Source of the DNA: Ensifer sp. PDNC004
GTDB lineage: Bacteria > Pseudomonadota > Alphaproteobacteria > Rhizobiales > Rhizobiaceae
Assembly: GCF_016919405.1 (NCBI RefSeq)
Contig: NZ_CP070353.1
Coordinates: 1,240,001 to 1,304,000 of the forward strand
Length of the DNA stretch: 64,000 bases
Reading direction: 5' to 3'
Of the stretch, positions 1 through 64,000 are shown piece by piece. Under the pieces are notes generated by a model. The model worked only from the letters and a program-made list of their open reading frames with translations, had not been told where the DNA came from and did no database searches. Numbering within the stretch: position 1 is the stretch's first letter; every line of letters begins with the position of its first letter. The position numbers were made by a program, and so were the translations under genes.

Positions 1-95
1 GCAGCAACGCAAGACTGCCCGAGCGCACGCTGTGCGCCGGGCGTCATCGTCAGTAAAGCGTCGATGAAGATTGCGCCCTCAGGCAGCGGTAGATC
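1..95. other. window edge, no gene assigned
   Basis: The first 95 bases lie downstream of the lpxB stop codon and are too short to assign. Open frames cross the edge on both strands, and none shows a motif I recognise. The region could hold the end of a neighbouring gene that continues outside the window. Confidence 0.3.
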
Positions 96-1271
96 TTACG
101 ACTTCCTCTTGTCGAGATAGCCGAGAACGATCTTGGCTGCCATCTCGCCCGGCGGATGGTCGGTCGCCATGCGCTGCTGCACAAGCGCGTAGCCGTCGAG
201 CATCGAGGCCCGCTGCGCCGTTGCGCTGGAAAGCCGCTCCATCCAGCGCGTCAAAGCACCGGGACGGATCGATTCGCCGAAATATTCCGGGACGATCGGG
301 AAATCTGCAATCAGGTTGGGCAATGCGCCGCTCCAGATGCGGATGCGCTTGTGCAGGAATTTTACCAGGAAATCAGGCGCATAGGTCGAAACGACGGGCA
401 CGCCGGCCAAAGCGAGTTCCAGAATGACCGTACCCGAAGCTGCGATCGCGGCATCGGCCCGATCGAACGCCGCCCATTTGTCGGCCGCACCGACGGAAAT
501 CTCCGGCTGGATGGTCCAGGATGCGGTAATTTCCCGCACCAGTTTCTCCTGGCGCGGCACGGTCGGAAGCACGAAGCGGACGCCCGGATGGCGGGCAGCG
601 AGTTCCTCGACCGTCGCGCGGAAGATAGGCAGCAGGCGACCGACTTCGCTCGAGCGCGAGCCCGGCAGCAGAAGGCAGGTCGAAACACGCCCGTCCTTGG
701 CTCCTGCAAGGCGCGGCTGGCGGCTTGCGCGAACGGCAAGCACATTGGCGTCGCTTGCAAGTCGATGGCCGACATAGGTGGTCGGAGGCCCTTGCAACCG
801 CTCCATCGCCTCCGGCTCGAAGGGCAATACGGCAAGCACGTGATCGACGTAGCTGCGCATGCGCGGCGCACGCTCAGGCTTCCAGGCCCAGACGCTCGGG
901 CAGACGTAGTTGATGACGGGCAGATCCGGCAATGCAGCACGGACTTTTCGCGCCACGCGGTGGGTGAAATCCGGGCTGTCAATGATCAGAAGCGCGTCGG
1001 GTCGGGCTGCAATGATGGCCTTTGCCGTCTCGCGGATGCGCATGATCAGCTTCGGTAGACGGGCGAGCACCTGGGTGAAACCCATGATCGACAGTTCGGA
1101 ATAGTCGAACAGCGAGCGCAGCCCCTCGGCCTCCAGGGCCTCGCCGCCGACACCGACGAGTTCGACGTCGGAATGGCTTTGCGCCCGAAGCGCGCGAACG
1201 AGATCGGCGCCCAGAAGGTCGCCGGAAACTTCACCGGCGATCACAGCGAGCTTGTACCGTGGCGCAATCAT
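96..1271 (-). CDS. lpxB: lipid-A-disaccharide synthase LpxB
   Basis: LpxB is the peripheral inner-membrane glycosyltransferase that joins UDP-2,3-diacylglucosamine to lipid X to give the lipid A disaccharide. The 391-residue product has the N-terminal AGEVSGD motif and, further on, the LLLPGSR and EVGRLLP segments of the GT19 fold, at the usual family length. An upstream in-frame extension was rejected because the family begins directly at MIAPRYKLAVIAGE. This ATG overlaps the lpxI stop by four bases (ATGA), so translation is probably coupled. It is the last gene of the fabZ-lpx cluster; its substrate lipid X is made by LpxI encoded just upstream. Confidence 0.96.
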   Translation of the reverse strand: MIAPRYKLAVIAGEVSGDLLGADLVRALRAQSHSDVELVGVGGEALEAEGLRSLFDYSELSIMGFTQVLARLPKLIMRIRETAKAIIAARPDALLIIDSPDFTHRVARKVRAALPDLPVINYVCPSVWAWKPERAPRMRSYVDHVLAVLPFEPEAMERLQGPPTTYVGHRLASDANVLAVRASRQPRLAGAKDGRVSTCLLLPGSRSSEVGRLLPIFRATVEELAARHPGVRFVLPTVPRQEKLVREITASWTIQPEISVGAADKWAAFDRADAAIAASGTVILELALAGVPVVSTYAPDFLVKFLHKRIRIWSGALPNLIADFPIVPEYFGESIRPGALTRWMERLSSATAQRASMLDGYALVQQRMATDHPPGEMAAKIVLGYLDKRKS

Positions 1272-2155
1272 CGCCTGTTGCCTCCGGATGCGCGCTCCAC
1301 TCCGGCGACGAACAGCCCCGCTCGATCGGCGACACTGACCACGTCGTTCCGTTCCAGTACCAGCGCCCGCCCGGCTTCCACAGCAACGCCAGCAAGACCA
1401 GCTCGCTCGGCAAGGGCGATGGTGGATGGACCGATCGACGGGAGGTCGGCACGCAGGTCCTGTCCGGGCTTGCAAAGCTTGACGAGTACGCCGCGCCGGC
1501 GGGAGGAAACGCGCCCCTCCGCCTTCAACACGGCGACACGCTCCAGCATGGCGTCCGTGCCCTCGGCACCCTCGAGCGCGACGACACGCCCGCCGACCGC
1601 AACCGCCCCCTGCCCCACGTCGAGCGCGCCGAGCGCATTGGCCGCAGCAATACCCGCTTCTATGTCGCGTTGGTCGTCAGCGTCAGGGTTCACAGCACCG
1701 ATGGGGCCTGAGTCGGCCAGGAGATTGGGAACCACCTCGTGCACGCCGATGACATGCGCGCCGCTTGCCTCGATCAGCTGCATCGCCATGCGCAGGACCG
1801 CATCGTCCCCGCCCGAGACCAGCGTCTTTAGAACTGAAGGTATCTTTGCGAGGGTCCGCAATGTCGGGCGGATATCGCGCCATTCCGGCCGGCGCCGAAC
1901 CCACCCGGACAAGACGACGCGGTCTATGCCCTCTTCCCTGAATGTCCGGCTGATATTGGCGAAATCGCCGATCGCCAGAACCGAGTGGTCGAAGTCGATC
2001 CAATCGGCTTCTTCGGCTTCACGCGTGAGTGCGATGATGTAGGGATCTTCGCCGCGCGCACGAACTGCTTCGGCGACATGGTGGGGCAGCGCGCCGCCAC
2101 CAGCGATGATTGCGAGCCGGCCGCCAGTCGCTGCGCGGCTCGCAGCAGAAGACAT
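1268..2155 (-). CDS. lpxI: UDP-2,3-diacylglucosamine pyrophosphatase LpxI
   Basis: LpxI (DUF1009 family) hydrolyses UDP-2,3-diacylglucosamine to lipid X and UMP. It is the alphaproteobacterial substitute for LpxH, and no lpxH is seen here. The 295-residue protein starts MSSAASRAATGG and continues into the Rossmann-like AIIAGGGALPHHVAEA segment. A later GxxTDAML-like stretch (EGTDAMLERVA) is typical of the family. The start chosen is the ATG at 2155, five bases after the lpxA stop; a GTG directly upstream is also possible. The much longer open frame reaching into lpxA in another phase is not real protein. The position between lpxA and lpxB fits the function fully. Confidence 0.93.
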   Translation of the reverse strand: MSSAASRAATGGRLAIIAGGGALPHHVAEAVRARGEDPYIIALTREAEEADWIDFDHSVLAIGDFANISRTFREEGIDRVVLSGWVRRRPEWRDIRPTLRTLAKIPSVLKTLVSGGDDAVLRMAMQLIEASGAHVIGVHEVVPNLLADSGPIGAVNPDADDQRDIEAGIAAANALGALDVGQGAVAVGGRVVALEGAEGTDAMLERVAVLKAEGRVSSRRRGVLVKLCKPGQDLRADLPSIGPSTIALAERAGLAGVAVEAGRALVLERNDVVSVADRAGLFVAGVERASGGNRR

Positions 2156-2160
2156 CACGG

Positions 2161-2970
2161 TCAGGCCTTGCCGCGTTGCGGCGACGACAGTGCGCGGTCG
2201 CTCTCGGCGCCGATGAAGTCGAGGATTTCCATGACCGGCGCGCAATCCATATAGTCTTCGCGAATCGCTGCGGCATTGGCGCGGATCGATTCCGGCCCCT
2301 CGAAAATCTGCTTGTAGGCGCGGCGAACCACATGGATCGTTGCACGATCGATGCCAGCCCGGCTCATGCCGACAACGTTCAGGCCGCTGAGCAGGCCGGG
2401 ATTGCCGTTGAGCATGCCATAGGGAATGACGTCGTAGCTGACAGCCGACAGACCGCCGACAAAGGCCTGACGGCCGACGCGGGTGAACTGGTGCACCGCG
2501 CAGCCGCCGCCGAGAATGACGCGGTCCTCGACCGTGACATGGCCCGCCAGCATCACATTGTTGGACAGGATAATGTTGTTGCCGAGGCGGCAATCATGCG
2601 CCACGTGCGAGTTGGCGAGAAAGAGATTGTTATCGCCGACAACCGTCTTGCCGCCATGTTCGACGGTTCCGGTGTTCATCGTCACGCCTTCGCGGATCGT
2701 GCAATTGGTACCGATCAGAAGTTCGGTATCGACAGCACTGTGATGAACGCTCTGGGAATCGCCACCGACCACGGCGTTCGGGAAAATCTTCGTTCCCTTG
2801 CCGACAGTCGTCCGGCCGATCACCACGGCATGGCTGAGAATCTCGATATCGTCGCCCAGAACGACTTTCGGCCCGATGTAGCAAAACGGGCCGATCTTGA
2901 CGTTCTCGCCGATCACAGCCCCGCTCTCGACGACCGAGGACGGGTGGATCTTCGCAGATGCTGCAATCAT
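2161..2970 (-). CDS. lpxA: UDP-N-acetylglucosamine O-acyltransferase LpxA
   Basis: LpxA transfers a 3-hydroxyacyl chain from acyl-ACP to UDP-GlcNAc, the first step of lipid A synthesis in the cytosol. The 269-residue product is a left-handed beta-helix of hexapeptide repeats (I-G-x4 type) from about residue 8 to 190, followed by the helical C-terminal domain. The catalytic histidine falls at H125 in [10 protein letters not shown], the same number as in E. coli. The start is the ATG two bases after the fabZ stop. It sits in the order lpxD-fabZ-lpxA-lpxI-lpxB, all on the same strand and closely spaced, so it is surely part of one operon. Confidence 0.97.
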
Positions 2971-2972
2971 GT

Positions 2973-3437
2973 TCAGGCGTCTTCCTTGCTGACTATCATC
3001 GCGCCGATATCAGCTTCTGCGACAAGTTGCCCGTCAACTTTTGCGTCACAGTGAAATTTCCAGATATTGCCACGCTGCTTCTGCTTCACGACATGGAATT
3101 CGACGCGATCGCCAGGCACGACCGGCTTGCGGAAACGGGCATTGTCGATGGTCATGAAATAGACCAGGTTCGTGCCGGTTCCGACTTTGCGGGCACAGAT
3201 CGCGCCGGCCGTCTGCGCCATGCCCTCGACGAGCAGGACGCCCGGCATGATCGGCTGCTCCGGGAAGTGACCGGTGAAATGCGGCTCGTTCGCCGAGACA
3301 TTCTTGATACCGATCGCCGAATTGTCGCCGTCGATCTCGATGATGCGATCGACGAGCAGGAATGGGTAGCGATGGGGCAGCAGTTTCAGGATTTCCTGAA
3401 TATCCGCCGTGCCGAGAACCGTTGCTGCTTCACTCAT
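2973..3437 (-). CDS. fabZ: (3R)-hydroxyacyl-ACP dehydratase FabZ
   Basis: FabZ dehydrates 3-hydroxyacyl-ACP in fatty acid elongation and competes with LpxA and LpxD for that substrate, which explains its place between their genes. The 154-residue hot-dog protein shows [11 protein letters not shown] near residue 21, the catalytic H57 in GHFPEQP and the catalytic E71 in LLVEGMAQ. The ATG at 3437 was chosen because the family starts shortly before the PHRYP motif; the upstream extension lies inside lpxD in another frame. The gene overlaps the lpxD end by eight bases. Confidence 0.97.
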
Positions 3438-4497
3438 TCGCGCCGCCCTTCTTCTTTTTCTGTCTTTCCTCTGCCCGCATAGCCATTTCCGCGACGTCGC
3501 GCAGGAAATCACGCATCGGGCGCGCCGGAATACCACCGTACCGTTCACCGGCAGGAACATCGGCGGCCACGCCGCTCATGGCGGCGATCTGGACGCCGTC
3601 ACCAACCGTGATGTGGCCATTGACGCCGCTACCGCCGCCAATCATGACGCCATCGCCGATCTTCGTGCTACCGGCAATGCCGACCCCACTGACGATGCCG
3701 CAGTAGCGACCGATACGGACGTTGTGACCGATCTGAACGAGGTTGTCGATCTTGGTGCCCTCGCCGATCACCGTGTCGTCCATCGTGCCACGGTCGATCG
3801 TCGTATTCGCGCCGATCTCGACGTGATCCTGGATGATCACCCGCCCGACCTGGACGATCTTGATCATCCCGCCTTTCGGACCCGGCGCATAGCCGAAGCC
3901 ATCCTGGCCAATGCGAGCACCTGGATGGATGATGACGCTGTTGCCGACGAGCGCGCAGAGCACGCTGGCGCCCGCAGAAATCGTGCAATCGCGGCCGATG
4001 CGCACGCCCGGGCCGATGACCGCGCCGGCTGCAATGCGCGTGCCGCGGCCGATCTCGGCGCCGGTCCCAATGACTGCCGTCGGTTCAACCTCGACATCGT
4101 CTTCAAGGCGCGCGGTCGGGTCCACGAACGCGCCGGGCGCAATCCCGCTCAGGCTCGTATTGCGTGCCGGACGCATCGCAATCTCGTGCAACAACGTACC
4201 GGCAAGCGCAAAGGCCGTATGCGGCCGCGCTGTCAAAAGGACGGGAATATGGGCGGGGACGAGAGACGAAATCGTCTTGTCGCAAATGATCGCCGATGCC
4301 TCACAGGTCTCGAGCTCGGCGCGGCTCTTGCGAGACAACATATAACAGACGTCACCGGGCTTTGCCCGATAGACCGGCGCCACGGAGCGGACAGCGCGGT
4401 CAGCGACCGCGACATCCACCAATTCCGCTCCAATTCGATCCGCCAGGTCGCCCAGGCGGATCCCATCGTGGGGCGGAAAAAACCAGTTCTGTTCCAT
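3430..4497 (-). CDS. lpxD: UDP-3-O-acylglucosamine N-acyltransferase LpxD
   Basis: LpxD adds the second 3-hydroxyacyl chain to UDP-3-O-acylglucosamine. The 355-residue product has an N-terminal uridine-binding domain (about residues 1-100), a hexapeptide-repeat beta-helix and a C-terminal helix ending in a lysine-rich tail. The active-site histidine is expected in [13 protein letters not shown]. The ATG at 4497 is preferred over a GTG two codons upstream because GGAG lies five bases before it. It follows bamA by 46 bases, and no skp gene lies between them, unlike in enterobacteria. Confidence 0.96.
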
Positions 4498-4543
4498 ATA
4501 CACTCCAGAACGATCTTTTCTGGCAGTTCTGGACTGCTTTTTA

Positions 4544-6877
4544 TCAGAACGACGAGGAAATGCCGAACTTCAGGTTCTGAACCTTGTCGAAATCTTCCTT
4601 GGCGATCGGCCATGCGTAGTCGACACGCAGCGGACCGAAGGGCGAAGCCCAGATCAGACCAACACCGACCGATGCACGCAGCGACGAGTTGTTACCCTGC
4701 ACAGTCTCGCCCGGGGCCATCTTGACCTGGTTGCTGTAGAGCGTGCCCGCATCAGCGAAGACCGCACCACGGAAGCCGCTGTCACGCGGGATACCCGGAA
4801 GCGGGAACGTCGCCTCGGCCGAAGCCGTGAAGTAGGTCGTACCGCCGAGCGCATCGCCCGTTGCCTTGTCCCGCGGACCGATACCGTTACGCTCGAAGCC
4901 GCGGATGTCGCTGGTGCCAAGCTGGAACTGGTCGAAAACCTGGAGATCGCTGCCGGTTTCGAAGATATGTCCGGCGCTACCGCCGAGCGACGCGATGATG
5001 TCGGCTTCGTCGTTGACCGTATAGTACCATTTGGCCTTACCGGTCATCTTGTAGAAGTCGGAGTCGCCACCGAGGCCAGCGAATTCATGCGTGAAGGTCG
5101 CAAGAATACCGTCATGCGGCAGCTGCGCATCGTCGAGCGTATTGTAGGTGATCGACTGCGAAACCGACGAACGGACCCAGTTGCCACCCTCGACCGCACG
5201 AACGTAAGGCGACGACAGCTTCGCAACGTTACCGCTGTAGTCGAACTGCGTGAAGTTGTAGCGCAGCGTCGTCGACAGGTTCTCGGTGATCGGCGCGGTC
5301 ACGCGCAGGCTGAAGCCCTGATCTTCGTAGCTGTAGTTGTCGTCATCGAAGTCGTTTTCGTTCTTGAAGACGTCGAAGCCTGCGGCCAGACGATAGCCAA
5401 GGAAATACGGCTCCGTGAACGAAACGTTGTACGTGCGGCTTTCGTCGCCACGACCCGCCGCAACACGGATGTACTGGCCACGACCCAGGAAGTTCTTTTC
5501 TTCGATCGAAGCTTCGACGAGGAAGCCACCGCCACTACCGGCAGAGTAACCTGCACCGATACCGAACGAACCGGTCGACTGGTCCTGCACATCGACGATC
5601 ACGACAACACGGTCAGCGGCGCTGCCCGGAGCGGTCGAAACGTTGACGCTCGAGAAGTAGCCGAGAGCCTCGAGACGACGCTTGGCACGCGCAACCATTT
5701 CCTGGTTGAAGGCGTCGCCTTCACCCATGTCGAACTCGCGACGGATGACGTAATCGCGGGTACGGGTATTGCCGCGGATTTCGATACGCTCGACATAAGC
5801 ACGTTCGCCCTGATCGACGAGGTAGTCGACCGAGATCGTGTGGTTGCCGAGATCGCGATTGCCGCGCGGCGTGACGCGAGCGAACGGGTAACCGGCCGAA
5901 GCGACGCGCTTCGAGATTTCGGTCATCGTCGCCTGGACGTCCTTGGCCTTGTAGACCGAACCCTCACGGCTCACGACGAGCCCCTTCAGTTCTTCGGCAT
6001 TGACACCCTCAACGGTCGATTCGACGTTAACCGAACCAAAGTCGTAGCGCGGGCCTTCTTCGACGGTGATCGTCACCGTGTACTCGTTGGTCGCCTCATT
6101 CAGGGCCGCATCCGAGGAAACGACCTGGAAATCGGCGTAACCGCGGTTGTAGTAGAACTGACGCAGCAACTCTTCGTCCGCACGCAGCTTGTCGGGATTG
6201 TAGACGTCCTTCCGCGTAATGAAGGAGAAAATGCCCGATTCCTTCGTCGCAATGACCGACTGCAGACGGCCGTCGCTGTAGGCTTCGTTGCCGACGAAGT
6301 TGATCTGCGAAATCTTGGTGCGCTCGCCTTCGTTGATGACGAATGCGAGGTTGACGCGACCTTCGGCGACCGGAACGACCTGCGTCGTCACCGTGATATC
6401 GCTACGACCGATCGCAGCATAGGCGTCCTTGATCGACTGGATGTCCGTCTCGACCGTCGCTTCGCTGTAAGGACCGAGCGGCTGCGTGCGCACGACGCCC
6501 TGCAGCTTGTCGTCCTTGATCTTGCGGTTGCCGTTGAAGACGACCTGGTTGACGAGCTGATTCTCGCTGACGCTGACGACCAGCGTGCCGCCGGAAACGT
6601 TGATGCTGACGTCGGAGAAGTAGCCGGTCGCATACAGGCGCTTCACCGAAGCGTCGATGTCGGTGTTGTTGAAACTCTTGCCCGGGACAATCGTGATGTT
6701 CGCACGAACCGTCTCAGCGCTGACGCGCGTGGCGCCGCGAACTTCGACACGATTGATGACCGCAGCTTCTGCAACGGACGTGCCTGCGAGCAACCCAACA
6801 CCAGCGCCGGAAACAACAATGCTTGTTGACAGCGCAGCCGCCGACACCGCGTTCAAAAACCTTGAACCAGCTTTCAT
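4544..6877 (-). CDS. bamA: outer-membrane assembly factor BamA
   Basis: BamA is the outer-membrane beta-barrel insertase of the BAM complex. The 777-residue product has a signal peptide (cleavage after about residue 39, near SVAEAA), five POTRA repeats up to about residue 390, and a C-terminal 16-strand barrel. The barrel carries the IRGF-type segment ([10 protein letters not shown]) of the L6 loop and ends in phenylalanine as the outer-membrane beta-signal. I chose the ATG at 6877; a TTG two codons earlier is possible. It lies downstream of rseP and upstream of lpxD, linking barrel assembly with lipid A synthesis in one cluster. A 250-base gap before it probably holds a promoter. Confidence 0.97.
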
Positions 6878-7127
6878 GTTCAAATCTTACCTTTTCCAAA
6901 CGTCGCGCGGCAGTTTCGTGCCGACTCCGGTCACGGTTGCCGTTTTAACCGCTTTTCCCATACAAGCAAGCCAGCTCGTTAATTTCTGTTTACTTCAATT
7001 CGAACCGTGGCTTAACGGCCACTACAGCCTCGATTTATCGTAAACAAAACCTTTCGTCGCAAGCCGTTGAAAACCAATCGTTCACAGTATCCGTCGAAAT
7101 CCCCCTCGCCGTTTCCCCGGCCGAACG

Positions 7128-8261
7128 CTAGCCGAAGAACATCGATATGTCGTTCCAGGTGGCAAAGACCATGAGCATCAGCACCATGGCAAAGCCGATC
7201 CGATAGGCGACATCCTGCGCGGCCGGGCCCACCGGCCTTCCGCGCAAGGCCTCAACCGCATAGAACATCAAGTGGCCGCCATCAAGCACCGGAACGGGCA
7301 TGAGGTTAAGCAATCCTATGGAAACAGACAGGATCGCGGCAATATTCAGCAAAAATGGAATTCCAAGCGTCGCCATCTGCCCCGAAACCTTGGCGACGCG
7401 GATCGGTCCACCGATCTGATCGGCCTTCATCCGCCCGGTCACGACATTGGAGAGATAGTCGAAGGTGCCGGTGACGACATGCCAGCTTTGCAGGACGCCC
7501 TGCCCGACGGCCTCGATCGGACCGTAGCTGACCGTACGGAAGTTACCGGCTTCCTGGTCGGTCAGGATACCAATGACGCCGATTTCCATCTTGTTGCCGA
7601 ACTGGTCCGTGAGCTCGGTGCGCTGCGGCACCATGGACAGATCGAGCATCGCGCCGTTGCGTTCGATACGAATCGAAATCGGCATTTCCGGACGGACGCT
7701 GACATAGCGGCGGACGTCGTCGAAGGTGACGACCGGCGTGCTGTCGATCGAAATCAGACGGTCTCCAGGCACGACGCCGGCCTGCGCAGCCGCACTGTTT
7801 TCGTTCACCCGCGCAACCACCGGATCGGCGACCTGACGCCCGTAGACGGAAAACAGAACGGCAAAGATGGCGATGGCGAGAATGAAGTTTGCGATCGGAC
7901 CGGCAGCGACCGTTGCCGCGCGCTTCCACAATTTGGCGCCGAGGAAGGTCTGGCTGCGCTCTTCCGGCGCCAGTGCCTCCAGGCGCTTGTAGTCCGGCAC
8001 GCTCGCCGCATCCTCGTCGCCGTAGAACTTGACGTAACCGCCAAGGGGAATCGCCGCCAGTTTCCACCGCGTTCCGTGCCGGTCGGTCCAGCCGACGAGT
8101 TCGGGGCCAAAGCCGATCGAAAAAGCGAGGATGCGGATACCCGACCAGCGGCCGACGAGGTAGTGGCCCATCTCGTGTACGAAGACCAGCAACGTCAGCA
8201 CCAGAAGAAATGGGATGACGTAGCCGGTCAGAATCTGAAGGGCATCAAACAGATATGTCAT
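7128..8261 (-). CDS. rseP: site-2 intramembrane metalloprotease RseP
   Basis: RseP is an inner-membrane zinc protease of the site-2 family that cuts transmembrane segments of anti-sigma factors and remnant signal peptides. The 377-residue product has an N-terminal membrane helix with HEMGH (H29, E30, H33), a central PDZ domain around SAAAQAGVVPGDRLISID, and the second active-site motif LDGGH near residue 325 inside a membrane helix. It stands between cdsA and bamA, the usual order in alphaproteobacteria, which suggests a role in envelope stress. The substrate here is not visible. Confidence 0.95.
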   Translation of the reverse strand: MTYLFDALQILTGYVIPFLLVLTLLVFVHEMGHYLVGRWSGIRILAFSIGFGPELVGWTDRHGTRWKLAAIPLGGYVKFYGDEDAASVPDYKRLEALAPEERSQTFLGAKLWKRAATVAAGPIANFILAIAIFAVLFSVYGRQVADPVVARVNENSAAAQAGVVPGDRLISIDSTPVVTFDDVRRYVSVRPEMPISIRIERNGAMLDLSMVPQRTELTDQFGNKMEIGVIGILTDQEAGNFRTVSYGPIEAVGQGVLQSWHVVTGTFDYLSNVVTGRMKADQIGGPIRVAKVSGQMATLGIPFLLNIAAILSVSIGLLNLMPVPVLDGGHLMFYAVEALRGRPVGPAAQDVAYRIGFAMVLMLMVFATWNDISMFFG

Positions 8262-8292
8262 GAACGTTCCTCAAGCACCCATGGGCCTAAGC

Positions 8293-9126
8293 TCAAAGGC
8301 TATACAGGACTGATCCGAAAGCGATCTGGCGCCCATCGCTGACGAAATACTGAACCATGACCAGAATCAACGCCGCGACGCACGCGAAAATCAATCCATC
8401 GACCCGATCCATAACGCCGCCATGCCCCGGAATGAGACGGCTGGAATCCTTTACCCCAAAACGGCGCTTGATGAAGGATTCGAACAAGTCTCCCACTTGG
8501 CTGGCGACGGAAAGCACCAGCGCAATGATCGGAATTCGGAGATCTTGCAGCGAAAAATAAGCCATAAAGACGGCAACACCGGCGAGGATGCCGCAAATTG
8601 TGCCACCGATGGCGCCCGACCACGTCTTGCCGGGCGATATGCGCGGGGCAAGCTTCGGTCCCCCAATCGCGCGGCCGGTAAAATAGGCGAAGATGTCGGT
8701 CGCCCAGACGACGGCGAAGACGAACAGCGTCGCCATCAGGCCGAGATCGTCGGCGCCGCGAAGGGCGGCAAGCGAAATGCCGGTCAGTCCGGCATAGGCG
8801 ATGCCGCCCGGAAGCCACCAACTGGTCTTTTGCAGGGCTACCCAAAGGACGGTGAGCGCGACGAAGGCGGCCAGGACCGGAAGGCTGTAGCCGATGTATC
8901 CGGTCACGATCAGGCCGGCGATGATGACAATGGCCAGCCAACCAACGGCGTTGCCCTGGAAATCCCCTTCCTGGAGGCCAGTGATCGTCGACCACTCATA
9001 ATACACCAGCAGCGCAATCAGCGCCGAGAGAAGCTGGAATGCCAAGCCGCCGAACCAGGTCGCCGCCAGTGTCACCGCTGCGAGGACCACGCCCGAAGCG
9101 ATACGAAGCTTGAGTTCAGTCTGCAT
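8293..9126 (-). CDS. cdsA: phosphatidate cytidylyltransferase CdsA
   Basis: CdsA makes CDP-diacylglycerol from phosphatidate and CTP in the inner membrane, the branch point of phospholipid synthesis. The 277-residue protein is almost entirely membrane helices and holds the family signature near its C terminus (KRRFGVKD, then PGHGGVMDRVDG). The ATG overlaps the uppS stop by one base (TGATG), so the two are translationally coupled. It lies in the run frr-uppS-cdsA-rseP-bamA. Confidence 0.95.
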   Translation of the reverse strand: MQTELKLRIASGVVLAAVTLAATWFGGLAFQLLSALIALLVYYEWSTITGLQEGDFQGNAVGWLAIVIIAGLIVTGYIGYSLPVLAAFVALTVLWVALQKTSWWLPGGIAYAGLTGISLAALRGADDLGLMATLFVFAVVWATDIFAYFTGRAIGGPKLAPRISPGKTWSGAIGGTICGILAGVAVFMAYFSLQDLRIPIIALVLSVASQVGDLFESFIKRRFGVKDSSRLIPGHGGVMDRVDGLIFACVAALILVMVQYFVSDGRQIAFGSVLYSL

Positions 9127-9869
9127 CAGGAACCAACCGCCAGCGTGGGCTCGGTGACGCCGCCGAAGCGGCGCTCGCGGCAGGCGTATTTTTCAAGAGC
9201 CGCCAGGAACGTCTCTCGGGTAAAGTCCGGCCACAGTTCCGGAACGAAGATCAATTCCGAGTAGGCGCCCTGCCACAGAAGGAAATTCGAGAGACGCTCT
9301 TCGCCACTGGTCCGGATGATCAGGTCCGGATCCGGGATGTCCGATGTGTCGAGCGTCGCCGAGATACGTTCAGCGGTGATGTCCTCGGGCCGCAACCGTC
9401 CTTCGGCGACTTCCGTCGCCAGACGGCGCATGGCGCGTGTCATCTCGTCCCGCGCGCCGTAGTTGAAGGCGATAACAAGGGTGATGCCGGTATTTGCCCG
9501 CGTCGTCTCCTCCGCCTCCACCAGCAACGGTAGAATGTCACCCCTGAGGTTGGAGCGGTCGCCGATGACGCGGATGCGCACATTCTCGCGGTGAAGGTCG
9601 GCAAGATCCCGGCGGATGAAGGTCTTGAGCAACCCCATGAGATCGCTGACTTCCGCCGCCGGCCTGCTCCAGTTTTCCGAGGAAAAGGCAAAAAGCGTGA
9701 GGTAGCGGATCCCCAGCTCGCCCGCCGTCTTGACGGCGGCGCGAACGGTCTCGACACCCTTGCGGTGCCCCATCGTGCGCGGCAGCCCACGCGCGTTCGC
9801 CCAACGTCCGTTGCCATCCATGATGATGGCAACATGTTCCGGAACGGTCGTGGAAGTGAGGTTTTGCAT
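9126..9869 (-). CDS. uppS: undecaprenyl diphosphate synthase UppS
   Basis: UppS is the cytosolic cis-prenyltransferase that builds the C55 lipid carrier for peptidoglycan and O-antigen from farnesyl diphosphate and isopentenyl diphosphate. The 247-residue product shows IMDGNGRWA with the catalytic Asp at position 18, the SSENW motif, and the C-terminal [15 protein letters not shown] segment that binds isopentenyl diphosphate. The length is normal. It follows frr by 37 bases and overlaps cdsA. Confidence 0.97.
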
Positions 9870-9906
9870 AAGGCGTCCGCGAAAGGAGACTCAGATCACG
9901 AGCAGA

Positions 9907-10467
9907 TCAGACCTGCATGATTTCCTTTTCCTTCTCGACGAGCAAGCGGTCGATATCGGAAATCGTTTCGTCGGTCATCTTTTGCACGCGCTCGGACTGA
10001 GAACGGCTGATATCCTGGCCGATGTCGCCATCCTTTTCGGCTTTTTTCAGGTCGTCCATGCCATCGCGGCGCACGTGACGCACGGCGACCTTCGCTTTTT
10101 CGGCGTAGTCATGTGCCACTTTGACGAGCGACTTGCGGCGCTCTTCGTTGAGCTCCGGCAGCGGAATGCGCAGGTTCTGACCGTCGATGATCGGATTGAG
10201 GCCGAGGTTCGATTCGCGAATGCCGCGATCGACGGCGCCGACCATCTGCTTGTCCCAGACCGAGACGGACAGCATGCGCGGCTCGGGAACCGTGATGTTC
10301 GCCACCTGGTTGAGCGGCACGCGCGAGCCATAGGCTTCGACGGTCACCGGATCGAGAACGTTCGCCGACGCGCGGCCGGTACGGAGCGACGCGATATCGC
10401 TCTTGAATGCGGAAATGGCGCCATCCATGCGACGCTTCAGTTCCTTCAGGTCAACACCTTCACTCAT
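9907..10467 (-). CDS. frr: ribosome recycling factor
   Basis: Ribosome recycling factor splits post-termination ribosomes together with EF-G. The 186-residue product has the expected length and two-domain pattern: [11 protein letters not shown] at the start, then [14 protein letters not shown], and [26 protein letters not shown] in the three-helix bundle. The ATG at 10467 was chosen from homologue length and a GGAG upstream; an open extension of twelve codons was left out. It follows pyrH by 53 bases, the classical rpsB-tsf-pyrH-frr order. Confidence 0.97.
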
Positions 10468-10520
10468 GGTGGAAACTCCCGTTCTATCATGCGCCGGCCG
10501 CAAGGCCGTTCTGCAGCTTC

Positions 10521-11243
10521 TTAGTTGTCTGTGACGATGGTCGCGCGACCGCCGCCGGTCAATATTTCCGCAAAGCCACCCTTCTCGTGAATGGAGAAGA
10601 CAACGATCGGAATGGCATTTTCGCGTGCGAGCGCCACGGCGGCAACATCCATGACGGCAAGGCCCTTCTCGAGGACCTCGCTATGCGTCAGGCGGTCGAA
10701 GCGGGTCGCAGTCGGATCCTTCTTCGGGTCGGCGGAATAGATGCCATCGACCTGCGTGCCCTTGAAGATCGCCTGCGCGCCCATTTCGGCGGCGCGAAGG
10801 GCGGCGGCAGAATCGGTCGTGAAGAAGGGGTTGCCGGTGCCGCCGGCGAAGATCACGACGCGGCCGAGGGAAAGATGGTAGAGCGTTGCACGCTGCGAGA
10901 AGCTCTCGCAGATTTCCGGCATCGCGATGGCCGAGAGCACTACCGTGTCGATGTCGAGCTTGCGCAGCGACGTTGCGAGCGCCAACGCGTTGATCACGGT
11001 TGCCAGCATGCCCATGTGGTCGCCGGTCACCCGGTCGCCACCCTTGGAAGCGACGGCCACGCCGCGGAAGATGTTGCCGCCACCGACAACCACGCCCACT
11101 TCGACGCCCATGGCGCGAGCCTCAGCGATATCTGCGGCGATCCGGTCGGCGACCGCGACATCGATGCCGAAGCCCTGGCTGCCCATCAGGGCTTCGCCGG
11201 AGGCTTTGAGTAGAACGCGTTTGTAGAGTGGCTCGGCCGGCAT
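10521..11243 (-). CDS. pyrH: uridylate kinase PyrH
   Basis: PyrH phosphorylates UMP to UDP in pyrimidine nucleotide synthesis and is a hexamer of the amino-acid kinase fold. The 240-residue protein has the N-terminal [14 protein letters not shown], the [10 protein letters not shown] nucleotide loop and the [16 protein letters not shown] region. Two ATGs stand side by side; the second (11243) is chosen because AGGAG then lies five bases away instead of two. It lies between tsf and frr. Confidence 0.97.
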
Positions 11244-11381
11244 CATCGCTCCTGAACAGATCGGTGCGCGTGCGCGCGAAGGCGGCGCACAGCGCATAAG
11301 GACACATTGCGCTCCATGGTTTCAACCGCAACGGCGTATTTTCCGGCGGGTCCAGCGCATTGACGAAGCCGGATACACGAA

Positions 11382-11407
11382 GGGCACCGCGTTGTCACGC
11401 GATGCCC
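11382..11407 (-). terminator. hairpin between tsf and pyrH
   Basis: An imperfect stem (GGGCA and CGCGT arms with one mismatch, four-base loop) lies just after the tsf stop. It has no run of T after it on the minus strand, so it may be a weak terminator or an RNA processing or stabilising site rather than a full stop. It may set the ratio of EF-Ts to PyrH. Confidence 0.35.
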
Positions 11408-11435
11408 CAAGGTTTTCCCAATATGGGTGAAGAAA

Positions 11436-12359
11436 TCAGCCCTTGGCGACGGCTGCAACTTCTGCAGCGAAGTCGGACTCTTCCTTCTCGACGCCTTCGC
11501 CGAGCAGCAGGCGAGCCATGCCGGTGACTTCGATCGGTGCGCCAGCGAGCTTTTCAGCGTCCTTGACGGCCTGACCGACAGTGATTTCCGGGTTCATGAC
11601 GAAGGCCTGCGACAGCAGAGCGACTTCTTCGAAGAACTTGCGCATGCGGCCCTCGACCATCTTTTCGATGATGTTGTCCGGCTTGCCCGAAGCGCGCGAC
11701 TGTTCGATGAAGACGTTGCGCTCGCGCTCGGCAACAGCGGCGTCGACTTCGTCGGCGCGGATCGCGAGCGGGTTGGTCGCAGCGATGTGCATGGCGACCT
11801 GACGGCCGATCGAGTACAGCACTTCCTTGTCGCCGACCGACTTCAGCGCGACGAGAACGCCGAGCTTGCCGATGCCGTCGCCGGCAGCGTTGTGGATGTA
11901 GGTTGCAACAACGCCGTCTTCGACCTTGAGCAGAGCTGCGCGGCGCAGCGTCATGTTCTCGCCGATGGTGGCAATCGCATCCTTGATGGTCTCATCGACC
12001 GACTTGCCGGTTGCCGGGTAGTTTGCAGCGGCGATGGCTTCAACCGAGCCGTCGGTGGTCAGCGCTACATTGGCAACGCCGCGGACGAGCTCCTGGAAGG
12101 CTTCGTTGCGGGCAACGAAGTCGGTTTCGGAGTTGATTTCGACGACGACGGCCTTGACGCCACCGCTGACAATACCGATGAGGCCTTCAGCAGCCGTGCG
12201 GCCCGACTTCTTGTCGGCCTTGGCGATGCCCTTGGCGCGCAGCCAGTCGATCGCAGCTTCCATGTCGCCGTTGGTTTCGGCGAGCGCCTTCTTGCAGTCC
12301 ATCATGCCTGCGCCGGTCTTTTCGCGCAGTTCCTTCACCATTGCTGCAGTTACACTCAT
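11436..12359 (-). CDS. tsf: elongation factor Ts
   Basis: EF-Ts recycles EF-Tu from the GDP to the GTP form. The 307-residue product opens with a UBA-like domain ([19 protein letters not shown]), followed by the TDFV motif in [10 protein letters not shown] that contacts EF-Tu, and two core subdomains. The start is the ATG at 12359 and the length is typical. It is separated from rpsB upstream by 253 bases that contain a strong hairpin, so it may also have its own promoter. Confidence 0.98.
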
Positions 12360-12524
12360 CTTATTGCCTCTTTGTCTGTTGGTTGGCGCGCTGCCCTTGA
12401 GGGCGCGGTACCAGGAGGTGTGGCAGGGAATGGCTTTTCATTGTGACACCGTGATGACTGCATCATCGCGGGCATTGTGCGGATCCAAGGATCCGAACGG
12501 ATCGGCGCCACCCCTGGCTGAAAA

Positions 12525-12565
12525 GAACAAGGCCGTTTTGACTTTCATCACAAACGGCCTTGTCC
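12525..12565 (-). terminator. strong intrinsic terminator between rpsB and tsf
   Basis: On the minus strand a perfect 12-bp stem (ACAAGGCCGTTT paired with AAACGGCCTTGT, 13-base loop) is followed by TTCTTTT. This is a classic rho-independent terminator right after rpsB. It implies that part or all of the rpsB transcript stops here and that tsf depends on read-through or a separate promoter. Confidence 0.85.
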
Positions 12566-12612
12566 CGACATTTCATTGGGGGCGGCAGAGTTTATCTGCC
12601 GCCAAGGCCCGA

Positions 12613-13380
12613 TCAGGCGTCGGAGGCCTCGTCGAGCGCCGGCTCAACCGGAGCTTCGGCGGATGCGCCGAGGTCACGGCCCGATGCGCCCTGCTGGCGT
12701 GCGATGCCGTCGATGGCAGCGCGTGCGATGAGGTCGCAGTAGAGAGCGATGGCGCGCGAAGCGTCGTCGTTGCCCGGGATCGGATAGTCGATCTGGTCCG
12801 GATCGCAGTTCGAGTCGATGACTGCGACAACCGGGATGCCGAGGCGCTTGGCTTCGTCGATCGCGATCGATTCCTTGTTGGTGTCGATGATGAACATCAG
12901 GTCCGGCGTGCCGCCCATGTCGCGGATACCGCCGAGAGCGCGGTTCAGCTTTTCGCGTTCGCGCTCGAGGTTCAGGCGTTCCTTCTTGGTGAAGCCCGAA
13001 GCTTCCGAAGCGAGGATTTCGTCGAGCTTGCGCAGGCGCTGGATCGAGTTCGAAATCGTCTTCCAGTTGGTCATCATGCCGCCGAGCCAGCGAGCGTTGA
13101 CGTAGTACTGGGCCGAACGCTTGGCAGCGTCAGCGATGATTTCGGACGCCTGGCGCTTGGTACCGACGAACAGAACGCGGCCGCCGTTGGCAACGGTGTC
13201 GCTGACGATCTGCAGGGCGCGCGACAGCATCGGCACGGTCTGCGCGAGGTCGATGATGTGAACATTGTTGCGATCGCCGAAAATGTACGGCTTCATCTTC
13301 GGGTTCCAGCGGTGCGTCTGGTGGCCGAAGTGAACGCCAGCTTCCAGAAGCTGACGCATGCTAAAATCAGGCAATGCCAT
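12613..13380 (-). CDS. rpsB: 30S ribosomal protein S2
   Basis: S2 is a late-assembling protein of the small ribosomal subunit. The 255-residue product starts [20 protein letters not shown] and shows the conserved HRWNPKM, IHIIDL-type and FVGTKRQA segments, then an acidic C-terminal tail. An upstream in-frame stretch of 21 codons was excluded; AAAGGAGAAAAGGC before the ATG at 13380 is a good ribosome-binding site. It is the first gene of rpsB-tsf-pyrH-frr. The 182-base leader may hold an autoregulatory RNA, but I cannot prove one by eye. Confidence 0.98.
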
Positions 13381-13562
13381 GCCTTTTCTCCTTTTCCGGT
13401 TGAACCTCCGCGAAGCGTCGAGCATGTCTTTCGACCGGCCCACCGGCGGAACGATCCGGATTTCTCCCGGAACATCCCAAGCTTCACGTGTGGAATGGGC
13501 AGCCCCTTAACGGCAACCGCCCGATAAATCAAGCCGCAAACGCCGCTTTTTACCGCAATCGG

Positions 13563-14390
13563 CTATTTGCAGTCCTCGGATTTGAACACTTCGAGGTCCG
13601 CAAGCTTGCCGCTCAGGACGAAATCGCCGTAGTCCATCGTCAGGTCGCGGGTGATCCCGTTCTCGTAGAGCTTGAACGACATGCGGTAGATCGGCAGCGC
13701 GTCGCCGCTCTTGTCGTCGTTGAAATATGAGATCGTCACCGGCCAGTAGTTGTCGCCGCTGAGCTTGCCCGCCTTGCCGGCATCCGGCTCGTCCGCCGAG
13801 GGTTTGCGCGACTTGCCGACGAAGGTCGAGGTGATCAGGGTCTTGTCGCCCGAATCGGAGCCGTCGAAGATGCGTGCCTCAAAGAGGCTCTCGCCCTTCT
13901 TCGCCCGCGAGATCACTTCCATCATGTGCGCGGTCGGAAACCGGCTCGCCGCGAGTTCTATTTCGCGCTTGTCGGGCGCGGTCAGTTCGACCTTGACGCC
14001 CGCCTTATCCTCATGCGCCGTCCCGCGCACTTCCTTGTCCAACTTCTCGTCGGTGAAGGAGCGGGTCAGGAAGCGGAAGTTACCGTTCTTCAAGTCCTCG
14101 TAGGTGGTCGTCTGCTGATCGGTCAGACGCACTTCCTCGCCGGTATCGACCTGGGTGACGAAACGGAAGCTGACGGTATAGCCGGCACAGGCCGAGCCAT
14201 TGAACTCGTAGACCATGCGACCATACATGCCGGCGATACCGGAACGATCCGACGCATCCTTGAGTTCGAGATCATAGACGGCACGGTGCGGCACAAGGGC
14301 GTTTGCGTACGCCGCCGTGGCGCCCGATAGTGTCATGACGGCGAAACAGGCGCTGCCCAAAGTGACGAGACCGAAGCCTTTATGAAACAT
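13563..14390 (-). CDS. eipB: envelope integrity protein EipB (DUF1849)
   Basis: The 275-residue product matches the DUF1849/EipB family of periplasmic proteins. In Brucella the family forms a beta-spiral fold, supports cell-envelope integrity and is linked genetically to a TPR protein. A signal peptide ends near AYA-N30. Two cysteines, C68 (in GSACAGY) and C274 (penultimate residue), sit where the Brucella protein forms its conserved disulphide. It lies upstream of rpsB on the same strand with 182 bases between them, so it is probably a separate unit. The ligand is unknown. I am confident of the family and less so of the physiological role in this organism. Confidence 0.85.
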   Translation of the reverse strand: MFHKGFGLVTLGSACFAVMTLSGATAAYANALVPHRAVYDLELKDASDRSGIAGMYGRMVYEFNGSACAGYTVSFRFVTQVDTGEEVRLTDQQTTTYEDLKNGNFRFLTRSFTDEKLDKEVRGTAHEDKAGVKVELTAPDKREIELAASRFPTAHMMEVISRAKKGESLFEARIFDGSDSGDKTLITSTFVGKSRKPSADEPDAGKAGKLSGDNYWPVTISYFNDDKSGDALPIYRMSFKLYENGITRDLTMDYGDFVLSGKLADLEVFKSEDCK

Positions 14391-14534
14391 CCGTTTCCTC
14401 CTGTTGGACTCGCCGGCAATGCTATAAACAAGCGTTCGGCAGAAGCGAGGCGGCGTTCGCAGGAAAAGCCGGCGCCCGCCGCGATCCGGCCTGAATGCAG
14501 GATTTTAACACAAAAGACAACAATGGAGCTTTCC

Positions 14535-15002
14535 ATGTCGGCAGAGATCGAAGCGCGCCTCAAGGACCTCGGAGTGACCCTTCCCCAGGCTGCGACCCCG
14601 GTTGCAAACTACGTGCCCTACGTCATCAGCGGCTCGATGCTCTACATCTCCGGACAGCTTCCGATGGAAGACGGCAAGGTCGCCGTGACCGGTATCGTCG
14701 GCAAGGATGTGGACGTTGCCCTCGCACAGCGCGCCGCCGAACTCTGCTCGATCAACATCCTCGCCCAGGCCAAGGCAGCACTCGGCGGCGATCTCGGGCG
14801 CATCCGCCGCCTGGTGAAGATCAATGGCTTCGTCGCCTCGACCCCGGAATTCGTCGAGCAGCACCTCGTTATCAACGGCGCGTCCAACCTGCTCGCCACC
14901 GTGCTCGGTGAAGCCGGCAAGCATGCGCGTGCCGCCGTCGGCATGGCTTCCCTGCCCTTCAACGCCGCCGTCGAGATCGACGCCGTCATCGAAATCGCCT
15001 GA
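14535..15002 (+). CDS. RidA family protein (YjgF/YER057c/UK114)
   Basis: RidA proteins are trimeric and hydrolyse reactive enamine/imine intermediates released by PLP enzymes; many paralogues have other, unknown substrates. The 155-residue product belongs to the longer subgroup of COG0251. The arginine (R132) and the C-terminal acidic residue (E148) that bind the carboxylate and activate water in true RidA are present. The ATG at 14535 has GGAG six bases upstream; an ATG four codons earlier has none. It starts a plus-strand run with the phosphodiesterase, acyltransferase and HIT genes. Confidence 0.85.
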   Translation: MSAEIEARLKDLGVTLPQAATPVANYVPYVISGSMLYISGQLPMEDGKVAVTGIVGKDVDVALAQRAAELCSINILAQAKAALGGDLGRIRRLVKINGFVASTPEFVEQHLVINGASNLLATVLGEAGKHARAAVGMASLPFNAAVEIDAVIEIA

Positions 15003-15015
15003 CAGAGTGCCCGAC

Positions 15016-15741
15016 ATGGCTGACATTTCCTGGCTGAAGGCCCAACCGATTGCCCATCGCGGCTATCACGACATGAACAAGCAGGTGTGGGAGAATACGC
15101 TTTCGGCTTTCTCCCGCGCCGTCGACGCCGGCTTCGCGATCGAATGCGACCTGCAATATACCGCAGACAGTATTCCGGTTGTCTTCCACGATGACGACAC
15201 AGAGCGCCTTTGCGGCATCAAGGGCGACGTTCGGTCGCGCACCGCCGGCGAACTCGGCCTGATGGCGATCGGCGGCACGAAGGACAAAGTGCCGACGTTG
15301 ACGCAGATGCTGCGCCTGGTCGCCGGCAAGGTGCCGCTCGTCATCGAACTCAAGGGCCGCAAGGGCGACGATGAAGGCTTTGCCGCTGCCGTGCTCGAAA
15401 CGCTCGAAGGCTACAAGGGTCACGTTGCCCTGATGAGCTTCGACCATTGGCTGCTCAAGGACCTGAAGGCGCTCGACGCGCCCTACCCGCTGGGCCTCAC
15501 CGCGGAAGGCGCCAATCCTGAGATCTTCTTCGTGCACGAAGAAGCCATGCAGCTCGGGCTCGATTTCATCTCCTATCACTACGGCCACCTGCCGAACTCG
15601 TTCATCACCAAGGAACGGACGCTCGGCAAGACGATCATCACCTGGACCGTGCGCGACCGGCAGGCCGAAGCCTACACGTTTGCCCATGCGGATCAGATGA
15701 CCTTCGAGGGTTTCGACCCGCGGGAGGCCCTGGTTTCCTAA
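15016..15741 (+). CDS. glycerophosphodiester phosphodiesterase
   Basis: This 241-residue protein is a GDPD-family TIM barrel. H14-R15 (AHRG), E43 and D45 (IECDLQ) and H58 (VVFHDD) are the family's metal and catalytic residues. It has no signal peptide, so it acts in the cytosol, probably on glycerophosphodiesters from phospholipid turnover. The start lies 13 bases after the ridA-like stop, and the next gene follows within five bases, so the three genes are likely co-transcribed. The exact substrate cannot be read from the sequence. Confidence 0.88.
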   Translation: MADISWLKAQPIAHRGYHDMNKQVWENTLSAFSRAVDAGFAIECDLQYTADSIPVVFHDDDTERLCGIKGDVRSRTAGELGLMAIGGTKDKVPTLTQMLRLVAGKVPLVIELKGRKGDDEGFAAAVLETLEGYKGHVALMSFDHWLLKDLKALDAPYPLGLTAEGANPEIFFVHEEAMQLGLDFISYHYGHLPNSFITKERTLGKTIITWTVRDRQAEAYTFAHADQMTFEGFDPREALVS

Positions 15742-15745
15742 CGTG

Positions 15746-16933
15746 ATGTCAGACGCTGTCACCCTCCGCATCGCGCAATCCTTCACCGATTTACCGGCGG
15801 CACGCTGGAACGTGCTGTCCGGTGCATCGAAGGCGTTTCCCGGCGGCGTCTACAATCCCTTCCTCTCGCATGCCTATCTTTCGGCGCTCGAGGAGTCCGG
15901 GTCGGCGACGGCCAAGACCGGCTGGCTCGGCCAGCATCTGTTGCTCGAAGGCGGCGATGGCCAATTGCGCGGCGGCCTCGTCTGCTATCTGAAGAGCCAC
16001 AGCCAGGGCGAATACGTTTTCGACCACGGCTGGGCCGACGCCTTTGAGCGCGCCGGCGGCCGCTACTACCCGAAACTGCAAAGCTCCATCCCGTTTACGC
16101 CTGCGACCGGACCACGGCTGCTTACGGCACCGGATGAAAACACGAGCGCCGTTCAGGATGCGCTTGCGGCGGGCTTGAAGGAGCTTGCCCGCAGACACGA
16201 TGTCTCATCGGCCCATGTGACTTTCGTGCCCGAAGCCGAGATCCCTGCGCTTGAGCGCGCCGGGTTTCTGCACCGCACAGACCAGCAATTCCACTTCACC
16301 AATGAAGGCTATGGCTCCCACGCCGATTTTCTGGAGACCCTTGCCTCACGCAAGCGCAAGGCGCTGAAGAAGGAGCGCAGGGCTGCGCTCGAAAACGGCA
16401 TTTCGATCGACTGGCTGACCGGCAGCGACCTGACGGAAGCGATCTGGGACGAGTTTTTCGCCTTCTACATGGACACCGGCGGACGTAAATGGGGCCGCCC
16501 CTATCTGACGCGCGCGTTCTATTCGTTGATCGGCGAGCGCATGGCTGACGATATCCTGCTGGTGATGGCGCGCCGCAACGGCCGCTACATCGCCGGCGCG
16601 ATCAACTTCATCGGCGGCGATGCGCTCTACGGTCGCCACTGGGGCTGCATCGAGGATCACCCGTTCCTGCATTTCGAGGTCTGCTATCACCAGGCGATCG
16701 ATTTCGCGATCGCCAAGGGGCTGAAGCGAGTCGAGGCCGGCGCCCAGGGTGAGCACAAGCTTGCGCGCGGCTACATGCCCGTTACCACCCATTCCGCCCA
16801 TTTCATCACGCATCCGGGGCTCGCCCGCGCCGTCGGCGACTATCTTCAGCGCGAGCGCAGGGATGTGGAGGAAACCGGCGAAATTCTTGCAGAACATGGA
16901 CCTTTCCGCAAAGGTGAACGGCAGGACGACTGA
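15746..16933 (+). CDS. COG3146 GNAT-like acyltransferase (DUF482)
   Basis: The 395-residue protein matches the COG3146 family, which is related to GNAT and FemAB acyltransferases. It has the family's conserved core: FDHGWADAFERAGG, PKLQSSIPFTPATGPR, SRKRKALKKERR, YGRHWGC and GAQGEHKLARGYMPV. There is no signal peptide or membrane segment. The acceptor and donor are unknown; some annotations call it a peptidoglycan-related transferase, but that is not shown here. I chose the ATG at 15746 over the GTG one codon earlier. It is probably in one operon with the phosphodiesterase gene upstream and the HIT gene downstream. Confidence 0.8.
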   Translation: MSDAVTLRIAQSFTDLPAARWNVLSGASKAFPGGVYNPFLSHAYLSALEESGSATAKTGWLGQHLLLEGGDGQLRGGLVCYLKSHSQGEYVFDHGWADAFERAGGRYYPKLQSSIPFTPATGPRLLTAPDENTSAVQDALAAGLKELARRHDVSSAHVTFVPEAEIPALERAGFLHRTDQQFHFTNEGYGSHADFLETLASRKRKALKKERRAALENGISIDWLTGSDLTEAIWDEFFAFYMDTGGRKWGRPYLTRAFYSLIGERMADDILLVMARRNGRYIAGAINFIGGDALYGRHWGCIEDHPFLHFEVCYHQAIDFAIAKGLKRVEAGAQGEHKLARGYMPVTTHSAHFITHPGLARAVGDYLQRERRDVEETGEILAEHGPFRKGERQDD

Positions 16934-16976
16934 ACCGCTTTTCGTGAAAGCCGGCTTCATTACACGAGGAAGAACA

Positions 16977-17393
16977 ATGAGCTACGACGACAACAACATC
17001 TTCGCCAAGATCCTGCGCGGCGAAATTCCCTCGCATCGCGTCTATGAAGACGACGCGACGATCGCCTTCATGGATGTCATGCCGCAGGCCGAAGGCCACC
17101 TGCTCGTGGTGCCGAAATCCCCCTCACGCAACCTGCTCGACGCCGATGCCGCAACGCTGCCGGCACTGATTGCTACCGTGCAGAAACTGGCCGTTGCCGC
17201 CAAGGAAGCTTTCGACGCCGATGGCGTGACGATCATGCAGTTCAACGAAGCGCCGGCCGGACAGTCGGTCTTCCATCTGCATTTCCACGTCATTCCGCGG
17301 CAAGCAGGCGTGCCGCTGAAGCCGCATTCCGGCACGATGGAAGACGGCGCCATCCTCGCGGCCAACGCGGAAAAGGTACGGCAGGCGCTCTAA
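16977..17393 (+). CDS. HIT family nucleotide hydrolase
   Basis: The 138-residue protein has the histidine triad HLHFHVIPR (H100, H102, H104), the catalytic site for hydrolysing nucleoside phosphoramidates or dinucleotide polyphosphates. It has the standard Hint-like length and the N-terminal FAKILRGEIPSHRVYED signature. GAGGAAGAAC before the ATG is a good ribosome-binding site. A terminator follows at 17425, so it closes the small plus-strand operon. Confidence 0.92.
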   Translation: MSYDDNNIFAKILRGEIPSHRVYEDDATIAFMDVMPQAEGHLLVVPKSPSRNLLDADAATLPALIATVQKLAVAAKEAFDADGVTIMQFNEAPAGQSVFHLHFHVIPRQAGVPLKPHSGTMEDGAILAANAEKVRQAL

Positions 17394-17424
17394 TCGCGCT
17401 CACGTCATCCACGCTGGGAACCAG

Positions 17425-17446
17425 GAGCCGGCGGCGCCGGCTCTTT
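17425..17446 (+). terminator. terminator after the HIT gene
   Basis: A perfect 8-bp stem (GAGCCGGC / GCCGGCTC) with a three-base loop, followed by TTT, ends 32 bases past the HIT stop. It is short of a long T run, but the stem is very stable. The convergent azlD gene ends 34 bases further on, and the hairpin may serve both directions. Confidence 0.65.
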
Positions 17447-17479
17447 AACAGACGGTCAGGTGGAAGACCTCGCCCCGGC

Positions 17480-17824
17480 CTAAAAACCCAACCACCACAG
17501 GCCCAGCGCCAACGCGGCAATCGATGACGCGATCCCGATTGCCGGCTTTCGTCCAAACAGGAAGAAGGCGGCAGCCCCAAACCCGACGGCACCGGCGCGC
17601 AGCCAGAGCGGGGATTGTTCGAGTACACCGGTCGGATAGAGAATGAGCTTTGCGATGACCGCTGCGACCAGCGCGGTGGCGACAGCCCTCACCCAGTTCA
17701 GTGCCTCGGAATCATCGCGCAGCTTGTTGCCGGTAATGACACCCAGCCAGCGCCAGATGTCGGTCGCCAGCCAGCCGGCAATCGCGATGAAGACATAGGC
17801 CCACCACCCATCCTGCCAGGTCAT
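17480..17824 (-). CDS. azlD: AzlD family transporter subunit
   Basis: The 114-residue protein is the small membrane partner of AzlC-type exporters for branched-chain amino acids or other small substrates. It has about four hydrophobic helices with the family features WLATDIWRWLGV and WVRAVATALVAAV. Its ATG overlaps the azlC stop by four bases, so the two subunits are made together. The substrate is unknown. Confidence 0.85.
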   Translation of the reverse strand: MTWQDGWWAYVFIAIAGWLATDIWRWLGVITGNKLRDDSEALNWVRAVATALVAAVIAKLILYPTGVLEQSPLWLRAGAVGFGAAAFFLFGRKPAIGIASSIAALALGLWWLGF

Positions 17825-18558
17825 GCTCCCACCTCCTTGCGGCGGCGCCAGAAGCGCTCGATGAGCCAGGCGAGCGTGCCGCCGACAAGGCCGGCCAGCA
17901 GAATGTCGAATTCCGGAAACAGCCAGTAGAACAGCGGCCCGCCGGCAAGGCCGAAGAGCAACGCCACGTAGACGACGGGATGGCGCGCCGAATGCCAGAT
18001 CGACGCGAGGAAGTAGACCGGCGTCAGGAAGAAAAGGCAGCCGGCGACGATTGGCGGAAAATCAGCGACGAAGTGGTAGACGACGGCGACGAGCAACATA
18101 TTTGCCGCCACCAGAGTGATGCCGAAGCCGGCGAAAAAGGCGACGCGCCGCTCACGCGGCACCTGCGGCACCTTCTCCATCGCGAACACCCAGGCGGTGA
18201 TCGCGACAAAATGCGACAGGAAGAGCAGAAGCCAAGTCGGCGTGCGTGACCCGCGCAATTCCGGTATCAGCGCGGCGACCATCGGCATCAATCGAACGGA
18301 CGACAGCGAGACCGCGAGGAAGGCGGTCGCGAGACCCGCGCCACTCATCATCGAGCTCACGAGAATGACCTTGGCCGGGAGCGCCCAGACCATGCCGACC
18401 ATGAAGACCACTTGCTCGACCTGGATGCCGGCCTGGGCCGTCAGCGAACAGAAGCCGACAAAGGACAGCATCAGAATGAAGGCCGGCAGGCTGAAGATGC
18501 CGCGCATGCCTTTCCCGAACCAGGCGAGCGAAGATTGCTCGTCTTCTTCTCTCTTCAT
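17821..18558 (-). CDS. azlC: AzlC family permease
   Basis: The 245-residue inner-membrane protein is the large subunit of an AzlCD export pair, as in BrnFE of Corynebacterium. It has about seven to eight hydrophobic segments; the loop containing RLMPMVAALIPELRG is the family's conserved cytosolic motif. It forms a two-gene operon with azlD. No regulator gene stands next to it. Substrate choice (branched-chain amino acids or others) is inference from the family only. Confidence 0.87.
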   Translation of the reverse strand: MKREEDEQSSLAWFGKGMRGIFSLPAFILMLSFVGFCSLTAQAGIQVEQVVFMVGMVWALPAKVILVSSMMSGAGLATAFLAVSLSSVRLMPMVAALIPELRGSRTPTWLLLFLSHFVAITAWVFAMEKVPQVPRERRVAFFAGFGITLVAANMLLVAVVYHFVADFPPIVAGCLFFLTPVYFLASIWHSARHPVVYVALLFGLAGGPLFYWLFPEFDILLAGLVGGTLAWLIERFWRRRKEVGA

Positions 18559-18696
18559 CGGCGATTCCGGATTGTTTCCAACTCGACCACGACGACCCAG
18601 GATCGAATCGTCCGGGATCAGTAAAGCCGAATATAGGCTATCGGACCGGCCCGCGGGCGGAAAACCACGCTGGGGTTCCTATTTCGTCCTCAAAGA

Positions 18697-18726
18697 AAAA
18701 CAGCGCCGGATGGTTTGCATCCGGCG
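18697..18726 (-). terminator. terminator after clpA
   Basis: On the minus strand a 10-bp stem (GCGCCGGATG / CATCCGGCGC, five-base loop) is followed by TGTTTTTCTTT, 22 bases past the clpA stop codon. It is a convincing intrinsic terminator for clpS-clpA. Confidence 0.88.
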
Positions 18727-18748
18727 CCGTCGAACGTGTCTTGCGGGG

Positions 18749-21265
18749 TTACTTCTTGCGCGGCACCTTCGGCACCGTGCGGCCCTTTCTGGGAGCCGCG
18801 TCGCCTGCCCCGGATTCGTCATCCGTTGACGCCTTGGCGGCAGCCTTCTTCGGCTTGGACTTCGGCGCGGGCTCGGCGCCCACCTCTTCCTTGTCTTCGG
18901 CCTTCTTAGGCTTTGCCGCCTTCATTGCCGGGCGGGATACTTCCGCCTTCGGCTTGATCGGCGTTGTCTCCGGAACTGCATCGAGCAACAGGCCCTTGGT
19001 GCCATCGGCCTTGGTACCGATCGTCACCTTGACGACGCCGCCCTTCTTCAGCTTGCCAAAGAGGATTTCATCGGCGAGCGGCTTCTTGATGTTTTCCTGG
19101 ATAACGCGGGCGAGCGGCCGCGCGCCCATCTTCTCGTCGTAGCCCTTCTCGGCCAGCCAGGCGATCGCCACCGGCGCGAGGTCGAAAGTGACGTTGCGCT
19201 CGGCGAGCTGGGTTTCCAACTGCATGACGAACTTCTGCACCACCTGGTGGATGACCGGGGTCGGCAGCGAAGCAAACGGAATGACCGCGTCCAGACGGTT
19301 GCGGAATTCCGGCGTGAACAGGCGGTTCAGCGCCTCTTCATCTTCGCCCGTACGCTTGGAAGAACCGAAGCCGATGGCGGCCCGGGCCATTTCCGATGCG
19401 CCGGCATTGGTCGTCATGATCAGGATAACGTTGCGGAAGTCGATCTTCTTGCCGTTGTGGTCAGTCAGCGAACCATGGTCCATGACCTGCAACAGAATGT
19501 TGAACAGGTCCGGATGCGCCTTCTCGATTTCGTCAAGCAGAAGCACGCAATGCGGATGCTGGTCGACGCCATCGGTCAGGAGGCCGCCCTGGTCGAAGCC
19601 GACATAGCCGGGAGGTGCACCGAGCAGACGCGAAACCGTGTGCCGCTCCATGTATTCCGACATGTCGAAGCGCAGGAGCTCGACCCCGAGAGAGGTCGCA
19701 AGCTGCTTGGCGACTTCCGTCTTGCCGACGCCGGTTGGGCCGGAGAAGACGTAGCAGCCGATCGGCTTGTTCGGTTCGCGCAGGCCGGCACGGGCCAGCT
19801 TGATCGACGACGCGAGCGCCTCGATCGCCAGGTCCTGGCCATAGACGACCGAGCGCAGTTCCCGCTCGAGGTTGGCAAGCACCGCCTCGTCGTCCTTGGA
19901 GACCGTCTTTGGCGGAATGCGCGCCATCGTCGCGATCGTCGCCTCGATCTCCTTCTCGGTGATCAGCTTGCGACGCTTGCTGGCGGGCAGCAGCATCTGT
20001 GCGGCACCGGATTCATCGATCACGTCGATCGCCTTGTCCGGCAGTTTGCGGTCGTTGATGTAGCGGGCCGACAGTTCGACGGCCGCCTTGATCGCCTCGT
20101 TCGAGTATTTCAGGTGGTGATACTCTTCGAAGTAAGGTTTCAGGCCCTTCATGATCTCGATCGCGTCGGCAATCGTCGGCTCGTTCACGTCGATCTTCTG
20201 GAAGCGGCGGACAAGCGCCCGGTCCTTCTCGAAGAACTGACGATATTCCTTGTAGGTCGTCGAGCCGATGCAGCGGATCGCGCCGGAAGACAGTGCCGGC
20301 TTCAACAGGTTTGACGCATCCATGGCGCCGCCGGAGGTGGCACCGGCGCCGATGACCGTATGGATCTCGTCGATGAACAGCACGGCGCCCGGATAGTCCT
20401 CGAGTTCCTTGACCACCTGCTTCAGGCGCTCTTCGAAATCACCACGATAGCGCGTACCGGCAAGCAGCGTGCCCATGTCGAGCGAGAAGATCGTCGCATC
20501 CTGCAACGCTTCCGGCACCTTCTTTTCGATGATGCGCTTGGCAAGGCCTTCGGCGATCGCCGTCTTGCCGACGCCGGGGTCACCGACATAGAGCGGATTG
20601 TTCTTCGAGCGGCGGCACAGCACCTGGATGGTGCGGTTCACCTCGGCGTGACGGCCGATCAGCGGATCGATCTTGCCGGACTTCGCCTTCTCATTGAGGT
20701 TGACGCAATAGGCGGTCAGCGCGTCCTGCTGCTTCTTGGCGCTTGCCTCTTCGTTGTCGCGCGCGGGCTTCTGCTCGCTCTCGTGATCGTCGGAGCCGCG
20801 CACCGGGCGGGCTTCGGAGCTGCCGGGCCGCTTGCCGATGCCGTGCGAGATGAAGTTGACCGCGTCATAACGGGTCATCTCCTGCTCCTGCAGGAAATAG
20901 GCAGCGTGGCTTTCGCGCTCGGCGAAGATCGCGACCAGCACGTTGGCGCCGGTCACTTCCTCGCGGCCGGACGATTGGACGTGAATGACCGCCCGCTGGA
21001 TCACGCGCTGGAACCCGGCCGTCGGCTTGGAATCTTCGTCGTAGCCGGTCACCAGGTTCGACAGTTCGTTGTCGACGTAATCGGTTACGGTCTTGCGCAG
21101 CGTCTCAAGATTGACGTTGCAGGCGCCCATCACGGCCGCCGCGTCGGCATCGTCGATCAATGCCAGAAGCAGATGCTCGAGCGTAGCGTATTCGTGGTGG
21201 CGCTCGTTGGCAAAAGTCAGTGCCTGGTGCAGCGCCTTTTCGAGGCTGGGCGAAAATGTTGGCAC
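18749..21265 (-). CDS. clpA: ATP-dependent Clp protease ATP-binding subunit ClpA
   Basis: ClpA is the hexameric AAA+ unfoldase that feeds substrates, including N-degron proteins delivered by ClpS, to ClpP. The 838-residue product has the Clp N domain (about 1-140), a first AAA+ module with Walker A GDPGVGKT (228-235) and a second with GPTGVGKT near 515. The start is a GTG with AGGA seven bases before it, matching the family start MPTFSPSLEKAL. A lysine-, alanine- and proline-rich tail of about 70 residues extends past the usual end; tails of this kind occur in rhizobial ClpA. clpS lies just upstream. Confidence 0.96.
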   Translation of the reverse strand: MPTFSPSLEKALHQALTFANERHHEYATLEHLLLALIDDADAAAVMGACNVNLETLRKTVTDYVDNELSNLVTGYDEDSKPTAGFQRVIQRAVIHVQSSGREEVTGANVLVAIFAERESHAAYFLQEQEMTRYDAVNFISHGIGKRPGSSEARPVRGSDDHESEQKPARDNEEASAKKQQDALTAYCVNLNEKAKSGKIDPLIGRHAEVNRTIQVLCRRSKNNPLYVGDPGVGKTAIAEGLAKRIIEKKVPEALQDATIFSLDMGTLLAGTRYRGDFEERLKQVVKELEDYPGAVLFIDEIHTVIGAGATSGGAMDASNLLKPALSSGAIRCIGSTTYKEYRQFFEKDRALVRRFQKIDVNEPTIADAIEIMKGLKPYFEEYHHLKYSNEAIKAAVELSARYINDRKLPDKAIDVIDESGAAQMLLPASKRRKLITEKEIEATIATMARIPPKTVSKDDEAVLANLERELRSVVYGQDLAIEALASSIKLARAGLREPNKPIGCYVFSGPTGVGKTEVAKQLATSLGVELLRFDMSEYMERHTVSRLLGAPPGYVGFDQGGLLTDGVDQHPHCVLLLDEIEKAHPDLFNILLQVMDHGSLTDHNGKKIDFRNVILIMTTNAGASEMARAAIGFGSSKRTGEDEEALNRLFTPEFRNRLDAVIPFASLPTPVIHQVVQKFVMQLETQLAERNVTFDLAPVAIAWLAEKGYDEKMGARPLARVIQENIKKPLADEILFGKLKKGGVVKVTIGTKADGTKGLLLDAVPETTPIKPKAEVSRPAMKAAKPKKAEDKEEVGAEPAPKSKPKKAAAKASTDDESGAGDAAPRKGRTVPKVPRKK

Positions 21266-21274
21266 GTTAGTTCC

Positions 21275-21628
21275 TCATTTCTTTTCCATGACGCATTGCA
21301 ACGGATGCTGATGCTGCCGGGCGAAATCCATCACTTGCGTCACCTTGGTTTCGGCGACCTCATAGGTGAAGACGCCGCACTCTCCCACGCCGTGATTGTG
21401 GACGTGAAGCATGATGCGGGTCGCCTCTTCCGGGTTCTTTTGAAAGAAGCGCTCCAGAATATGGATGACAAATTCCATCGGCGTGTAATCGTCATTCAAA
21501 AGCAGAACACGATACAAACTCGGCTTTTTGGTCTTCGGCTTGGTACGCGTGATGACGGACGTGCTGCGGTTGTTGCCGTTCCCCTCATCATCGCTACCTT
21601 GCTGCATCCGGACCGGCATGGCGATCAT
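21275..21628 (-). CDS. clpS: ClpS adaptor of the ClpAP protease
   Basis: ClpS binds proteins with destabilising N-terminal residues and hands them to ClpA. The 117-residue product has a flexible N-terminal extension followed by the ClpS core: [20 protein letters not shown], then [23 protein letters not shown]. The NDDYTPM residues line the N-degron pocket. The ATG at 21628 has AAGGA upstream, though rather far; a second ATG three codons later has no ribosome-binding site. clpA follows after nine bases. Rhizobia often carry a second ClpS elsewhere, which I cannot see here. Confidence 0.95.
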
Positions 21629-21800
21629 TCTTGTCAGTTCCTTGTCCAGCAGCGACCCATCGAACTCGGCCGCAGCCTGCTTGCCCTTTATCTAATGGTT
21701 CGTTTTCAGATTTTAAGACCGAACCAACACACTGCAATCATAATCGCACGTTGACCGGCAAGATTGATCAACTTTCTTTGGGCTGCGCACAGCTTATGCG

Positions 21801-21841
21801 AAAACAAAAAGGCCGGCCGCAAGCGTTGCGACCGGCCTTTT
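21801..21841 (-). terminator. terminator after the phasin gene
   Basis: On the minus strand AAAAGGCCGG pairs with CCGGCCTTTT (inner TCGCAACGC/TTGCGG part also partly pairs), followed by TTGTTTTC, 25 bases past the phasin stop. It is a strong intrinsic terminator and separates phaP from clpS. Confidence 0.88.
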
Positions 21842-21866
21842 ATTGGGAAATTGTTCTAGCCGGTGA

Positions 21867-22223
21867 TCAGGCTGCTGCAGCGGCTGCCTTGACTGCTGCC
21901 GTTGCCTTGGCAACCGGCGCTTCGTAGGGCTTGTAGGCGTCCTTGGCGAGGTCGGCATACATTTCGCCGATCTTCGTTGCTTCGGCGACGAAGCCTTCGT
22001 AGCTCGACTTCACGAAGTTGGTCTGCAGTTCGAATGCAGCCTCGACGCTCTTGACGCTGGTCAGCTTTTCGACATGCGCGACGCTGTCCTCGAACGACTT
22101 CTTCGAAAAGTCGGCGGCTTCGGTCGCGATAGCCTGGAGACCCTTGGTCCAGGCGGAATAGCTCTTCACAGCCACGTCAATGGCTTCCTTGCTCTTCTTG
22201 TTTGCATCGTCGAAGTTGAACAT
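21867..22223 (-). CDS. phaP: phasin (polyhydroxyalkanoate granule protein)
   Basis: Phasins coat polyhydroxybutyrate granules and control their number and size. The 118-residue protein is fully helical and fits the phasin_2 family: N-terminal NKKSKEAIDVAVKSYSAWTKG, amphipathic helices, then an alanine-rich tail (KATAAVKAAAAAA). It is flanked by its own terminator and by a 279-base upstream gap. That gap contains a perfect TGTGCA-C-TGCACA palindrome that may bind the PHB regulator PhaR. Which phasin number it is cannot be told. Confidence 0.88.
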   Translation of the reverse strand: MFNFDDANKKSKEAIDVAVKSYSAWTKGLQAIATEAADFSKKSFEDSVAHVEKLTSVKSVEAAFELQTNFVKSSYEGFVAEATKIGEMYADLAKDAYKPYEAPVAKATAAVKAAAAAA

Positions 22224-22267
22224 CCGGTGTCTCCTTGGTGACGGCCTGATCTGGAGGCTTCAGTTTA

Positions 22268-22280
22268 TGTGCACTGCACA
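22268..22280. promoter_or_regulatory. TGTGCA-C-TGCACA palindrome upstream of phaP
   Basis: A perfect 6+1+6 inverted repeat lies 45 bases before the phasin start codon, a usual place for an operator. PhaR (AniA), which represses phasin genes in related bacteria, binds TGC/GCA-rich palindromes, so it is the likely ligand. This assignment is inference. Confidence 0.5.
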
Positions 22281-22300
22281 AAAAGTCAAGACGAGTGTGC

Positions 22301-22326
22301 GATGCAATAAAATACAACAGATGCAA
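22301..22326. repeat. direct repeat GATGCAA upstream of phaP
   Basis: GATGCAA occurs at 22301-22307 and again at 22320-22326, 19 bases apart from start to start, in AT-rich DNA about 80-100 bases upstream of the phasin gene. The near two-turn spacing would put both copies on the same helix face. It may be a second part of the phasin control region. Confidence 0.35.
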
Positions 22327-22441
22327 CAACTTGATGAAATATCGGCGTCCGGCATGAAATTTCTTGCCGCGTTCACTACAGCCCCAAGATGAGCAATAGC
22401 GAGCAATTGCCCAGAGAGACGTCAACCTCCCGCACAAAACA

Positions 22442-22480
22442 ATAAACCCCAAAAATCCCAGGGATTTTCGGGGTTTATAC
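22442..22480 (-). terminator. terminator after the DUF3126 gene
   Basis: An 18-bp inverted repeat with one mismatch (ATAAACCCC arm, TCCCAGGGA centre) stands 23 bases past the DUF3126 stop and is followed on the minus strand by TTGTTTTG. It is a strong candidate intrinsic terminator that isolates phaP downstream. Confidence 0.8.
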
Positions 22481-22502
22481 TGAAAGCGTCCGACGCTGGA
22501 CC

Positions 22503-22706
22503 TTAGAGGTCGATGTCGAGGATCGCCATGGAGAAGTTGTAGGAAAGCTCGCCGTCTTCCTCGTCGCGGAAGACCACACCGAGGAACTCGTCACCGAGAT
22601 AGACTTCAGCGGACTCGTCCTTCTTCGGGCGAGCCTTGACGACCATCTGCTGATTGAAGGTGCGCTTGAAATAGGCTTCAAGCTTGCGGATTTCTTCGGG
22701 CTTCAA
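22503..22706 (-). CDS. DUF3126 family protein
   Basis: This 67-residue protein belongs to a small family found in alphaproteobacteria. It reads KPEEIRKLEAYFKRTFN at the start, has VYLGDEFLGVVFRDEEDGELSY in the middle and ends in AILDIDL. No function is established. I chose a TTG start at 22706 because GGAG lies seven bases upstream and the family begins at this lysine-proline motif; the open frame continues upstream without a good start. It lies 99 bases after cysE on the same strand and is followed by a strong terminator, so it may be co-transcribed with cysE. Confidence 0.7.
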   Translation of the reverse strand: MKPEEIRKLEAYFKRTFNQQMVVKARPKKDESAEVYLGDEFLGVVFRDEEDGELSYNFSMAILDIDL

Positions 22707-22805
22707 AACACGTCTCCGTAGCCGTTTAAACTGTGCGGCGCTTCTCGCACGCTGCATTGGCGGGTGTAAACCCCTCGAAGGAGGCTACGCACCGGTTCCC
22801 GCATG

Positions 22806-23633
22806 TCAGATATCGAAGCTGGCAAGGATCTGGTCCATCTGGCGCGACGGCTCGGAACAACCAGCCTCGCCCACCACCTTTGCCGGCACGCCGGCCACGG
22901 TCGATTTCGGCGGCACCGGTTTCAGCACGACCGAACCGGCAGCAACGCGCGAGCAGTGCCCGATATGGATATTGCCGAGGATTTTCGCTCCGGCGCCGAT
23001 CAGGACGCCATCTGCGATCTTCGGATGGCGATCGCTGCCCTCCTTGCCCGTGCCGCCAAGCGTCACGCCGTGCAGGATCGAGACGTTATCGCCGATGACG
23101 GCCGTCTCGCCGACAACGAGGCCGGTCGCATGGTCAAGGAAGATGCCGCGGCCGATGCGGGCAGCGGGGTTGATGTCCGTCTGGAACACGCTGGACGCGC
23201 GGCTCTGCAGGTAGAAGGCGAAATCCTTGCGGCCGCGCTTCAACAGCCAATGGGCCAGGCGATGCGTCTGGATCGCGTGGAACCCCTTGAAATAGAGCAC
23301 TGGCTCGAGGAATCGGGTGCAGGCGGGGTCGCGGTCGTAGACGGCCTGGATATCGACACGCAGGATGGTGCCCCATTCCGGCCAGTCCTCGAGCATTTCA
23401 GAAAAGGTCTGGCGCAAAAGGTTCGCCTGCAGATCCGGGTGATCCAGCCTTTCGCAGATGCGGTAGATCACGCTTTCTTCGAGGGAATGCTGGTTGACCA
23501 CAGTGGAATAGAGGAAGGCCGCGAGCATGGGGTCTTGCTCGGCGGCGACCCGGGCTTCTTCGCGCAGGCTATTCCAGATCGGGTCTATAACTTTCAGCGC
23601 TTCTGCCTGGCGAAGTTCGGTCTTGGCGACCAT
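22806..23633 (-). CDS. cysE: serine O-acetyltransferase CysE
   Basis: CysE acetylates L-serine with acetyl-CoA to give O-acetylserine, the first step of cysteine synthesis. The 275-residue product has the helical N-terminal domain and a C-terminal hexapeptide-repeat beta-helix with DHATGLVVGETA, LHGVTLGGTGK and KDRHPK-like (SDRHPKI) segments. It ends in isoleucine (ASFDI), the residue that inserts into the CysK active site in the cysteine synthase complex. Sulfide for the pathway is made by the cysI/cysG cluster at 44-48 kb in this window. Confidence 0.96.
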   Translation of the reverse strand: MVAKTELRQAEALKVIDPIWNSLREEARVAAEQDPMLAAFLYSTVVNQHSLEESVIYRICERLDHPDLQANLLRQTFSEMLEDWPEWGTILRVDIQAVYDRDPACTRFLEPVLYFKGFHAIQTHRLAHWLLKRGRKDFAFYLQSRASSVFQTDINPAARIGRGIFLDHATGLVVGETAVIGDNVSILHGVTLGGTGKEGSDRHPKIADGVLIGAGAKILGNIHIGHCSRVAAGSVVLKPVPPKSTVAGVPAKVVGEAGCSEPSRQMDQILASFDI

Positions 23634-23721
23634 CGTCGCTCTCCTTCCTTGTCCGTGCCTGCCATTACTATAGGGGAAATCAGGCGTGACTTAAATGGCG
23701 TCTGGCGGCGACAACGATACG

Positions 23722-24507
23722 CTAGATGCGATCGATCTCCGCCAGAAATTCGAGCACCGCTTTCTTGAAAACCCGATCGCCGACGGCGAGCATATGGTCG
23801 CGGCCGGGAATGTCGAGCGCCCGCGCATGCGGCATCAACGCGGCAAGTTCTTCGGCCGATCCGGCGATGTCATCGATCGTCCCGACGCCGATCAGCGTCG
23901 GCTGCTCGATGCGCGCCATATCCTGTGCCGTCAGCAGATCCCGCGAGGTCGAGATACAGGCGGCAAGCGCCTGCCGGTCACTCTTGGTCTGGTCGGCAAA
24001 GGCGCGGAACATGCGCCCGCGCGCATGGGTCACGTCGTCGAGCGACGGCGCCACCAAAGCGTCGGCAATCGGATCCCAATCCCCTACCCCCGACACCATG
24101 CCGATGCCGAGGCCGCCGAAGACCAGCGAGCGCACGCGGTCGGGATGCGCGAGCGCCAGGAAAGCCGAGATGCGAGCGCCCATCGAATAGCCCATGACAT
24201 GGGCCTCGGCGATCCCGAGATGCCCAAGCAATGCGGCGGCGTCACCCGCCATCTGCTGAGGCTGGTAGAGTTCCGGGTCGTAGGGCTTGCTGCTCTTGCC
24301 ATGACCGCGATTGTCGAGCGCGATGACGCGGTAGCCGGCGTCACCCAGCGTCTTCAGCCAGCCCGGGAAAACCCAGTTGACGTTGGCGCTGGATGCAAAG
24401 CCGTGAATGAGCAGAACGGGCGCGCCGGACGGGTCGCCCTCGTCGAAGAAGGCGATCTCCAGACCGTCATGATTGAAACGGGAAAACGGCGGCGGGGTGA
24501 GATCCAT
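23722..24507 (-). CDS. alpha/beta hydrolase
   Basis: The 261-residue cytosolic protein has an alpha/beta-hydrolase fold. LLIHGFASS holds the oxyanion region, S108 is the nucleophile in GYSMGA, an Asp is expected near GVGTIDD, and the final His sits in GRDHML. The sequence ALDNRGHGKSSKP is typical of esterases and lactonases. No substrate is indicated. It is followed by cysE 88 bases downstream and is divergent from the zinc-finger gene. Members of this family in rhizobia have been given many names, so I keep the general call. Confidence 0.85.
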   Translation of the reverse strand: MDLTPPPFSRFNHDGLEIAFFDEGDPSGAPVLLIHGFASSANVNWVFPGWLKTLGDAGYRVIALDNRGHGKSSKPYDPELYQPQQMAGDAAALLGHLGIAEAHVMGYSMGARISAFLALAHPDRVRSLVFGGLGIGMVSGVGDWDPIADALVAPSLDDVTHARGRMFRAFADQTKSDRQALAACISTSRDLLTAQDMARIEQPTLIGVGTIDDIAGSAEELAALMPHARALDIPGRDHMLAVGDRVFKKAVLEFLAEIDRI

Positions 24508-24681
24508 CTATTCATCCTTGGGCATATCGATCCCGCGCAACCTAGTTCGTCGCCTTGGCGGGCGAAACCCCGCACCGGCAAAAACCACAACTGCGGCAGC
24601 TTTGCCGCTACACATTTCCGGCAAAGCTGACTATGGTGCCGCCAAATTTGACCTTCAGACTTGCATTCATCGGAGCATGAC

Positions 24682-24927
24682 ATGGCCGGCCACAGCATCC
24701 CGCATTTCCAGAACGACGGCGGACATCAGGCAATCGAAATCGGCGTCAAGGAATTCATGTGCACCGGCGCATCCATTCCCTACGATCACCCGCACATCTT
24801 CATCGACATGGGTGACGACAACGAGAAGGTCTGCTCCTACTGCTCTACGCTCTATCGCTACAATCCAAAGCTGAAGGGGACCGAAACCAATCCCCCCGGC
24901 TGCCTCTTCGCCCATAAAGCCGCCTGA
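24682..24927 (+). CDS. zinc-finger CHCC protein, NDUFS6-like
   Basis: The 81-residue protein is a zf-CHCC domain. Zinc ligands are expected at C27, a His in YDHPHIF (H36 or H38), and C51 and C54 in CSYC. The family includes NDUFS6, a zinc-binding accessory subunit of mitochondrial complex I, and its alphaproteobacterial relatives. The bacterial protein may therefore act on respiratory complex I or iron-sulfur assembly, but this is inference. The ATG at 24682 has GGAG six bases upstream. The FAD monooxygenase gene follows after nine bases. Confidence 0.85.
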   Translation: MAGHSIPHFQNDGGHQAIEIGVKEFMCTGASIPYDHPHIFIDMGDDNEKVCSYCSTLYRYNPKLKGTETNPPGCLFAHKAA

Positions 24928-24936
24928 TAAGCGACG

Positions 24937-26103
24937 ATGTCGCGCCCCGTCGCGATCATCGGTGCCGGCATCGGCGGCCTCACGGCTGCCCTGTGCCTTG
25001 CCCGGCGCGGCTTCTACGTCGATATCATCGAGCGGGCGACGGCACTGACCGAGGTCGGAGCCGGCCTGCAGCTCTCGCCGAACGCCTCCCGTATCCTCAT
25101 CGAGCTCGGCCTGCTGGCGCAGCTTGAGAGTGTGTGGACGGAGCCCGAGCGCATCGGGCTCGTTGACGGCCGCTCTCTGCGCGCGCTTGCCAGCGTACCG
25201 GCCGGGACCTTCGCGCGCCGCCGCTGGCATGCGCCCTATGCCGTTCTCCACCGCGCCAGCCTTCAGAGAATCCTGTTTCAGGCTGTTCAATCCGAACTGC
25301 GCTGCCGTCTCCACCTCGGATGCCAGATCGACAAGCCCGGGGACCAGGCGATCGCGGCAGTGACGGGGCGCATGCCGGACGTCGTCATCGGCGCCGACGG
25401 CATCTGGTCGCGGCTGCGCGAGACCGTGCCCGCCGCCGGCCGTGTCCGGTTCTCGGGCAATATCGCCTGGCGCATGACGCTTGCAGGCGACGTTGCCGCG
25501 GGCGTGCTCAACCGCGGTGAGGTCACCGCCTTCCTCGGCCCGCGCGCCCACCTCGTTGCCTATCCTCTGCGGGAAGTCGGCGGTTTCAATCTCGTCGCCA
25601 TCATCGAGGGCAAGGAGACCGACGCGATCTGGGTCGGCAAGGATTCGGACGCGCGGCGCCAGGATTGCCTCAACGCCTTTTCCGATTGGAGCCCAGGCAT
25701 CCGCTCGCTTCTCGATAAGGCCGTGGCGCCCACCTACTGGCCGCTCTGCACCGTCGACGACGGCGCCTGGCAGGATGGGCAAAGGACCGCGCTGATCGGC
25801 GACGCGGCCCATGCGATGACGCCCTTTGCGGCGCAAGGTGCGGCCATGGCCATCGAGGACGCATCCGCGCTTGCGGCTTGCCTGTCTGAAAACCTCAGCG
25901 TCGCGGATTCCTTGCGGAAATTCGAGGCGCTTCGCAGGCCACGCATCGCGCGCGTCCGCCGCCGTGCGGCCTTCAACCATTTCGCCTATCACGCCCGCGG
26001 CCCGGTGCGTATCGGCCGCGACATGGTGTTGAAGCTCAAGGGGCCCGACGCGCTGGCAGCCGACCTCGACTGGCTCTACGGCTACGGGGCGCCGGAACGC
26101 TAG
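24937..26103 (+). CDS. FAD-dependent monooxygenase (salicylate hydroxylase-like)
   Basis: The 388-residue protein is a group A flavin monooxygenase. It has the N-terminal dinucleotide fold GAGIGG (9-14), the DVVIGADG motif at about 150 that binds FAD and NAD(P)H, and GDAAHAMTPFAAQG near 290 for the ribityl chain. It resembles 3-hydroxybenzoate/salicylate hydroxylases and UbiH-type enzymes. No aromatic degradation genes surround it, so the substrate is open. It is likely co-transcribed with the small zinc-finger gene upstream. Confidence 0.85.
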   Translation: MSRPVAIIGAGIGGLTAALCLARRGFYVDIIERATALTEVGAGLQLSPNASRILIELGLLAQLESVWTEPERIGLVDGRSLRALASVPAGTFARRRWHAPYAVLHRASLQRILFQAVQSELRCRLHLGCQIDKPGDQAIAAVTGRMPDVVIGADGIWSRLRETVPAAGRVRFSGNIAWRMTLAGDVAAGVLNRGEVTAFLGPRAHLVAYPLREVGGFNLVAIIEGKETDAIWVGKDSDARRQDCLNAFSDWSPGIRSLLDKAVAPTYWPLCTVDDGAWQDGQRTALIGDAAHAMTPFAAQGAAMAIEDASALAACLSENLSVADSLRKFEALRRPRIARVRRRAAFNHFAYHARGPVRIGRDMVLKLKGPDALAADLDWLYGYGAPER

Positions 26104-26159
26104 GAAGCCGCAGCCCGCTGCAATTTGGCCCGGCTCACCCGGCGAACCTCCCCCAGAAA

Positions 26160-26186
26160 AGCAAAACGCCGCGGATAACCGCGGCG
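26160..26186 (-). terminator. terminator after metC
   Basis: A perfect 8-bp stem CGCCGCGG / CCGCGGCG with an ATAA loop is followed on the minus strand by TTTTGCTTTT, 17 bases past the metC stop. The convergent monooxygenase gene ends 57 bases away, so it may end both transcripts. Confidence 0.85.
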
Positions 26187-26202
26187 CCCGTTCCTGTGCT
26201 TG

Positions 26203-27393
26203 TCAGACTGCGTTTGCCGCAGCCAGCCCCGCTTCGATGTCGCGGCGGATGTCCGGCACATCCTCAAGGCCGATCTGCAGCCGGAGAACCGGTCCCTCCG
26301 TCGGCGCCAGCGCAACCTTGCGATCGCCGAGACCGACGTGGACTGCGAGGCTTTCGAAGCCGCCCCAGGAATAGCCAAGCCCGAAGAGCCTGAGCGCATC
26401 GAGGAAGGCGTGCGCCTTGGCCTTGAAGCGGTCCGGGCTCTCCGCCTTCAGCACGAAGGAGAAGATGCCGCTCGCGCCGGTGAAATCGCGCTTCCAGAGC
26501 TCGTGGCCGGGGAAGCTCGGCAGCGCCGGATGCAGCACGCGGGCCACTTCGTCGCGTGTTTCCAGCCACTTCGCCAGTGTCAGTGCGCTCTCCTGGTGCC
26601 GCTCCAGGCGGATGCCCATGGTGCGAAGGCCACGCAGGATCTGGTAGCTGTCATCGGGCGAGACGCAGACGCCGAGCGTCACCATCGCCTCCGTCAGGGC
26701 CGGCCAGTGCTCGGCATTGGCCGAGACGGTACCGAAGAGCACGTCCGAATGGCCGGACGGATATTTGGTCGCCGCATGGATCGACACGTCGACGCCATGG
26801 TCGAGCGGCTTGAAGTAGACCGGCGTCGCCCAGGTATTGTCCATGGTGACGATGCAGCCATGGCGATGGGCGGCATCGGCGATGGCGCGGATGTCCTGCA
26901 TTTCAAAGGTGTTCGAGCCCGGCGCTTCGGTGTGTACCAAGCGCGTGTTCGGGCGGATCATGCTCTCGATCGCAGCGCCGATCATCGGATCGTAGTATTC
27001 GACTGTGACGCCAAGGCGCTTCAGCATCGTGTCGCAGAAATGGCGCGTCGGGAAGTAGACCGAATCGACGATCAAGGCGTGGTCGCCGGCCGAGAGATAG
27101 GCGAGGAACGGCACCGTGACCGCCGCCAGCCCCGACGGTACGAGGATCGTTCCGGCGGACCCTTCGAGTTCGTTGATCGCGTCGCAGAGCGCGTCCGTGG
27201 TCGGCGTCCCGCGCGTGCCGTAAGTGTACTTCTGCGCCCGCGTCTCCATGGTCTTGGCGTTCGGGAACAGCACCGTGGAGGCGTGCACGACCGGCGGATT
27301 GACGAAGCCGAAGTAATCGGAGGGGTTGTTGCCGCTATGGGCGAGACGCGTGTTGATGCCTGCCTTGCCGTTCACATTGCCACTGTCTGCCAT
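26203..27393 (-). CDS. metC: cystathionine beta-lyase MetC
   Basis: MetC splits cystathionine to homocysteine, pyruvate and ammonia in methionine synthesis, using PLP. The 396-residue protein belongs to the Cys/Met metabolism PLP family. The PLP lysine is K210 in ATKYPSGHSD, the same number as in E. coli MetC, and YTYGTRGTPT and TMDNTWATP fit beta-lyases rather than gamma-lyases. It stands alone on the minus strand, divergent from the aap operon across a 340-base gap. Confidence 0.93.
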   Translation of the reverse strand: MADSGNVNGKAGINTRLAHSGNNPSDYFGFVNPPVVHASTVLFPNAKTMETRAQKYTYGTRGTPTTDALCDAINELEGSAGTILVPSGLAAVTVPFLAYLSAGDHALIVDSVYFPTRHFCDTMLKRLGVTVEYYDPMIGAAIESMIRPNTRLVHTEAPGSNTFEMQDIRAIADAAHRHGCIVTMDNTWATPVYFKPLDHGVDVSIHAATKYPSGHSDVLFGTVSANAEHWPALTEAMVTLGVCVSPDDSYQILRGLRTMGIRLERHQESALTLAKWLETRDEVARVLHPALPSFPGHELWKRDFTGASGIFSFVLKAESPDRFKAKAHAFLDALRLFGLGYSWGGFESLAVHVGLGDRKVALAPTEGPVLRLQIGLEDVPDIRRDIEAGLAAANAV

Positions 27394-27733
27394 TGCTCAT
27401 TCCGCTTCTAGATTTCGAATGCAAAACTCTTCGAACGAGCCACAATCGCGGTCAAGTGGCAAAAATCATGAAGCGTCGTTTTGACCGTCGCGAGGCCACT
27501 TCTGGCGAATTTTCCGCCAGAGCGTGCTCCACACCCCCAAGATCTGCCTAACTTTCTGGCTTGTTTCGAGTTTTTCACATGCAAAACCAGAAAATCGGCG
27601 GCCTCTCTTGACCCTCATGGAAATTGAGCATGAGATAGCCGACACTCGCGCCAGGAGGGTGGCGGAGGCTCACCGCGCTAGGAGACGCGACGGTGCAGAC
27701 GGGAACTAACGACAACAGAAAAAGGTTCTAAAA
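27394..27733. promoter_or_regulatory. 340-base divergent region between metC and aapJ
   Basis: This gap must hold the promoters for metC (leftward) and for aapJQMP (rightward). I see a seven-base inverted repeat CGGTCAA / TTGACCG (27449-27455 and 27481-27487) whose leftward arm also contains CTTGAC, the rhizobial -35 element. There is a short TGGCG/CGCCA inverted repeat at about 27506. A 30-codon open frame starting at the ATG at 27619 ends 24 bases before aapJ. I see no convincing sigma-54 -24/-12 pair and no riboswitch. Confidence 0.45.
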
Positions 27734-28759
27734 ATGGCAAAAAGAATTCTGACAGCTCTCGTTGGCGCTGCTGTCATGGGGATTGGCACACAGGCGGCTT
27801 CGGGCGCTACTCTTGATGACGTCAAAGCCAAGGGCTTTGTCCAGTGCGGCGTGAACACCGGTCTCGCCGGCTTCGCAGCGCCGGATGCTTCGGGCAACTG
27901 GAGCGGTTTCGACGTAGACTACTGCAAGGCAATCGCCGCCGCGATCTTCGCGGATGGCAGCAAGGTGAAGTACACCCCGACCTCCGCCAAGGAACGCTTC
28001 CCGGCGCTGCAGTCGGGCGAAGTCGACGTCCTTGCCCGTAACACCACCTGGACGATCAACCGCGACACCGCGCTCGGCTTCAACTTCCGCCCGGTCAACT
28101 ACTATGACGGCCAGGGCTTCATGGTTCGCAAGGGCCTGAACGTCAAATCTGCGCTGGAGCTTTCGGGCGCCGCTGTCTGCGTGCAGACGGGCACCACCAC
28201 CGAACTCAATCTCGCCGACTACTTCAAGTCGAACAACCTGCAGTACAATCCGGTCGTTTTCGAAAAGCTTGAAGAAGTCAACGCCGCCTATGACGCCGGC
28301 CGTTGCGACGTCTACACGACCGACCAGTCCGGCCTTTATTCGCTGCGTCTGACGCTGTCGAAGCCGGACGATCACATGATCCTGCCGGAAATCATCTCGA
28401 AGGAGCCGCTCGGCCCGGCCGTGCGCCAGGGTGACGACCAGTGGTTCGATATCGTCAGCTGGGTTCACTACGCGCTGATCCAGGCTGAAGAGTTCGGCGT
28501 CACCCAGGCCAACGTCGAAGAAATGAAGAAGTCCACCAACCCGGACGTTCAGCGCTTCCTCGGCGTCGAAGCTGACTCGAAGATCGGCACCGACCTCGGC
28601 CTCACCAACGAATGGGCCGTGAACGTGATCAAGGCCGTCGGAAACTACGGCGAAGTCTTCGACCGCAACATCGGCGCCGGCAGCCCGCTCAAGATCGAGC
28701 GCGGCCTCAACGCGCTGTGGAACAAGGGCGGCATCCAGTACGCTCCTCCGGTCCGCTAA
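27734..28759 (+). CDS. aapJ: general L-amino acid ABC transporter, periplasmic binding protein AapJ
   Basis: AapJ binds a broad range of L-amino acids in the periplasm for the AapJQMP importer, which in Rhizobium is important for nitrogen exchange with the plant. The 341-residue product has a signal peptide (about 1-25, ending near ASGA) and the solute-binding protein family 3 fold: GFVQCGVNTGLAGFA, GFDVDYCKAIAAAIF and VCVQTGTTTELNLADYF. AAAAAGG precedes the ATG. It is the first gene of the operon, and a stable hairpin follows it. Confidence 0.96.
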   Translation: MAKRILTALVGAAVMGIGTQAASGATLDDVKAKGFVQCGVNTGLAGFAAPDASGNWSGFDVDYCKAIAAAIFADGSKVKYTPTSAKERFPALQSGEVDVLARNTTWTINRDTALGFNFRPVNYYDGQGFMVRKGLNVKSALELSGAAVCVQTGTTTELNLADYFKSNNLQYNPVVFEKLEEVNAAYDAGRCDVYTTDQSGLYSLRLTLSKPDDHMILPEIISKEPLGPAVRQGDDQWFDIVSWVHYALIQAEEFGVTQANVEEMKKSTNPDVQRFLGVEADSKIGTDLGLTNEWAVNVIKAVGNYGEVFDRNIGAGSPLKIERGLNALWNKGGIQYAPPVR

Positions 28760-28776
28760 AGCGAACCGAAAATACC

Positions 28777-28800
28777 GGGGAAGCGGACAACTGCTTCCCC
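28777..28800 (+). promoter_or_regulatory. intercistronic stem-loop after aapJ
   Basis: GGGGAAGC pairs perfectly with GCTTCCCC across an eight-base loop, 18 bases after the aapJ stop, and is not followed by a clear T run. Such hairpins behind the binding-protein gene usually protect the upstream message or cause partial termination, giving more binding protein than membrane subunits. Confidence 0.65.
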
Positions 28801-28851
28801 ATCCCAACGATAAAAACACCCAAAAGGGTGAAAAGGGGAAAGAGGCATTGC

Positions 28852-30045
28852 ATGGCGATTGGCGTCACAACTACGCCTGAAAAATCGAAACCGTCGGGGT
28901 CGATCATCAACGACCCGCAGGTCCGCGGCATCTTTTATCAGGTTATTACCGTCGTCCTACTCGGGGCCTTCGTCTATTGGGTGGCCGACAACACGATCGA
29001 GAATCTCAAACGGGCGAACATCGCTTCCGGTTACGGCTTCCTCAATGGACGCGCCGGTTTTGACGTCGGGCAGTCACTGATCGCCTATACCAGCGATTCC
29101 ACCTATCAGCGCGCACTTGTCGTCGGCCTGCTCAACACATTGCTGGTCGCCGTCTGCGGTATTTTCACCGCCACCATCATCGGCTTTGCAGTCGGGATCG
29201 GCCGCCTGTCGCACAACTGGCTGATCGCCAAGCTGTCGCTCGCCTATGTCGAGATCTTCCGCAACATCCCGCCGCTGCTGGTCATCTTCTTCTGGTACAG
29301 CGGCGTCCTGGCGATCCTGCCGCAGCCGCGTGAATCGGCAGCACTGCCGCTCAACATGTTCCTCAACAACCGCGGCCTTGCCTTTCCCAAGCCGATCTTT
29401 GGCGACGGTTCGCTGTACACGGTTCTAGCCTTTGTCCTCGCGATCGTCGCCAGCTTCCTCCTGTCACGCTATGCGCGCAAGAAGCAGGAGGCCACCGGAC
29501 AGCGTTTCCCGGTTCTTTGGGCGTCGCTCGGCCTGATCATCGGTCTGCCGTTGTTGGTCTTCCTTGCCACGGGATCGCCTATCACCTTCGACGTCCCCGT
29601 CGCCGGCAAATTCAACCTCACCGGCGGCTCGGTCATCGGACCGGAGTTCCTGTCGCTGTTCCTGGCGCTCTCGTTCTACACGGCCGCCTTCATAGCCGAG
29701 ATCGTGCGTGCCGGCATCCGCGGCGTATCCAAGGGGCAGACGGAAGCCGCGCACGCGCTCGGTGTACGCCCCGGCCTGACGACACGACTGGTGGTGGTTC
29801 CGCAAGCGCTCCGGATCATCATTCCGCCGCTCACCAGCCAGTATTTGAACCTTACCAAGAACTCGTCGCTCGCCGTTGCGATCGGTTACGCGGATCTTGT
29901 CGCCGTCGGTGGCACAATCCTCAACCAGACAGGACAATCGATCGAGATCGTCACGATCTGGATCGTCGTCTACTTGTCGCTGAGCCTTGCGACGTCGCTG
30001 TTCATGAACTGGTTCAATGCCCGCATGGCCCTGGTGGAGAGATAA
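28852..30045 (+). CDS. aapQ: general L-amino acid ABC transporter, permease AapQ
   Basis: AapQ is one of two inner-membrane permeases of the Aap importer. The 397-residue protein has about eight membrane helices. Its BPD_transp_1 permease part is interrupted by a long insert between early and late helices, as usual for AapQ/YhdX. The conserved EAA loop reads [22 protein letters not shown]. The ATG at 28852 has GAGG six bases upstream; the open frame extending back into the end of aapJ is not used. aapM follows after four bases. Confidence 0.95.
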
Positions 30046-30049
30046 GATC

Positions 30050-31207
30050 ATGAACACACACCAGGCAACTTTTGTCCGTACCTCAATGATCGAAGGGTCC
30101 GCCCCGCCGGTCGCCGAAGGTGGCATCGTCCATTGGCTGCGCGAAAACCTGTTCGCGACGCCAAAGGATGCGGTGCTCACCATCGTCAGCCTGCTTGCGC
30201 TTGCGTGGCTCGTGCCTCCGGCCATCCAGTGGCTCTTCATCGACGCCGCCTGGACCGGCGGCGGCCGTGGCGTTTGCGCCACGGTTGCTCAAGGAGGCTC
30301 GCAGCCGGATGGCTGGAGCGGTGCGTGCTGGGCCTTCGTCAACGCAAAACTCGACCAATTCGCCTACGGCCGCTACCCGCTAGATGAGCGTTGGAGACCG
30401 ACGCTGGTCGGCATCCTCTTCGTGCTTTTCCTCATTCCGATGTTGATCCCGAAGGCTCCCTTCAAGGGCATCAACGCCATCCTGCTCTTCGCCGTGCTGC
30501 CGATCATTTCCTTGATCCTGCTTCCCGGCGGCTGGTTCGGACTGACCTACGTCGAGACGCCGCTCTGGGGCGGTCTGATGGTGACGCTCATCCTTTCGTT
30601 CGTCGGTATTGCCGTGTCGTTGCCACTCGGCATTCTTCTGGCACTGGGGCGGCGATCGCATATGCCTGTGATCAAGATGCTCTGCACCGCCTTCATCGAA
30701 CTGGTGCGCGGCATCCCACTGATCACCGTGCTCTTCATGGCGAGCGTCATGCTGCCACTGTTCCTGCCGCAGGGCGTCACCTTCGACAAGTTCCTGCGTG
30801 CACTGATCGGCGTGTCGTTCTTCGCCTCGGCCTACATGGCCGAAGTGGTGCGCGGCGGCCTCCAGGCTATCCCGAAGGGGCAGTATGAGGGCGCGGATTC
30901 CCTCGGTCTCAGCTTCTGGCAGAAGATGAACCTCATCGTGCTGCCACAGGCGCTGAAGCTCGTGATTCCGGGCATCGTCAACACCTTCATCGGCCTCTTC
31001 AAGGACACGTCACTGGTGTCGATCATCGGCATGTTCGACCTGCTCGGCATCGTCCGCTTCAACTTCACGGACGCCAACTGGGCCTCTTCGGTGACGCCGA
31101 TCTCAGGGCTAATTTTCGCTGGCTTCATATTCTGGCTTTTCTGCTTTGGTATGTCGCGCTATTCAGGTTTCATGGAACGCGTGCTCGACACGGCCCATAA
31201 ACGATAA
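30050..31207 (+). CDS. aapM: general L-amino acid ABC transporter, permease AapM
   Basis: AapM is the second permease of the Aap importer. The 385-residue product starts with a cytosolic segment and has a first helix near residue 45. It then shows a [17 protein letters not shown] stretch characteristic of AapM/YhdY and a permease core whose EAA loop is [23 protein letters not shown]. The start at 30050, four bases after the aapQ stop, was chosen over an upstream frame. It pairs with AapQ and is driven by AapP. Confidence 0.95.
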
Positions 31208-31224
31208 AATGAGGGGAGGATCGC

Positions 31225-32001
31225 ATGGCAAACGCAGCCACTGCTTCCAAAATGACTGTTTCCGCAACGGATGTTGCGGTCGAAATCACTGGAATGAACA
31301 AGTGGTACGGGGACTTCCACGTCCTTCGTGACATCAACCTGAAGGTTATGAAGGGCGAGCGCATCGTCATTGCCGGCCCGTCGGGCTCCGGCAAGTCGAC
31401 GATGATCCGCTGCATCAATCGCCTCGAAGAGCACCAGAAGGGCAAGATCGTCGTCGACGGCATCGAGCTCACCAACGATCTGAAGAAGATCGACGAAGTG
31501 CGCCGCGAAGTCGGCATGGTATTCCAGCACTTCAACCTCTTCCCGCACCTGACGATCCTCGAAAACTGCACGCTTGCGCCGATCTGGGTGCGCAAGATGC
31601 CGAAGAAGCAGGCCGAAGAAATCGCGATGCACTTCCTGAAGCGCGTCAAAATCCCCGAACAGGCCAACAAGTATCCGGGCCAGCTTTCGGGCGGCCAGCA
31701 GCAGCGCGTGGCGATCGCCCGTTCGCTGTGCATGAAGCCGAAGATCCTGCTCTTCGATGAGCCGACCTCGGCGCTCGACCCGGAAATGGTCAAGGAAGTG
31801 CTCGACACCATGGTGTCGCTCGCCGAAGAAGGCATGACCATGCTGTGCGTGACCCACGAAATGGGCTTCGCACGCCAGGTGGCCAACCGCGTAATCTTCA
31901 TGGACCAGGGCCAGATCGTCGAGCAGAACTCGCCGGCCGAGTTCTTCGACAATCCGCAGCACGAGCGCACCAAGCTTTTCCTCAGCCAGATCCTGCACTA
32001 G
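31225..32001 (+). CDS. aapP: general L-amino acid ABC transporter, ATP-binding protein AapP
   Basis: AapP powers the Aap importer. The 258-residue ATPase has Walker [10 protein letters not shown] (51-59), the Q-loop in [10 protein letters not shown], the signature LSGGQQQR, Walker [14 protein letters not shown] and the switch histidine in THEMGF. GGGGAGGATCGC before the ATG is an excellent ribosome-binding site. It ends the operon; a strong terminator follows. Confidence 0.97.
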
Positions 32002-32025
32002 GATCGGCCGAGACGACACGAAAAG

Positions 32026-32054
32026 AAGCCCGCCTCATCGAGGCGGGTTTTTTC
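32026..32054 (+). terminator. terminator after aapP
   Basis: CCCGCCTC / GAGGCGGG with a three-base loop is followed by six T residues, 27 bases past the aapP stop. The opposite strand has AAAAG-rich flanks, so its complement also provides a T run for the convergent caspase gene that ends at 32074. It is probably a shared, bidirectional terminator and marks the left edge of the accessory block. Confidence 0.92.
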
Positions 32055-32073
32055 GTCCTAGCCGTTCTCGATC

Positions 32074-33603
32074 CTACTCGACGCGATAGCGCAGGGTGCC
32101 AACCGACCAGTGGATGCCGCGCGTGTCGAGATCCTCGGTCCAGTTCTTCTGCAGCCGCGCGACGATCTCGCTCAAGGTCTCGCGCGCATCGACCTCCACC
32201 TTGAGGCCCCGCGACATTGGCGCAAGATCGCTCAGGTCGACCGCATCGCTGACGACAAGCGCAACGAAAATGCCGTCCCCCTCACCCGATGCCTCGAAAT
32301 CGAAGCCGTAATATTCATCCGGCAAGGTCAGCGGCACGCCCGGCGCCAGCGTCGTGATCTTTTGCGCAAACTCGTTGGGAAATATCTGTGTTGCCTTGCC
32401 CTGGCCGCTGACATCGAAAAGCAGGAGATTGCCGGCCGTGCGGCTGTTGACCGTCAGTTTGAAGACCTCACCGGCCTTCATGGTGGTCGGCCTATCGATC
32501 GAGAGCATGACATCGGCGGCTTCGCTCTTGCCGATGATATCACCGATGGCATCGATGGCGTTGACCGCCTGATAGACCGGCACCGCCGCATCCGGGGTGT
32601 TCGCGTTCTGGTCCGCGCCCTGCCCGTTGCCATCCGCATCGCGCTTTTCCGGCACCATCGCGCTGTCGCCGAGCGCCTCGGGCTTGCCGTCCAGTTGCGG
32701 GTCGAGATTGCCGCATTCTTCCTGCGAGGCGCAGTAGGACGCAGATTGCGCCTTTACATACTCCAGAAGCTCGGCGTTGCTCGTCAATCCGTTGCCATTG
32801 GCATCGGCAGCGTTGCCGGTCTGGCCGGCGACGAAGGCTGCTGTGAAAACACCATGCCGATCCGCAGTCGGAAGCCGGGCATCGTCCCAGGCGACCTGAT
32901 AGGGCGCCGCCGCGCTCCAGGCGGTCACCCCGGCTTCCACGAGCTTCGTCTTGTCGACGAGGGCAAGATCGATCCGAAGGCCGCGGGTCAGCGCCTGCTC
33001 GACCGGCTTGGCATCGGGACGCGGGAGAAAGCGGGCGCCGTCGATAGGTTTCGCAATGTCCTCGGACAGCGACCGGGAGATCGTGCCGGAGTGACAGGCA
33101 TCGATCACGACCGTCACCGCGCGCCCCTTCAGGCGCTCCAGCACCGCATCGATCTCGTCGTCGAGGACAGCGCCTTTCCAATCCGTTTCGCCGGCAGCGA
33201 TGTCGGCAGGCGCAATCGCTTCATCCAGCCCATCCGCCTCATCGCCATCCGCATCCGTCACCTGCAGGCCGTGGCCTGAAAAATAGAGATAGACGCGATC
33301 GCCGGGCTTGGTCGCATCGACAAGCCAGCCGTTCATGGATGACAGGATTTCCGCTCTGGTCGCCTGCCCGTCCTTCAGCACGCGGATCGACGTACTGTCG
33401 AAGCCGAGCCGTTCCGTAAGCAGCTTTTGCATCGCGATGAGGTCGTTTGCCGGCCCCGGCAGCGAAAACTCCGCCGGCAGGTTCTGATAGTTGCCGACCC
33501 CGATCAGCAATGCCCGATCGCCGGCGACGGCAGGAGCGGTGAGCAGCGTGAAACACGCAAGGATATGGAAGAACAACACCCACGATCTCAGGCTCGCGCT
33601 CAT
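32074..33603 (-). CDS. secreted caspase-like (metacaspase-type) protein with EF-hand loop and DUF4384-like domain
   Basis: The 509-residue protein has a signal peptide (cleavage near AVA27-G28) and a peptidase C14 domain from about 29 to 260 with the catalytic pair H111 (YFSGHGLQ) and C170 (VIDACHSG). The DGDEADGLDEAI stretch (119-130) is the acidic motif of metacaspases, which cut after Arg or Lys. An EF-hand-like loop D267-A-N-G-N-G-L-T-S-N-A-E278 follows. Residues about 364-452 form a DUF4384-like domain. It is the last gene of a five-gene operon; its ATG overlaps the stop of the caspase paralogue upstream by four bases. Targets are unknown. The catalytic pair is intact, so activity is plausible. 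Confidence 0.85.
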   Translation of the reverse strand: MSASLRSWVLFFHILACFTLLTAPAVAGDRALLIGVGNYQNLPAEFSLPGPANDLIAMQKLLTERLGFDSTSIRVLKDGQATRAEILSSMNGWLVDATKPGDRVYLYFSGHGLQVTDADGDEADGLDEAIAPADIAAGETDWKGAVLDDEIDAVLERLKGRAVTVVIDACHSGTISRSLSEDIAKPIDGARFLPRPDAKPVEQALTRGLRIDLALVDKTKLVEAGVTAWSAAAPYQVAWDDARLPTADRHGVFTAAFVAGQTGNAADANGNGLTSNAELLEYVKAQSASYCASQEECGNLDPQLDGKPEALGDSAMVPEKRDADGNGQGADQNANTPDAAVPVYQAVNAIDAIGDIIGKSEAADVMLSIDRPTTMKAGEVFKLTVNSRTAGNLLLFDVSGQGKATQIFPNEFAQKITTLAPGVPLTLPDEYYGFDFEASGEGDGIFVALVVSDAVDLSDLAPMSRGLKVEVDARETLSEIVARLQKNWTEDLDTRGIHWSVGTLRYRVE

Positions 33604-35153
33604 TGGCCCTGACCTCTCGTGTAAAGCGGTTGAACGGCAATCGTACTTTCGCTCCCCTCCAGGCGCGTTTCGAGCAAGCGCAGCAACGCCGCAGCATCGA
33701 GGTTCGAATTGGCGAAGGCGGCCGCGATCGCATCGACAGGCGCATTGGTCGCGATGGCGACCAGATGGTCCGCGCCGAAGGGTTTGACCACTTCCAGGTC
33801 ACGCAGCTTGAAGGCATGGCTTTCGCTTCCGGCAATCTGCACGTCGAGCAGCTGCGCTTCACCTGTGTTGGCGAGGTTGAAGACCAGCATGTTGGCATAG
33901 CCGCCCTGCGGCGCCTCCACATTCAGGCGGTCGCCGGCAAAATAGATGTCCTTGACGGGTTTTAGCGAAACGGCCCCCGGGCTCTGCGCCGCCAGCGCCT
34001 TCAGAAAATCCACCAGGACGAATTTGTCGACCACGCCCTGGAGCCTTTCGGGCGCGACATGTTCGGCGGCGACGTCTCCGTTCGGCGTATAGAAGACCCC
34101 GGATGCTGCCTCCCACCGATAGGGCATGCCATCGCCGCCGATATTGGCAAGATCAGGCATCTCACCGACGACGCGCAATGGCAGCGTACCCGTCCATCCG
34201 GTTTCGCGTGGCGACTTCAGCGTCTGCTTCGTGCCACTCGCTGTTGGCGCCACGCCGAACTTGGCGCTGCGCGGCAGGGACAGCACGATCTCCTTGTCGG
34301 AGCGCGCCAACTGTGGCGTGAAGTTCGGCACCTGCAAGGCTTCCGATTGCAGCTTGACGTTGGAAAACACATAGTCTTCGAGTTCGACCCGCGAAATCCG
34401 ACCGTCACCGTCGCGATCGGCGGCGCCTTCCAATGCACGGGCAAAGCTCCAGCTCAGGGCGCCGCGCGGCTCGCCGCCGATCACCACCTCCGGCGTCGGC
34501 TGGCTTTCGAGCGATGCGGCGAGGATCGTCACCTGCGACAGCTCCACATCCCTCACCTTGGCGCCGGACAGCGCCTCCTTCGACGGCGGCGGCACCTTGG
34601 CGCGCACCATCGGCGCCAGCCGCGTCTTGCCGGAGATCGAGCGGTTCATGCCGCCGGAATAGCAGCTGTCGGAGACGAACAGCACGTGAATGCCCTTGGC
34701 TTCCGCCTCCGCGAACCAGGCGCTGAGTTCGTTGTCGACGATGATTTCGCTCGCCGTCTCCTCGGCACGTGCCCGGTCGAAGCCCGGCAATTCCAGAAAT
34801 TCGTCGAGCCCGTCTTCCTCGCTGCCGGCGACCAGCTCCGGCATCTGCGCACCGTGCCCGGCATAGGTGAAGACGATCGTATCGCCGCGCGTCGCACCCG
34901 CGACCAAATCGATCCAGGCGGAGCGTATGGCCGCCTTCGTTGCCTGCTCATTGACGAACTGGCGGATCGGGCCGACGTCAGCCGCCTTCAGCGCCTGCGC
35001 CACATCGAGCGCATCCTTGACCGCGCCGTCGAGGCTCACTTCGTGCGGATAGACATCGACGCCGACAACAAGCGCCGAGGTCGCCGCGGTGGCGACGGAT
35101 GCAGGCAAGGCGATCAAGCCTGTCGCCAACAGGATTTCGCGCAGCCCCTTCAC
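33600..35153 (-). CDS. secreted caspase-like protein with canonical EF-hand loop
   Basis: The 517-residue protein has a signal peptide (to about residue 23) and a peptidase C14 domain with H100 (TYAGHGAQ) and C164 (VSDSCYSGG). The acidic EEDGLDEFL segment (112-120) resembles the metacaspase S1 pocket. A perfect 12-residue EF-hand loop lies at 246-257 (D246, D248, D250, G251, I253, S254, E257), at the same place as the loop of the downstream paralogue. The C-terminal part (about 395-468) resembles the DUF4384 module. It overlaps the OmpA-domain gene and the second caspase gene by four bases each. The two caspases are clearly diverged paralogues and not a recent duplication. Confidence 0.84.
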   Translation of the reverse strand: MKGLREILLATGLIALPASVATAATSALVVGVDVYPHEVSLDGAVKDALDVAQALKAADVGPIRQFVNEQATKAAIRSAWIDLVAGATRGDTIVFTYAGHGAQMPELVAGSEEDGLDEFLELPGFDRARAEETASEIIVDNELSAWFAEAEAKGIHVLFVSDSCYSGGMNRSISGKTRLAPMVRAKVPPPSKEALSGAKVRDVELSQVTILAASLESQPTPEVVIGGEPRGALSWSFARALEGAADRDGDGRISRVELEDYVFSNVKLQSEALQVPNFTPQLARSDKEIVLSLPRSAKFGVAPTASGTKQTLKSPRETGWTGTLPLRVVGEMPDLANIGGDGMPYRWEAASGVFYTPNGDVAAEHVAPERLQGVVDKFVLVDFLKALAAQSPGAVSLKPVKDIYFAGDRLNVEAPQGGYANMLVFNLANTGEAQLLDVQIAGSESHAFKLRDLEVVKPFGADHLVAIATNAPVDAIAAAFANSNLDAAALLRLLETRLEGSESTIAVQPLYTRGQGQ

Positions 35154-36049
35154 TTGCCCACATCCACTTCCACCCGCCGGTCGAGCTGGTTCAGCATCAT
35201 CTCGTCATAGGCACTCGGATCGTCCGGCTTGAACGGCTCCTCCTCGCCCTTGCCGACAACGGTCCAGGTGCCGGGATAGCCTGCATCGACAAGGTAATGC
35301 GCCAGGGCCTCGGCACGGGCGATCGACAAGACCATGTTCGCTTCTGGCGTGCCGACCGGGTCGGTGTGACCGATCAGGGTGATTGCGGGCGGCTTTGCCG
35401 ACTTCAGGCATTCGAACAGATCCTTGGCCGACTCGAGACCTTCAGGCGTGAACTCGGCCGTGCCGAAGACATAGCGCACCGGCGTCGCCTTCTTCCGGAT
35501 CGAGACGCCGCGATAGGAAAACCTGCAGGCGCCGCGCGCGGCGAGCTTGACCGGCTTGGTTGCGGCGAGCCGCATTTCCGAGGCCAGGCGATCCAGCCGC
35601 TCGATATAGGCCTTGTCCGGCGCCATCCAATCGGGCGTCAGCTCCTCGCTTGCCGCATCCTCCAGTGCCTGCTGATAGGCTGTCGCCGCGGCGGCGTAAT
35701 CCTTGCGCTCGCGCTTGATGTCGCCCAGTGCGTCGAGGATCTGCCAGGGGCCGCCGGCGTCGCGGCTTGCGGCCGTCAGCTCCGCTTCGAAGGTCTCAAG
35801 CTTGGCGCCGTACCCCACCGCCGCTGCAATGCGGTTGAAGGTTGCGAGCGCCACGACGCGCCGGGTCAGCGCGATCTCGGTCGCCGAGCAGCCCTTCATG
35901 TTTATGGGATCGGCCGCCACCTTGGTGCCGGCCTCGTCGGCGCGGTTCAACGCCTCCGAAGCCAGACGAAGGCCGTCGCAGGCCATGGCCGGCGCGGTGA
36001 AGACCGCCAAAGCGGCCGAAGCGAGGAGAAATGCCCGTAGCTGAACCAT
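35150..36049 (-). CDS. periplasmic TPR-like and OmpA-domain protein
   Basis: The 299-residue product has a signal peptide (cleavage near AMA23-C24), a helical region with a TPR-like unit at about 104-134 (KDYAAAATAYQQALED), and a C-terminal OmpA/MotB domain from 193. That domain has the peptidoglycan-binding motif GHTDPVG...NMVLSIARAEAL with D230 and R245. It should anchor the complex to the cell wall. A cysteine at the predicted signal end is not in a good lipobox. It lies between the multi-haem protein gene (10 bases upstream) and the caspase gene (4-base overlap), which points to a scaffold role for the system. Confidence 0.82.
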   Translation of the reverse strand: MVQLRAFLLASAALAVFTAPAMACDGLRLASEALNRADEAGTKVAADPINMKGCSATEIALTRRVVALATFNRIAAAVGYGAKLETFEAELTAASRDAGGPWQILDALGDIKRERKDYAAAATAYQQALEDAASEELTPDWMAPDKAYIERLDRLASEMRLAATKPVKLAARGACRFSYRGVSIRKKATPVRYVFGTAEFTPEGLESAKDLFECLKSAKPPAITLIGHTDPVGTPEANMVLSIARAEALAHYLVDAGYPGTWTVVGKGEEEPFKPDDPSAYDEMMLNQLDRRVEVDVGK

Positions 36050-36059
36050 GGCTCGCCCA

Positions 36060-39000
36060 TCAATCCTTGATCTCGAACGTCACCATCTGAACACTGCTGG
36101 CACCGGCATCGCCCTGCGCCCGCTTGGCCAGGTTGATCGCCAGCCCCCGCGTCGGCGGCAACCGCGACGTCGCGACATACTGCCGTGCCTTTTCCACCGT
36201 CAGCCTCTGGTCTCCGAGGCCGCCGGCGCGACAGAAGGCCAGCATCGTTTCGGCCGGCGCCGGCGTGTCGAAGGTGAGCGTGCCTGTGCCCGGCTGCGGG
36301 ATCAGGCGCCGCTCGCCCGGCTTAAGCGTGGTGTTGCCGATCATGACGTCGGGGATGACCTCGACATTGCCGTTCTCCTCGACATAGAGGATCTGCAGTT
36401 CGCAGGCCTGGTTGGCAGTGAGTTCGAAGGAAAGCTCGTCGCCGACCTTCGCTGTCGTCGACTTCACGTTCAGTGCCAGTTCGAGCTTGTGGTCAGCCCC
36501 CGCATCGTCCTTGCGATAGTCCGGCACGGCGGCGGCGATCGACTGCGGCCTGGCGTCCGCCATCGGCTCGGAACCGGCAACGTTGATCGCCGTCGTGTCG
36601 AGCGGACGCCGCTGGGTGAGCGGCGCCATCAGCAACGCATATTGCTGCTCGACCTCGTTGCGCGGAATGGTGCCGCCGGCTTCCAGCGTCGTCACCCAGT
36701 CGATCCCGAGGCGCAGGACATCGGTGTTCGTAACCCGCTTGATCGCCTCGGAGAATTGCTTAGGCGTCATGTCGAACTCGGCCGCCAGGGCATCGAAATC
36801 GAGTTCGTCCTCGTACTTGTCGGCGAAGTAGGTGATGATCTCGGCCTCGCCCGGCGCGTGCTTGCTCTGGAGGCCACCATCGGGCGTTGGCTCGGTGACG
36901 CCGAGCACCTTCAGCGCGTTGACGAAGCGCTCCCGGTCCCTGCGATAGGTTTCGTCCAGTTCCTCCTGCTTCACATACATCGCAAGCAGTACATCCTGCT
37001 GGTCCTTGCTGAAGAGCGTCGATGTCTCGATCTGCTCGCGCAACTGATCACGCTTCGAAAGGATACCGTCGGCGTGGCAATCGACGCAGGACCGCGCATT
37101 GATGATCTCGACACCCTTGCCGATCGGTCGCTTACGGAACGACACGATCGTCGTCGGCCCGACGTCGAGCTGCTTTCCAGCTGATGTCGAGAGGTAGTAG
37201 CCCTGCAGGCCGTTCGGCAACGAGAAGATCATCTCGCCACCGTCATGCTCGAACGGCACGAGGCCCGCATCGAGCGGCGCCAACTCCCTCGGCCCGTGCG
37301 GGAAACGCTTCAGCACCTGCTTGCCGACGTCGCCGCCAAAATCATAGGACTTCCAGTAGTAGCCGCCGAACGGCCTGTCGTGCCGCTCGAGCATGCGGTT
37401 GTGGTCGGAAACCCCGGACGATCCGTCGGCAAACCCGGCCCGCAGCACGTCGTGCCTGCGAATGTTGCCGGCGACGTCGATCTTGAAGCGCCTTTCGAGT
37501 TCGGCGATCTGGGTCGGCAACTTCATCAGACGGTTGTAGATCTCCGGCCGCGCGCCGTTGCTCATGAACCAGTCGACCCGCATGATCGGCAGTTGCGTCG
37601 CCGTTTTCTTGGAGAGCGCCGAAAGCGACGCGTCGCTGTCGGGATCGATCCCATAGAAGTAGCGCTTGATCAGGAAGTCATAGTCCGCCGTATCCCATTG
37701 CAGTTCGCGCAGATCGACGCGCACCAGCAAGCCGTTGGTGCCGTCGACCTCTGTCGGCAACACCAGTTTCGGCCCGTAGGAAAGCGAATTCAGAAGCTTC
37801 TTGAAGCCGCCGGCAAGCACGTCCATCCGTTTCATGAATGTCTGGTCGTCCTCGCAGCCCATCATGCCGTTGTACTGGTCGCGATAGGAGAAGTAGCGCA
37901 TGTAAGGGCGGTCGAGGGCGCTGACCGTCTCGATGTCCTTCAGCGCCGCGTCGACGAACTGGCCATAACCCAACATCGGACGGGCGCGCGCCGGTTTCGC
38001 GGCGACCGTCTGCGGCAGGCTCTTTTCGTTCAGAGCGTTGATCCAGTCCTCCAGGACCTTGATCTCCTCGGCAGAGGGCCGCTTGCCGAGCGGCATGCGG
38101 CCGCTGACGACAGTCGCGTAGAGCCGTGACTTCGAGGCGTCACCGGGGGTCACGAAGTTTGCGTCGGCGGCAATCGAAGCGAGGTCGCCTGCCGGGTAGC
38201 TCCCTTGCGAACTCTCGCCCGGTCCGTGGCAATTGCGGCAATATCTGCCGATGAAGGCATCGGCCTGTTGCGCAAGCGCCGCATTGCCGCCGCCCAGCGC
38301 TTCGGTCGCCGTGCTCTCCTTGCAGACGGCCGTGACCGATTGCGCCACCGGCGCCGGCGCCTTTACCTCGCGATCGGCAAGGAAGGCATAGATCGCACGG
38401 CGATCGTCGTCCGAAAGAACGCCCAGCCCCTTGGCGATACGCCGCATCACCGGATCGCTGATCGGCGCGCCCGAGAGCTTCTTGCCTTCCTCGATCAAGC
38501 CCTTGGTGAAAACGTCGGGCGAGGCAAGACCGGCCATCTTCGCCTTGCTGATGTCGGGCGCGACCGCGCCGCTCAAATCCTTTTCCCCCTCATAGGCGCG
38601 CTCCAGGTCGAGCCCGTAGGTCGTGGTGCGCGGCGTGTGGCAATCGCCGCAGCCGCCGACATTCTCGACCAGATAGCGACCGCGCTCGGCTTGCGTCTCC
38701 TCGCGCGGCTGGTAGGCCGGCACCGTGAAGTGACTGCGCTTCCAGAGCGTGATCGTCGTCTGGCGACTGAAGGGGAAGGCTATCTCATGCTCCTTGGACG
38801 CCGCATCCGCCTGGGGCAACGTCTCGATGTAGGCCTTGATGTCGAGCGCATCCTCCGGCTTCATGCCGCCATAGGAGGTGTAGGGCATGACCGGATAGAG
38901 GTTGTTGCCCTCCCGGTCGAGACCGACCAGCACGGCGTTCAAAAACTGCGCGTTGGTCCAGCCGCCGATGCCATTGGCGTGTGGCGATATGTTCGGCGCA

Positions 39001-39287
39001 TAGAAGGTGCCGATCGCCGTCTTCATCTCCATGCCGCCCGATAGCAGTTCGGTGTTGTCGCCGGAGCCGTGGCAGGCGCCGCAGCCTGCGGCGTTGAACA
39101 TGTACTTGCCGTTGTCGACATTGGCCTTGTAGGTGGAGAAGGCATCTTCCGCGAAGGCATCGCGCGCCGAGGCGCTAGCGGGACAGAGCGAGACGGCGAC
39201 CAGCGCCGCGAATGAAGCGGCCAAAGATCCACGGATAAACCCGGACAAGAACGAGGCGCCTTCTCGCTTTCTCTGCAGACCGCGCAT
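36060..39287 (-). CDS. large exported tetra-CxxCH cytochrome c-like protein with C-terminal DUF4384-like domain
   Basis: The 1075-residue protein has a signal peptide (ending near ASASA41). It carries four CxxCH haem sites: C69-H73 and C213-H217 (a di-haem pair as in alcohol-dehydrogenase-type cytochrome c subunits), C350-H354 in a third cytochrome c domain, and C734-H738. Residues about 436-730 form a domain I cannot name, with conserved-looking KLLNSLSYG, RVDLRELQWD and LPNGLQGYYL; the fourth haem motif follows it (NARSCVDCHADG). Residues about 934-1022 resemble DUF4384, as in the two caspases. I chose the ATG at 39287 with GGGAG eight bases upstream over a GTG three codons earlier. It should take electrons in the periplasm, perhaps from the membrane flavocytochrome encoded upstream. 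Confidence 0.82.
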   Translation of the reverse strand: MRGLQRKREGASFLSGFIRGSLAASFAALVAVSLCPASASARDAFAEDAFSTYKANVDNGKYMFNAAGCGACHGSGDNTELLSGGMEMKTAIGTFYAPNISPHANGIGGWTNAQFLNAVLVGLDREGNNLYPVMPYTSYGGMKPEDALDIKAYIETLPQADAASKEHEIAFPFSRQTTITLWKRSHFTVPAYQPREETQAERGRYLVENVGGCGDCHTPRTTTYGLDLERAYEGEKDLSGAVAPDISKAKMAGLASPDVFTKGLIEEGKKLSGAPISDPVMRRIAKGLGVLSDDDRRAIYAFLADREVKAPAPVAQSVTAVCKESTATEALGGGNAALAQQADAFIGRYCRNCHGPGESSQGSYPAGDLASIAADANFVTPGDASKSRLYATVVSGRMPLGKRPSAEEIKVLEDWINALNEKSLPQTVAAKPARARPMLGYGQFVDAALKDIETVSALDRPYMRYFSYRDQYNGMMGCEDDQTFMKRMDVLAGGFKKLLNSLSYGPKLVLPTEVDGTNGLLVRVDLRELQWDTADYDFLIKRYFYGIDPDSDASLSALSKKTATQLPIMRVDWFMSNGARPEIYNRLMKLPTQIAELERRFKIDVAGNIRRHDVLRAGFADGSSGVSDHNRMLERHDRPFGGYYWKSYDFGGDVGKQVLKRFPHGPRELAPLDAGLVPFEHDGGEMIFSLPNGLQGYYLSTSAGKQLDVGPTTIVSFRKRPIGKGVEIINARSCVDCHADGILSKRDQLREQIETSTLFSKDQQDVLLAMYVKQEELDETYRRDRERFVNALKVLGVTEPTPDGGLQSKHAPGEAEIITYFADKYEDELDFDALAAEFDMTPKQFSEAIKRVTNTDVLRLGIDWVTTLEAGGTIPRNEVEQQYALLMAPLTQRRPLDTTAINVAGSEPMADARPQSIAAAVPDYRKDDAGADHKLELALNVKSTTAKVGDELSFELTANQACELQILYVEENGNVEVIPDVMIGNTTLKPGERRLIPQPGTGTLTFDTPAPAETMLAFCRAGGLGDQRLTVEKARQYVATSRLPPTRGLAINLAKRAQGDAGASSVQMVTFEIKD

Positions 39288-39334
39288 GAAACCCACTCCC
39301 TAAAACAATAGAATCGCTACTGAAATCTGCTGCA

Positions 39335-40594
39335 CTATCGAAACTGAAATTGCTCGAATTCAACCCGCTTCGGCCGCTTGCCGAGATCTTTCAGGCCCTT
39401 GACGATCGCCTCCCTGAGGGGTGGCGGACCGCAGAACCAGAGATCGGCGTCCGCCGGATCGATCGCGCTGCCGCTCGCAAGCTTGGCCGCGTCCAAGCGC
39501 CCGTCCACGGAGCTGTCGTGCAGGACAAACGTGAAGTTGCCGAGCTTTCCGGCCTGCCCCTCGAAGGTTTCCAGGCCGATCGCCTCGCGCCGATCGCGCA
39601 CGCAATAGACCATGTGGATGTCCTGCCCTTCTTGGCCCGTCAGATGCCGCGCCATCGCCAGGAACGGCGTGACGCCGATGCCGCCGGCGAGCCAGATCTG
39701 CTTCTTGCCGCCACGGCGGTGGTTGAAGCGGCCATAACCGCCCTCGAGCTTCAGCCGGTCACCGACAGCGATACTGTCGCGCAGGGCCTGGGTGTAATCG
39801 CCAAGCGGCTTGATCGCGAAGCGCACGATGCCGTCAGGTTCGATACCGGCAATCGTGAACGGATGCGGCTCACGCAGCCCTGGCTTCAGCACCCGCAGAA
39901 AACCGAACTGCCCGGGCTTGGCGCGCAGGGCACGCCGCAGCGGCCGCGCCGCAATCACCGTCGCCCCGTCCTCGCGGGCGACATCGAAGACCTCGTAGCG
40001 GCGGGTTCGCAGCCAGGGCAGCAGCTGGGTATAGGCATAGCTGAGGATGCCAAGCGTCGCGAACATGTTGAGATAGACAGCCAGAAGCGCGGTGCCGTCA
40101 TAGGGACGCTTGATGAACATCTGATGGAAGGCGACCATGATGAAAAGCAGGCCGATGAAGCGGTGCGTATACCGCCACAGATGGTACGGAATCTCGATCT
40201 TCGTCCGCGGGATGATCTTGACGATGCTGAGAACGAGCAGAACGACGAAACCGTAGAATGCGTATTTTCCTGCGGATGCCGCAAGCTGGTTCAGACCGCT
40301 CGTCAGCGCCAGGCCCTTGAAGTCGGGTTTCAGGAAATAGTGCACGAGGATGAGGCACAGCACCGAAATGCCGATCCTGCGGTGAAAGTGATAGACGCGG
40401 TCGAGGCCACCAAAGAGCGCTTCTACGAACGGCGGGCGCGCGGCCATGAACTGGGCGACCGCCATGCCGACGAAGGCGGCAGAGGAGGCCATCAGCGAAA
40501 ACGTCGTCAATGCATTGGTGTGACTGACTGCGGGTACGGCCAGCAGCGCCGCAAATGCCATCAAGGACCAGACCAGAAACGCGCCCACTTGCAT
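39335..40594 (-). CDS. ferric reductase/NOX-like membrane flavocytochrome b
   Basis: The 419-residue inner-membrane protein has six or so membrane helices with two pairs of haem-binding histidines, H71/H85 and H144/H157, spaced as in the ferric reductase/NOX family. A cytosolic ferredoxin-reductase domain follows with HPFTIAG (FAD, from H244), GGIGVTPF (304-311, NAD(P)H) and CGPPP (388-392). It should pass electrons from cytosolic NAD(P)H to the periplasmic side. It is the first gene of the operon; the large cytochrome gene starts 47 bases after its stop. AGGGG lies before the ATG. What it reduces (metal, oxygen or the CxxCH protein) is not visible. Confidence 0.87.
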   Translation of the reverse strand: MQVGAFLVWSLMAFAALLAVPAVSHTNALTTFSLMASSAAFVGMAVAQFMAARPPFVEALFGGLDRVYHFHRRIGISVLCLILVHYFLKPDFKGLALTSGLNQLAASAGKYAFYGFVVLLVLSIVKIIPRTKIEIPYHLWRYTHRFIGLLFIMVAFHQMFIKRPYDGTALLAVYLNMFATLGILSYAYTQLLPWLRTRRYEVFDVAREDGATVIAARPLRRALRAKPGQFGFLRVLKPGLREPHPFTIAGIEPDGIVRFAIKPLGDYTQALRDSIAVGDRLKLEGGYGRFNHRRGGKKQIWLAGGIGVTPFLAMARHLTGQEGQDIHMVYCVRDRREAIGLETFEGQAGKLGNFTFVLHDSSVDGRLDAAKLASGSAIDPADADLWFCGPPPLREAIVKGLKDLGKRPKRVEFEQFQFR

Positions 40595-40963
40595 CTTGCG
40601 CCCCTCAACGCCGATGGCTGACGGTTGTTGCCCAACCTTGTGCCTGTTGCCTTCGATCGCCTACGACCAAGGAAACAGCAACCAGGTTCTTGCCGCAACG
40701 GCCTTCACACCTCTTTCGTGTGCGGGCCTTGTTGGGAGAGTGGCAAGCACCTTTCGGTTCGTCAACACGATTCCGATTGGAAACGTCCTATGAGGTTCGC
40801 TTATTCATGCCTTTGAAATTCGTATTTTTTAAGCATTCACTTATTTTATCGTGCGCGTCGGAAAACCGCCGCTTGTGACAGGCGTAAATCCGGACAATCT
40901 GGGCGCTTGCCTGGCTGCAGGAATTCGTGCAAGCTGCTGATATATCAGCACCAAAGGAACGGC
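40595..40963. promoter_or_regulatory. 369-base divergent promoter region, flavocytochrome / gntR
   Basis: No gene is seen. The right half (about 40800-40860) is AT-rich compared with its surroundings, as expected for promoters. A TTGACG on the minus strand (at about 40756-40761) could be a -35 element for the flavocytochrome operon, but I find no good -10. On the plus strand CTTGTG at 40872 with CAATCT 17 bases on is a possible weak promoter for gntR. The perfect palindrome at 40935-40950 is described separately. Regulation of both units from this gap is likely but not proved. Confidence 0.4.
40935..40950. promoter_or_regulatory. 16-bp perfect palindrome, candidate GntR operator
   Basis: TGCTGATATATCAGCA is perfectly self-complementary and ends 13 bases before the gntR start codon. 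FCD-type GntR regulators bind short palindromes with an AT core, so this is a good candidate for autorepression. Bound protein would block the ribosome-binding region or promoter of gntR; its effect on the divergent operon about 340 bases away is less clear. Confidence 0.65.
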
Positions 40964-41581
40964 ATGTCACCGCAATCCCAGGCTCACCTCGCCTACCTCG
41001 CGCTCGAACGCCTGATCGTCACGTTGAAGCTCGCGCCCGGCGCCCTGGTCACCGAGAGACAGCTGATCGAACTTGCCCGGCTTGGGCGAACACCGGTTCG
41101 CGAGGCGATCCAGAAGCTGGCCTGGCAGGGTCTCATGGATATCCGTCCCCGCGTCGGCTTGCAAATCACCACGATCCGGCCGGACGACCAGGTGCATGTC
41201 ATGCAGACGCGCCAGAAGCTGGAGCCGCTTGCGGCCGCTCTGGTCGCAGCGCACGCAAGCGCCGAAGACAGAAGCGCGATGAAAGCCTGCGGCGCGGAGA
41301 TGGCCGCCTGCCTCGAGGCAGGCGATATGGAGGGCTTTCTCGTCGCCGACAAAGTGTTCGACGAACTGATGGAAGAAGCCTGCCCGAACCGGTTCCTGAC
41401 TGCAGCGCTTGCGCCGCTGCAGACACATGCCCGCCGCATCTGGTTTGCTTCGTCCTCGCCCGAAAAGATGGCCGGTTCGGTCCGCCGCCACGTCACGGTG
41501 ATCGATGCGATCGAGCGGGCCGATGCGGAAGGCGCATCGGCCGCGATGGCTGAGCTGATGAGCTACCTGTCAGACGCCTGA
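40964..41581 (+). CDS. GntR family (FCD-type) transcriptional regulator
   Basis: The 205-residue protein has a winged-helix GntR DNA-binding domain at about 8-70 (LVTERQLIELARLGRTPVRE is the recognition region) and an FCD helical effector domain behind it. FCD regulators usually sense small carboxylic acids. AAGGA lies five bases before the ATG at 40964. It is divergent from the flavocytochrome-caspase operon and convergent with the CoA-transferase gene. The ligand could be an organic acid such as succinate or acetate, given that neighbour; this is inference. Confidence 0.85.
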   Translation: MSPQSQAHLAYLALERLIVTLKLAPGALVTERQLIELARLGRTPVREAIQKLAWQGLMDIRPRVGLQITTIRPDDQVHVMQTRQKLEPLAAALVAAHASAEDRSAMKACGAEMAACLEAGDMEGFLVADKVFDELMEEACPNRFLTAALAPLQTHARRIWFASSSPEKMAGSVRRHVTVIDAIERADAEGASAAMAELMSYLSDA

Positions 41582-41650
41582 AGAAACATTGGCCCCGCCA
41601 AAAGAAACCACTGCAAGCGATTGCTTTCGCACTGGTTTCGTCGAAGCACT

Positions 41651-43171
41651 TCAGGCCGCCGGCATCATGCTGCCGGTCTTCAGCCGACGTACATGCCAGT
41701 CGAAAGCCTCTTCCAGAATGTGCGGCGTTTGTCCGCCGCGGGTAGAAACGGCGCGGCTGAAGTAATCCGACAGGAGCGCCCGATAGGCCGGATGGCAGCA
41801 GTTCTCGATGATGGCGGGCGCGCGCTCGCGCGGCGCCAGGCCGCGCAGATCCGCAAGGCCGTGTTCGGTCACCAGGATATCGACGTCGTGCTCCGTGTGG
41901 TCGACATGGGAGACCATCGGCACCACGGATGAAATCGCCCCGCCCTTGGCAACCGACTTGGCGACGAAGATCGACAGGAAGGCGTTGCGGGCGAAATCGC
42001 CGGAGCCGCCGATACCGTTCATCATGTCGGTGCCGCCGACATGGGTCGAGTTGACGTTGCCGTAGATATCGAATTCGAGCGCCGTGTTGATGCCGATGAC
42101 GCCCAGGCGACGGATAATCTCCGGGTGGTTGCTCACCTCCTGCGGACGGAGCACCAATTTGTCCTTGTAGGCGCCGATATTGCGAAACACCCGATCGGCC
42201 CAGGCGCTGGACAGCGTCATCGATGACGCCGAGGCAAAGCTCAGCTTGCCCGCTTCGAAAAGCTCGAACGTGCTGTCCTGCAGCACCTCGCTATACATGC
42301 GCAGATCATGGAACGGGCTGTCGACGAGGCCGCTCAGCACCGAATTGGCGATGACGCCGATGCCGGCCTGCAGCGGATTGAGCGTCATGTCGAGCCGCCC
42401 CTTGCGCACCTCCTCTTCCAGGAAGCCGATCAGATGCCCCGCGATCGCCGTCGTTTCCGCATCCGGCGGCGAAATCCGCGCAGCGCTGTCCTCCTTCTCG
42501 GTGACGACGATGGCAACGATCTTCTCGGGATCGACGGGGATGTAGGGTGAACCGGCGCGGCTGTCGCAGGCGACGACCGGGATTGGCGTGCGGCTCGGGC
42601 GCTTCGCCGGAATGAAGATATCGTGCAGGCCTTCGAGTTCGGGACTATGGCTGAGATTGAGTTCGACGATCACTTTCTTCGCCAGGATCGCGAAGCTTGC
42701 GGAATTGCCGACCGAGGTCGACGGGACGATGCCGCCGTCTTCGGTGATCGCCACCGCCTCGACCACCGCATAGTCGATGGGACTGATCTGGCCGGAGCGC
42801 AACTGCTCCACGGTCTCCGACAGATGCTGGTCGATGAACATCACCTCACCGCGGTTGATCGCAGCGCGCAGAACCGGATCCGACTGAAACGGCAGGCGCC
42901 GGGCAAGAACTCCCGCCTCCGTCAGGGTCTTGTCGATGTCATGACCGAGCGAGGCGCCCGTCATCAGCGTGATGCGAAACTTCTCCCGAGCGGCCCGTTC
43001 GGCCATGGCAAGCGGCACGGCCTTCGCGTCGCCGGCCTTGGTGAAGCCGCTCATGCCGATGGTCATGCCGTCCTTGATCAGCGCGGCCGCTTCTTCCGGC
43101 GTGGCGATGCGATCACGCAGCGGTTTGCAGCGGATCCTGGCTTCCAGGTCGGTTGGTGAAACATGGCTCAT
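41651..43171 (-). CDS. succinyl-CoA:acetate CoA-transferase (AarC/Cat1 family)
   Basis: The 506-residue protein is a class I CoA-transferase of the acetyl-CoA hydrolase/transferase family. The catalytic glutamate is E295 in MYSEVLQDS, one residue from the E294 of Acetobacter AarC, and GGSGDF (388-393) is the CoA-binding glycine loop. Length and motifs fit succinyl-CoA:acetate CoA-transferase, which detoxifies or activates acetate and can bypass succinyl-CoA synthetase. The ATG at 43171 has TGGGAG upstream; an eleven-codon extension was dropped. It ends 69 bases from the convergent gntR. Confidence 0.9.
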   Translation of the reverse strand: MSHVSPTDLEARIRCKPLRDRIATPEEAAALIKDGMTIGMSGFTKAGDAKAVPLAMAERAAREKFRITLMTGASLGHDIDKTLTEAGVLARRLPFQSDPVLRAAINRGEVMFIDQHLSETVEQLRSGQISPIDYAVVEAVAITEDGGIVPSTSVGNSASFAILAKKVIVELNLSHSPELEGLHDIFIPAKRPSRTPIPVVACDSRAGSPYIPVDPEKIVAIVVTEKEDSAARISPPDAETTAIAGHLIGFLEEEVRKGRLDMTLNPLQAGIGVIANSVLSGLVDSPFHDLRMYSEVLQDSTFELFEAGKLSFASASSMTLSSAWADRVFRNIGAYKDKLVLRPQEVSNHPEIIRRLGVIGINTALEFDIYGNVNSTHVGGTDMMNGIGGSGDFARNAFLSIFVAKSVAKGGAISSVVPMVSHVDHTEHDVDILVTEHGLADLRGLAPRERAPAIIENCCHPAYRALLSDYFSRAVSTRGGQTPHILEEAFDWHVRRLKTGSMMPAA

Positions 43172-43377
43172 CGGGCACTCCCAGAAATGGCCCACGAGGC
43201 TCATATCAGGACGGCGCGGGCTTGGTTCGTCGTGCGCCTATTTTCGCATGTCTGCGTGCGCACGCTATGAAGATTTGCAGGAGCACGATAGCCGCTGGGA
43301 CTGCAGGGCGGTACGCAGAATGGGAAAGGCGGAGCTACCGCCGACGCATAGCTCGATGGCATTTCGCCTTAAACGAC

Positions 43378-43404
43378 GAGGGGCGCACCCTCGGCGCGCC
43401 CCTC
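43378..43404 (-). terminator. hairpin after fpr
   Basis: GAGGGGCGC pairs perfectly with GCGCCCCTC over a nine-base loop, 25 bases past the fpr stop. On the minus strand it is followed by GTCGTTTAAG, a weak T run. It is probably the fpr terminator and also the right border of the accessory block. Confidence 0.6.
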
Positions 43405-43429
43405 AAACGATAAATTGCACAAAAAAGGG

Positions 43430-44242
43430 TCAGCCGACGAAGGCGCGTTCGATCACGAATTCGGCCGGCTTGTTGTTGGCGCCTTCGGTGAGACCTGCGG
43501 CCTCGAGGATTTCCTTGGTGTCCTTCAGCATCGCGGTCGAGCCGCAGATCATGCCGCGATCGACAGCCGGATCGAGCGGCGGCAGGCCGAGATCGGAGAA
43601 GAACTTGCCGTTGACCATCAGGTCGGTGATGCGGCCCTTGAACGGGAACTCCTCGCGGGTCACGGTCGCATAGTGGCGCAGCTTGTCGCCGACGATCTCG
43701 TTCAAGAATTCGTGGTTGCGAATTTCCTCGACCAGATCGAAGCCGTATTTCAGCTCGGCGACGTCACGGCAGGTGTGCGTGAGGATGACTTCCTCGAACT
43801 TTTCATAGGTCTCGGGATCACGGATCAGGCTTGCGAAGGGTGCAATGCCGGTGCCGGTCGAGAACATGTAGAGACGGCGGCCGGGAACCAGCGCATCAAG
43901 CACCAGCGTACCAGTCGGCTTCTTGCGCATCAGCACCTTGTCGCCCGGCTTGATCCCCTGCAGGTGCGAGGTCAGCGGGCCATCCGGCACCTTGATCGAG
44001 AAGAATTCGAGTTCTTCGTCCCAGGCGGGGCTGGCGATCGAATAGGCGCGATAGACCGGCTTGTCGCCGACCATCAGGCCGATCATCGCGAATTCGCCCG
44101 AGCGGAAGCGGAATTCGGCAGGGCGGGTCATGCGGAAGCGGAAGAGCCGATCCGTATAGTGTTCAACGCTGGTCACCGTCTCGACGTAGACGCCTGCCGG
44201 TGCCTGGATCGCGAAATCTTCCGTTTTTGCCGGAGCATTCAT
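43430..44242 (-). CDS. fpr: ferredoxin--NADP+ reductase
   Basis: The 270-residue flavoprotein is a bacterial-type Fpr that exchanges electrons between NADPH and ferredoxin or flavodoxin. It has the FAD motif RAYSIASPA, the NADP-binding STGTGIAPFASL and CGSTAML segments, and ends in VIERAFVG, the short FVG-type tail of the subclass that stacks on FAD. It lies downstream of the sulfite reductase genes on the same strand, 147 bases away. Since no cysJ is present, it may supply electrons to sulfite reductase through ferredoxin; that link is inference. Confidence 0.93.
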   Translation of the reverse strand: MNAPAKTEDFAIQAPAGVYVETVTSVEHYTDRLFRFRMTRPAEFRFRSGEFAMIGLMVGDKPVYRAYSIASPAWDEELEFFSIKVPDGPLTSHLQGIKPGDKVLMRKKPTGTLVLDALVPGRRLYMFSTGTGIAPFASLIRDPETYEKFEEVILTHTCRDVAELKYGFDLVEEIRNHEFLNEIVGDKLRHYATVTREEFPFKGRITDLMVNGKFFSDLGLPPLDPAVDRGMICGSTAMLKDTKEILEAAGLTEGANNKPAEFVIERAFVG

Positions 44243-44389
44243 CTTAGCTACAAGTCCTGTAAATGATGACCCTGTCTATCAACAATAAGCCGATATTCCA
44301 AGCTGCGCCTTGTTGAAAGGAAATCTCTTCCAAATATAGTCGCTTTTGGGAATTTCGGCGTGCTTCACACTGTCGCGGCCAACCCTACC

Positions 44390-44890
44390 CTATGATACCC
44401 GCCGCCAGCTATAGGATTTAGCGTCGGTCGTGGGCTTGGCGGTTGGCTGGTAGTGCACGGCAATGCCCGGCAGGCGTCCTTCTGAAAGACGCTTCAGCGC
44501 CGTTGCATTGCTGACAGCGAAGCTTTGGACGCCACAACGCAGCATCAGCGGGATCTGGTCGATCAGCACGTCGCCGACCGCCCTCACCTCGCCGCTAAAG
44601 CCGAGACGCGCGCGCAGCAGCGATGCATGGCTGAAGGCACGGCCATCGTTGAACGCCGGGAACGCGACCGCCACCAACGCCAGGCGATCGAGGTGTGGTG
44701 CAAGCTTCGTCACGTCGTCGGCCGGCGCGATGACCACACCGAGACCGGTTTCGTCGCTGTCTGCGACCTTGGCAAGGAAGGCGTCGAGACCGACGATCGC
44801 CTTCTCGTTCGAGCCTGCCTTGGTTTCCTCCGTCTCGATGATCCAGGGATCATCGCCCACGAAACCGGTTTCCTTCCAGATTTTCATCAT
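44390..44890 (-). CDS. DUF934 family protein, sulfite-reductase associated
   Basis: The 166-residue protein belongs to DUF934, a family nearly always encoded next to cysI in proteobacteria and sometimes called an oxidoreductase. It has GVVIAPADDV, LVAVAFPAFNDGRAFSHASLLR and GEVRAVGDVLIDQ as conserved segments. No catalytic motif or cofactor site is clear. Two ATGs stand side by side; AGGA fits the first (44890). It follows cysI by 17 bases. Its role is probably accessory to sulfite reduction; the biochemistry is unknown to me. Confidence 0.85.
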   Translation of the reverse strand: MMKIWKETGFVGDDPWIIETEETKAGSNEKAIVGLDAFLAKVADSDETGLGVVIAPADDVTKLAPHLDRLALVAVAFPAFNDGRAFSHASLLRARLGFSGEVRAVGDVLIDQIPLMLRCGVQSFAVSNATALKRLSEGRLPGIAVHYQPTAKPTTDAKSYSWRRVS

Positions 44891-44907
44891 GTCTGTTCCT
44901 CGGAGCC

Positions 44908-46578
44908 TCAGGCAGCTTCCTGCGCGCTGCCGTAGAGCGCATCCTTGAAGGGTTGTGGGCCGACGCGGCGATAGGCTTCGAGGAAGGTCTCGTCCCTGTC
45001 GCGGCGCAGTCCCAGATAGGTGTCGACGATCGTCTCGACGGCGTCGGTCACCTTTTCGGGCTCGAAGCCGCGGCCGATGATCTCGCCGATCGAGGTGTTC
45101 TCGTCGCCGGAGCCGCCAAGCGTGATCTGATAGAGTTCCGCACCCTTCTTTTCAACGCCAAGCAGGCCGATATGGCCGACGTGGTGATGACCGCAGGCAT
45201 TGATGCAGCCGGAGATCTTGATCTTCAGCTCGCCGATCTCGGCCTGACGCTCCGGCGCACCGAAGCGGGTGGAAATCTCCTGCGCCACCGGGATAGAGCG
45301 CGCATTGGCAAGCGCGCAGTAGTCCAGCCCAGGACAGGCGATGATGTCGGTAATCAGCCCGGCATTGGCGGTGGCAAGACCGGACGCGACCAGCGCGCGG
45401 TAGACCGGCTCGAGATCGGCCAGCGCCACATGCGGCAGGATCAGGTTCTGCTCGTGGCTGACGCGGATTTCGTCGAAGGCATATTCCTCGGCGATATCGG
45501 CAACGGCATCCATCTGCGCGTCACTGGCGTCGCCCGGAATGCCGCCGATCGGCTTCAGCGAGATCGTCACCATGCCGTAGTCCGGGTGCTTGTGCGGCTG
45601 CACGTTCTGCTGCACCCAGCGGGAAAATTCCGGATCGGTCTTCTTCCAGCGCGCGAGGCTCTCCCAGCCTTCGGCGCGGCTTTCGAGGGCCGGCGGCGCG
45701 AAATAGGCGGAGATCGCCTGGATGTCCGTCTCCGGCAGCTTCAGTTCGGTGTCCTTCAGCGCCGCGAATTCGACCTCGACCTGACGCGAGAGTTCTTCGG
45801 CACCGGTTTCGTGCACGAGGATCTTGATGCGGGCCTTGTACTTGTTGTCGCGGCGGCCGTGCAGGTTGTACACGCGCATGATCGCGGTCGTGTAGGAGAG
45901 CAGATCCTCTTCCGGCAGGAAGTCGCGGATCTTCTTGGCGATCATCGGCGTGCGGCCCTGGCCACCGCCGACATAGACGGCAAAGCCGATGCGGCCGTTT
46001 TCGTCCTTCTTCAGGTGCAGGCCGATGTCGTGAACCTGGATCGCCGCGCGGTCGCGCTCAGCGCCCGTGACGGCGATCTTGAACTTGCGCGGCAGGAACG
46101 AGAACTCCGGATGCACGCTCGACCACTGCCTCAGGATTTCGGCGTAAGGCCTTGGATCGGCGACTTCATCGGCCGCTGCACCGGCGAAGTGATCGGCGGT
46201 GACGTTGCGAATGCAGTTGCCAGAGGTCTGGAGCGCATGCATCTCGACGCTTGCGAGTTCCTGAAGAATATCCGGCGTGTCCGACAGACGCGGCCAGTTA
46301 TACTGGATGTTCTGGCGCGTGGTGAAGTGACCGTAGCCGCGGTCATACTTGCGCGCGATATGGGCGAGCATGCGCATCTGGCGACTCGACAGCGTGCCAT
46401 AGGGAATGGCGACGCGCAGCATATAGGCGTGAAGCTGCAGATAGACGCCGTTCATCAGGCGCAGCGGCTTGAAGGCGTCTTCGGCGAGCTCACCGCTCAG
46501 GCGGCGCTCGACCTGATCGCGAAACTGTTCGACGCGGGAGGATACGAAGGCGTGGTCGAATTCATCGTAACGGTACAT
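44908..46578 (-). CDS. cysI: sulfite reductase hemoprotein subunit
   Basis: This enzyme reduces sulfite to sulfide by six electrons using coupled siroheme and a [4Fe-4S] cluster. The 556-residue product has the two repeated halves of the family and the cluster/siroheme cysteines C415, C421 (ACPGLDYC) and C458, C462 (SGCINACG). There is no CysJ gene nearby, so it probably accepts electrons from ferredoxin. It is in one operon with cysG, DUF2849 and DUF934; CysG makes its siroheme. Confidence 0.94.
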   Translation of the reverse strand: MYRYDEFDHAFVSSRVEQFRDQVERRLSGELAEDAFKPLRLMNGVYLQLHAYMLRVAIPYGTLSSRQMRMLAHIARKYDRGYGHFTTRQNIQYNWPRLSDTPDILQELASVEMHALQTSGNCIRNVTADHFAGAAADEVADPRPYAEILRQWSSVHPEFSFLPRKFKIAVTGAERDRAAIQVHDIGLHLKKDENGRIGFAVYVGGGQGRTPMIAKKIRDFLPEEDLLSYTTAIMRVYNLHGRRDNKYKARIKILVHETGAEELSRQVEVEFAALKDTELKLPETDIQAISAYFAPPALESRAEGWESLARWKKTDPEFSRWVQQNVQPHKHPDYGMVTISLKPIGGIPGDASDAQMDAVADIAEEYAFDEIRVSHEQNLILPHVALADLEPVYRALVASGLATANAGLITDIIACPGLDYCALANARSIPVAQEISTRFGAPERQAEIGELKIKISGCINACGHHHVGHIGLLGVEKKGAELYQITLGGSGDENTSIGEIIGRGFEPEKVTDAVETIVDTYLGLRRDRDETFLEAYRRVGPQPFKDALYGSAQEAA

Positions 46579-46592
46579 CGGGTATCGGTTCC

Positions 46593-46907
46593 TCAGGCAG
46601 CGTGTTTCGGGCCGGAAAGGCCATTGTAGCCGGCAGCATACGGGATCGACGGGCCCTCGGCGCGGATGCGCTCGCGCATGCGCAGCGGACGAAGCGTGCC
46701 GTTGACCTCTTCGACATCGACGACGTTCGCATCAACAACCTTGTTGTCGTCGAACGCCTGCTTGCCGGTGGCTTCGAGCGCCGTCACGGCCTCGGCATGG
46801 CGGGCGATGAAGGCGTCCTGAAGCTGCTCGACCCAGTTGCCCGCGGCATCCAGCCAGACGGAGATGCCGTCCGAAAGTCGATTTGCCGTCAAAACCTTGC
46901 TCACCAT
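46593..46907 (-). CDS. DUF2849 family protein
   Basis: The 104-residue protein matches DUF2849, a small family seen between cysG and cysI in alphaproteobacteria. It reads VLTANRLSDGISVWLDAAGNWVE at the start and has VDVEEVNGTLRPLRMRERIRA in the second half. There is no cysteine and no known cofactor motif. The spacing (10 bases after cysG, 14 before cysI) shows operon membership, so a role in sulfite reduction is likely; its action is unknown. Confidence 0.85.
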   Translation of the reverse strand: MVSKVLTANRLSDGISVWLDAAGNWVEQLQDAFIARHAEAVTALEATGKQAFDDNKVVDANVVDVEEVNGTLRPLRMRERIRAEGPSIPYAAGYNGLSGPKHAA

Positions 46908-46917
46908 GACCTCTTCC

Positions 46918-48378
46918 TCAATTCAAAATCTGTTCGTTGCGCCCGAAGACGTCTTCAACGTTTTTCTTCTCGCCACGCGCTTTGCCTGCGACCAGCGGTT
47001 CGGACCGCTCGAAATTGGCACCAGCAACAGCATCGCCGATGATGACCATGACCGGACCTGCTAGCTCGCTGCGGTTTTCGAGATCCGGCAGGTCTTGCAG
47101 CGTGCCGTGCAGCAGGCGCCGATCGGCGCGGCTGGCATTCTCGATAACGGCAACCGTCGTTTCCGGCGGAAGGCCTGCCTGCATCAGACGACCGGCGACC
47201 GACGCGGCGACGGTGCGCCCCATGTAGACCGCGATCGTCGCTCCGGAGACCGCAAGCCGCGCCCAATCGGGCAGGACTTCACCGGTCAAATCATGGCCGG
47301 TGGTGAAGACCAGTGAGGAGGCAACACCGCGCAGCGTCAGCGGCAATTCAAAATCGGCAGCCGCGGCGAAGGCCGAGGTGATGCCCGGAACGATCTCGTA
47401 GCTGATGCCGGCTTCGCGCAGCGCCGCCATCTCTTCGCCGGCACGGCCATAGACCAGCGGATCACCGGACTTCAGACGGACGACGCGTTTGCCTTCAGCA
47501 GCCAGCGTCACCAGCAACTGGTTGATCTCATCCTGGGACTTCGTGTGACAGCCTTTGCGCTTGCCGACCGACAGGCGCTCGGCATCGCGACGGCCCATAT
47601 CGACGATCGCCTGCGGCACCAGCGCATCATAAACGATCGCATCGGCTTCCATCATCACGCGCTGGGCGCGAAGCGTCAGCAGGTCTTCAGCGCCCGGACC
47701 GGCGCCGACGAGCCAGACGTGGCCTTTCGCCTTCTCAGGCGCATCGAGAAGACGCGACGCCTCGCGGCGGGCGGCAGCCAGATCGCCGCCGGCGACCTTG
47801 TCGGCGACCGGGCCCTGGAAAAACCGGCGCCAGAACAGGCGGCGGGCAACGCCACGCGGCACCAGGCGATCGACCGTCTCGCGATAGCTTGCCGCAAGCG
47901 ACGCGACGACACCGAGCGAGGGGGAAAGCAGCTGATCGATCTGGGCGCGGATCATCTGCGCCAGAACCGGCCCCGCCCCTTCGGTACCGATGGCAACGGC
48001 AACCGGAGCACGATTGACGAGCGCCGGTGTGAAGAAATCGCAGAAATCGGGTTGGTCGACGGCATTGGCCGGGATCTTGCGTTCGCGCGCTGCGATGACG
48101 ATGCGCTGGTCCTCGGCGGCATTGCCGGTCGCGGCAAAAACGAGGATGGCGCCGTCCAACTGCTCGGGAGCGAAGGCGGCGGCGATATGTTCGATACCAC
48201 GGTCACGAAGGTATTGCGCGAACTCCGCTTCCGGTGCGTCGGCGAAGACCACAATCGACGCTTCCGTGTTGAGCAGCAGCCGCACCTTGGCAAAGGCTTC
48301 GTCGCCATTGCCGAAAACCGCCACGCGCTTTTGCGCGACGCGAAAGAATGCGGGGAAAACGGCGAGCTGCTGCGGCAT
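46918..48378 (-). CDS. cysG: siroheme synthase CysG
   Basis: CysG makes siroheme from uroporphyrinogen III. The 486-residue protein has an N-terminal precorrin-2 dehydrogenase/ferrochelatase part (about 1-215) and a C-terminal SAM-dependent uroporphyrinogen methyltransferase part with VGAGPGAEDLLTLRA and RLKSGDPLVYGRAGEE. In the first part the E. coli GGGxVA nucleotide motif appears as GNGDEA, and the region around the E. coli regulatory serine reads IGTEGAGP. The methyltransferase half looks normal. It is first in the cysG-DUF2849-cysI-DUF934 operon. Confidence 0.92.
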   Translation of the reverse strand: MPQQLAVFPAFFRVAQKRVAVFGNGDEAFAKVRLLLNTEASIVVFADAPEAEFAQYLRDRGIEHIAAAFAPEQLDGAILVFAATGNAAEDQRIVIAARERKIPANAVDQPDFCDFFTPALVNRAPVAVAIGTEGAGPVLAQMIRAQIDQLLSPSLGVVASLAASYRETVDRLVPRGVARRLFWRRFFQGPVADKVAGGDLAAARREASRLLDAPEKAKGHVWLVGAGPGAEDLLTLRAQRVMMEADAIVYDALVPQAIVDMGRRDAERLSVGKRKGCHTKSQDEINQLLVTLAAEGKRVVRLKSGDPLVYGRAGEEMAALREAGISYEIVPGITSAFAAAADFELPLTLRGVASSLVFTTGHDLTGEVLPDWARLAVSGATIAVYMGRTVAASVAGRLMQAGLPPETTVAVIENASRADRRLLHGTLQDLPDLENRSELAGPVMVIIGDAVAGANFERSEPLVAGKARGEKKNVEDVFGRNEQILN

Positions 48379-48608
48379 GGCTAGACGGTCGTTCCTTCTA
48401 CAGGCTGCGGCGAATATCCCTTATGGCGCACGACAATTGAAGGAACAGAAATTTCAATGCCTTTCCAGGCACGTATTGTTTTGCTCGGCGCTGCACCATT
48501 TTGAGCAAATATCTCCGAGCCTGTTCAATCGCCGACCTTGGCGCGGCCATTGCGCCGCATGGGCAACGTCCGTTAAATGCGGTCAACGACCTGCCGGAGA
48601 CCTGTGAC

Positions 48609-49196
48609 ATGACAAAACCAGAACTCGCCGAACGGCTTTTGACCGTCATCGAAGAGGATATCCTGCCGCTCACCGAAAAGGGTGTCGCCGCCGGCAACAA
48701 GGTCTTCGGCGCGGCGATCCTGCGCAAGTCCGATCTGTCTCTGGTGCTCGCCGAAACCAACAACGAGACGGAAAATCCGCTTTGGCATGGCGAAGTCCAT
48801 ACGCTGAAGCGTTTCTACGAGATGGCGGAAAAGCCGGATACGCGTGATCTCATCTTCCTGTCGACGCACGAGCCCTGCTCCATGTGCCTTTCGGCCATCA
48901 CCTGGGCCGGCTTCGACAATTTCTATTACTTCTTCAGCCACGAGGACTCGCGCGACGCCTTTGCGATCCCGCACGACCTGAAGATCCTGAAGGAAGTCTT
49001 CCGGCTGGAACCAGGTGGTTACGCTCAGGACAACGCCTTCTGGCATTCCGCCTCGATCGCTGCCCTTTCGAAGGACGCCGACGCTGAAACCCGCGATCGG
49101 CTCGCCGCCCAGGATGCCCGCATCCGCGCCCGATACCAGAGCCTTTCCGACAGCTACCAGTCGGGCAAGGACGAAAACGCCATTCCGCTGAATTGA
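48609..49196 (+). CDS. cytidine/deoxycytidylate deaminase family protein
   Basis: The 195-residue protein has the zinc and catalytic motifs of the deaminase family: H60-G-E62 (HGEVHT) and P89-C90-x2-C93 (HEPCSMCLSA). It is longer at the C terminus than tadA or guanine deaminases and ends in a helical segment. The substrate cannot be read off. The start at 48609 has GGAG upstream at nine bases. mazG follows after five bases, so the two may be a nucleotide-pool cleaning pair. Confidence 0.82.
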   Translation: MTKPELAERLLTVIEEDILPLTEKGVAAGNKVFGAAILRKSDLSLVLAETNNETENPLWHGEVHTLKRFYEMAEKPDTRDLIFLSTHEPCSMCLSAITWAGFDNFYYFFSHEDSRDAFAIPHDLKILKEVFRLEPGGYAQDNAFWHSASIAALSKDADAETRDRLAAQDARIRARYQSLSDSYQSGKDENAIPLN

Positions 49197-49201
49197 GATC
49201 C

Positions 49202-50035
49202 ATGGAACCTTCACGCGACATAAAGGGCCTGCTCGACATCATGGCGGCGCTCCGCCAACCTGAAACCGGCTGCCCCTGGGACATCGTCCAGACCTTCGAG
49301 ACCATCAAGCCCTATACGATCGAAGAGGCCTACGAGGTCGCCGACGCCATCGAGCGCGGCGACATGCACGACCTCTGCGACGAGCTCGGCGACCTGCTGC
49401 TGCAGGTGGTCTTCCATGCCCGCATGGCGGAGGAAGCCGGCGACTTCGCCTTTGGCGACGTCGTCGAAGCGGTGACCCGCAAGATGATCCGCCGCCATCC
49501 GCATGTCTTTGCCCGCTCCGACGCCGATACGCCCGAGGCGGTGAAGCTGCAATGGGATGAAATCAAGCAGGCCGAGAAGGCCGAGCGGCAGGAAAAGCGT
49601 GCCAAGCGTGGCCTCGCGCCTGATGCAGCCGCAAACCATCTGGGCTCGGTGCAGCGCTCATTTCCGGCGCTCGTAGAAGCCCTGAAGCTGCAGGAGCGCG
49701 CTGCAAAGGTGGGCTTCGACTGGTCCGAACCGGAACCAATCCTCGACAAGATCGAGGAAGAAATCGGCGAGTTGCGCCAGGCGCTGCGCGAAAAAGACCG
49801 CGCCAAGGTCAGCGACGAACTGGGCGACCTGATCTTCGCCGTCGTCAATATCGGCCGCCATGTCGGCACCGATCCGGAGATGGCGCTTCGCGGCACCAAC
49901 ACCAAGTTCCGCCGCCGCTTCGCCCATATCGAGCGCGAGCTCGGCGCGGCCGGCGAGACACTGGATGAGGCAACGCTGGAACGGATGGAAGAGCTCTGGC
50001 AGGCGGCGAAGGCGATCGAACGGCAACTGGGCTAG
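49202..50035 (+). CDS. mazG: nucleoside triphosphate pyrophosphohydrolase MazG
   Basis: MazG hydrolyses NTPs and dNTPs to monophosphates and pyrophosphate, with roles in damage avoidance and the stringent response. The 277-residue product has two MazG folds. The first has GCPWDIVQTFETIKPYTIEEAYE and DELGDLLLQVVFHA; the second has EEEIGELRQALRE and DELGDLIFAVVNIGRH. The EExxE and ExxD metal-binding residues are intact in both. The ATG is five bases after the deaminase stop. It is convergent with hflX. Confidence 0.95.
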   Translation: MEPSRDIKGLLDIMAALRQPETGCPWDIVQTFETIKPYTIEEAYEVADAIERGDMHDLCDELGDLLLQVVFHARMAEEAGDFAFGDVVEAVTRKMIRRHPHVFARSDADTPEAVKLQWDEIKQAEKAERQEKRAKRGLAPDAAANHLGSVQRSFPALVEALKLQERAAKVGFDWSEPEPILDKIEEEIGELRQALREKDRAKVSDELGDLIFAVVNIGRHVGTDPEMALRGTNTKFRRRFAHIERELGAAGETLDEATLERMEELWQAAKAIERQLG

Positions 50036-50116
50036 AGCGAGCGGGACGCGCCCTCGCATGCGCCCCGTTACCCTAAGCCAAGGCCGACAGCCGCCGACCC
50101 CGCGGCAAGCTATGGC

Positions 50117-51484
50117 TTACCAGTCTTCCGCGGCCGGCTTCGGCCCATTTCCGAGGCGACGCTCCAGCTCGGAGGCCTCGTTCTCGGTCAGCCTGAGATC
50201 AAGGCTCACCCGGCCATCTTCCAGGTCTTCACGACCATCGACGATCGCGTGCTGGTAGACCCAGGGCAGAAGCTGCAGCTGATCGATGCCGAGAACGACC
50301 GTGCATTCCGTCAGAACACCGGAAAGACGGCGGCCGATTTCGGCGAGCAGTTCGTCGACACCGTCACCGGTGATCGCGGAAACGGCAACCGTGTTGTTGG
50401 ACGTCGCCGCCTTGCCGCGCAATGCCTCGCGCGATTCGTCGTCGAGCCTGTCGATCTTGTTCCAAACCTCGATCAGGCGCTCGGAGGCTTCCTTCTCGTC
50501 GATGCCGAGATCGGAAAGGATTCTGAGAACATCGCTTGCCTGCGCCTGGTTGTCCGGGTCAGAAAGGTCGCGCACGTGCAGGATCAGATCTGCCTCCAGC
50601 ACCTCTTCGAGGGTCGCGCGGAACGCGGCAACAAGGTGCGTCGGCAGGTCGGAAATGAAGCCGACAGTGTCGGAGAGGATGACCATGCGGCCATGCGGCA
50701 GCTTCAGCCGCCGAAGCGTCGGGTCGAGCGTCGCAAACAGCATGTCCTCGGCGAGAACGCCTGCCCCGGTCATGCGGTTGAACAGCGTCGATTTTCCGGC
50801 ATTGGTGTAGCCGACGAGAGCGACGATCGGGTGCGGCACCTTCTTGCGCTTGGAGCGATGCAACTGCCGTGTGCGGCGCACCTGCTCCAGCTCGCGCTCG
50901 AGCTTGACGATGCGGTCCTGCAGCAAGCGCCGGTCCGCTTCGATCTGGGTTTCACCCGGACCGCCCATGAAGCCGCCACCGCCGCGCTGGCGCTCAAGGT
51001 GGGTCCAGCTTCGGACCAGGCGGCCCTTCTGATAGTTGAGGTGCGCGAGATCGACCTGCAGCGTGCCTTCCTTGGTGGAGGCACGGCGGCCGAAGATCTC
51101 GAGAATGAGGCCGGTGCGGTCGATGACCTTGGCGTTCCATTCCTTCTCGAGATTGCGCTGCTGCACCGGCGTCAGCGGATGGTCGACGATGACAAGGCCT
51201 GCATCGAGCTCGACGAGGATATGGCCGATCTCTTCGATCTTGCCGGTGCCGAGCAAGGTGCCGGGCTTCGGCTGCGCCACCGGAACGATGGCGCCGTGCA
51301 CGACCTCAAGGTCGATCGCCATGGCGAGGCCGGTCGCCTCTTCGAGACGACTTTCGTCCGAGCGCGTCGTGGTGGTCGAGAGGATCTCTGCGGACTGCCG
51401 TCCGGTCTTTTTCAAGACCGGAACGATAACGACCGCGCGCATGTCGTCGCGGAGCTTCTCGAGCTCCGGAATGATCGACGACAA
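50117..51484 (-). CDS. hflX: GTPase HflX
   Basis: HflX is a ribosome-binding GTPase that splits stalled or heat-damaged ribosomes. The 455-residue protein has the N-terminal HflX domain, a glycine-rich RQRGGGGFMGGPGETQ linker and the G domain with G1 GYTNAGKS (225-232), G3 DTVGF and G4 NKID. The start is uncertain. The TTG at 51484 gives the family-like N terminus but has no clear ribosome-binding site; the ATG at 51442 would give MRAVVIVPVL. The frame is open back to the hfq stop, in the same phase. Confidence 0.92.
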   Translation of the reverse strand: MSSIIPELEKLRDDMRAVVIVPVLKKTGRQSAEILSTTTTRSDESRLEEATGLAMAIDLEVVHGAIVPVAQPKPGTLLGTGKIEEIGHILVELDAGLVIVDHPLTPVQQRNLEKEWNAKVIDRTGLILEIFGRRASTKEGTLQVDLAHLNYQKGRLVRSWTHLERQRGGGGFMGGPGETQIEADRRLLQDRIVKLERELEQVRRTRQLHRSKRKKVPHPIVALVGYTNAGKSTLFNRMTGAGVLAEDMLFATLDPTLRRLKLPHGRMVILSDTVGFISDLPTHLVAAFRATLEEVLEADLILHVRDLSDPDNQAQASDVLRILSDLGIDEKEASERLIEVWNKIDRLDDESREALRGKAATSNNTVAVSAITGDGVDELLAEIGRRLSGVLTECTVVLGIDQLQLLPWVYQHAIVDGREDLEDGRVSLDLRLTENEASELERRLGNGPKPAAEDW

Positions 51485-51520
51485 TTTTGAATCACGCTTG
51501 GTAATGTGCCTAACGTCCCG

Positions 51521-51763
51521 TCAGGATGCGGCTTCTTCGTTCTCGAACATCTGCAGCGGCTGGCCGGGCATGATGGTCGAGATCGCGTGCTTGTAGACCA
51601 GTTGCGAGTGGCCATCGCGACGCAGCAGGACGCAGAAGTTGTCGAACGAGGTCACAACGCCGGTAAGCTTGACGCCGTTGATAAGAAAAATTGTCAATGA
51701 AATCTTTTGCTTGCGGACCGTGTTGAGAAAGAGATCCTGCAAGTTTTGAGAACGTTCCGCCAT
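51521..51763 (-). CDS. hfq: RNA chaperone Hfq
   Basis: Hfq is the hexameric Sm-like protein that pairs small RNAs with messages. In rhizobia it affects nitrogen fixation and amino-acid transporter expression. The 80-residue product has Sm1 ([23 protein letters not shown]) and Sm2 with the YKHAIST motif that binds RNA on the proximal face. It lies between the aminotransferase gene and hflX, the usual order. Confidence 0.98.
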
Positions 51764-51872
51764 CGCGCCGCTTCTTTCTTATTTGCCGGCGTTTCGCGCC
51801 GGTGCATTTTTGTCAAATTCAGCAATCAGAGGCGCCACAAGTACCTTCCCCGACACCTCTTCAGAGTTGGTA

Positions 51873-52736
51873 TCAAATCAATGTCTTTTCCGCAACGCCG
51901 AAAAAGGCTTCGCGAATATTCTGTGCTATGCTTCCCGGATGACCATTGCCGATCGGCTTGCCGTCGACCGAAATGACCGGAAAACAGATGCTGGTGGCAG
52001 CGGTGATGAAGACTTCGCGCGCCGCGAGCATCTCATCCACCGAGAACGCCCTCTCCTCGATTTTGAGCCCCAGCGGCACCGCCACATCCATCAAGGTGGT
52101 GCGGGTGATTCCCTTGAGGATGCCGTGTTCTGCCGGCCGCGTGCGCAGGTTTCCATCACGATCGACGATCCAGACATTGGTCGCCGCCCCCTCCTTCACC
52201 GTGCCGTCGGCATCGACGAAGATCGCCTCCTGCGCGCCTTCTTCCTTGGCCTTCTGGCGCGCCAACACGTTGGGCAGAAGCCCGACCGACTTGATGTCCA
52301 CCCGGTCCCAGCGGTTTTCCGGCACCGTGATCGCCGCAATTCCGTGGGTCGCCTTCCTGGCAATGGCCGCGGCATCGGTGCGTTTCGCCGTCACGACGAT
52401 GGACGGGCGGGTTTCTGCCGCCGGAAAGACGTGGTCGCGGCGCGCTACGCCGCGCGTGACCTGCATGTAGAACAGGCCGTTCCTTACCCGGTTGCGCCGG
52501 ACAACTTCGCGGATCACGTGGACGAGCGCCGCCCTAGTCATCGGCCAATCGATGCGCAACTCGCTGAGCGACCGGCCAAGGCGGTCGAGATGACGGGTGA
52601 GGTCGACGATATAGCCGTGTCGCACCTCGCAGACCTCGTAGACGCCGTCGGCAAACTGGTAGCCGCGGTCCTCGATATGCACGCCGGCGTCTGCGTTCCG
52701 CACGTAGGCGCCGTTGACATAGGCAATTCGGGACAT
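51873..52736 (-). CDS. D-amino acid aminotransferase-like PLP enzyme (class IV)
   Basis: The 287-residue protein is a fold-type IV PLP transaminase. The PLP lysine is in DIKSVGLLPNVLA, and EGAATNVWIVD and GITRTTLMDVA are the other cofactor-binding segments. The closest family is D-alanine aminotransferase, though branched-chain and lyase relatives exist. The ATG at 52736 was chosen from the family start MSRIAYVNGAYV. It lies ten bases after trkA and is 109 bases upstream of hfq, so it is probably in the ntr-trkA-dat-hfq-hflX run. Confidence 0.9.
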   Translation of the reverse strand: MSRIAYVNGAYVRNADAGVHIEDRGYQFADGVYEVCEVRHGYIVDLTRHLDRLGRSLSELRIDWPMTRAALVHVIREVVRRNRVRNGLFYMQVTRGVARRDHVFPAAETRPSIVVTAKRTDAAAIARKATHGIAAITVPENRWDRVDIKSVGLLPNVLARQKAKEEGAQEAIFVDADGTVKEGAATNVWIVDRDGNLRTRPAEHGILKGITRTTLMDVAVPLGLKIEERAFSVDEMLAAREVFITAATSICFPVISVDGKPIGNGHPGSIAQNIREAFFGVAEKTLI

Positions 52737-52746
52737 CGTCTCGCCT

Positions 52747-54123
52747 TTAGAAATACTGGATGCTGACGCGGAACAGCTGCTCGACGTGGCGCACCGCATC
52801 CGCGGTGGCGAAGAGCACGACGCGATCCTTCGCCTTGATCCGGGTGGCACCGTCAGGACGGATGAACGTCTTGTCGCGATAGAGCGCGCCGATGCGGATA
52901 CCGTCGGGAAGTTCGAGATCGCGCAGGGCCTTGCCGACGAGCGGCGAGGTTTCGAGAGCCTCGGCCTCGATGACTTCGGCCATGCCCTTCTGCACTGCGT
53001 AGACCGAACGGATGCGGCCCTTGCGGACATGCTGCAGCACGCGCGAGATCGTCACGGCGCGCGGGTTCACATAGGCATCGACGCCGGCGGTCGCAGCGAA
53101 ATCCTGGTAGGACGGCTCGTTGATGAGGACGAGCGTGGACTTTGCACCCAGGTGCTTCGCCATCATGCTGCCGAGGATGTTGATCTGGTCGTTGTTGGTC
53201 AGCGCCACCACGAGATCGGCATCCTGGACATCCGCCTGCGCGAGGATCCGCTGGTCCATGGCCGAGCCGTTGAGCACGACCGTGCTGCTCAGCTTGTCGG
53301 CCATCATCACGGCGCGGTCACGATCGCTCTCGATCAGCTTCACCCGCGTGCGCGACTGATGGTCCTCGATCGCCTTGGCAACGAAATATCCGACATTGCC
53401 GCCGCCGAAAATGATGATGCGCCGCGCCTCCTGCTCTTCATGCCCGAACAGCGCCAGCGTGCGCCGCGCATGATCCCGATCGCAGACGACATAGGCGATA
53501 TCGCCCGCCTGCAACTGGTCGTCGGAATGCGGCACGATTACCTTGCCGTTGCGGAAAATGCCGGTGACCGTCGCAAGCAAATCGGGAAACAGTTCGCTCA
53601 ACTGCTGCAGCGGCGTTCCGACGACGGGGCAATCCTCCAGGCATTCGAACGCGACCATGGCGATGCGGTCGTCGGCGAAACGTACGACGTCGATCGCGCC
53701 GGGAAAGGAAATGCGCCGCAACACCAGCCGCCCGACTTCGACTTCGGGCGAAATGGTGACGTCGATCGGCACGTTCTCGCGCGAAAACAGGTTTGCATAT
53801 TCAGGCGCGAGATAGCTCTGCGCCCGGATTCGCGCGACCTTGGTTGGCACGTTGAAGATCGCGTGCGCCACTTCACAGGCAACGATGTTGACTTCGTCGG
53901 ACAGCGTCACCGCAATCAGCATGTCGGCCTGGTCGGCACCCGCCTTGGCCAGCACGTCCGGGTGCGCCCCATGGCCGACATAGCCGCGCACGTCGAGGCT
54001 CTCGGTAATGTTGGCGATCAGTGCCGCCGACGTATCGATCACCGAAACGTCGTTGTCTTCCTGCGCCAGCCGCTCGGCAATGCCGTAGCCGACCTGCCCC
54101 GCGCCACAAATGACTACCTTCAT
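52747..54123 (-). CDS. trkA: Trk potassium transport NAD-binding protein TrkA
   Basis: TrkA is the cytosolic gating subunit of Trk/Ktr potassium channels. The 458-residue product has two RCK units, each a Rossmann fold (VVICGAGQVGYGIAERL; IIIFGGGNVGYFVAKAI) followed by a TrkA-C domain. No trkH or trkG is present in the window. It follows ntrX by 47 bases, as in other rhizobia. Confidence 0.96.
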   Translation of the reverse strand: MKVVICGAGQVGYGIAERLAQEDNDVSVIDTSAALIANITESLDVRGYVGHGAHPDVLAKAGADQADMLIAVTLSDEVNIVACEVAHAIFNVPTKVARIRAQSYLAPEYANLFSRENVPIDVTISPEVEVGRLVLRRISFPGAIDVVRFADDRIAMVAFECLEDCPVVGTPLQQLSELFPDLLATVTGIFRNGKVIVPHSDDQLQAGDIAYVVCDRDHARRTLALFGHEEQEARRIIIFGGGNVGYFVAKAIEDHQSRTRVKLIESDRDRAVMMADKLSSTVVLNGSAMDQRILAQADVQDADLVVALTNNDQINILGSMMAKHLGAKSTLVLINEPSYQDFAATAGVDAYVNPRAVTISRVLQHVRKGRIRSVYAVQKGMAEVIEAEALETSPLVGKALRDLELPDGIRIGALYRDKTFIRPDGATRIKAKDRVVLFATADAVRHVEQLFRVSIQYF

Positions 54124-54170
54124 GTCGTTCTTTCACATGCGAGCGCGGGCGGGTTGGCCGGGAATTCCGG

Positions 54171-55535
54171 TCACACGCCCAGCGACTTCAGCTTCCGATG
54201 CAGTGCCGACCGCTCCATGCCGACAAATTCCGCCGTGCGCGAAATGTTGCCGCCGAATCGGTTGATCTGCGCGATCAGATAATCACGTTCGAACATTTCG
54301 CGAGCCTCGCGTAACGGCAGCGTCATGATGTGCTGGTCGCCCTGCGCCGAGATCTTCGGCAGCGTGTCGCCCACTTCCGTCGGCAGCATGTCGGCCGAGA
54401 TCGGCGTATCCGGACCGTCGCTGCGCGCAAGGATCATCAACCGCTCGATGTTGTTGCGAAGCTGGCGGATGTTGCCCGGCCAATCATGCGCCTGAAGCAC
54501 CGCCAGCGCGTCGTCACCGATCTTGCGCGGACGGATGCCGGCCTGCTCACTGACCTGGCGCATGAACATGTCGACGAGGAACGGAATGTCCTCGCGCCGC
54601 TCGGCCAGCGCCGGGACGCGAACCGGAATGACGGCCAGCCGGTGGAAGAGGTCTTCGCGGAACAGGCCCTCGGAGATCATGTTTTCGAGGTTGTAGGCAG
54701 TCGACGAGATGATGCGGACGTCGACCTTCACGCGCTTGGTGCCGCCGACACGCTCGAACTGCTGGTCGACGAGCACGCGCAGGATCTTGTTCTGCGTCTC
54801 GCGCGGCATCTCGCCAATCTCGTCGAGATAGAGGATGCCGCCATGAGCTTCCTCAAGCGCGCCCGTGCGGCGCGGCTGGCCCGGCGTGCCTTCGGTCCCG
54901 AACAGCGCGATTTCCATCCGGTCCGGCGTGATCGCCGCTGCGTTCAGCGCCACGAACGGCCCAGTGGACCGCGTCGACTTGCGGTGGATCATGCGCGCGA
55001 CCAGTTCCTTGCCGGAACCCGAAGGCCCCTGGATCATGATGCGGCTGTTGGTCGGCGCAACCTTTTCGACCGTTTGGCGAAGCTGCGAGACGGCAACGGA
55101 CGTGCCGATCAGTTCGACCGGGTCGCCGGACTTCTTCTTCAGTTCCGAGACTTCGCGCTTGAGCTTGGAGTTCTCCAGCGCCCGCTCGGCGATCAGGATC
55201 AGGCGGTCCGCCTTGAACGGCTTTTCGATGAAATCATAGGCGCCACGCTTGATGGCGTTGACCGCGGTTTCGATGTTGCCGTGGCCGGAAATCATGACGA
55301 CCGGCAGATCCGGGTGGCGTCCCTTGATCTCGTCGAGCAGCGCCAGACCGTCGAGGCGGCTTCCCTGCATCCAGATGTCGAGGAAGACCAGCCGCGGCAC
55401 ACGATCGCTGATCGCCGCCAGCGCGCTGTCACTGTCGAAGGCGGTGCGCGTTTCGTGCCCCTCGTCGGACAAGATACCCGACACGATCTCGCGGATATCT
55501 TCCTCATCGTCCACAACCAGAATATCAGCGGCCAT
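54171..55535 (-). CDS. ntrX: NtrX response regulator (lacks GAFTGA motif)
   Basis: NtrX is the response regulator of NtrY. The 454-residue protein has a receiver domain with the phospho-acceptor D53 (FLDIWMQG), an AAA+ domain with Walker A GPSGSGKE (170-177) and a Fis-type DNA-binding helix-turn-helix at the end. The sigma-54-contacting GAFTGA loop is missing: where NtrC has [10 protein letters not shown] this protein has GTEGTPGQPRRTGALEEA. It therefore probably acts with sigma-70 promoters. The start at 55535 overlaps ntrY by eleven bases; a GTG three codons earlier is possible. Confidence 0.95.
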   Translation of the reverse strand: MAADILVVDDEEDIREIVSGILSDEGHETRTAFDSDSALAAISDRVPRLVFLDIWMQGSRLDGLALLDEIKGRHPDLPVVMISGHGNIETAVNAIKRGAYDFIEKPFKADRLILIAERALENSKLKREVSELKKKSGDPVELIGTSVAVSQLRQTVEKVAPTNSRIMIQGPSGSGKELVARMIHRKSTRSTGPFVALNAAAITPDRMEIALFGTEGTPGQPRRTGALEEAHGGILYLDEIGEMPRETQNKILRVLVDQQFERVGGTKRVKVDVRIISSTAYNLENMISEGLFREDLFHRLAVIPVRVPALAERREDIPFLVDMFMRQVSEQAGIRPRKIGDDALAVLQAHDWPGNIRQLRNNIERLMILARSDGPDTPISADMLPTEVGDTLPKISAQGDQHIMTLPLREAREMFERDYLIAQINRFGGNISRTAEFVGMERSALHRKLKSLGV

Positions 55536-57795
55536 CGCTCGCACCCTTATCCTTCAAGCTCTCTTCGCCCCCGGTTTCTCCGGCAGGCGGCAGGATCACG
55601 CGGATCATCGCCCCGACACCGCCGTCGTATTCGGCTGGCGCGTCGTGCAATTCCAATTGTCCGCCATGGTCCTCAATGATCTTCTTGACGATGGCGAGAC
55701 CCAGGCCCGTGCCCTTCTCGCGCATCGTCATGTATGGCTCCAAAATACGGTGCCGGTTTTCGGTGGGCAGGCCCTTGCCGTTGTCGATGATATCGACGAC
55801 GAACAGGCCGGTCGCCGCATCGCTTCGCGCACGCGCCACGATAACAGGCTGGCCGCGGACAGCGTCCGACGGCACCGCCTCGATCGATTCGACGGCATTC
55901 TTGACGATGTTGCCGAAGGCCTGGCCGAGCATGCGCTCGTCGAACAGGCCCTCAAGCGGCTCCTCGCCAAAGTCGCGCACGAAGTTGATATGGTTGTTGC
56001 CCATTTCGCGCAGGAACACTGCATCCTTCAGGATCGCGCGAAGATCCGCCCGTTCCTTTGTCGGCTTCGGCATGCGCGCGAAGGCCGAGAACTCGTCCAC
56101 CATGCGGCCGATGTCTTCCACCTGGCGCACGATCGTATCGGTGCACTGATCGAAGACCGCCTTGTCGTCCTGATTGATCTGCTTGCCGTAGCGTCGCTTC
56201 AGGCGCTCGGCGGAAAGCTGGATCGGCGTCAGCGGGTTCTTGATCTCGTGCGCGATGCGGCGCGCCACGTCGGCCCAGGCGGTCGAGCGCTGGGCGATGA
56301 CGAGATCGGTGATGTCGTCGATGGTGATGACGTAGGATTCGTTCGCCTCGCCGCCCTCTTCCCGCGTCACCTGCACGTTCAGCGTGCGCTCGGTTCCGCC
56401 GCGCATGACGTTGATCTGCTTGCGGTAATCGTTGCGATGGCGGCCTTCGGCCTCGACCAGGACCTCCTCGATCTCCGGTGCGACCTCCCGCAGGTCAGCA
56501 CCGAGAAGATCCGGCGCCGCCTTCTTCAGGAAATCCTCGGACGACGGGTTGGCGATGGTGATCTGGCGATCGCGCCCGACACCGATGACGGCCGCAGTCA
56601 CGCCCGAAAGAACGGCCTCGATGAAGCGGCGGCGGTGGTCGACTTCGTCCTTGGCCTCCAGGATCTGCTCCTGCTGGCTGCGGATCTCCGAAACCATCTT
56701 GTTGAAGGTTCGCGAGAGATTACCGACGTCGCCATCGACGGCGCGGACCGGCACGACGACGTCGAGATTACCGGAGGCAACGCTGTCGGCGGCACCGATG
56801 AGCTGGCGGATGGGCCGGACAATCCGGTCGGCGACCGCGATGGCGGTCCAGATCGCGGCAAGCAATACGATGAGGGCAAAGCCGATATAGAGCACGCCGA
56901 AGGCGACCTGGGTGAAGGTTCGCCCGGCCTCGAGCATCTTGTACTCGGCGGTGTTCTCCTCCATCAGCCGGAGCGAGCGCATGACCTCCGGGTCGACATT
57001 GCGAACCGTGTAGAGGAAGGTGCCGGGAATGTCGTCGAGCGGGATGACCGCGCCGACAAGGTTGGTGATGCCCGGCGGAATCAGGGTCGGCTGGCCGGAG
57101 ACGGAGCTCTTCAATGCATCCGGGGGAATGGCCGGTAGCGGGCGGTCGGTCGAGATGCTGGCCTGCACGATGGGGCTGCCGTCGGCGCGCACAAGAAAGG
57201 CGCCCAGCATACCGCGTCCCCGCGCCTGTCGGGTCATCAGCTCGGCAAAGCCCGTACGGTCGAGGCTGTAGAGCTGGCGATTGCGTTCGAGGTCGTTGGC
57301 CATCGACACGGTCTGGCCCTGCAGATAGCTCGCATTTTCGAGCACATAGGCCTGCGCGACGTTGATCGAGGAGCGGACGATCGCCTGGGTTCGGAGCGAG
57401 AACCAGCGGTCGAGGCCGACATCCAGCGTGATGCTGGCAAAGATCGCGACGAGCACCGCCGGCGTGATCGCGACGATCGAAAACAGCGCGACGATGCGCA
57501 CGTGCAGGCGTGCAGCTGCGCGCCCCTTGTGGCGGGCGCGCAGGAGACGCAGGATTTCGCGGGCAATCAGATAGATGAGGCCGACGACAAAGAGGCTATT
57601 GATCGCCGCGCAGGCGATGACGACATTTCGTTCGAGCTTGATGGGCGTCAGACCGAGAAGCACGAGCAGGGAGACGGTCGCGCAGATCAGCGCGCCGGTT
57701 GCCAACATCAGGCCCGGCAGGGCAAAGGACCCACGACGATCCTGCGCCGCCAGTCCCTCATCTGTGCCCAGCGGCAAGGCCATTGCGTCCACCAT
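55525..57795 (-). CDS. ntrY: NtrY sensor histidine kinase
   Basis: NtrY is the membrane sensor kinase paired with NtrX; in alphaproteobacteria it responds to nitrogen and redox or oxygen state. The 756-residue protein has three N-terminal membrane helices (about 27-49, 58-80, 99-121), an extracytoplasmic domain, a fourth helix at about 297-320, HAMP (320-375) and PAS (385-500). The kinase has H516 in [14 protein letters not shown], then the N box NIVKNAVES and G boxes DNGKGLP and GTGLGLAI. The ATG at 57795 is preceded by GGGGGA. The 221-base gap before it contains NtrX-type boxes. Confidence 0.95.
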   Translation of the reverse strand: MVDAMALPLGTDEGLAAQDRRGSFALPGLMLATGALICATVSLLVLLGLTPIKLERNVVIACAAINSLFVVGLIYLIAREILRLLRARHKGRAAARLHVRIVALFSIVAITPAVLVAIFASITLDVGLDRWFSLRTQAIVRSSINVAQAYVLENASYLQGQTVSMANDLERNRQLYSLDRTGFAELMTRQARGRGMLGAFLVRADGSPIVQASISTDRPLPAIPPDALKSSVSGQPTLIPPGITNLVGAVIPLDDIPGTFLYTVRNVDPEVMRSLRLMEENTAEYKMLEAGRTFTQVAFGVLYIGFALIVLLAAIWTAIAVADRIVRPIRQLIGAADSVASGNLDVVVPVRAVDGDVGNLSRTFNKMVSEIRSQQEQILEAKDEVDHRRRFIEAVLSGVTAAVIGVGRDRQITIANPSSEDFLKKAAPDLLGADLREVAPEIEEVLVEAEGRHRNDYRKQINVMRGGTERTLNVQVTREEGGEANESYVITIDDITDLVIAQRSTAWADVARRIAHEIKNPLTPIQLSAERLKRRYGKQINQDDKAVFDQCTDTIVRQVEDIGRMVDEFSAFARMPKPTKERADLRAILKDAVFLREMGNNHINFVRDFGEEPLEGLFDERMLGQAFGNIVKNAVESIEAVPSDAVRGQPVIVARARSDAATGLFVVDIIDNGKGLPTENRHRILEPYMTMREKGTGLGLAIVKKIIEDHGGQLELHDAPAEYDGGVGAMIRVILPPAGETGGEESLKDKGASDGR

Positions 57796-57853
57796 GAAAA
57801 GCGTTCCCCCAACCGTCGCCAGCCGGCGACGGCATCTTTTACTTGCATTCTCG

Positions 57854-57931
57854 GGTCAAAGGTTGACCTCACCACCCAGCTGGGCTGCCGCGCTGCACCC
57901 CCGTCAATCGATTGGGTCAAATCGATTGACC
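57854..57931. promoter_or_regulatory. three CAA-N3-5-TTG boxes upstream of ntrY
   Basis: Within 78 bases lie CAAAGGTTG (57857-57865), CAATCGATTG (57905-57914) and CAAATCGATTG (57918-57928). They fit, as I recall it, the CAA-N2-5-TTG motif reported for NtrX. The first is inside a perfect GGTCAA-AGG-TTGACC inverted repeat. The other two overlap a perfect 10-bp inverted repeat, GTCAATCGAT / ATCGATTGAC. The place, 60-140 bases upstream of the ntrY start, suggests autoregulation of ntrYX. The binding itself is inference. Confidence 0.6.
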
Positions 57932-58016
57932 AGGACGGCAACGACGCGCGATTCGGCGGCCGTTATCCGTTCAAGCAACGCATTGTGGCGAAAATGCAAC
58001 GGTGGGTGTGGCCAAG

Positions 58017-59467
<1,451 letters not shown>

Positions 59468-59471
<4 letters not shown>

Positions 59472-60619
59472 GCAAGGTTTCCTTTTGTCATCGGCATGTC
59501 GTCGTCATCCGCGGCCTGGCCCTTGGAGGCAGGCATCAGCACGCGGAAGGTGGTGCGGTTCTGCTGGCTGTCGCATTCGACGATCCCGCCATGGCCGCCG
59601 ATGATCTTGGCAACCAGAGCGAGACCCAGGCCTGAACCATTGGTCTTGGTGGTGATGAAGGGGTCAAACAAGAGCGGCAGCAGGTCCTGAGGGACGCCTG
59701 GGCCATTGTCGTGCACGCAGAATTCCAGCGGCAGCGAGATCTTCTCGCGCGTCCCGGCAACCGACAGGCGAATGCCCGGCCGGTAGGCGGTCGTCAGCAG
59801 GATTTCGCCGTCGTGGCGCTCGCCGATCGCTTCGGCCGCGTTCTTGATCAGGTTCAGGAACACCTGAACCAGCTGATCACGGTTGGCATAGACCGGCGGC
59901 AGCGACGGATCGTAGTGCTCGGCGAACTTGATGTGGCGGGCAAACCCCGCCTTCGCGATCGCCTTCACGTGGTCGAGCACCGAATGGATGTTGAGCGGTA
60001 CGCGATCGACGGGGCGTTCGTCGGAAAACACCTCCATGCGATCGACCAGCGAAACGATGCGGTCGGTCTCGTCGCAGATCAGCCGCGTCAGAGCGCGGTC
60101 TTCGTCGTTCGCCGAAGCCTCCAGCAGCTGCGCCGCACCGCGAATGCCCGAGAGCGGGTTCTTGATTTCATGCGCCAGCATCGAGGCAAGACCGGTGACC
60201 GAACGGGCAGCGCCGCGATGCGTCAGCTGCCGGTCGATCTTGTCTGCCATCGAGCGCTCCTGGAAGACGACGACGACCGCACCCGGCTCAGACAGCACCG
60301 GGGCGACATAGAGGTCGACCAGCTTGTCGGCGCCAAGGCGCGGCGAACTCAGGTCGACGCGATACTCGTTGACCGGCGCCTTGCGCTCGCGCACCTGCTC
60401 GATCAGCGTCAGCAGCGGGCTACCAAAGGGAATGAAGGCACTGATGTCGTGGCGCGCCAGGTGGTTGGCGCTGGCGCCGAAAAACGATTCGGCCTCCCAG
60501 TTGGCAAAGGCGACGAGCCCCTTGGCATCGACCATGATCACCGGGTTCTGGATGGCGTTCAATACCGCCATCGACAGGCCGTTGGCGACGGCATCCGGCA
60601 TGCTCGGTTTCTCGGTCAT
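59468..60619 (-). CDS. ntrB: NtrB nitrogen regulation sensor kinase
   Basis: NtrB is the soluble kinase/phosphatase that controls NtrC under PII protein control. The 383-residue protein has an N-terminal PAS domain (about 15-120), the phospho-acceptor H150 in [15 protein letters not shown], the N box NLIKNAAEA and the G boxes DNGPGVP and GSGLGLALV. There is no membrane segment. It overlaps dusB upstream and ntrC downstream by four bases each. Confidence 0.97.
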
Positions 60620-61659
60620 GCCGCAATTCCTTCCGCGACCGCCTCGCCTTCCGGTTTGCCCGGGTCGGCATCGAGCATCGCCGCGCGAGCCCTGTCGCGG
60701 ACGAAACGAGCATCGGTCGATGTCAGGATTGCCGCCTTTTCACTCCCCGCCATGTCAGGGGCGGCTCGATCGAGGTACCATGCAACATGCTTACGGGCAT
60801 GCCGAAGGCCGACCTCGACGCCATAGAATTCGAGCATCATTTCGTAGTGCTCCGCAAAGATATCGGCGACCTCCGCCGGCGATGGATGCTTCACGGCGCC
60901 AGCAAGGAGGCCGACGTGCCACGGGCGCCCTTGGGAGGAACGGCCGGCCATGACGGCGTCCGCGCCCGATCGGCGAAGGGTCTCCTCGGCGTCGGCAACC
61001 GTCTCCACGTCACCATTGGCGACCAGCGGCGCGGTAACGACCTCGCGAACCAGCCGGATCGCATCCCAATCCGCCTTGCCGTTGTAGAACTGCATGCGCG
61101 TGCGACCGTGCACGGTGATCGCCTTCACGCCTGCCTCTTGCGCCCGCTTGGCAATCAGCGGCGCGTTGATCGAGTTTTCGTCCCATCCAAGCCGCATTTT
61201 CAGCGTCACCGGCACATCGACGGCGTTGACGGTCGCCTCGACCAGCGACAAAGCATGATCGGGGTCGCGCATCAGGGCCGATCCGGAATAACCGCCCGTC
61301 ACTTTCTTTGCCGGGCAGCCCATATTGATGTCGATGATGTCGGCGCCATTGTCGGCGGCGATCTTCGCCGCCTCCGCCATCCAATGCGCCTCGCGGCCCG
61401 CAAGCTGGACGATATGCGGCTTGATCCCGGAGTTCTTCAGCCGCGCCCAGGATTCCTGGGCATTACCGACCAGTTCACGGCTCGCCACCATTTCGGTGAC
61501 GACGAAACCCGCGCCGAAGCGCCAGGCAAGCCGCCGGAATGGTAGGTCGGTGACGCCGGACATCGGCGCGAGCGCAACCCGGTTGCGGATTTCGATGGAT
61601 CCGATGCGAAGCGGAGACGAAAGAGCCGGAATTGGCAAATGCATATCTTTCAGGCACAT
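60616..61659 (-). CDS. dusB: tRNA-dihydrouridine synthase DusB (NifR3)
   Basis: DusB reduces specific uridines in tRNA to dihydrouridine with FMN and NADPH. In alphaproteobacteria it is the nifR3 gene that heads the ntr operon. The 347-residue product has the FMN barrel motif [15 protein letters not shown], the catalytic C115 in NMGCPAKKV, and [15 protein letters not shown]. The ATG at 61659 has GGA five bases upstream; an ATG five codons later is a weaker choice. The reason it is linked to ntrBC is not known. Confidence 0.95.
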
Positions 61660-61807
61660 GTTGTTCCTGCACTATTTTTAGACATTGTTCTCGGACTTGC
61701 CAAGCGATTTCGGCGCGGCGCGCAAAATTCTAAGCTCGGCTGGCAAAGCACGACCCTTCGCGGTACATCACGGCGAAGATCGGCGAATGCGGGACCTCAT
61801 ACAGAAA

Positions 61808-63013
61808 ATGCAGCCTCAAGAACAGCTCAAGTGCGGCGTCGTTATCGTTGCGGCAGGACGCGGCGAACGCGCCGGACAATCGGCCGAGGGTCCGAAGCAA
61901 TACCGAACCATCGGCGACCGCCCCGTTATCGCCCATACGCTTGACACTTTCGCGACATGGCCGGACGGCGGCCCGATCGTCGTCGTCATCCATCCAGACG
62001 ACGAGGCGCTGTTTGACGCTGCACGCAAGCGCTCCGCGGCCAACGACGTAATCATCGTCCACGGCGGCGCGACCCGGCAAATATCGGTGCTCGCCGGCCT
62101 TGAGGCCCTGGCCGACATCGGCGCGCGCCGCGTGATGATCCACGACGCGGTGCGCCCCTTTGCCGATCACGCACTGCTGTCGCGCTGCGCTGCGGCACTG
62201 AGTGAGGACGTCAAGGCCGTGCTGCCGGCAGTCGCCGTTGCAGACACGCTGAAGCGTGCCGGCAAGGATGGCATGGTCACGGAAACCGTGCCCCGCGACG
62301 GCCTTTATGGTGCGCAGACGCCGCAGACCTTCGATCTCCAGGCCATTCTTGCCGCCCACCGGGATGCGGCAAGAAGCGGCCGCACGGATTTCACCGACGA
62401 CGCGTCGATCGCCGAATGGGCCGGCCTCAAGGTCGTGCTCGTCGAAGGCGCCGTCGACAATGTCAAGCTTACGCTGAAAAGGGATATCGCCATGGCCGAC
62501 GAGAAACTCAAGCGCATTGCCCTGCCCGATGTGCGCACGGGCAACGGCTACGACGTGCACCAGCTCGTCGAGGGCGACGGTGTCACGCTCTGCGGCGTCT
62601 TCATTGCGCACACCAAGAAACTCTCCGGCCATTCCGATGCCGACGTGGCGCTGCATGCGCTCACCGATGCGCTGCTGGCCACCTGCGGCGCCGGCGACAT
62701 TGGCGATCATTTCCCACCGTCGGAGCCGCAATGGAAAGGCGCGCCGTCGCGCATCTTCCTGGAACATGCGGCAAAGATCGTGCGCGAGCGCGGCGGCGTC
62801 ATCACCAACGCCGATGTTTCGCTGATCGCGGAGGCGCCGAAGGTCGGTCCGCACCGCCAGACGATGCGGGAGAACCTTGCCGACATGCTGGACATTTCGC
62901 TCGACCGCTGCTCGGTCAAGGCGACCACCAACGAACGTCTCGGCTTCGTCGGGCGCGATGAAGGCATCGCGGCGATCGCAACGGCCACCGTCATCTATGG
63001 GACCCTCACCTGA
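61808..63013 (+). CDS. ispDF: bifunctional MEP pathway enzyme IspDF
   Basis: The 401-residue protein joins two MEP-pathway enzymes. The N-terminal part is IspD (cytidylyltransferase, [13 protein letters not shown] and HDAVRPF). The C-terminal part is IspF (MECDP synthase, [11 protein letters not shown] and [18 protein letters not shown], with zinc ligands D and H in GYDVH). IspE is not here. The fusion is common in alphaproteobacteria. The start is uncertain: the ATG at 61808 ([10 protein letters not shown]) is taken, and one seven codons earlier is possible. cinA follows with a one-base overlap (TGATG). Confidence 0.94.
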
Positions 63014-63510
63014 TGTGGCCCGCCGATATCGAAGTCCAGGCCGGGCAGATCATCGCTGCGTTCAGCGTGAAGGGCTTCAAGGTCGCGACGGCTGAATCGT
63101 GCACCGGCGGCCTGATCGCCGGCGCGCTCACCGAAATATCCGGCTCGTCCGCCGTCGTCGATCGTGGCTTCGTCACCTATTCCAACGAGGCGAAGGTCGC
63201 AATGCTCGGCGTCGAGGCGGCAACGCTCGCCGCCCATGGCGCCGTCGCGCGACAGACGGCTGTCGAGATGGCCGAGGGTGCCGTTCAGCATTCTGCGGCC
63301 GATTTCGCAGTGGCCGTCACGGGCATTGCCGGACCGAGCGGCGGGTCGGCTGACAAGCCGGTCGGGCTGGTGCATCTGGCCGCAGCCGGCCGAAACGGCG
63401 GGCTGCTGCACCGGGAGATGCGCTACGGCGATATCGGCCGCAGCAACGTCAGGCTTGCGACGGTGCGCACCGCGCTCGAGATGCTGATGCAGATCGCTCA
63501 GGCCGAATAG
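63013..63510 (+). CDS. pncC: CinA C-terminal domain protein, nicotinamide-nucleotide amidohydrolase
   Basis: The 165-residue protein is the stand-alone CinA C-terminal domain, PncC, which deamidates nicotinamide mononucleotide to recycle NAD. It has the signature ATAESCTGGLIAGALT at about 25-40 and VAVTGIAGPSGGSADKPVGLVH in the second half. It starts on the ispDF stop codon and ends 13 bases inside the convergent ratA-like gene. Confidence 0.9.
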   Translation: MWPADIEVQAGQIIAAFSVKGFKVATAESCTGGLIAGALTEISGSSAVVDRGFVTYSNEAKVAMLGVEAATLAAHGAVARQTAVEMAEGAVQHSAADFAVAVTGIAGPSGGSADKPVGLVHLAAAGRNGGLLHREMRYGDIGRSNVRLATVRTALEMLMQIAQAE

Positions 63511-63947
63511 ATGCTGTCGGCGCGCTTTTCGAAGGCGTCGGAAAACATGCGAAACGCGCGATCGAACATCGAGCCCATCAGCGCGCCGAGAATGCGGCTC
63601 TTGAATTCGTAGTCGATGTCGAAATGCACGACCGACTGCCCCTCGCCCGAGGGCTCGAAGCGCCAGCGGTTGTCGAGATATTTGAACGGCCCGTCGATGT
63701 ACTTCACATCGATGGTGCGCTCGGCCTTGTTCAACAGCACCTGCGTCGTGAAGGTCTCTCGGATCGCCTTGTAACCGACGGTCATGTCGGCAAGCAGCAG
63801 CATCTTGCCGTCACGTTCCTTGCGGGAACGTACTTTCAGCGCCTCACAGAGCGGCAGAAACTGCGGATACTTTTCGACGTCGGCAACGAGATCGAACATC
63901 TGGTCTGCGGTGTGCTTGACGACGTGGTTGGTTTCGAAATGCGGCAT
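63498..63947 (-). CDS. type II toxin-antitoxin RatA / Coq10-like START domain protein
   Basis: The 149-residue protein is a single polyketide-cyclase/START domain. It has VADVEKYPQFLPLCEALKV near the start, FKYLDNRWRFEPSGEG in the middle and FDIDYEFKSRILGALMGSMF near the end, matching Coq10/RatA. Coq10 binds ubiquinone in mitochondria, and RatA was described as a ribosome-association inhibitor in E. coli. Quinone binding is the more likely role here. No antitoxin gene (ratB) is present. It is convergent with pncC, with a 13-base overlap of coding ends. Confidence 0.88.
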   Translation of the reverse strand: MPHFETNHVVKHTADQMFDLVADVEKYPQFLPLCEALKVRSRKERDGKMLLLADMTVGYKAIRETFTTQVLLNKAERTIDVKYIDGPFKYLDNRWRFEPSGEGQSVVHFDIDYEFKSRILGALMGSMFDRAFRMFSDAFEKRADSIYSA

Positions 63948-63956
63948 AAAGGGGAG

Positions 63957-64000
63957 TTAAGCGGGAGAACCGAGAAGATCAAGGAGCCTGCGTATCTGGC
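63957..64000 (-). CDS. possible 3' end of an upstream gene
   Basis: On the minus strand an open stretch ending in a TAA reads QIRRLLDLLGSPA before the stop, nine bases upstream of the ratA-like start. It could be the C terminus of the next gene (lipA is a frequent neighbour of this gene in alphaproteobacteria), but 14 codons are too few to identify a family. Confidence 0.25.
   Translation of the reverse strand, partial: QIRRLLDLLGSPA

Follow-up and report, generated by a model that had tools for sequence, protein, structure and literature searches.

The window analysed here is a stretch of 64,000 nucleotides from Ensifer sp. PDNC004 (contig NZ_CP070353.1, positions 1,240,001 to 1,304,000). 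On its minus strand five genes follow one another in the order FER, CYT, the gene of an OmpA-type protein, CaspB and CaspA. The features of the locus, in positions of the window, are as follows.

40595..40906, minus strand: upstream region with the conserved blocks TTGACGAA and GCTTG..AGTCT (10 Ensifer-group loci aligned)
39335..40594, minus strand: FER, membrane flavocytochrome of the NOX/ferric-reductase kind, 419 aa
36060..39287, minus strand: CYT, exported four-haem protein (start ATG 39287)
38364..39146, minus strand: N-terminal relay of CYT, haems 1 and 2 (CGACH 39083-39069, CGDCH 38651-38637)
38091..38240, minus strand: haem-3 segment (CRNCH), PSCyt1-like, first half of the dihaem module
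36579..38000, minus strand: haem-4 domain (CVDCH 37088-37074), unnamed, second half of the dihaem module
36234..36449, minus strand: DUF4384 domain of CYT (PF14326, 28.1 bits against a cut-off of 27)
35150..36049, minus strand: OmpA-type wall-binding protein, 299 aa (OmpA domain 35473-35216, PF00691, E 4e-12)
33600..35153, minus strand: CaspB, exported C14 caspase homologue (H100/C164)
32074..33603, minus strand: CaspA, exported metacaspase-type protein (H111/C170) with a C-terminal DUF4384
32029..32047, minus strand: terminator-like hairpin just 3' of caspA (8-pair stem, T-rich tail)

The preliminary description of this DNA had read the five genes as one minus-strand operon, and the gene order and spacing agreed with this reading. 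Downstream of CYT the genes are spaced by a 10-base gap and then by two 4-base overlaps. FER and CYT are separated by 47 bases if CYT starts at the ATG at 39287, and at least 90% of 75 homologues have this Met. With the GTG at 39296, the mechanical ORF start of CYT, this gap is 38 bases. All five genes are under purifying selection (omega 0.07-0.21), with CaspA evolving the fastest. The scan of the upstream region 40595..40906 found no consensus sigma-70 site, and the hairpin is weakly supported (6 such sites in the region versus 6.9 in shuffled sequences). Signal sequences of the four products downstream of FER were judged by eye on the translations.

FER was recognized as the NOX-like flavocytochrome that had been described. 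Ferric_reduct (PF01794), FAD_binding_8 (PF08022) and NAD_binding_1 (PF00175) all scored above the Pfam cut-off, the membrane part contains two His pairs (H71/H85 and H144/H157), and the HPFT and GGIGVTP motifs are also present, so the haem domain, both His pairs and the FAD and NAD(P)H domains of NOX/ferric-reductase flavocytochromes are all found. The best PDB match was 8qt6 (E 8e-39), and the SpNOX domain entries 8qq5 and 8qq1 were matched too. SpNOX, a prokaryotic NADPH oxidase, shows the same domain order and motifs and is among the best PDB matches of FER. SpNOX is reported to reduce cytochrome c and to accept NADPH and NADH equally (PMC11031084). Unlike SpNOX, FER has the gene of a c-type cytochrome immediately downstream, which makes CYT, rather than oxygen, a possible acceptor of its electrons.

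CYT contains four haem sites, CGACH, CGDCH, CRNCH and CVDCH, whose Cys and His are invariant in a 75-row alignment, as expected for the exported protein with four CxxCH sites described earlier. Its N-terminal part is homologous to the cytochrome subunit of FDH/ADH-type dehydrogenases: residues 50-368 match the fructose dehydrogenase subunit 7w2j (E 1e-38), and Foldseek matched the relay to 8jej (E 3e-14). The likeness to fructose and alcohol dehydrogenase cytochrome subunits (7w2j, 8gy2) covers this haem relay. Unlike those subunits, CYT runs on into a dihaem module and a DUF4384, and a Pfam domain search found no catalytic dehydrogenase subunit among the five genes. The C-terminal DUF4384, which the preliminary description did not include, is common to CYT and CaspA.

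Haems 3 and 4 belong to a modular dihaem unit that makes up the C-terminal half of CYT and includes an unnamed domain. The two CxxCH (C352 and C736) are separated by about 380 residues within a conserved, colinear region. For the haem-3 segment, PF07635 was just under the cut-off in the window CYT (E 0.0017) and over it in kinase homologues. The haem-4 domain had no family above cut-off in Pfam or NCBIfam and no PDB match at E <= 0.001; its structure model is confident (pLDDT 92.4, pTM 0.91), and many polar residues besides CxxCH are invariant.

Sequence comparison indicated that elsewhere, including in planctomycetes, transmembrane Ser/Thr kinases have this dihaem module as their outer part. 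The module has 4627 homologues at E <= 0.001. Among the 120 of these that were listed, 45 contain a kinase domain, a share that is biased by the kinase-length query and is not a frequency. In 44 of the 45 listed kinase homologues a kinase motif is followed by exactly two CxxCH, and in 43 of the 44 a hydrophobic stretch separates the motif from the CxxCH pair. CYT shares 30-33% identity with the receptor kinases over 541-559 residues, and kinases such as P0192 of Thalassoglobus sp., with an outer PSCyt1-type dihaem region, keep both haem sites. In the receptor kinases the module is fused to the kinase across the membrane, whereas in the window CYT, in which the Pfam search found no kinase domain, it is joined to the relay and DUF4384 and encoded beside caspases. 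The module also occurs in FHA and WD40 fusions, and stand-alone forms with neither kinase nor caspase are common among the listed homologues and in class B (two-haem) loci. We found no open-licence paper on transmembrane Ser/Thr kinases with an outer dihaem region. The preliminary description, in which the set could carry electrons out of the cytosol, missed the two-part build of CYT. With a dehydrogenase-type relay joined to a dihaem module that is the outer half of receptor kinases, "sensor" fits CYT better than "electron carrier" alone.

The OmpA domain of the third product is secure and is accompanied by HTD and LSIARAE motifs, but the TPR repeats once ascribed to it were below every Pfam cut-off (best E 0.016). 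Both caspases contain Peptidase_C14 above its cut-off of 21.4 (CaspA 80.2 bits, CaspB 42.4 bits) together with the intact His-Cys pairs that had been claimed. The nearest PDB relative of CaspA is metacaspase-1 (4f6o, E 2e-19). The Asp two residues before the catalytic Cys, which bears on caspase specificity, is present in the window caspases.

Conservation of the dyad was read from aligned columns, as only 81 of 135 caspase rows contained both motifs under a strict motif search. In these 135 rows His was kept in 123 (4 gaps and 8 other letters in the rest) and Cys in 120 (10 gaps and 5 other letters). The pair is thus conserved at large, and in the CaspB lineage it was kept in 22/22 rows of the linked clade, but it was lost in 3/14 CaspA rows of the clade, and His was lost in 2/7 further Ensifer rows. 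Not all CaspA homologues therefore combine a C14 domain with catalytic His and Cys. Since the dyad is lost in some genomes and CaspA of L023 lacks its first half, CaspA, at least, is dispensable.

In the caspase tree CaspA and CaspB fall in a divergent clade of 43 rows found mainly beside the dihaem module: 33 are operon-linked, 3 lie near the haem protein and 7 lie elsewhere. Of the 45 operon-linked caspases, 12 fall in the general caspase clade, as do the caspases of several FER-CYT loci. A first tree had placed 0 of 34 outside rows in the linked clade, but its rows were mostly picked by best C14 score. After 16 more fetched regions containing low-scoring caspases had been added, the rebuilt tree placed 7 of 52 outside caspases in the linked clade, with L153x37 and L154x63 on long branches. 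For both trees the search was a quick one with a midpoint root, and SH-aLRT was the sole branch support. The rebuilt tree omits three long rows (L088_12, L066_2, L026_4), and L008-L015, L018-L025 and L028-L030 were left out as near-duplicates or for balance.

The loci of relatives supported a conserved system made up of a flavocytochrome, a multi-haem protein, an OmpA anchor and exported caspases, and the genes did not scatter independently. All five genes occur in the same order in 21 of 24 named loci, L023 among them. In 35 of 57 relative loci the DNA fetched around the haem protein contained a caspase, against about 1.3 expected from caspase density, an expectation that may be too low because the C14 model was used genome-wide and more sensitive profiles of our own were used nearby. 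(Of 60 fetched loci, L068, L082 and L110 were excluded as too short.) With the same reservation, a caspase was near CYT in 21/27 four-haem loci (0.60 expected) and 14/30 two-haem loci (0.73 expected). These loci span 11 families and both CYT architectures; 22 of the 57 had no caspase in the fetched DNA.

FER is an optional partner across the order. According to tblastn it is present in 22/27 four-haem loci and absent from all class B loci. A caspase occurs in 21 of the 22 four-haem loci with FER and in 0 of the 5 without it. As these five loci, all from one family, have neither, the dihaem module can work without FER and caspase. In the class B loci a separate diheme gene adjoins in 9/32, and a cytochrome c' is a neighbour in 11/32. 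Apparent FER-CYT fusions in L063 (1528 aa) and L066 (1511 aa) were rejected: the ORF caller had dropped the FER frame, and tblastn located it ahead of CYT. A TPR-CHAT protein follows FER-CYT in one locus.

Full-length CYT was unsuitable as a family-wide probe, as it matched 278 of 297 genomes, most through the widespread N-terminal cytochrome part alone; a long match that also covered the C-terminal half was listed for 27/297. Later counts therefore used the haem-4 region alone as query. It matched in 48 of 397 genomes of the order with a patchy distribution, and 40 of the 47 others with a match were fetched. In Ensifer-group genomes the locus sits between the same neighbours and not in an island.

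From these observations we infer the electron flow, the gating of the caspases and the biological role as follows. FER would oxidize NAD(P)H in the cytosol and send the electrons via FAD and a pair of b haems across to the periplasmic face, where haems 1-2 of the CYT relay would receive them. The relay would poise haems 3-4 of the dihaem module, which may also meet an oxidant, NO or the respiratory chain. A change of state in the module could then be conveyed to the caspases, perhaps via the DUF4384 domains of CYT and CaspA, with the OmpA-type protein holding the caspases near the wall. CaspB would be the constant protease, and CaspA a regulatory partner, at least in genomes where its catalytic His is lost. 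The substrates would be envelope proteins, probably cut after Arg or Lys, and the switch would most likely serve as a checkpoint when the envelope is under redox or nitrosative stress. In short, a periplasmic haem/redox switch, fed from NAD(P)H, would gate caspases near the wall; we hold this reading to be about evenly balanced between right and wrong. The sensor would be wired to proteases by the operon here and fused to a kinase in other bacteria. More tentatively, and with the balance tilting against it, the locus may belong to an unnamed kind of signalling, in which a periplasmic c-type dihaem receptor module acts on Ser/Thr kinases (in planctomycetes and others) or on an exported-metacaspase clade of the Hyphomicrobiales, fed by a NOX-type exporter, with CaspB constant and CaspA drifting to a pseudo-caspase.

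Several observations count against the switch: the loci with no caspase, the four-haem loci that also lack FER, the operon-linked caspases of the general clade, the loss of the CaspA dyad, and OmpA with two caspases but no CYT in L149 and L152. The kinase fusion elsewhere is no proof of sensing here, and the dihaem module could be an enzyme. CYT might be a FER-powered electron-transfer enzyme, either dihaem peroxidase-like or removing NO or oxidants, with the caspases as quality-control or processing proteases and not controlled outputs. An FDH-type haem relay normally serves an enzyme, and the relay of CYT is of this type; the many invariant polar residues of the haem-4 domain and the common stand-alone forms point the same way. 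The fusions of the module to kinase, FHA and WD40 domains, the dedicated caspase clade and the lack of a dehydrogenase subunit among the five genes argue against it, and we regard the enzyme as rather unlikely. FER-CYT (periplasmic redox) and OmpA-CaspB-CaspA (envelope proteolysis) could also be separate modules, co-expressed as neighbours with no mutual action. The fetched DNA of L149 and L152 contains OmpA and two caspases without CYT (L149 ends in a contig end region), FER is missing from every class B locus, and OmpA was counted in 14 of 217 metacaspase operons in the available text of a 2012 survey (PMC3501461). Against it stand the excess of caspases over chance, a linkage extending over 11 families and both architectures, and the DUF4384 common to CYT and CaspA; we consider this explanation improbable.

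The preliminary description had also raised self-killing or defence against an invader, in which the haem protein would sense infection or damage and the caspases would kill the cell. Caspase-fold proteases serve such systems elsewhere, as the available part of one source reports (PMC8195603), and both the fast evolution of CaspA and the patchy spread (48/397 genomes) would suit this role. With PADLOC-DB 2023, CaspA and CaspB matched a generic caspase model, the OmpA protein had weak MotB/TPR matches, and FER and CYT had none; no recognized partner genes of known caspase defence systems were found with it. Moreover, all products except FER appear to be exported, away from phage replication, and the locus keeps its place among the same neighbours in the Ensifer group. 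The suggestion found no direct support, and we consider it very unlikely. The haem/redox switch remains our preferred reading.

No named system with this gene set was found in the open-licence literature, in agreement with the earlier statement that none was known. Prokaryotic metacaspases, orthocaspases and pseudo-orthocaspases have the C14 fold and the His-Cys dyad, with dyad loss in some, as here; in their available text the two papers report OmpA neighbours and DUF4384, and their main texts mention cytochrome 0 times (PMC3501461, PMC6426788). Unlike general metacaspases and orthocaspases, the caspases linked to this haem protein form a divergent clade. The 2012 survey, in its available text, assigned no function to 70 of 217 metacaspase operons (PMC3501461). 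Many of the numerous bacterial caspases lack a known trigger, and this locus offers a candidate in culturable soil bacteria: a haem module with a redox state and ligands accessible to spectroscopy, next to the genes of its presumed outputs. Since the same module recurs in a family of thousands of homologues, learning its signal would help explain many uncharacterised receptors, and it would show if alphaproteobacterial caspases and a c-type cytochrome are functionally connected. The sCache_heme sensors also couple a covalent c haem in an outer sensor domain to signalling modules, according to the available text (PMC12889525). Unlike them, the CYT module has two haems far apart in sequence, and DUF3365/Tll0287 (sCache_heme) had no match in CYT at E <= 1.

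In animals a mitochondrial c-type cytochrome acts upstream of caspase-fold proteases, and the alphaproteobacteria are the class from which mitochondria are thought to descend. The window also combines a cytochrome with caspase-fold proteases, a likeness by analogy only: the animal cytochrome is a different one, the Pfam search found no NB-ARC/STAND adaptor among the five genes, and common descent of the two systems has no evidence. If the more tentative signalling reading is true, a bacterial c-type cytochrome controls caspase-fold proteases, which would parallel the mitochondrial link in its working without being shown as its ancestor.

Five reading frames were found on the minus strand where the preliminary description had placed them (window positions):

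40594 to 32074, minus strand: FER (NOX/ferric-reductase-like membrane flavocytochrome), CYT (exported four-haem protein), an OmpA-type protein, then CaspB and CaspA (exported C14 caspase homologues).
40595 to 40906, upstream of FER: blocks TTGACGAA and GCTTG..AGTCT, conserved in 10 loci and not fitting a consensus sigma-70 site.

The four CxxCH sites of CYT, the 10-base gap and two 4-base overlaps running from CYT through the OmpA-type protein and CaspB to CaspA, and the catalytic His and Cys of both caspases were also present as described. The TPR assigned to the OmpA-type protein is weak (Pfam match at E 0.016). Signal sequences were called by eye. The host genome is 6.78 Mb; among named relatives, Ensifer adhaerens and further strains of Ensifer are the closest.

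The closest PDB relatives of CaspA and CaspB were metacaspase-1 (4f6o, E 2e-19) and 3bij (E 8e-7), respectively. FER (419 aa) carries a ferric-reductase membrane domain and FAD- and NAD-binding domains that exceed the Pfam cut-offs, with two histidine pairs within the membrane part and the motifs HPFT and GGIGVTP. Its top PDB match was 8qt6 (E 8e-39), which we take to be SpNOX. FER also matched 8qq5 (E 8e-27) and 8qq1 (E 2e-26), both identified as SpNOX in PMC11031084.

The same five-gene order was observed in 21 of 24 named loci, belonging to Ensifer, Sinorhizobium, Pararhizobium, Shinella and one further Rhizobiales member; the remaining loci, three in Nitratireductor and Salaquimonas MAGs, retained FER-CYT. 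Decayed copies also occur: CaspA lacks its first half in locus L023 and is split in L105, and CaspB is spread over two frames in L019. With the source genome included each time, 48 of 397 order-level genomes and 2 of 385 class-level genomes contained the haem-4 region of CYT, a patchy distribution, as for an accessory system.

Sixty regions were fetched around CYT homologues and 57 were usable. Class A loci encode a CYT of about 1100 aa with four haem sites; class B loci encode one of 596-1039 aa with two (none in L117 and L118) and lack FER. A caspase, counted if within the fetched stretch (at most about 10 kb either side of CYT), was present in 21 of 27 usable class A loci versus 0.60 expected, and in 14 of 30 usable class B loci versus 0.73 expected; together these loci span 11 families. 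Of these 27 class A loci, 22 had FER by tblastn, 21 of them with a caspase; the exception, L099, comes from a contig of 14.8 kb. The remaining five, where tblastn gave no FER, all belong to family f33 and had no caspase in the fetched stretch. Overall, the gene set is genuine and conserved, and it exceeds what chance would give. Within f33, L067-L072 carry a four-haem CYT, and neither FER nor a caspase lies in their fetched DNA; four of these six have a divergent OmpA-type gene.

Purifying selection acts on all five genes. Compared with six relatives, omega was 0.07-0.10 for FER, 0.08-0.10 for CYT, 0.10-0.18 for OmpA, 0.12-0.15 for CaspB and 0.14-0.21 for CaspA; the three genes adjoining the operon gave 0-0.12 in the same analysis.

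A tree was built from 114 caspase domains (45 operon-linked, 17 near, 52 from elsewhere), and one clade (SH-aLRT 99, n=43) contained 33, 3 and 7 of these, respectively. It has CaspA-like and CaspB-like sub-clades, and since each spans class A and class B loci, both lineages have long been associated with the haem protein. Among the matches listed, clade-type caspases score towards the lower end of the C14 matches in their genomes. Counting against this association, 12 operon-linked caspases were of the general kind, and four of the seven outside members (L149, L152) adjoin an OmpA-type gene in fetched DNA that contains no CYT. At L149:8571-12700 and L152:3394-9900 the OmpA-type gene is followed by two linked-clade caspases, possibly a separate sub-module.

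His and Cys were retained in 33 of the 36 linked or near clade members: 22/22 in the CaspB lineage and 11/14 in the CaspA lineage. The His was also gone in two of seven additional Ensifer CaspA sequences. Loci in which the CaspA His is replaced (R, Q, Y, E) are L008, L012, L079, L086 and L105; the Cys is also lost in L079 and L086, whereas CaspB keeps both. The losses are clean substitutions within an otherwise retained motif. With these losses and a higher omega, CaspA looks like a partner able to turn pseudo-caspase, with CaspB as the constant protease, a possible protease/pseudo-protease pair. This proposed unequal partnership is new relative to the preliminary description.

When class B proteins served as the profile query, 59 homologues were found, of which three carry WD40 repeats and one carries a protein kinase; the domains were confirmed for three of these four. 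P0106, a CYT homologue, ends in a formylglycine-generating-enzyme-type domain, with no DUF4384 found. The outer part of the kinase, used as query, gave 4627 homologues; of the best 120, 45 had a kinase domain and two had an FHA domain. A kinase motif precedes exactly two CxxCH, spaced by about 380 residues, in 44 of these 45 proteins, and in 43 of those 44 a hydrophobic segment lies between the motif and the CxxCH pair. Such Ser/Thr kinases, which span the membrane and carry the dihaem region on the outside, form a large family (P0174 and P0180-P0297 among the listed homologues); P0192 and P0194 are labelled Thalassoglobus and P0288 Planctomycetaceae. From haem 3 onward, CYT can be aligned with these kinases (P0174, 33% over 541 residues, E 2e-66; P0192, 30% over 559 residues, E 3e-68), and a 12-row alignment retained both haem sites in the kinase, WD40, FHA and DUF4384 forms.

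The best rival to a sensor role is that CYT is an enzyme. We read CYT as a sensor mainly because a kinase with this module outside the membrane has an ordinary receptor architecture. In the sensor reading, which we consider the most likely, NAD(P)H electrons would pass through FER and the N-terminal relay of CYT and set the state of haems 3 and 4, which would shift with oxidant, NO or lost electron supply and be relayed to caspases close to the wall. In L097 (11361-15539), a TPR-CHAT protein, another protease-type fold, directly follows FER-CYT in the output position, with general-kind caspases on both sides. Class B neighbours (n=32) included a diheme gene resembling the CYT N-terminus (9), cytochrome c' (11), a caspase (14) and an OmpA-type gene (9); without FER, the input may be the adjoining diheme protein and cytochrome c'. 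At L077:2938-3417, and likewise in ten further class B loci, the cytochrome c' gene adjoins the two-haem protein, a hint that the input could be NO or a different gas ligand. Genome architecture gives good support to the proposed sensor-to-protease logic.

A 2012 survey of prokaryotic caspase homologues reported OmpA in 14 of 217 metacaspase operons, and its main text does not mention cytochrome, heme, electron or redox (PMC3501461). A 2019 study of pseudo-orthocaspases noted DUF4384 in an alphaproteobacterial clade, and its main text does not mention cytochrome (PMC6426788). In a 2021 survey of conflict systems, OmpA, periplasm and NADPH oxidase were absent and cytochrome appeared once (PMC8195603); a term search of a 2024 paper on planctomycete kinases (PMC11032199) found neither cytochrome nor heme. 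A 2026 preprint concerns a different c-haem sensor family (PMC12889525). No description of this gene set or of the dihaem kinases was found in the papers examined. In conclusion, within the searched sources the assembly corresponds to no named system and the haem-4 domain to no family model, while the parts at either end (NOX-like, C14 and OmpA) are of known kinds.
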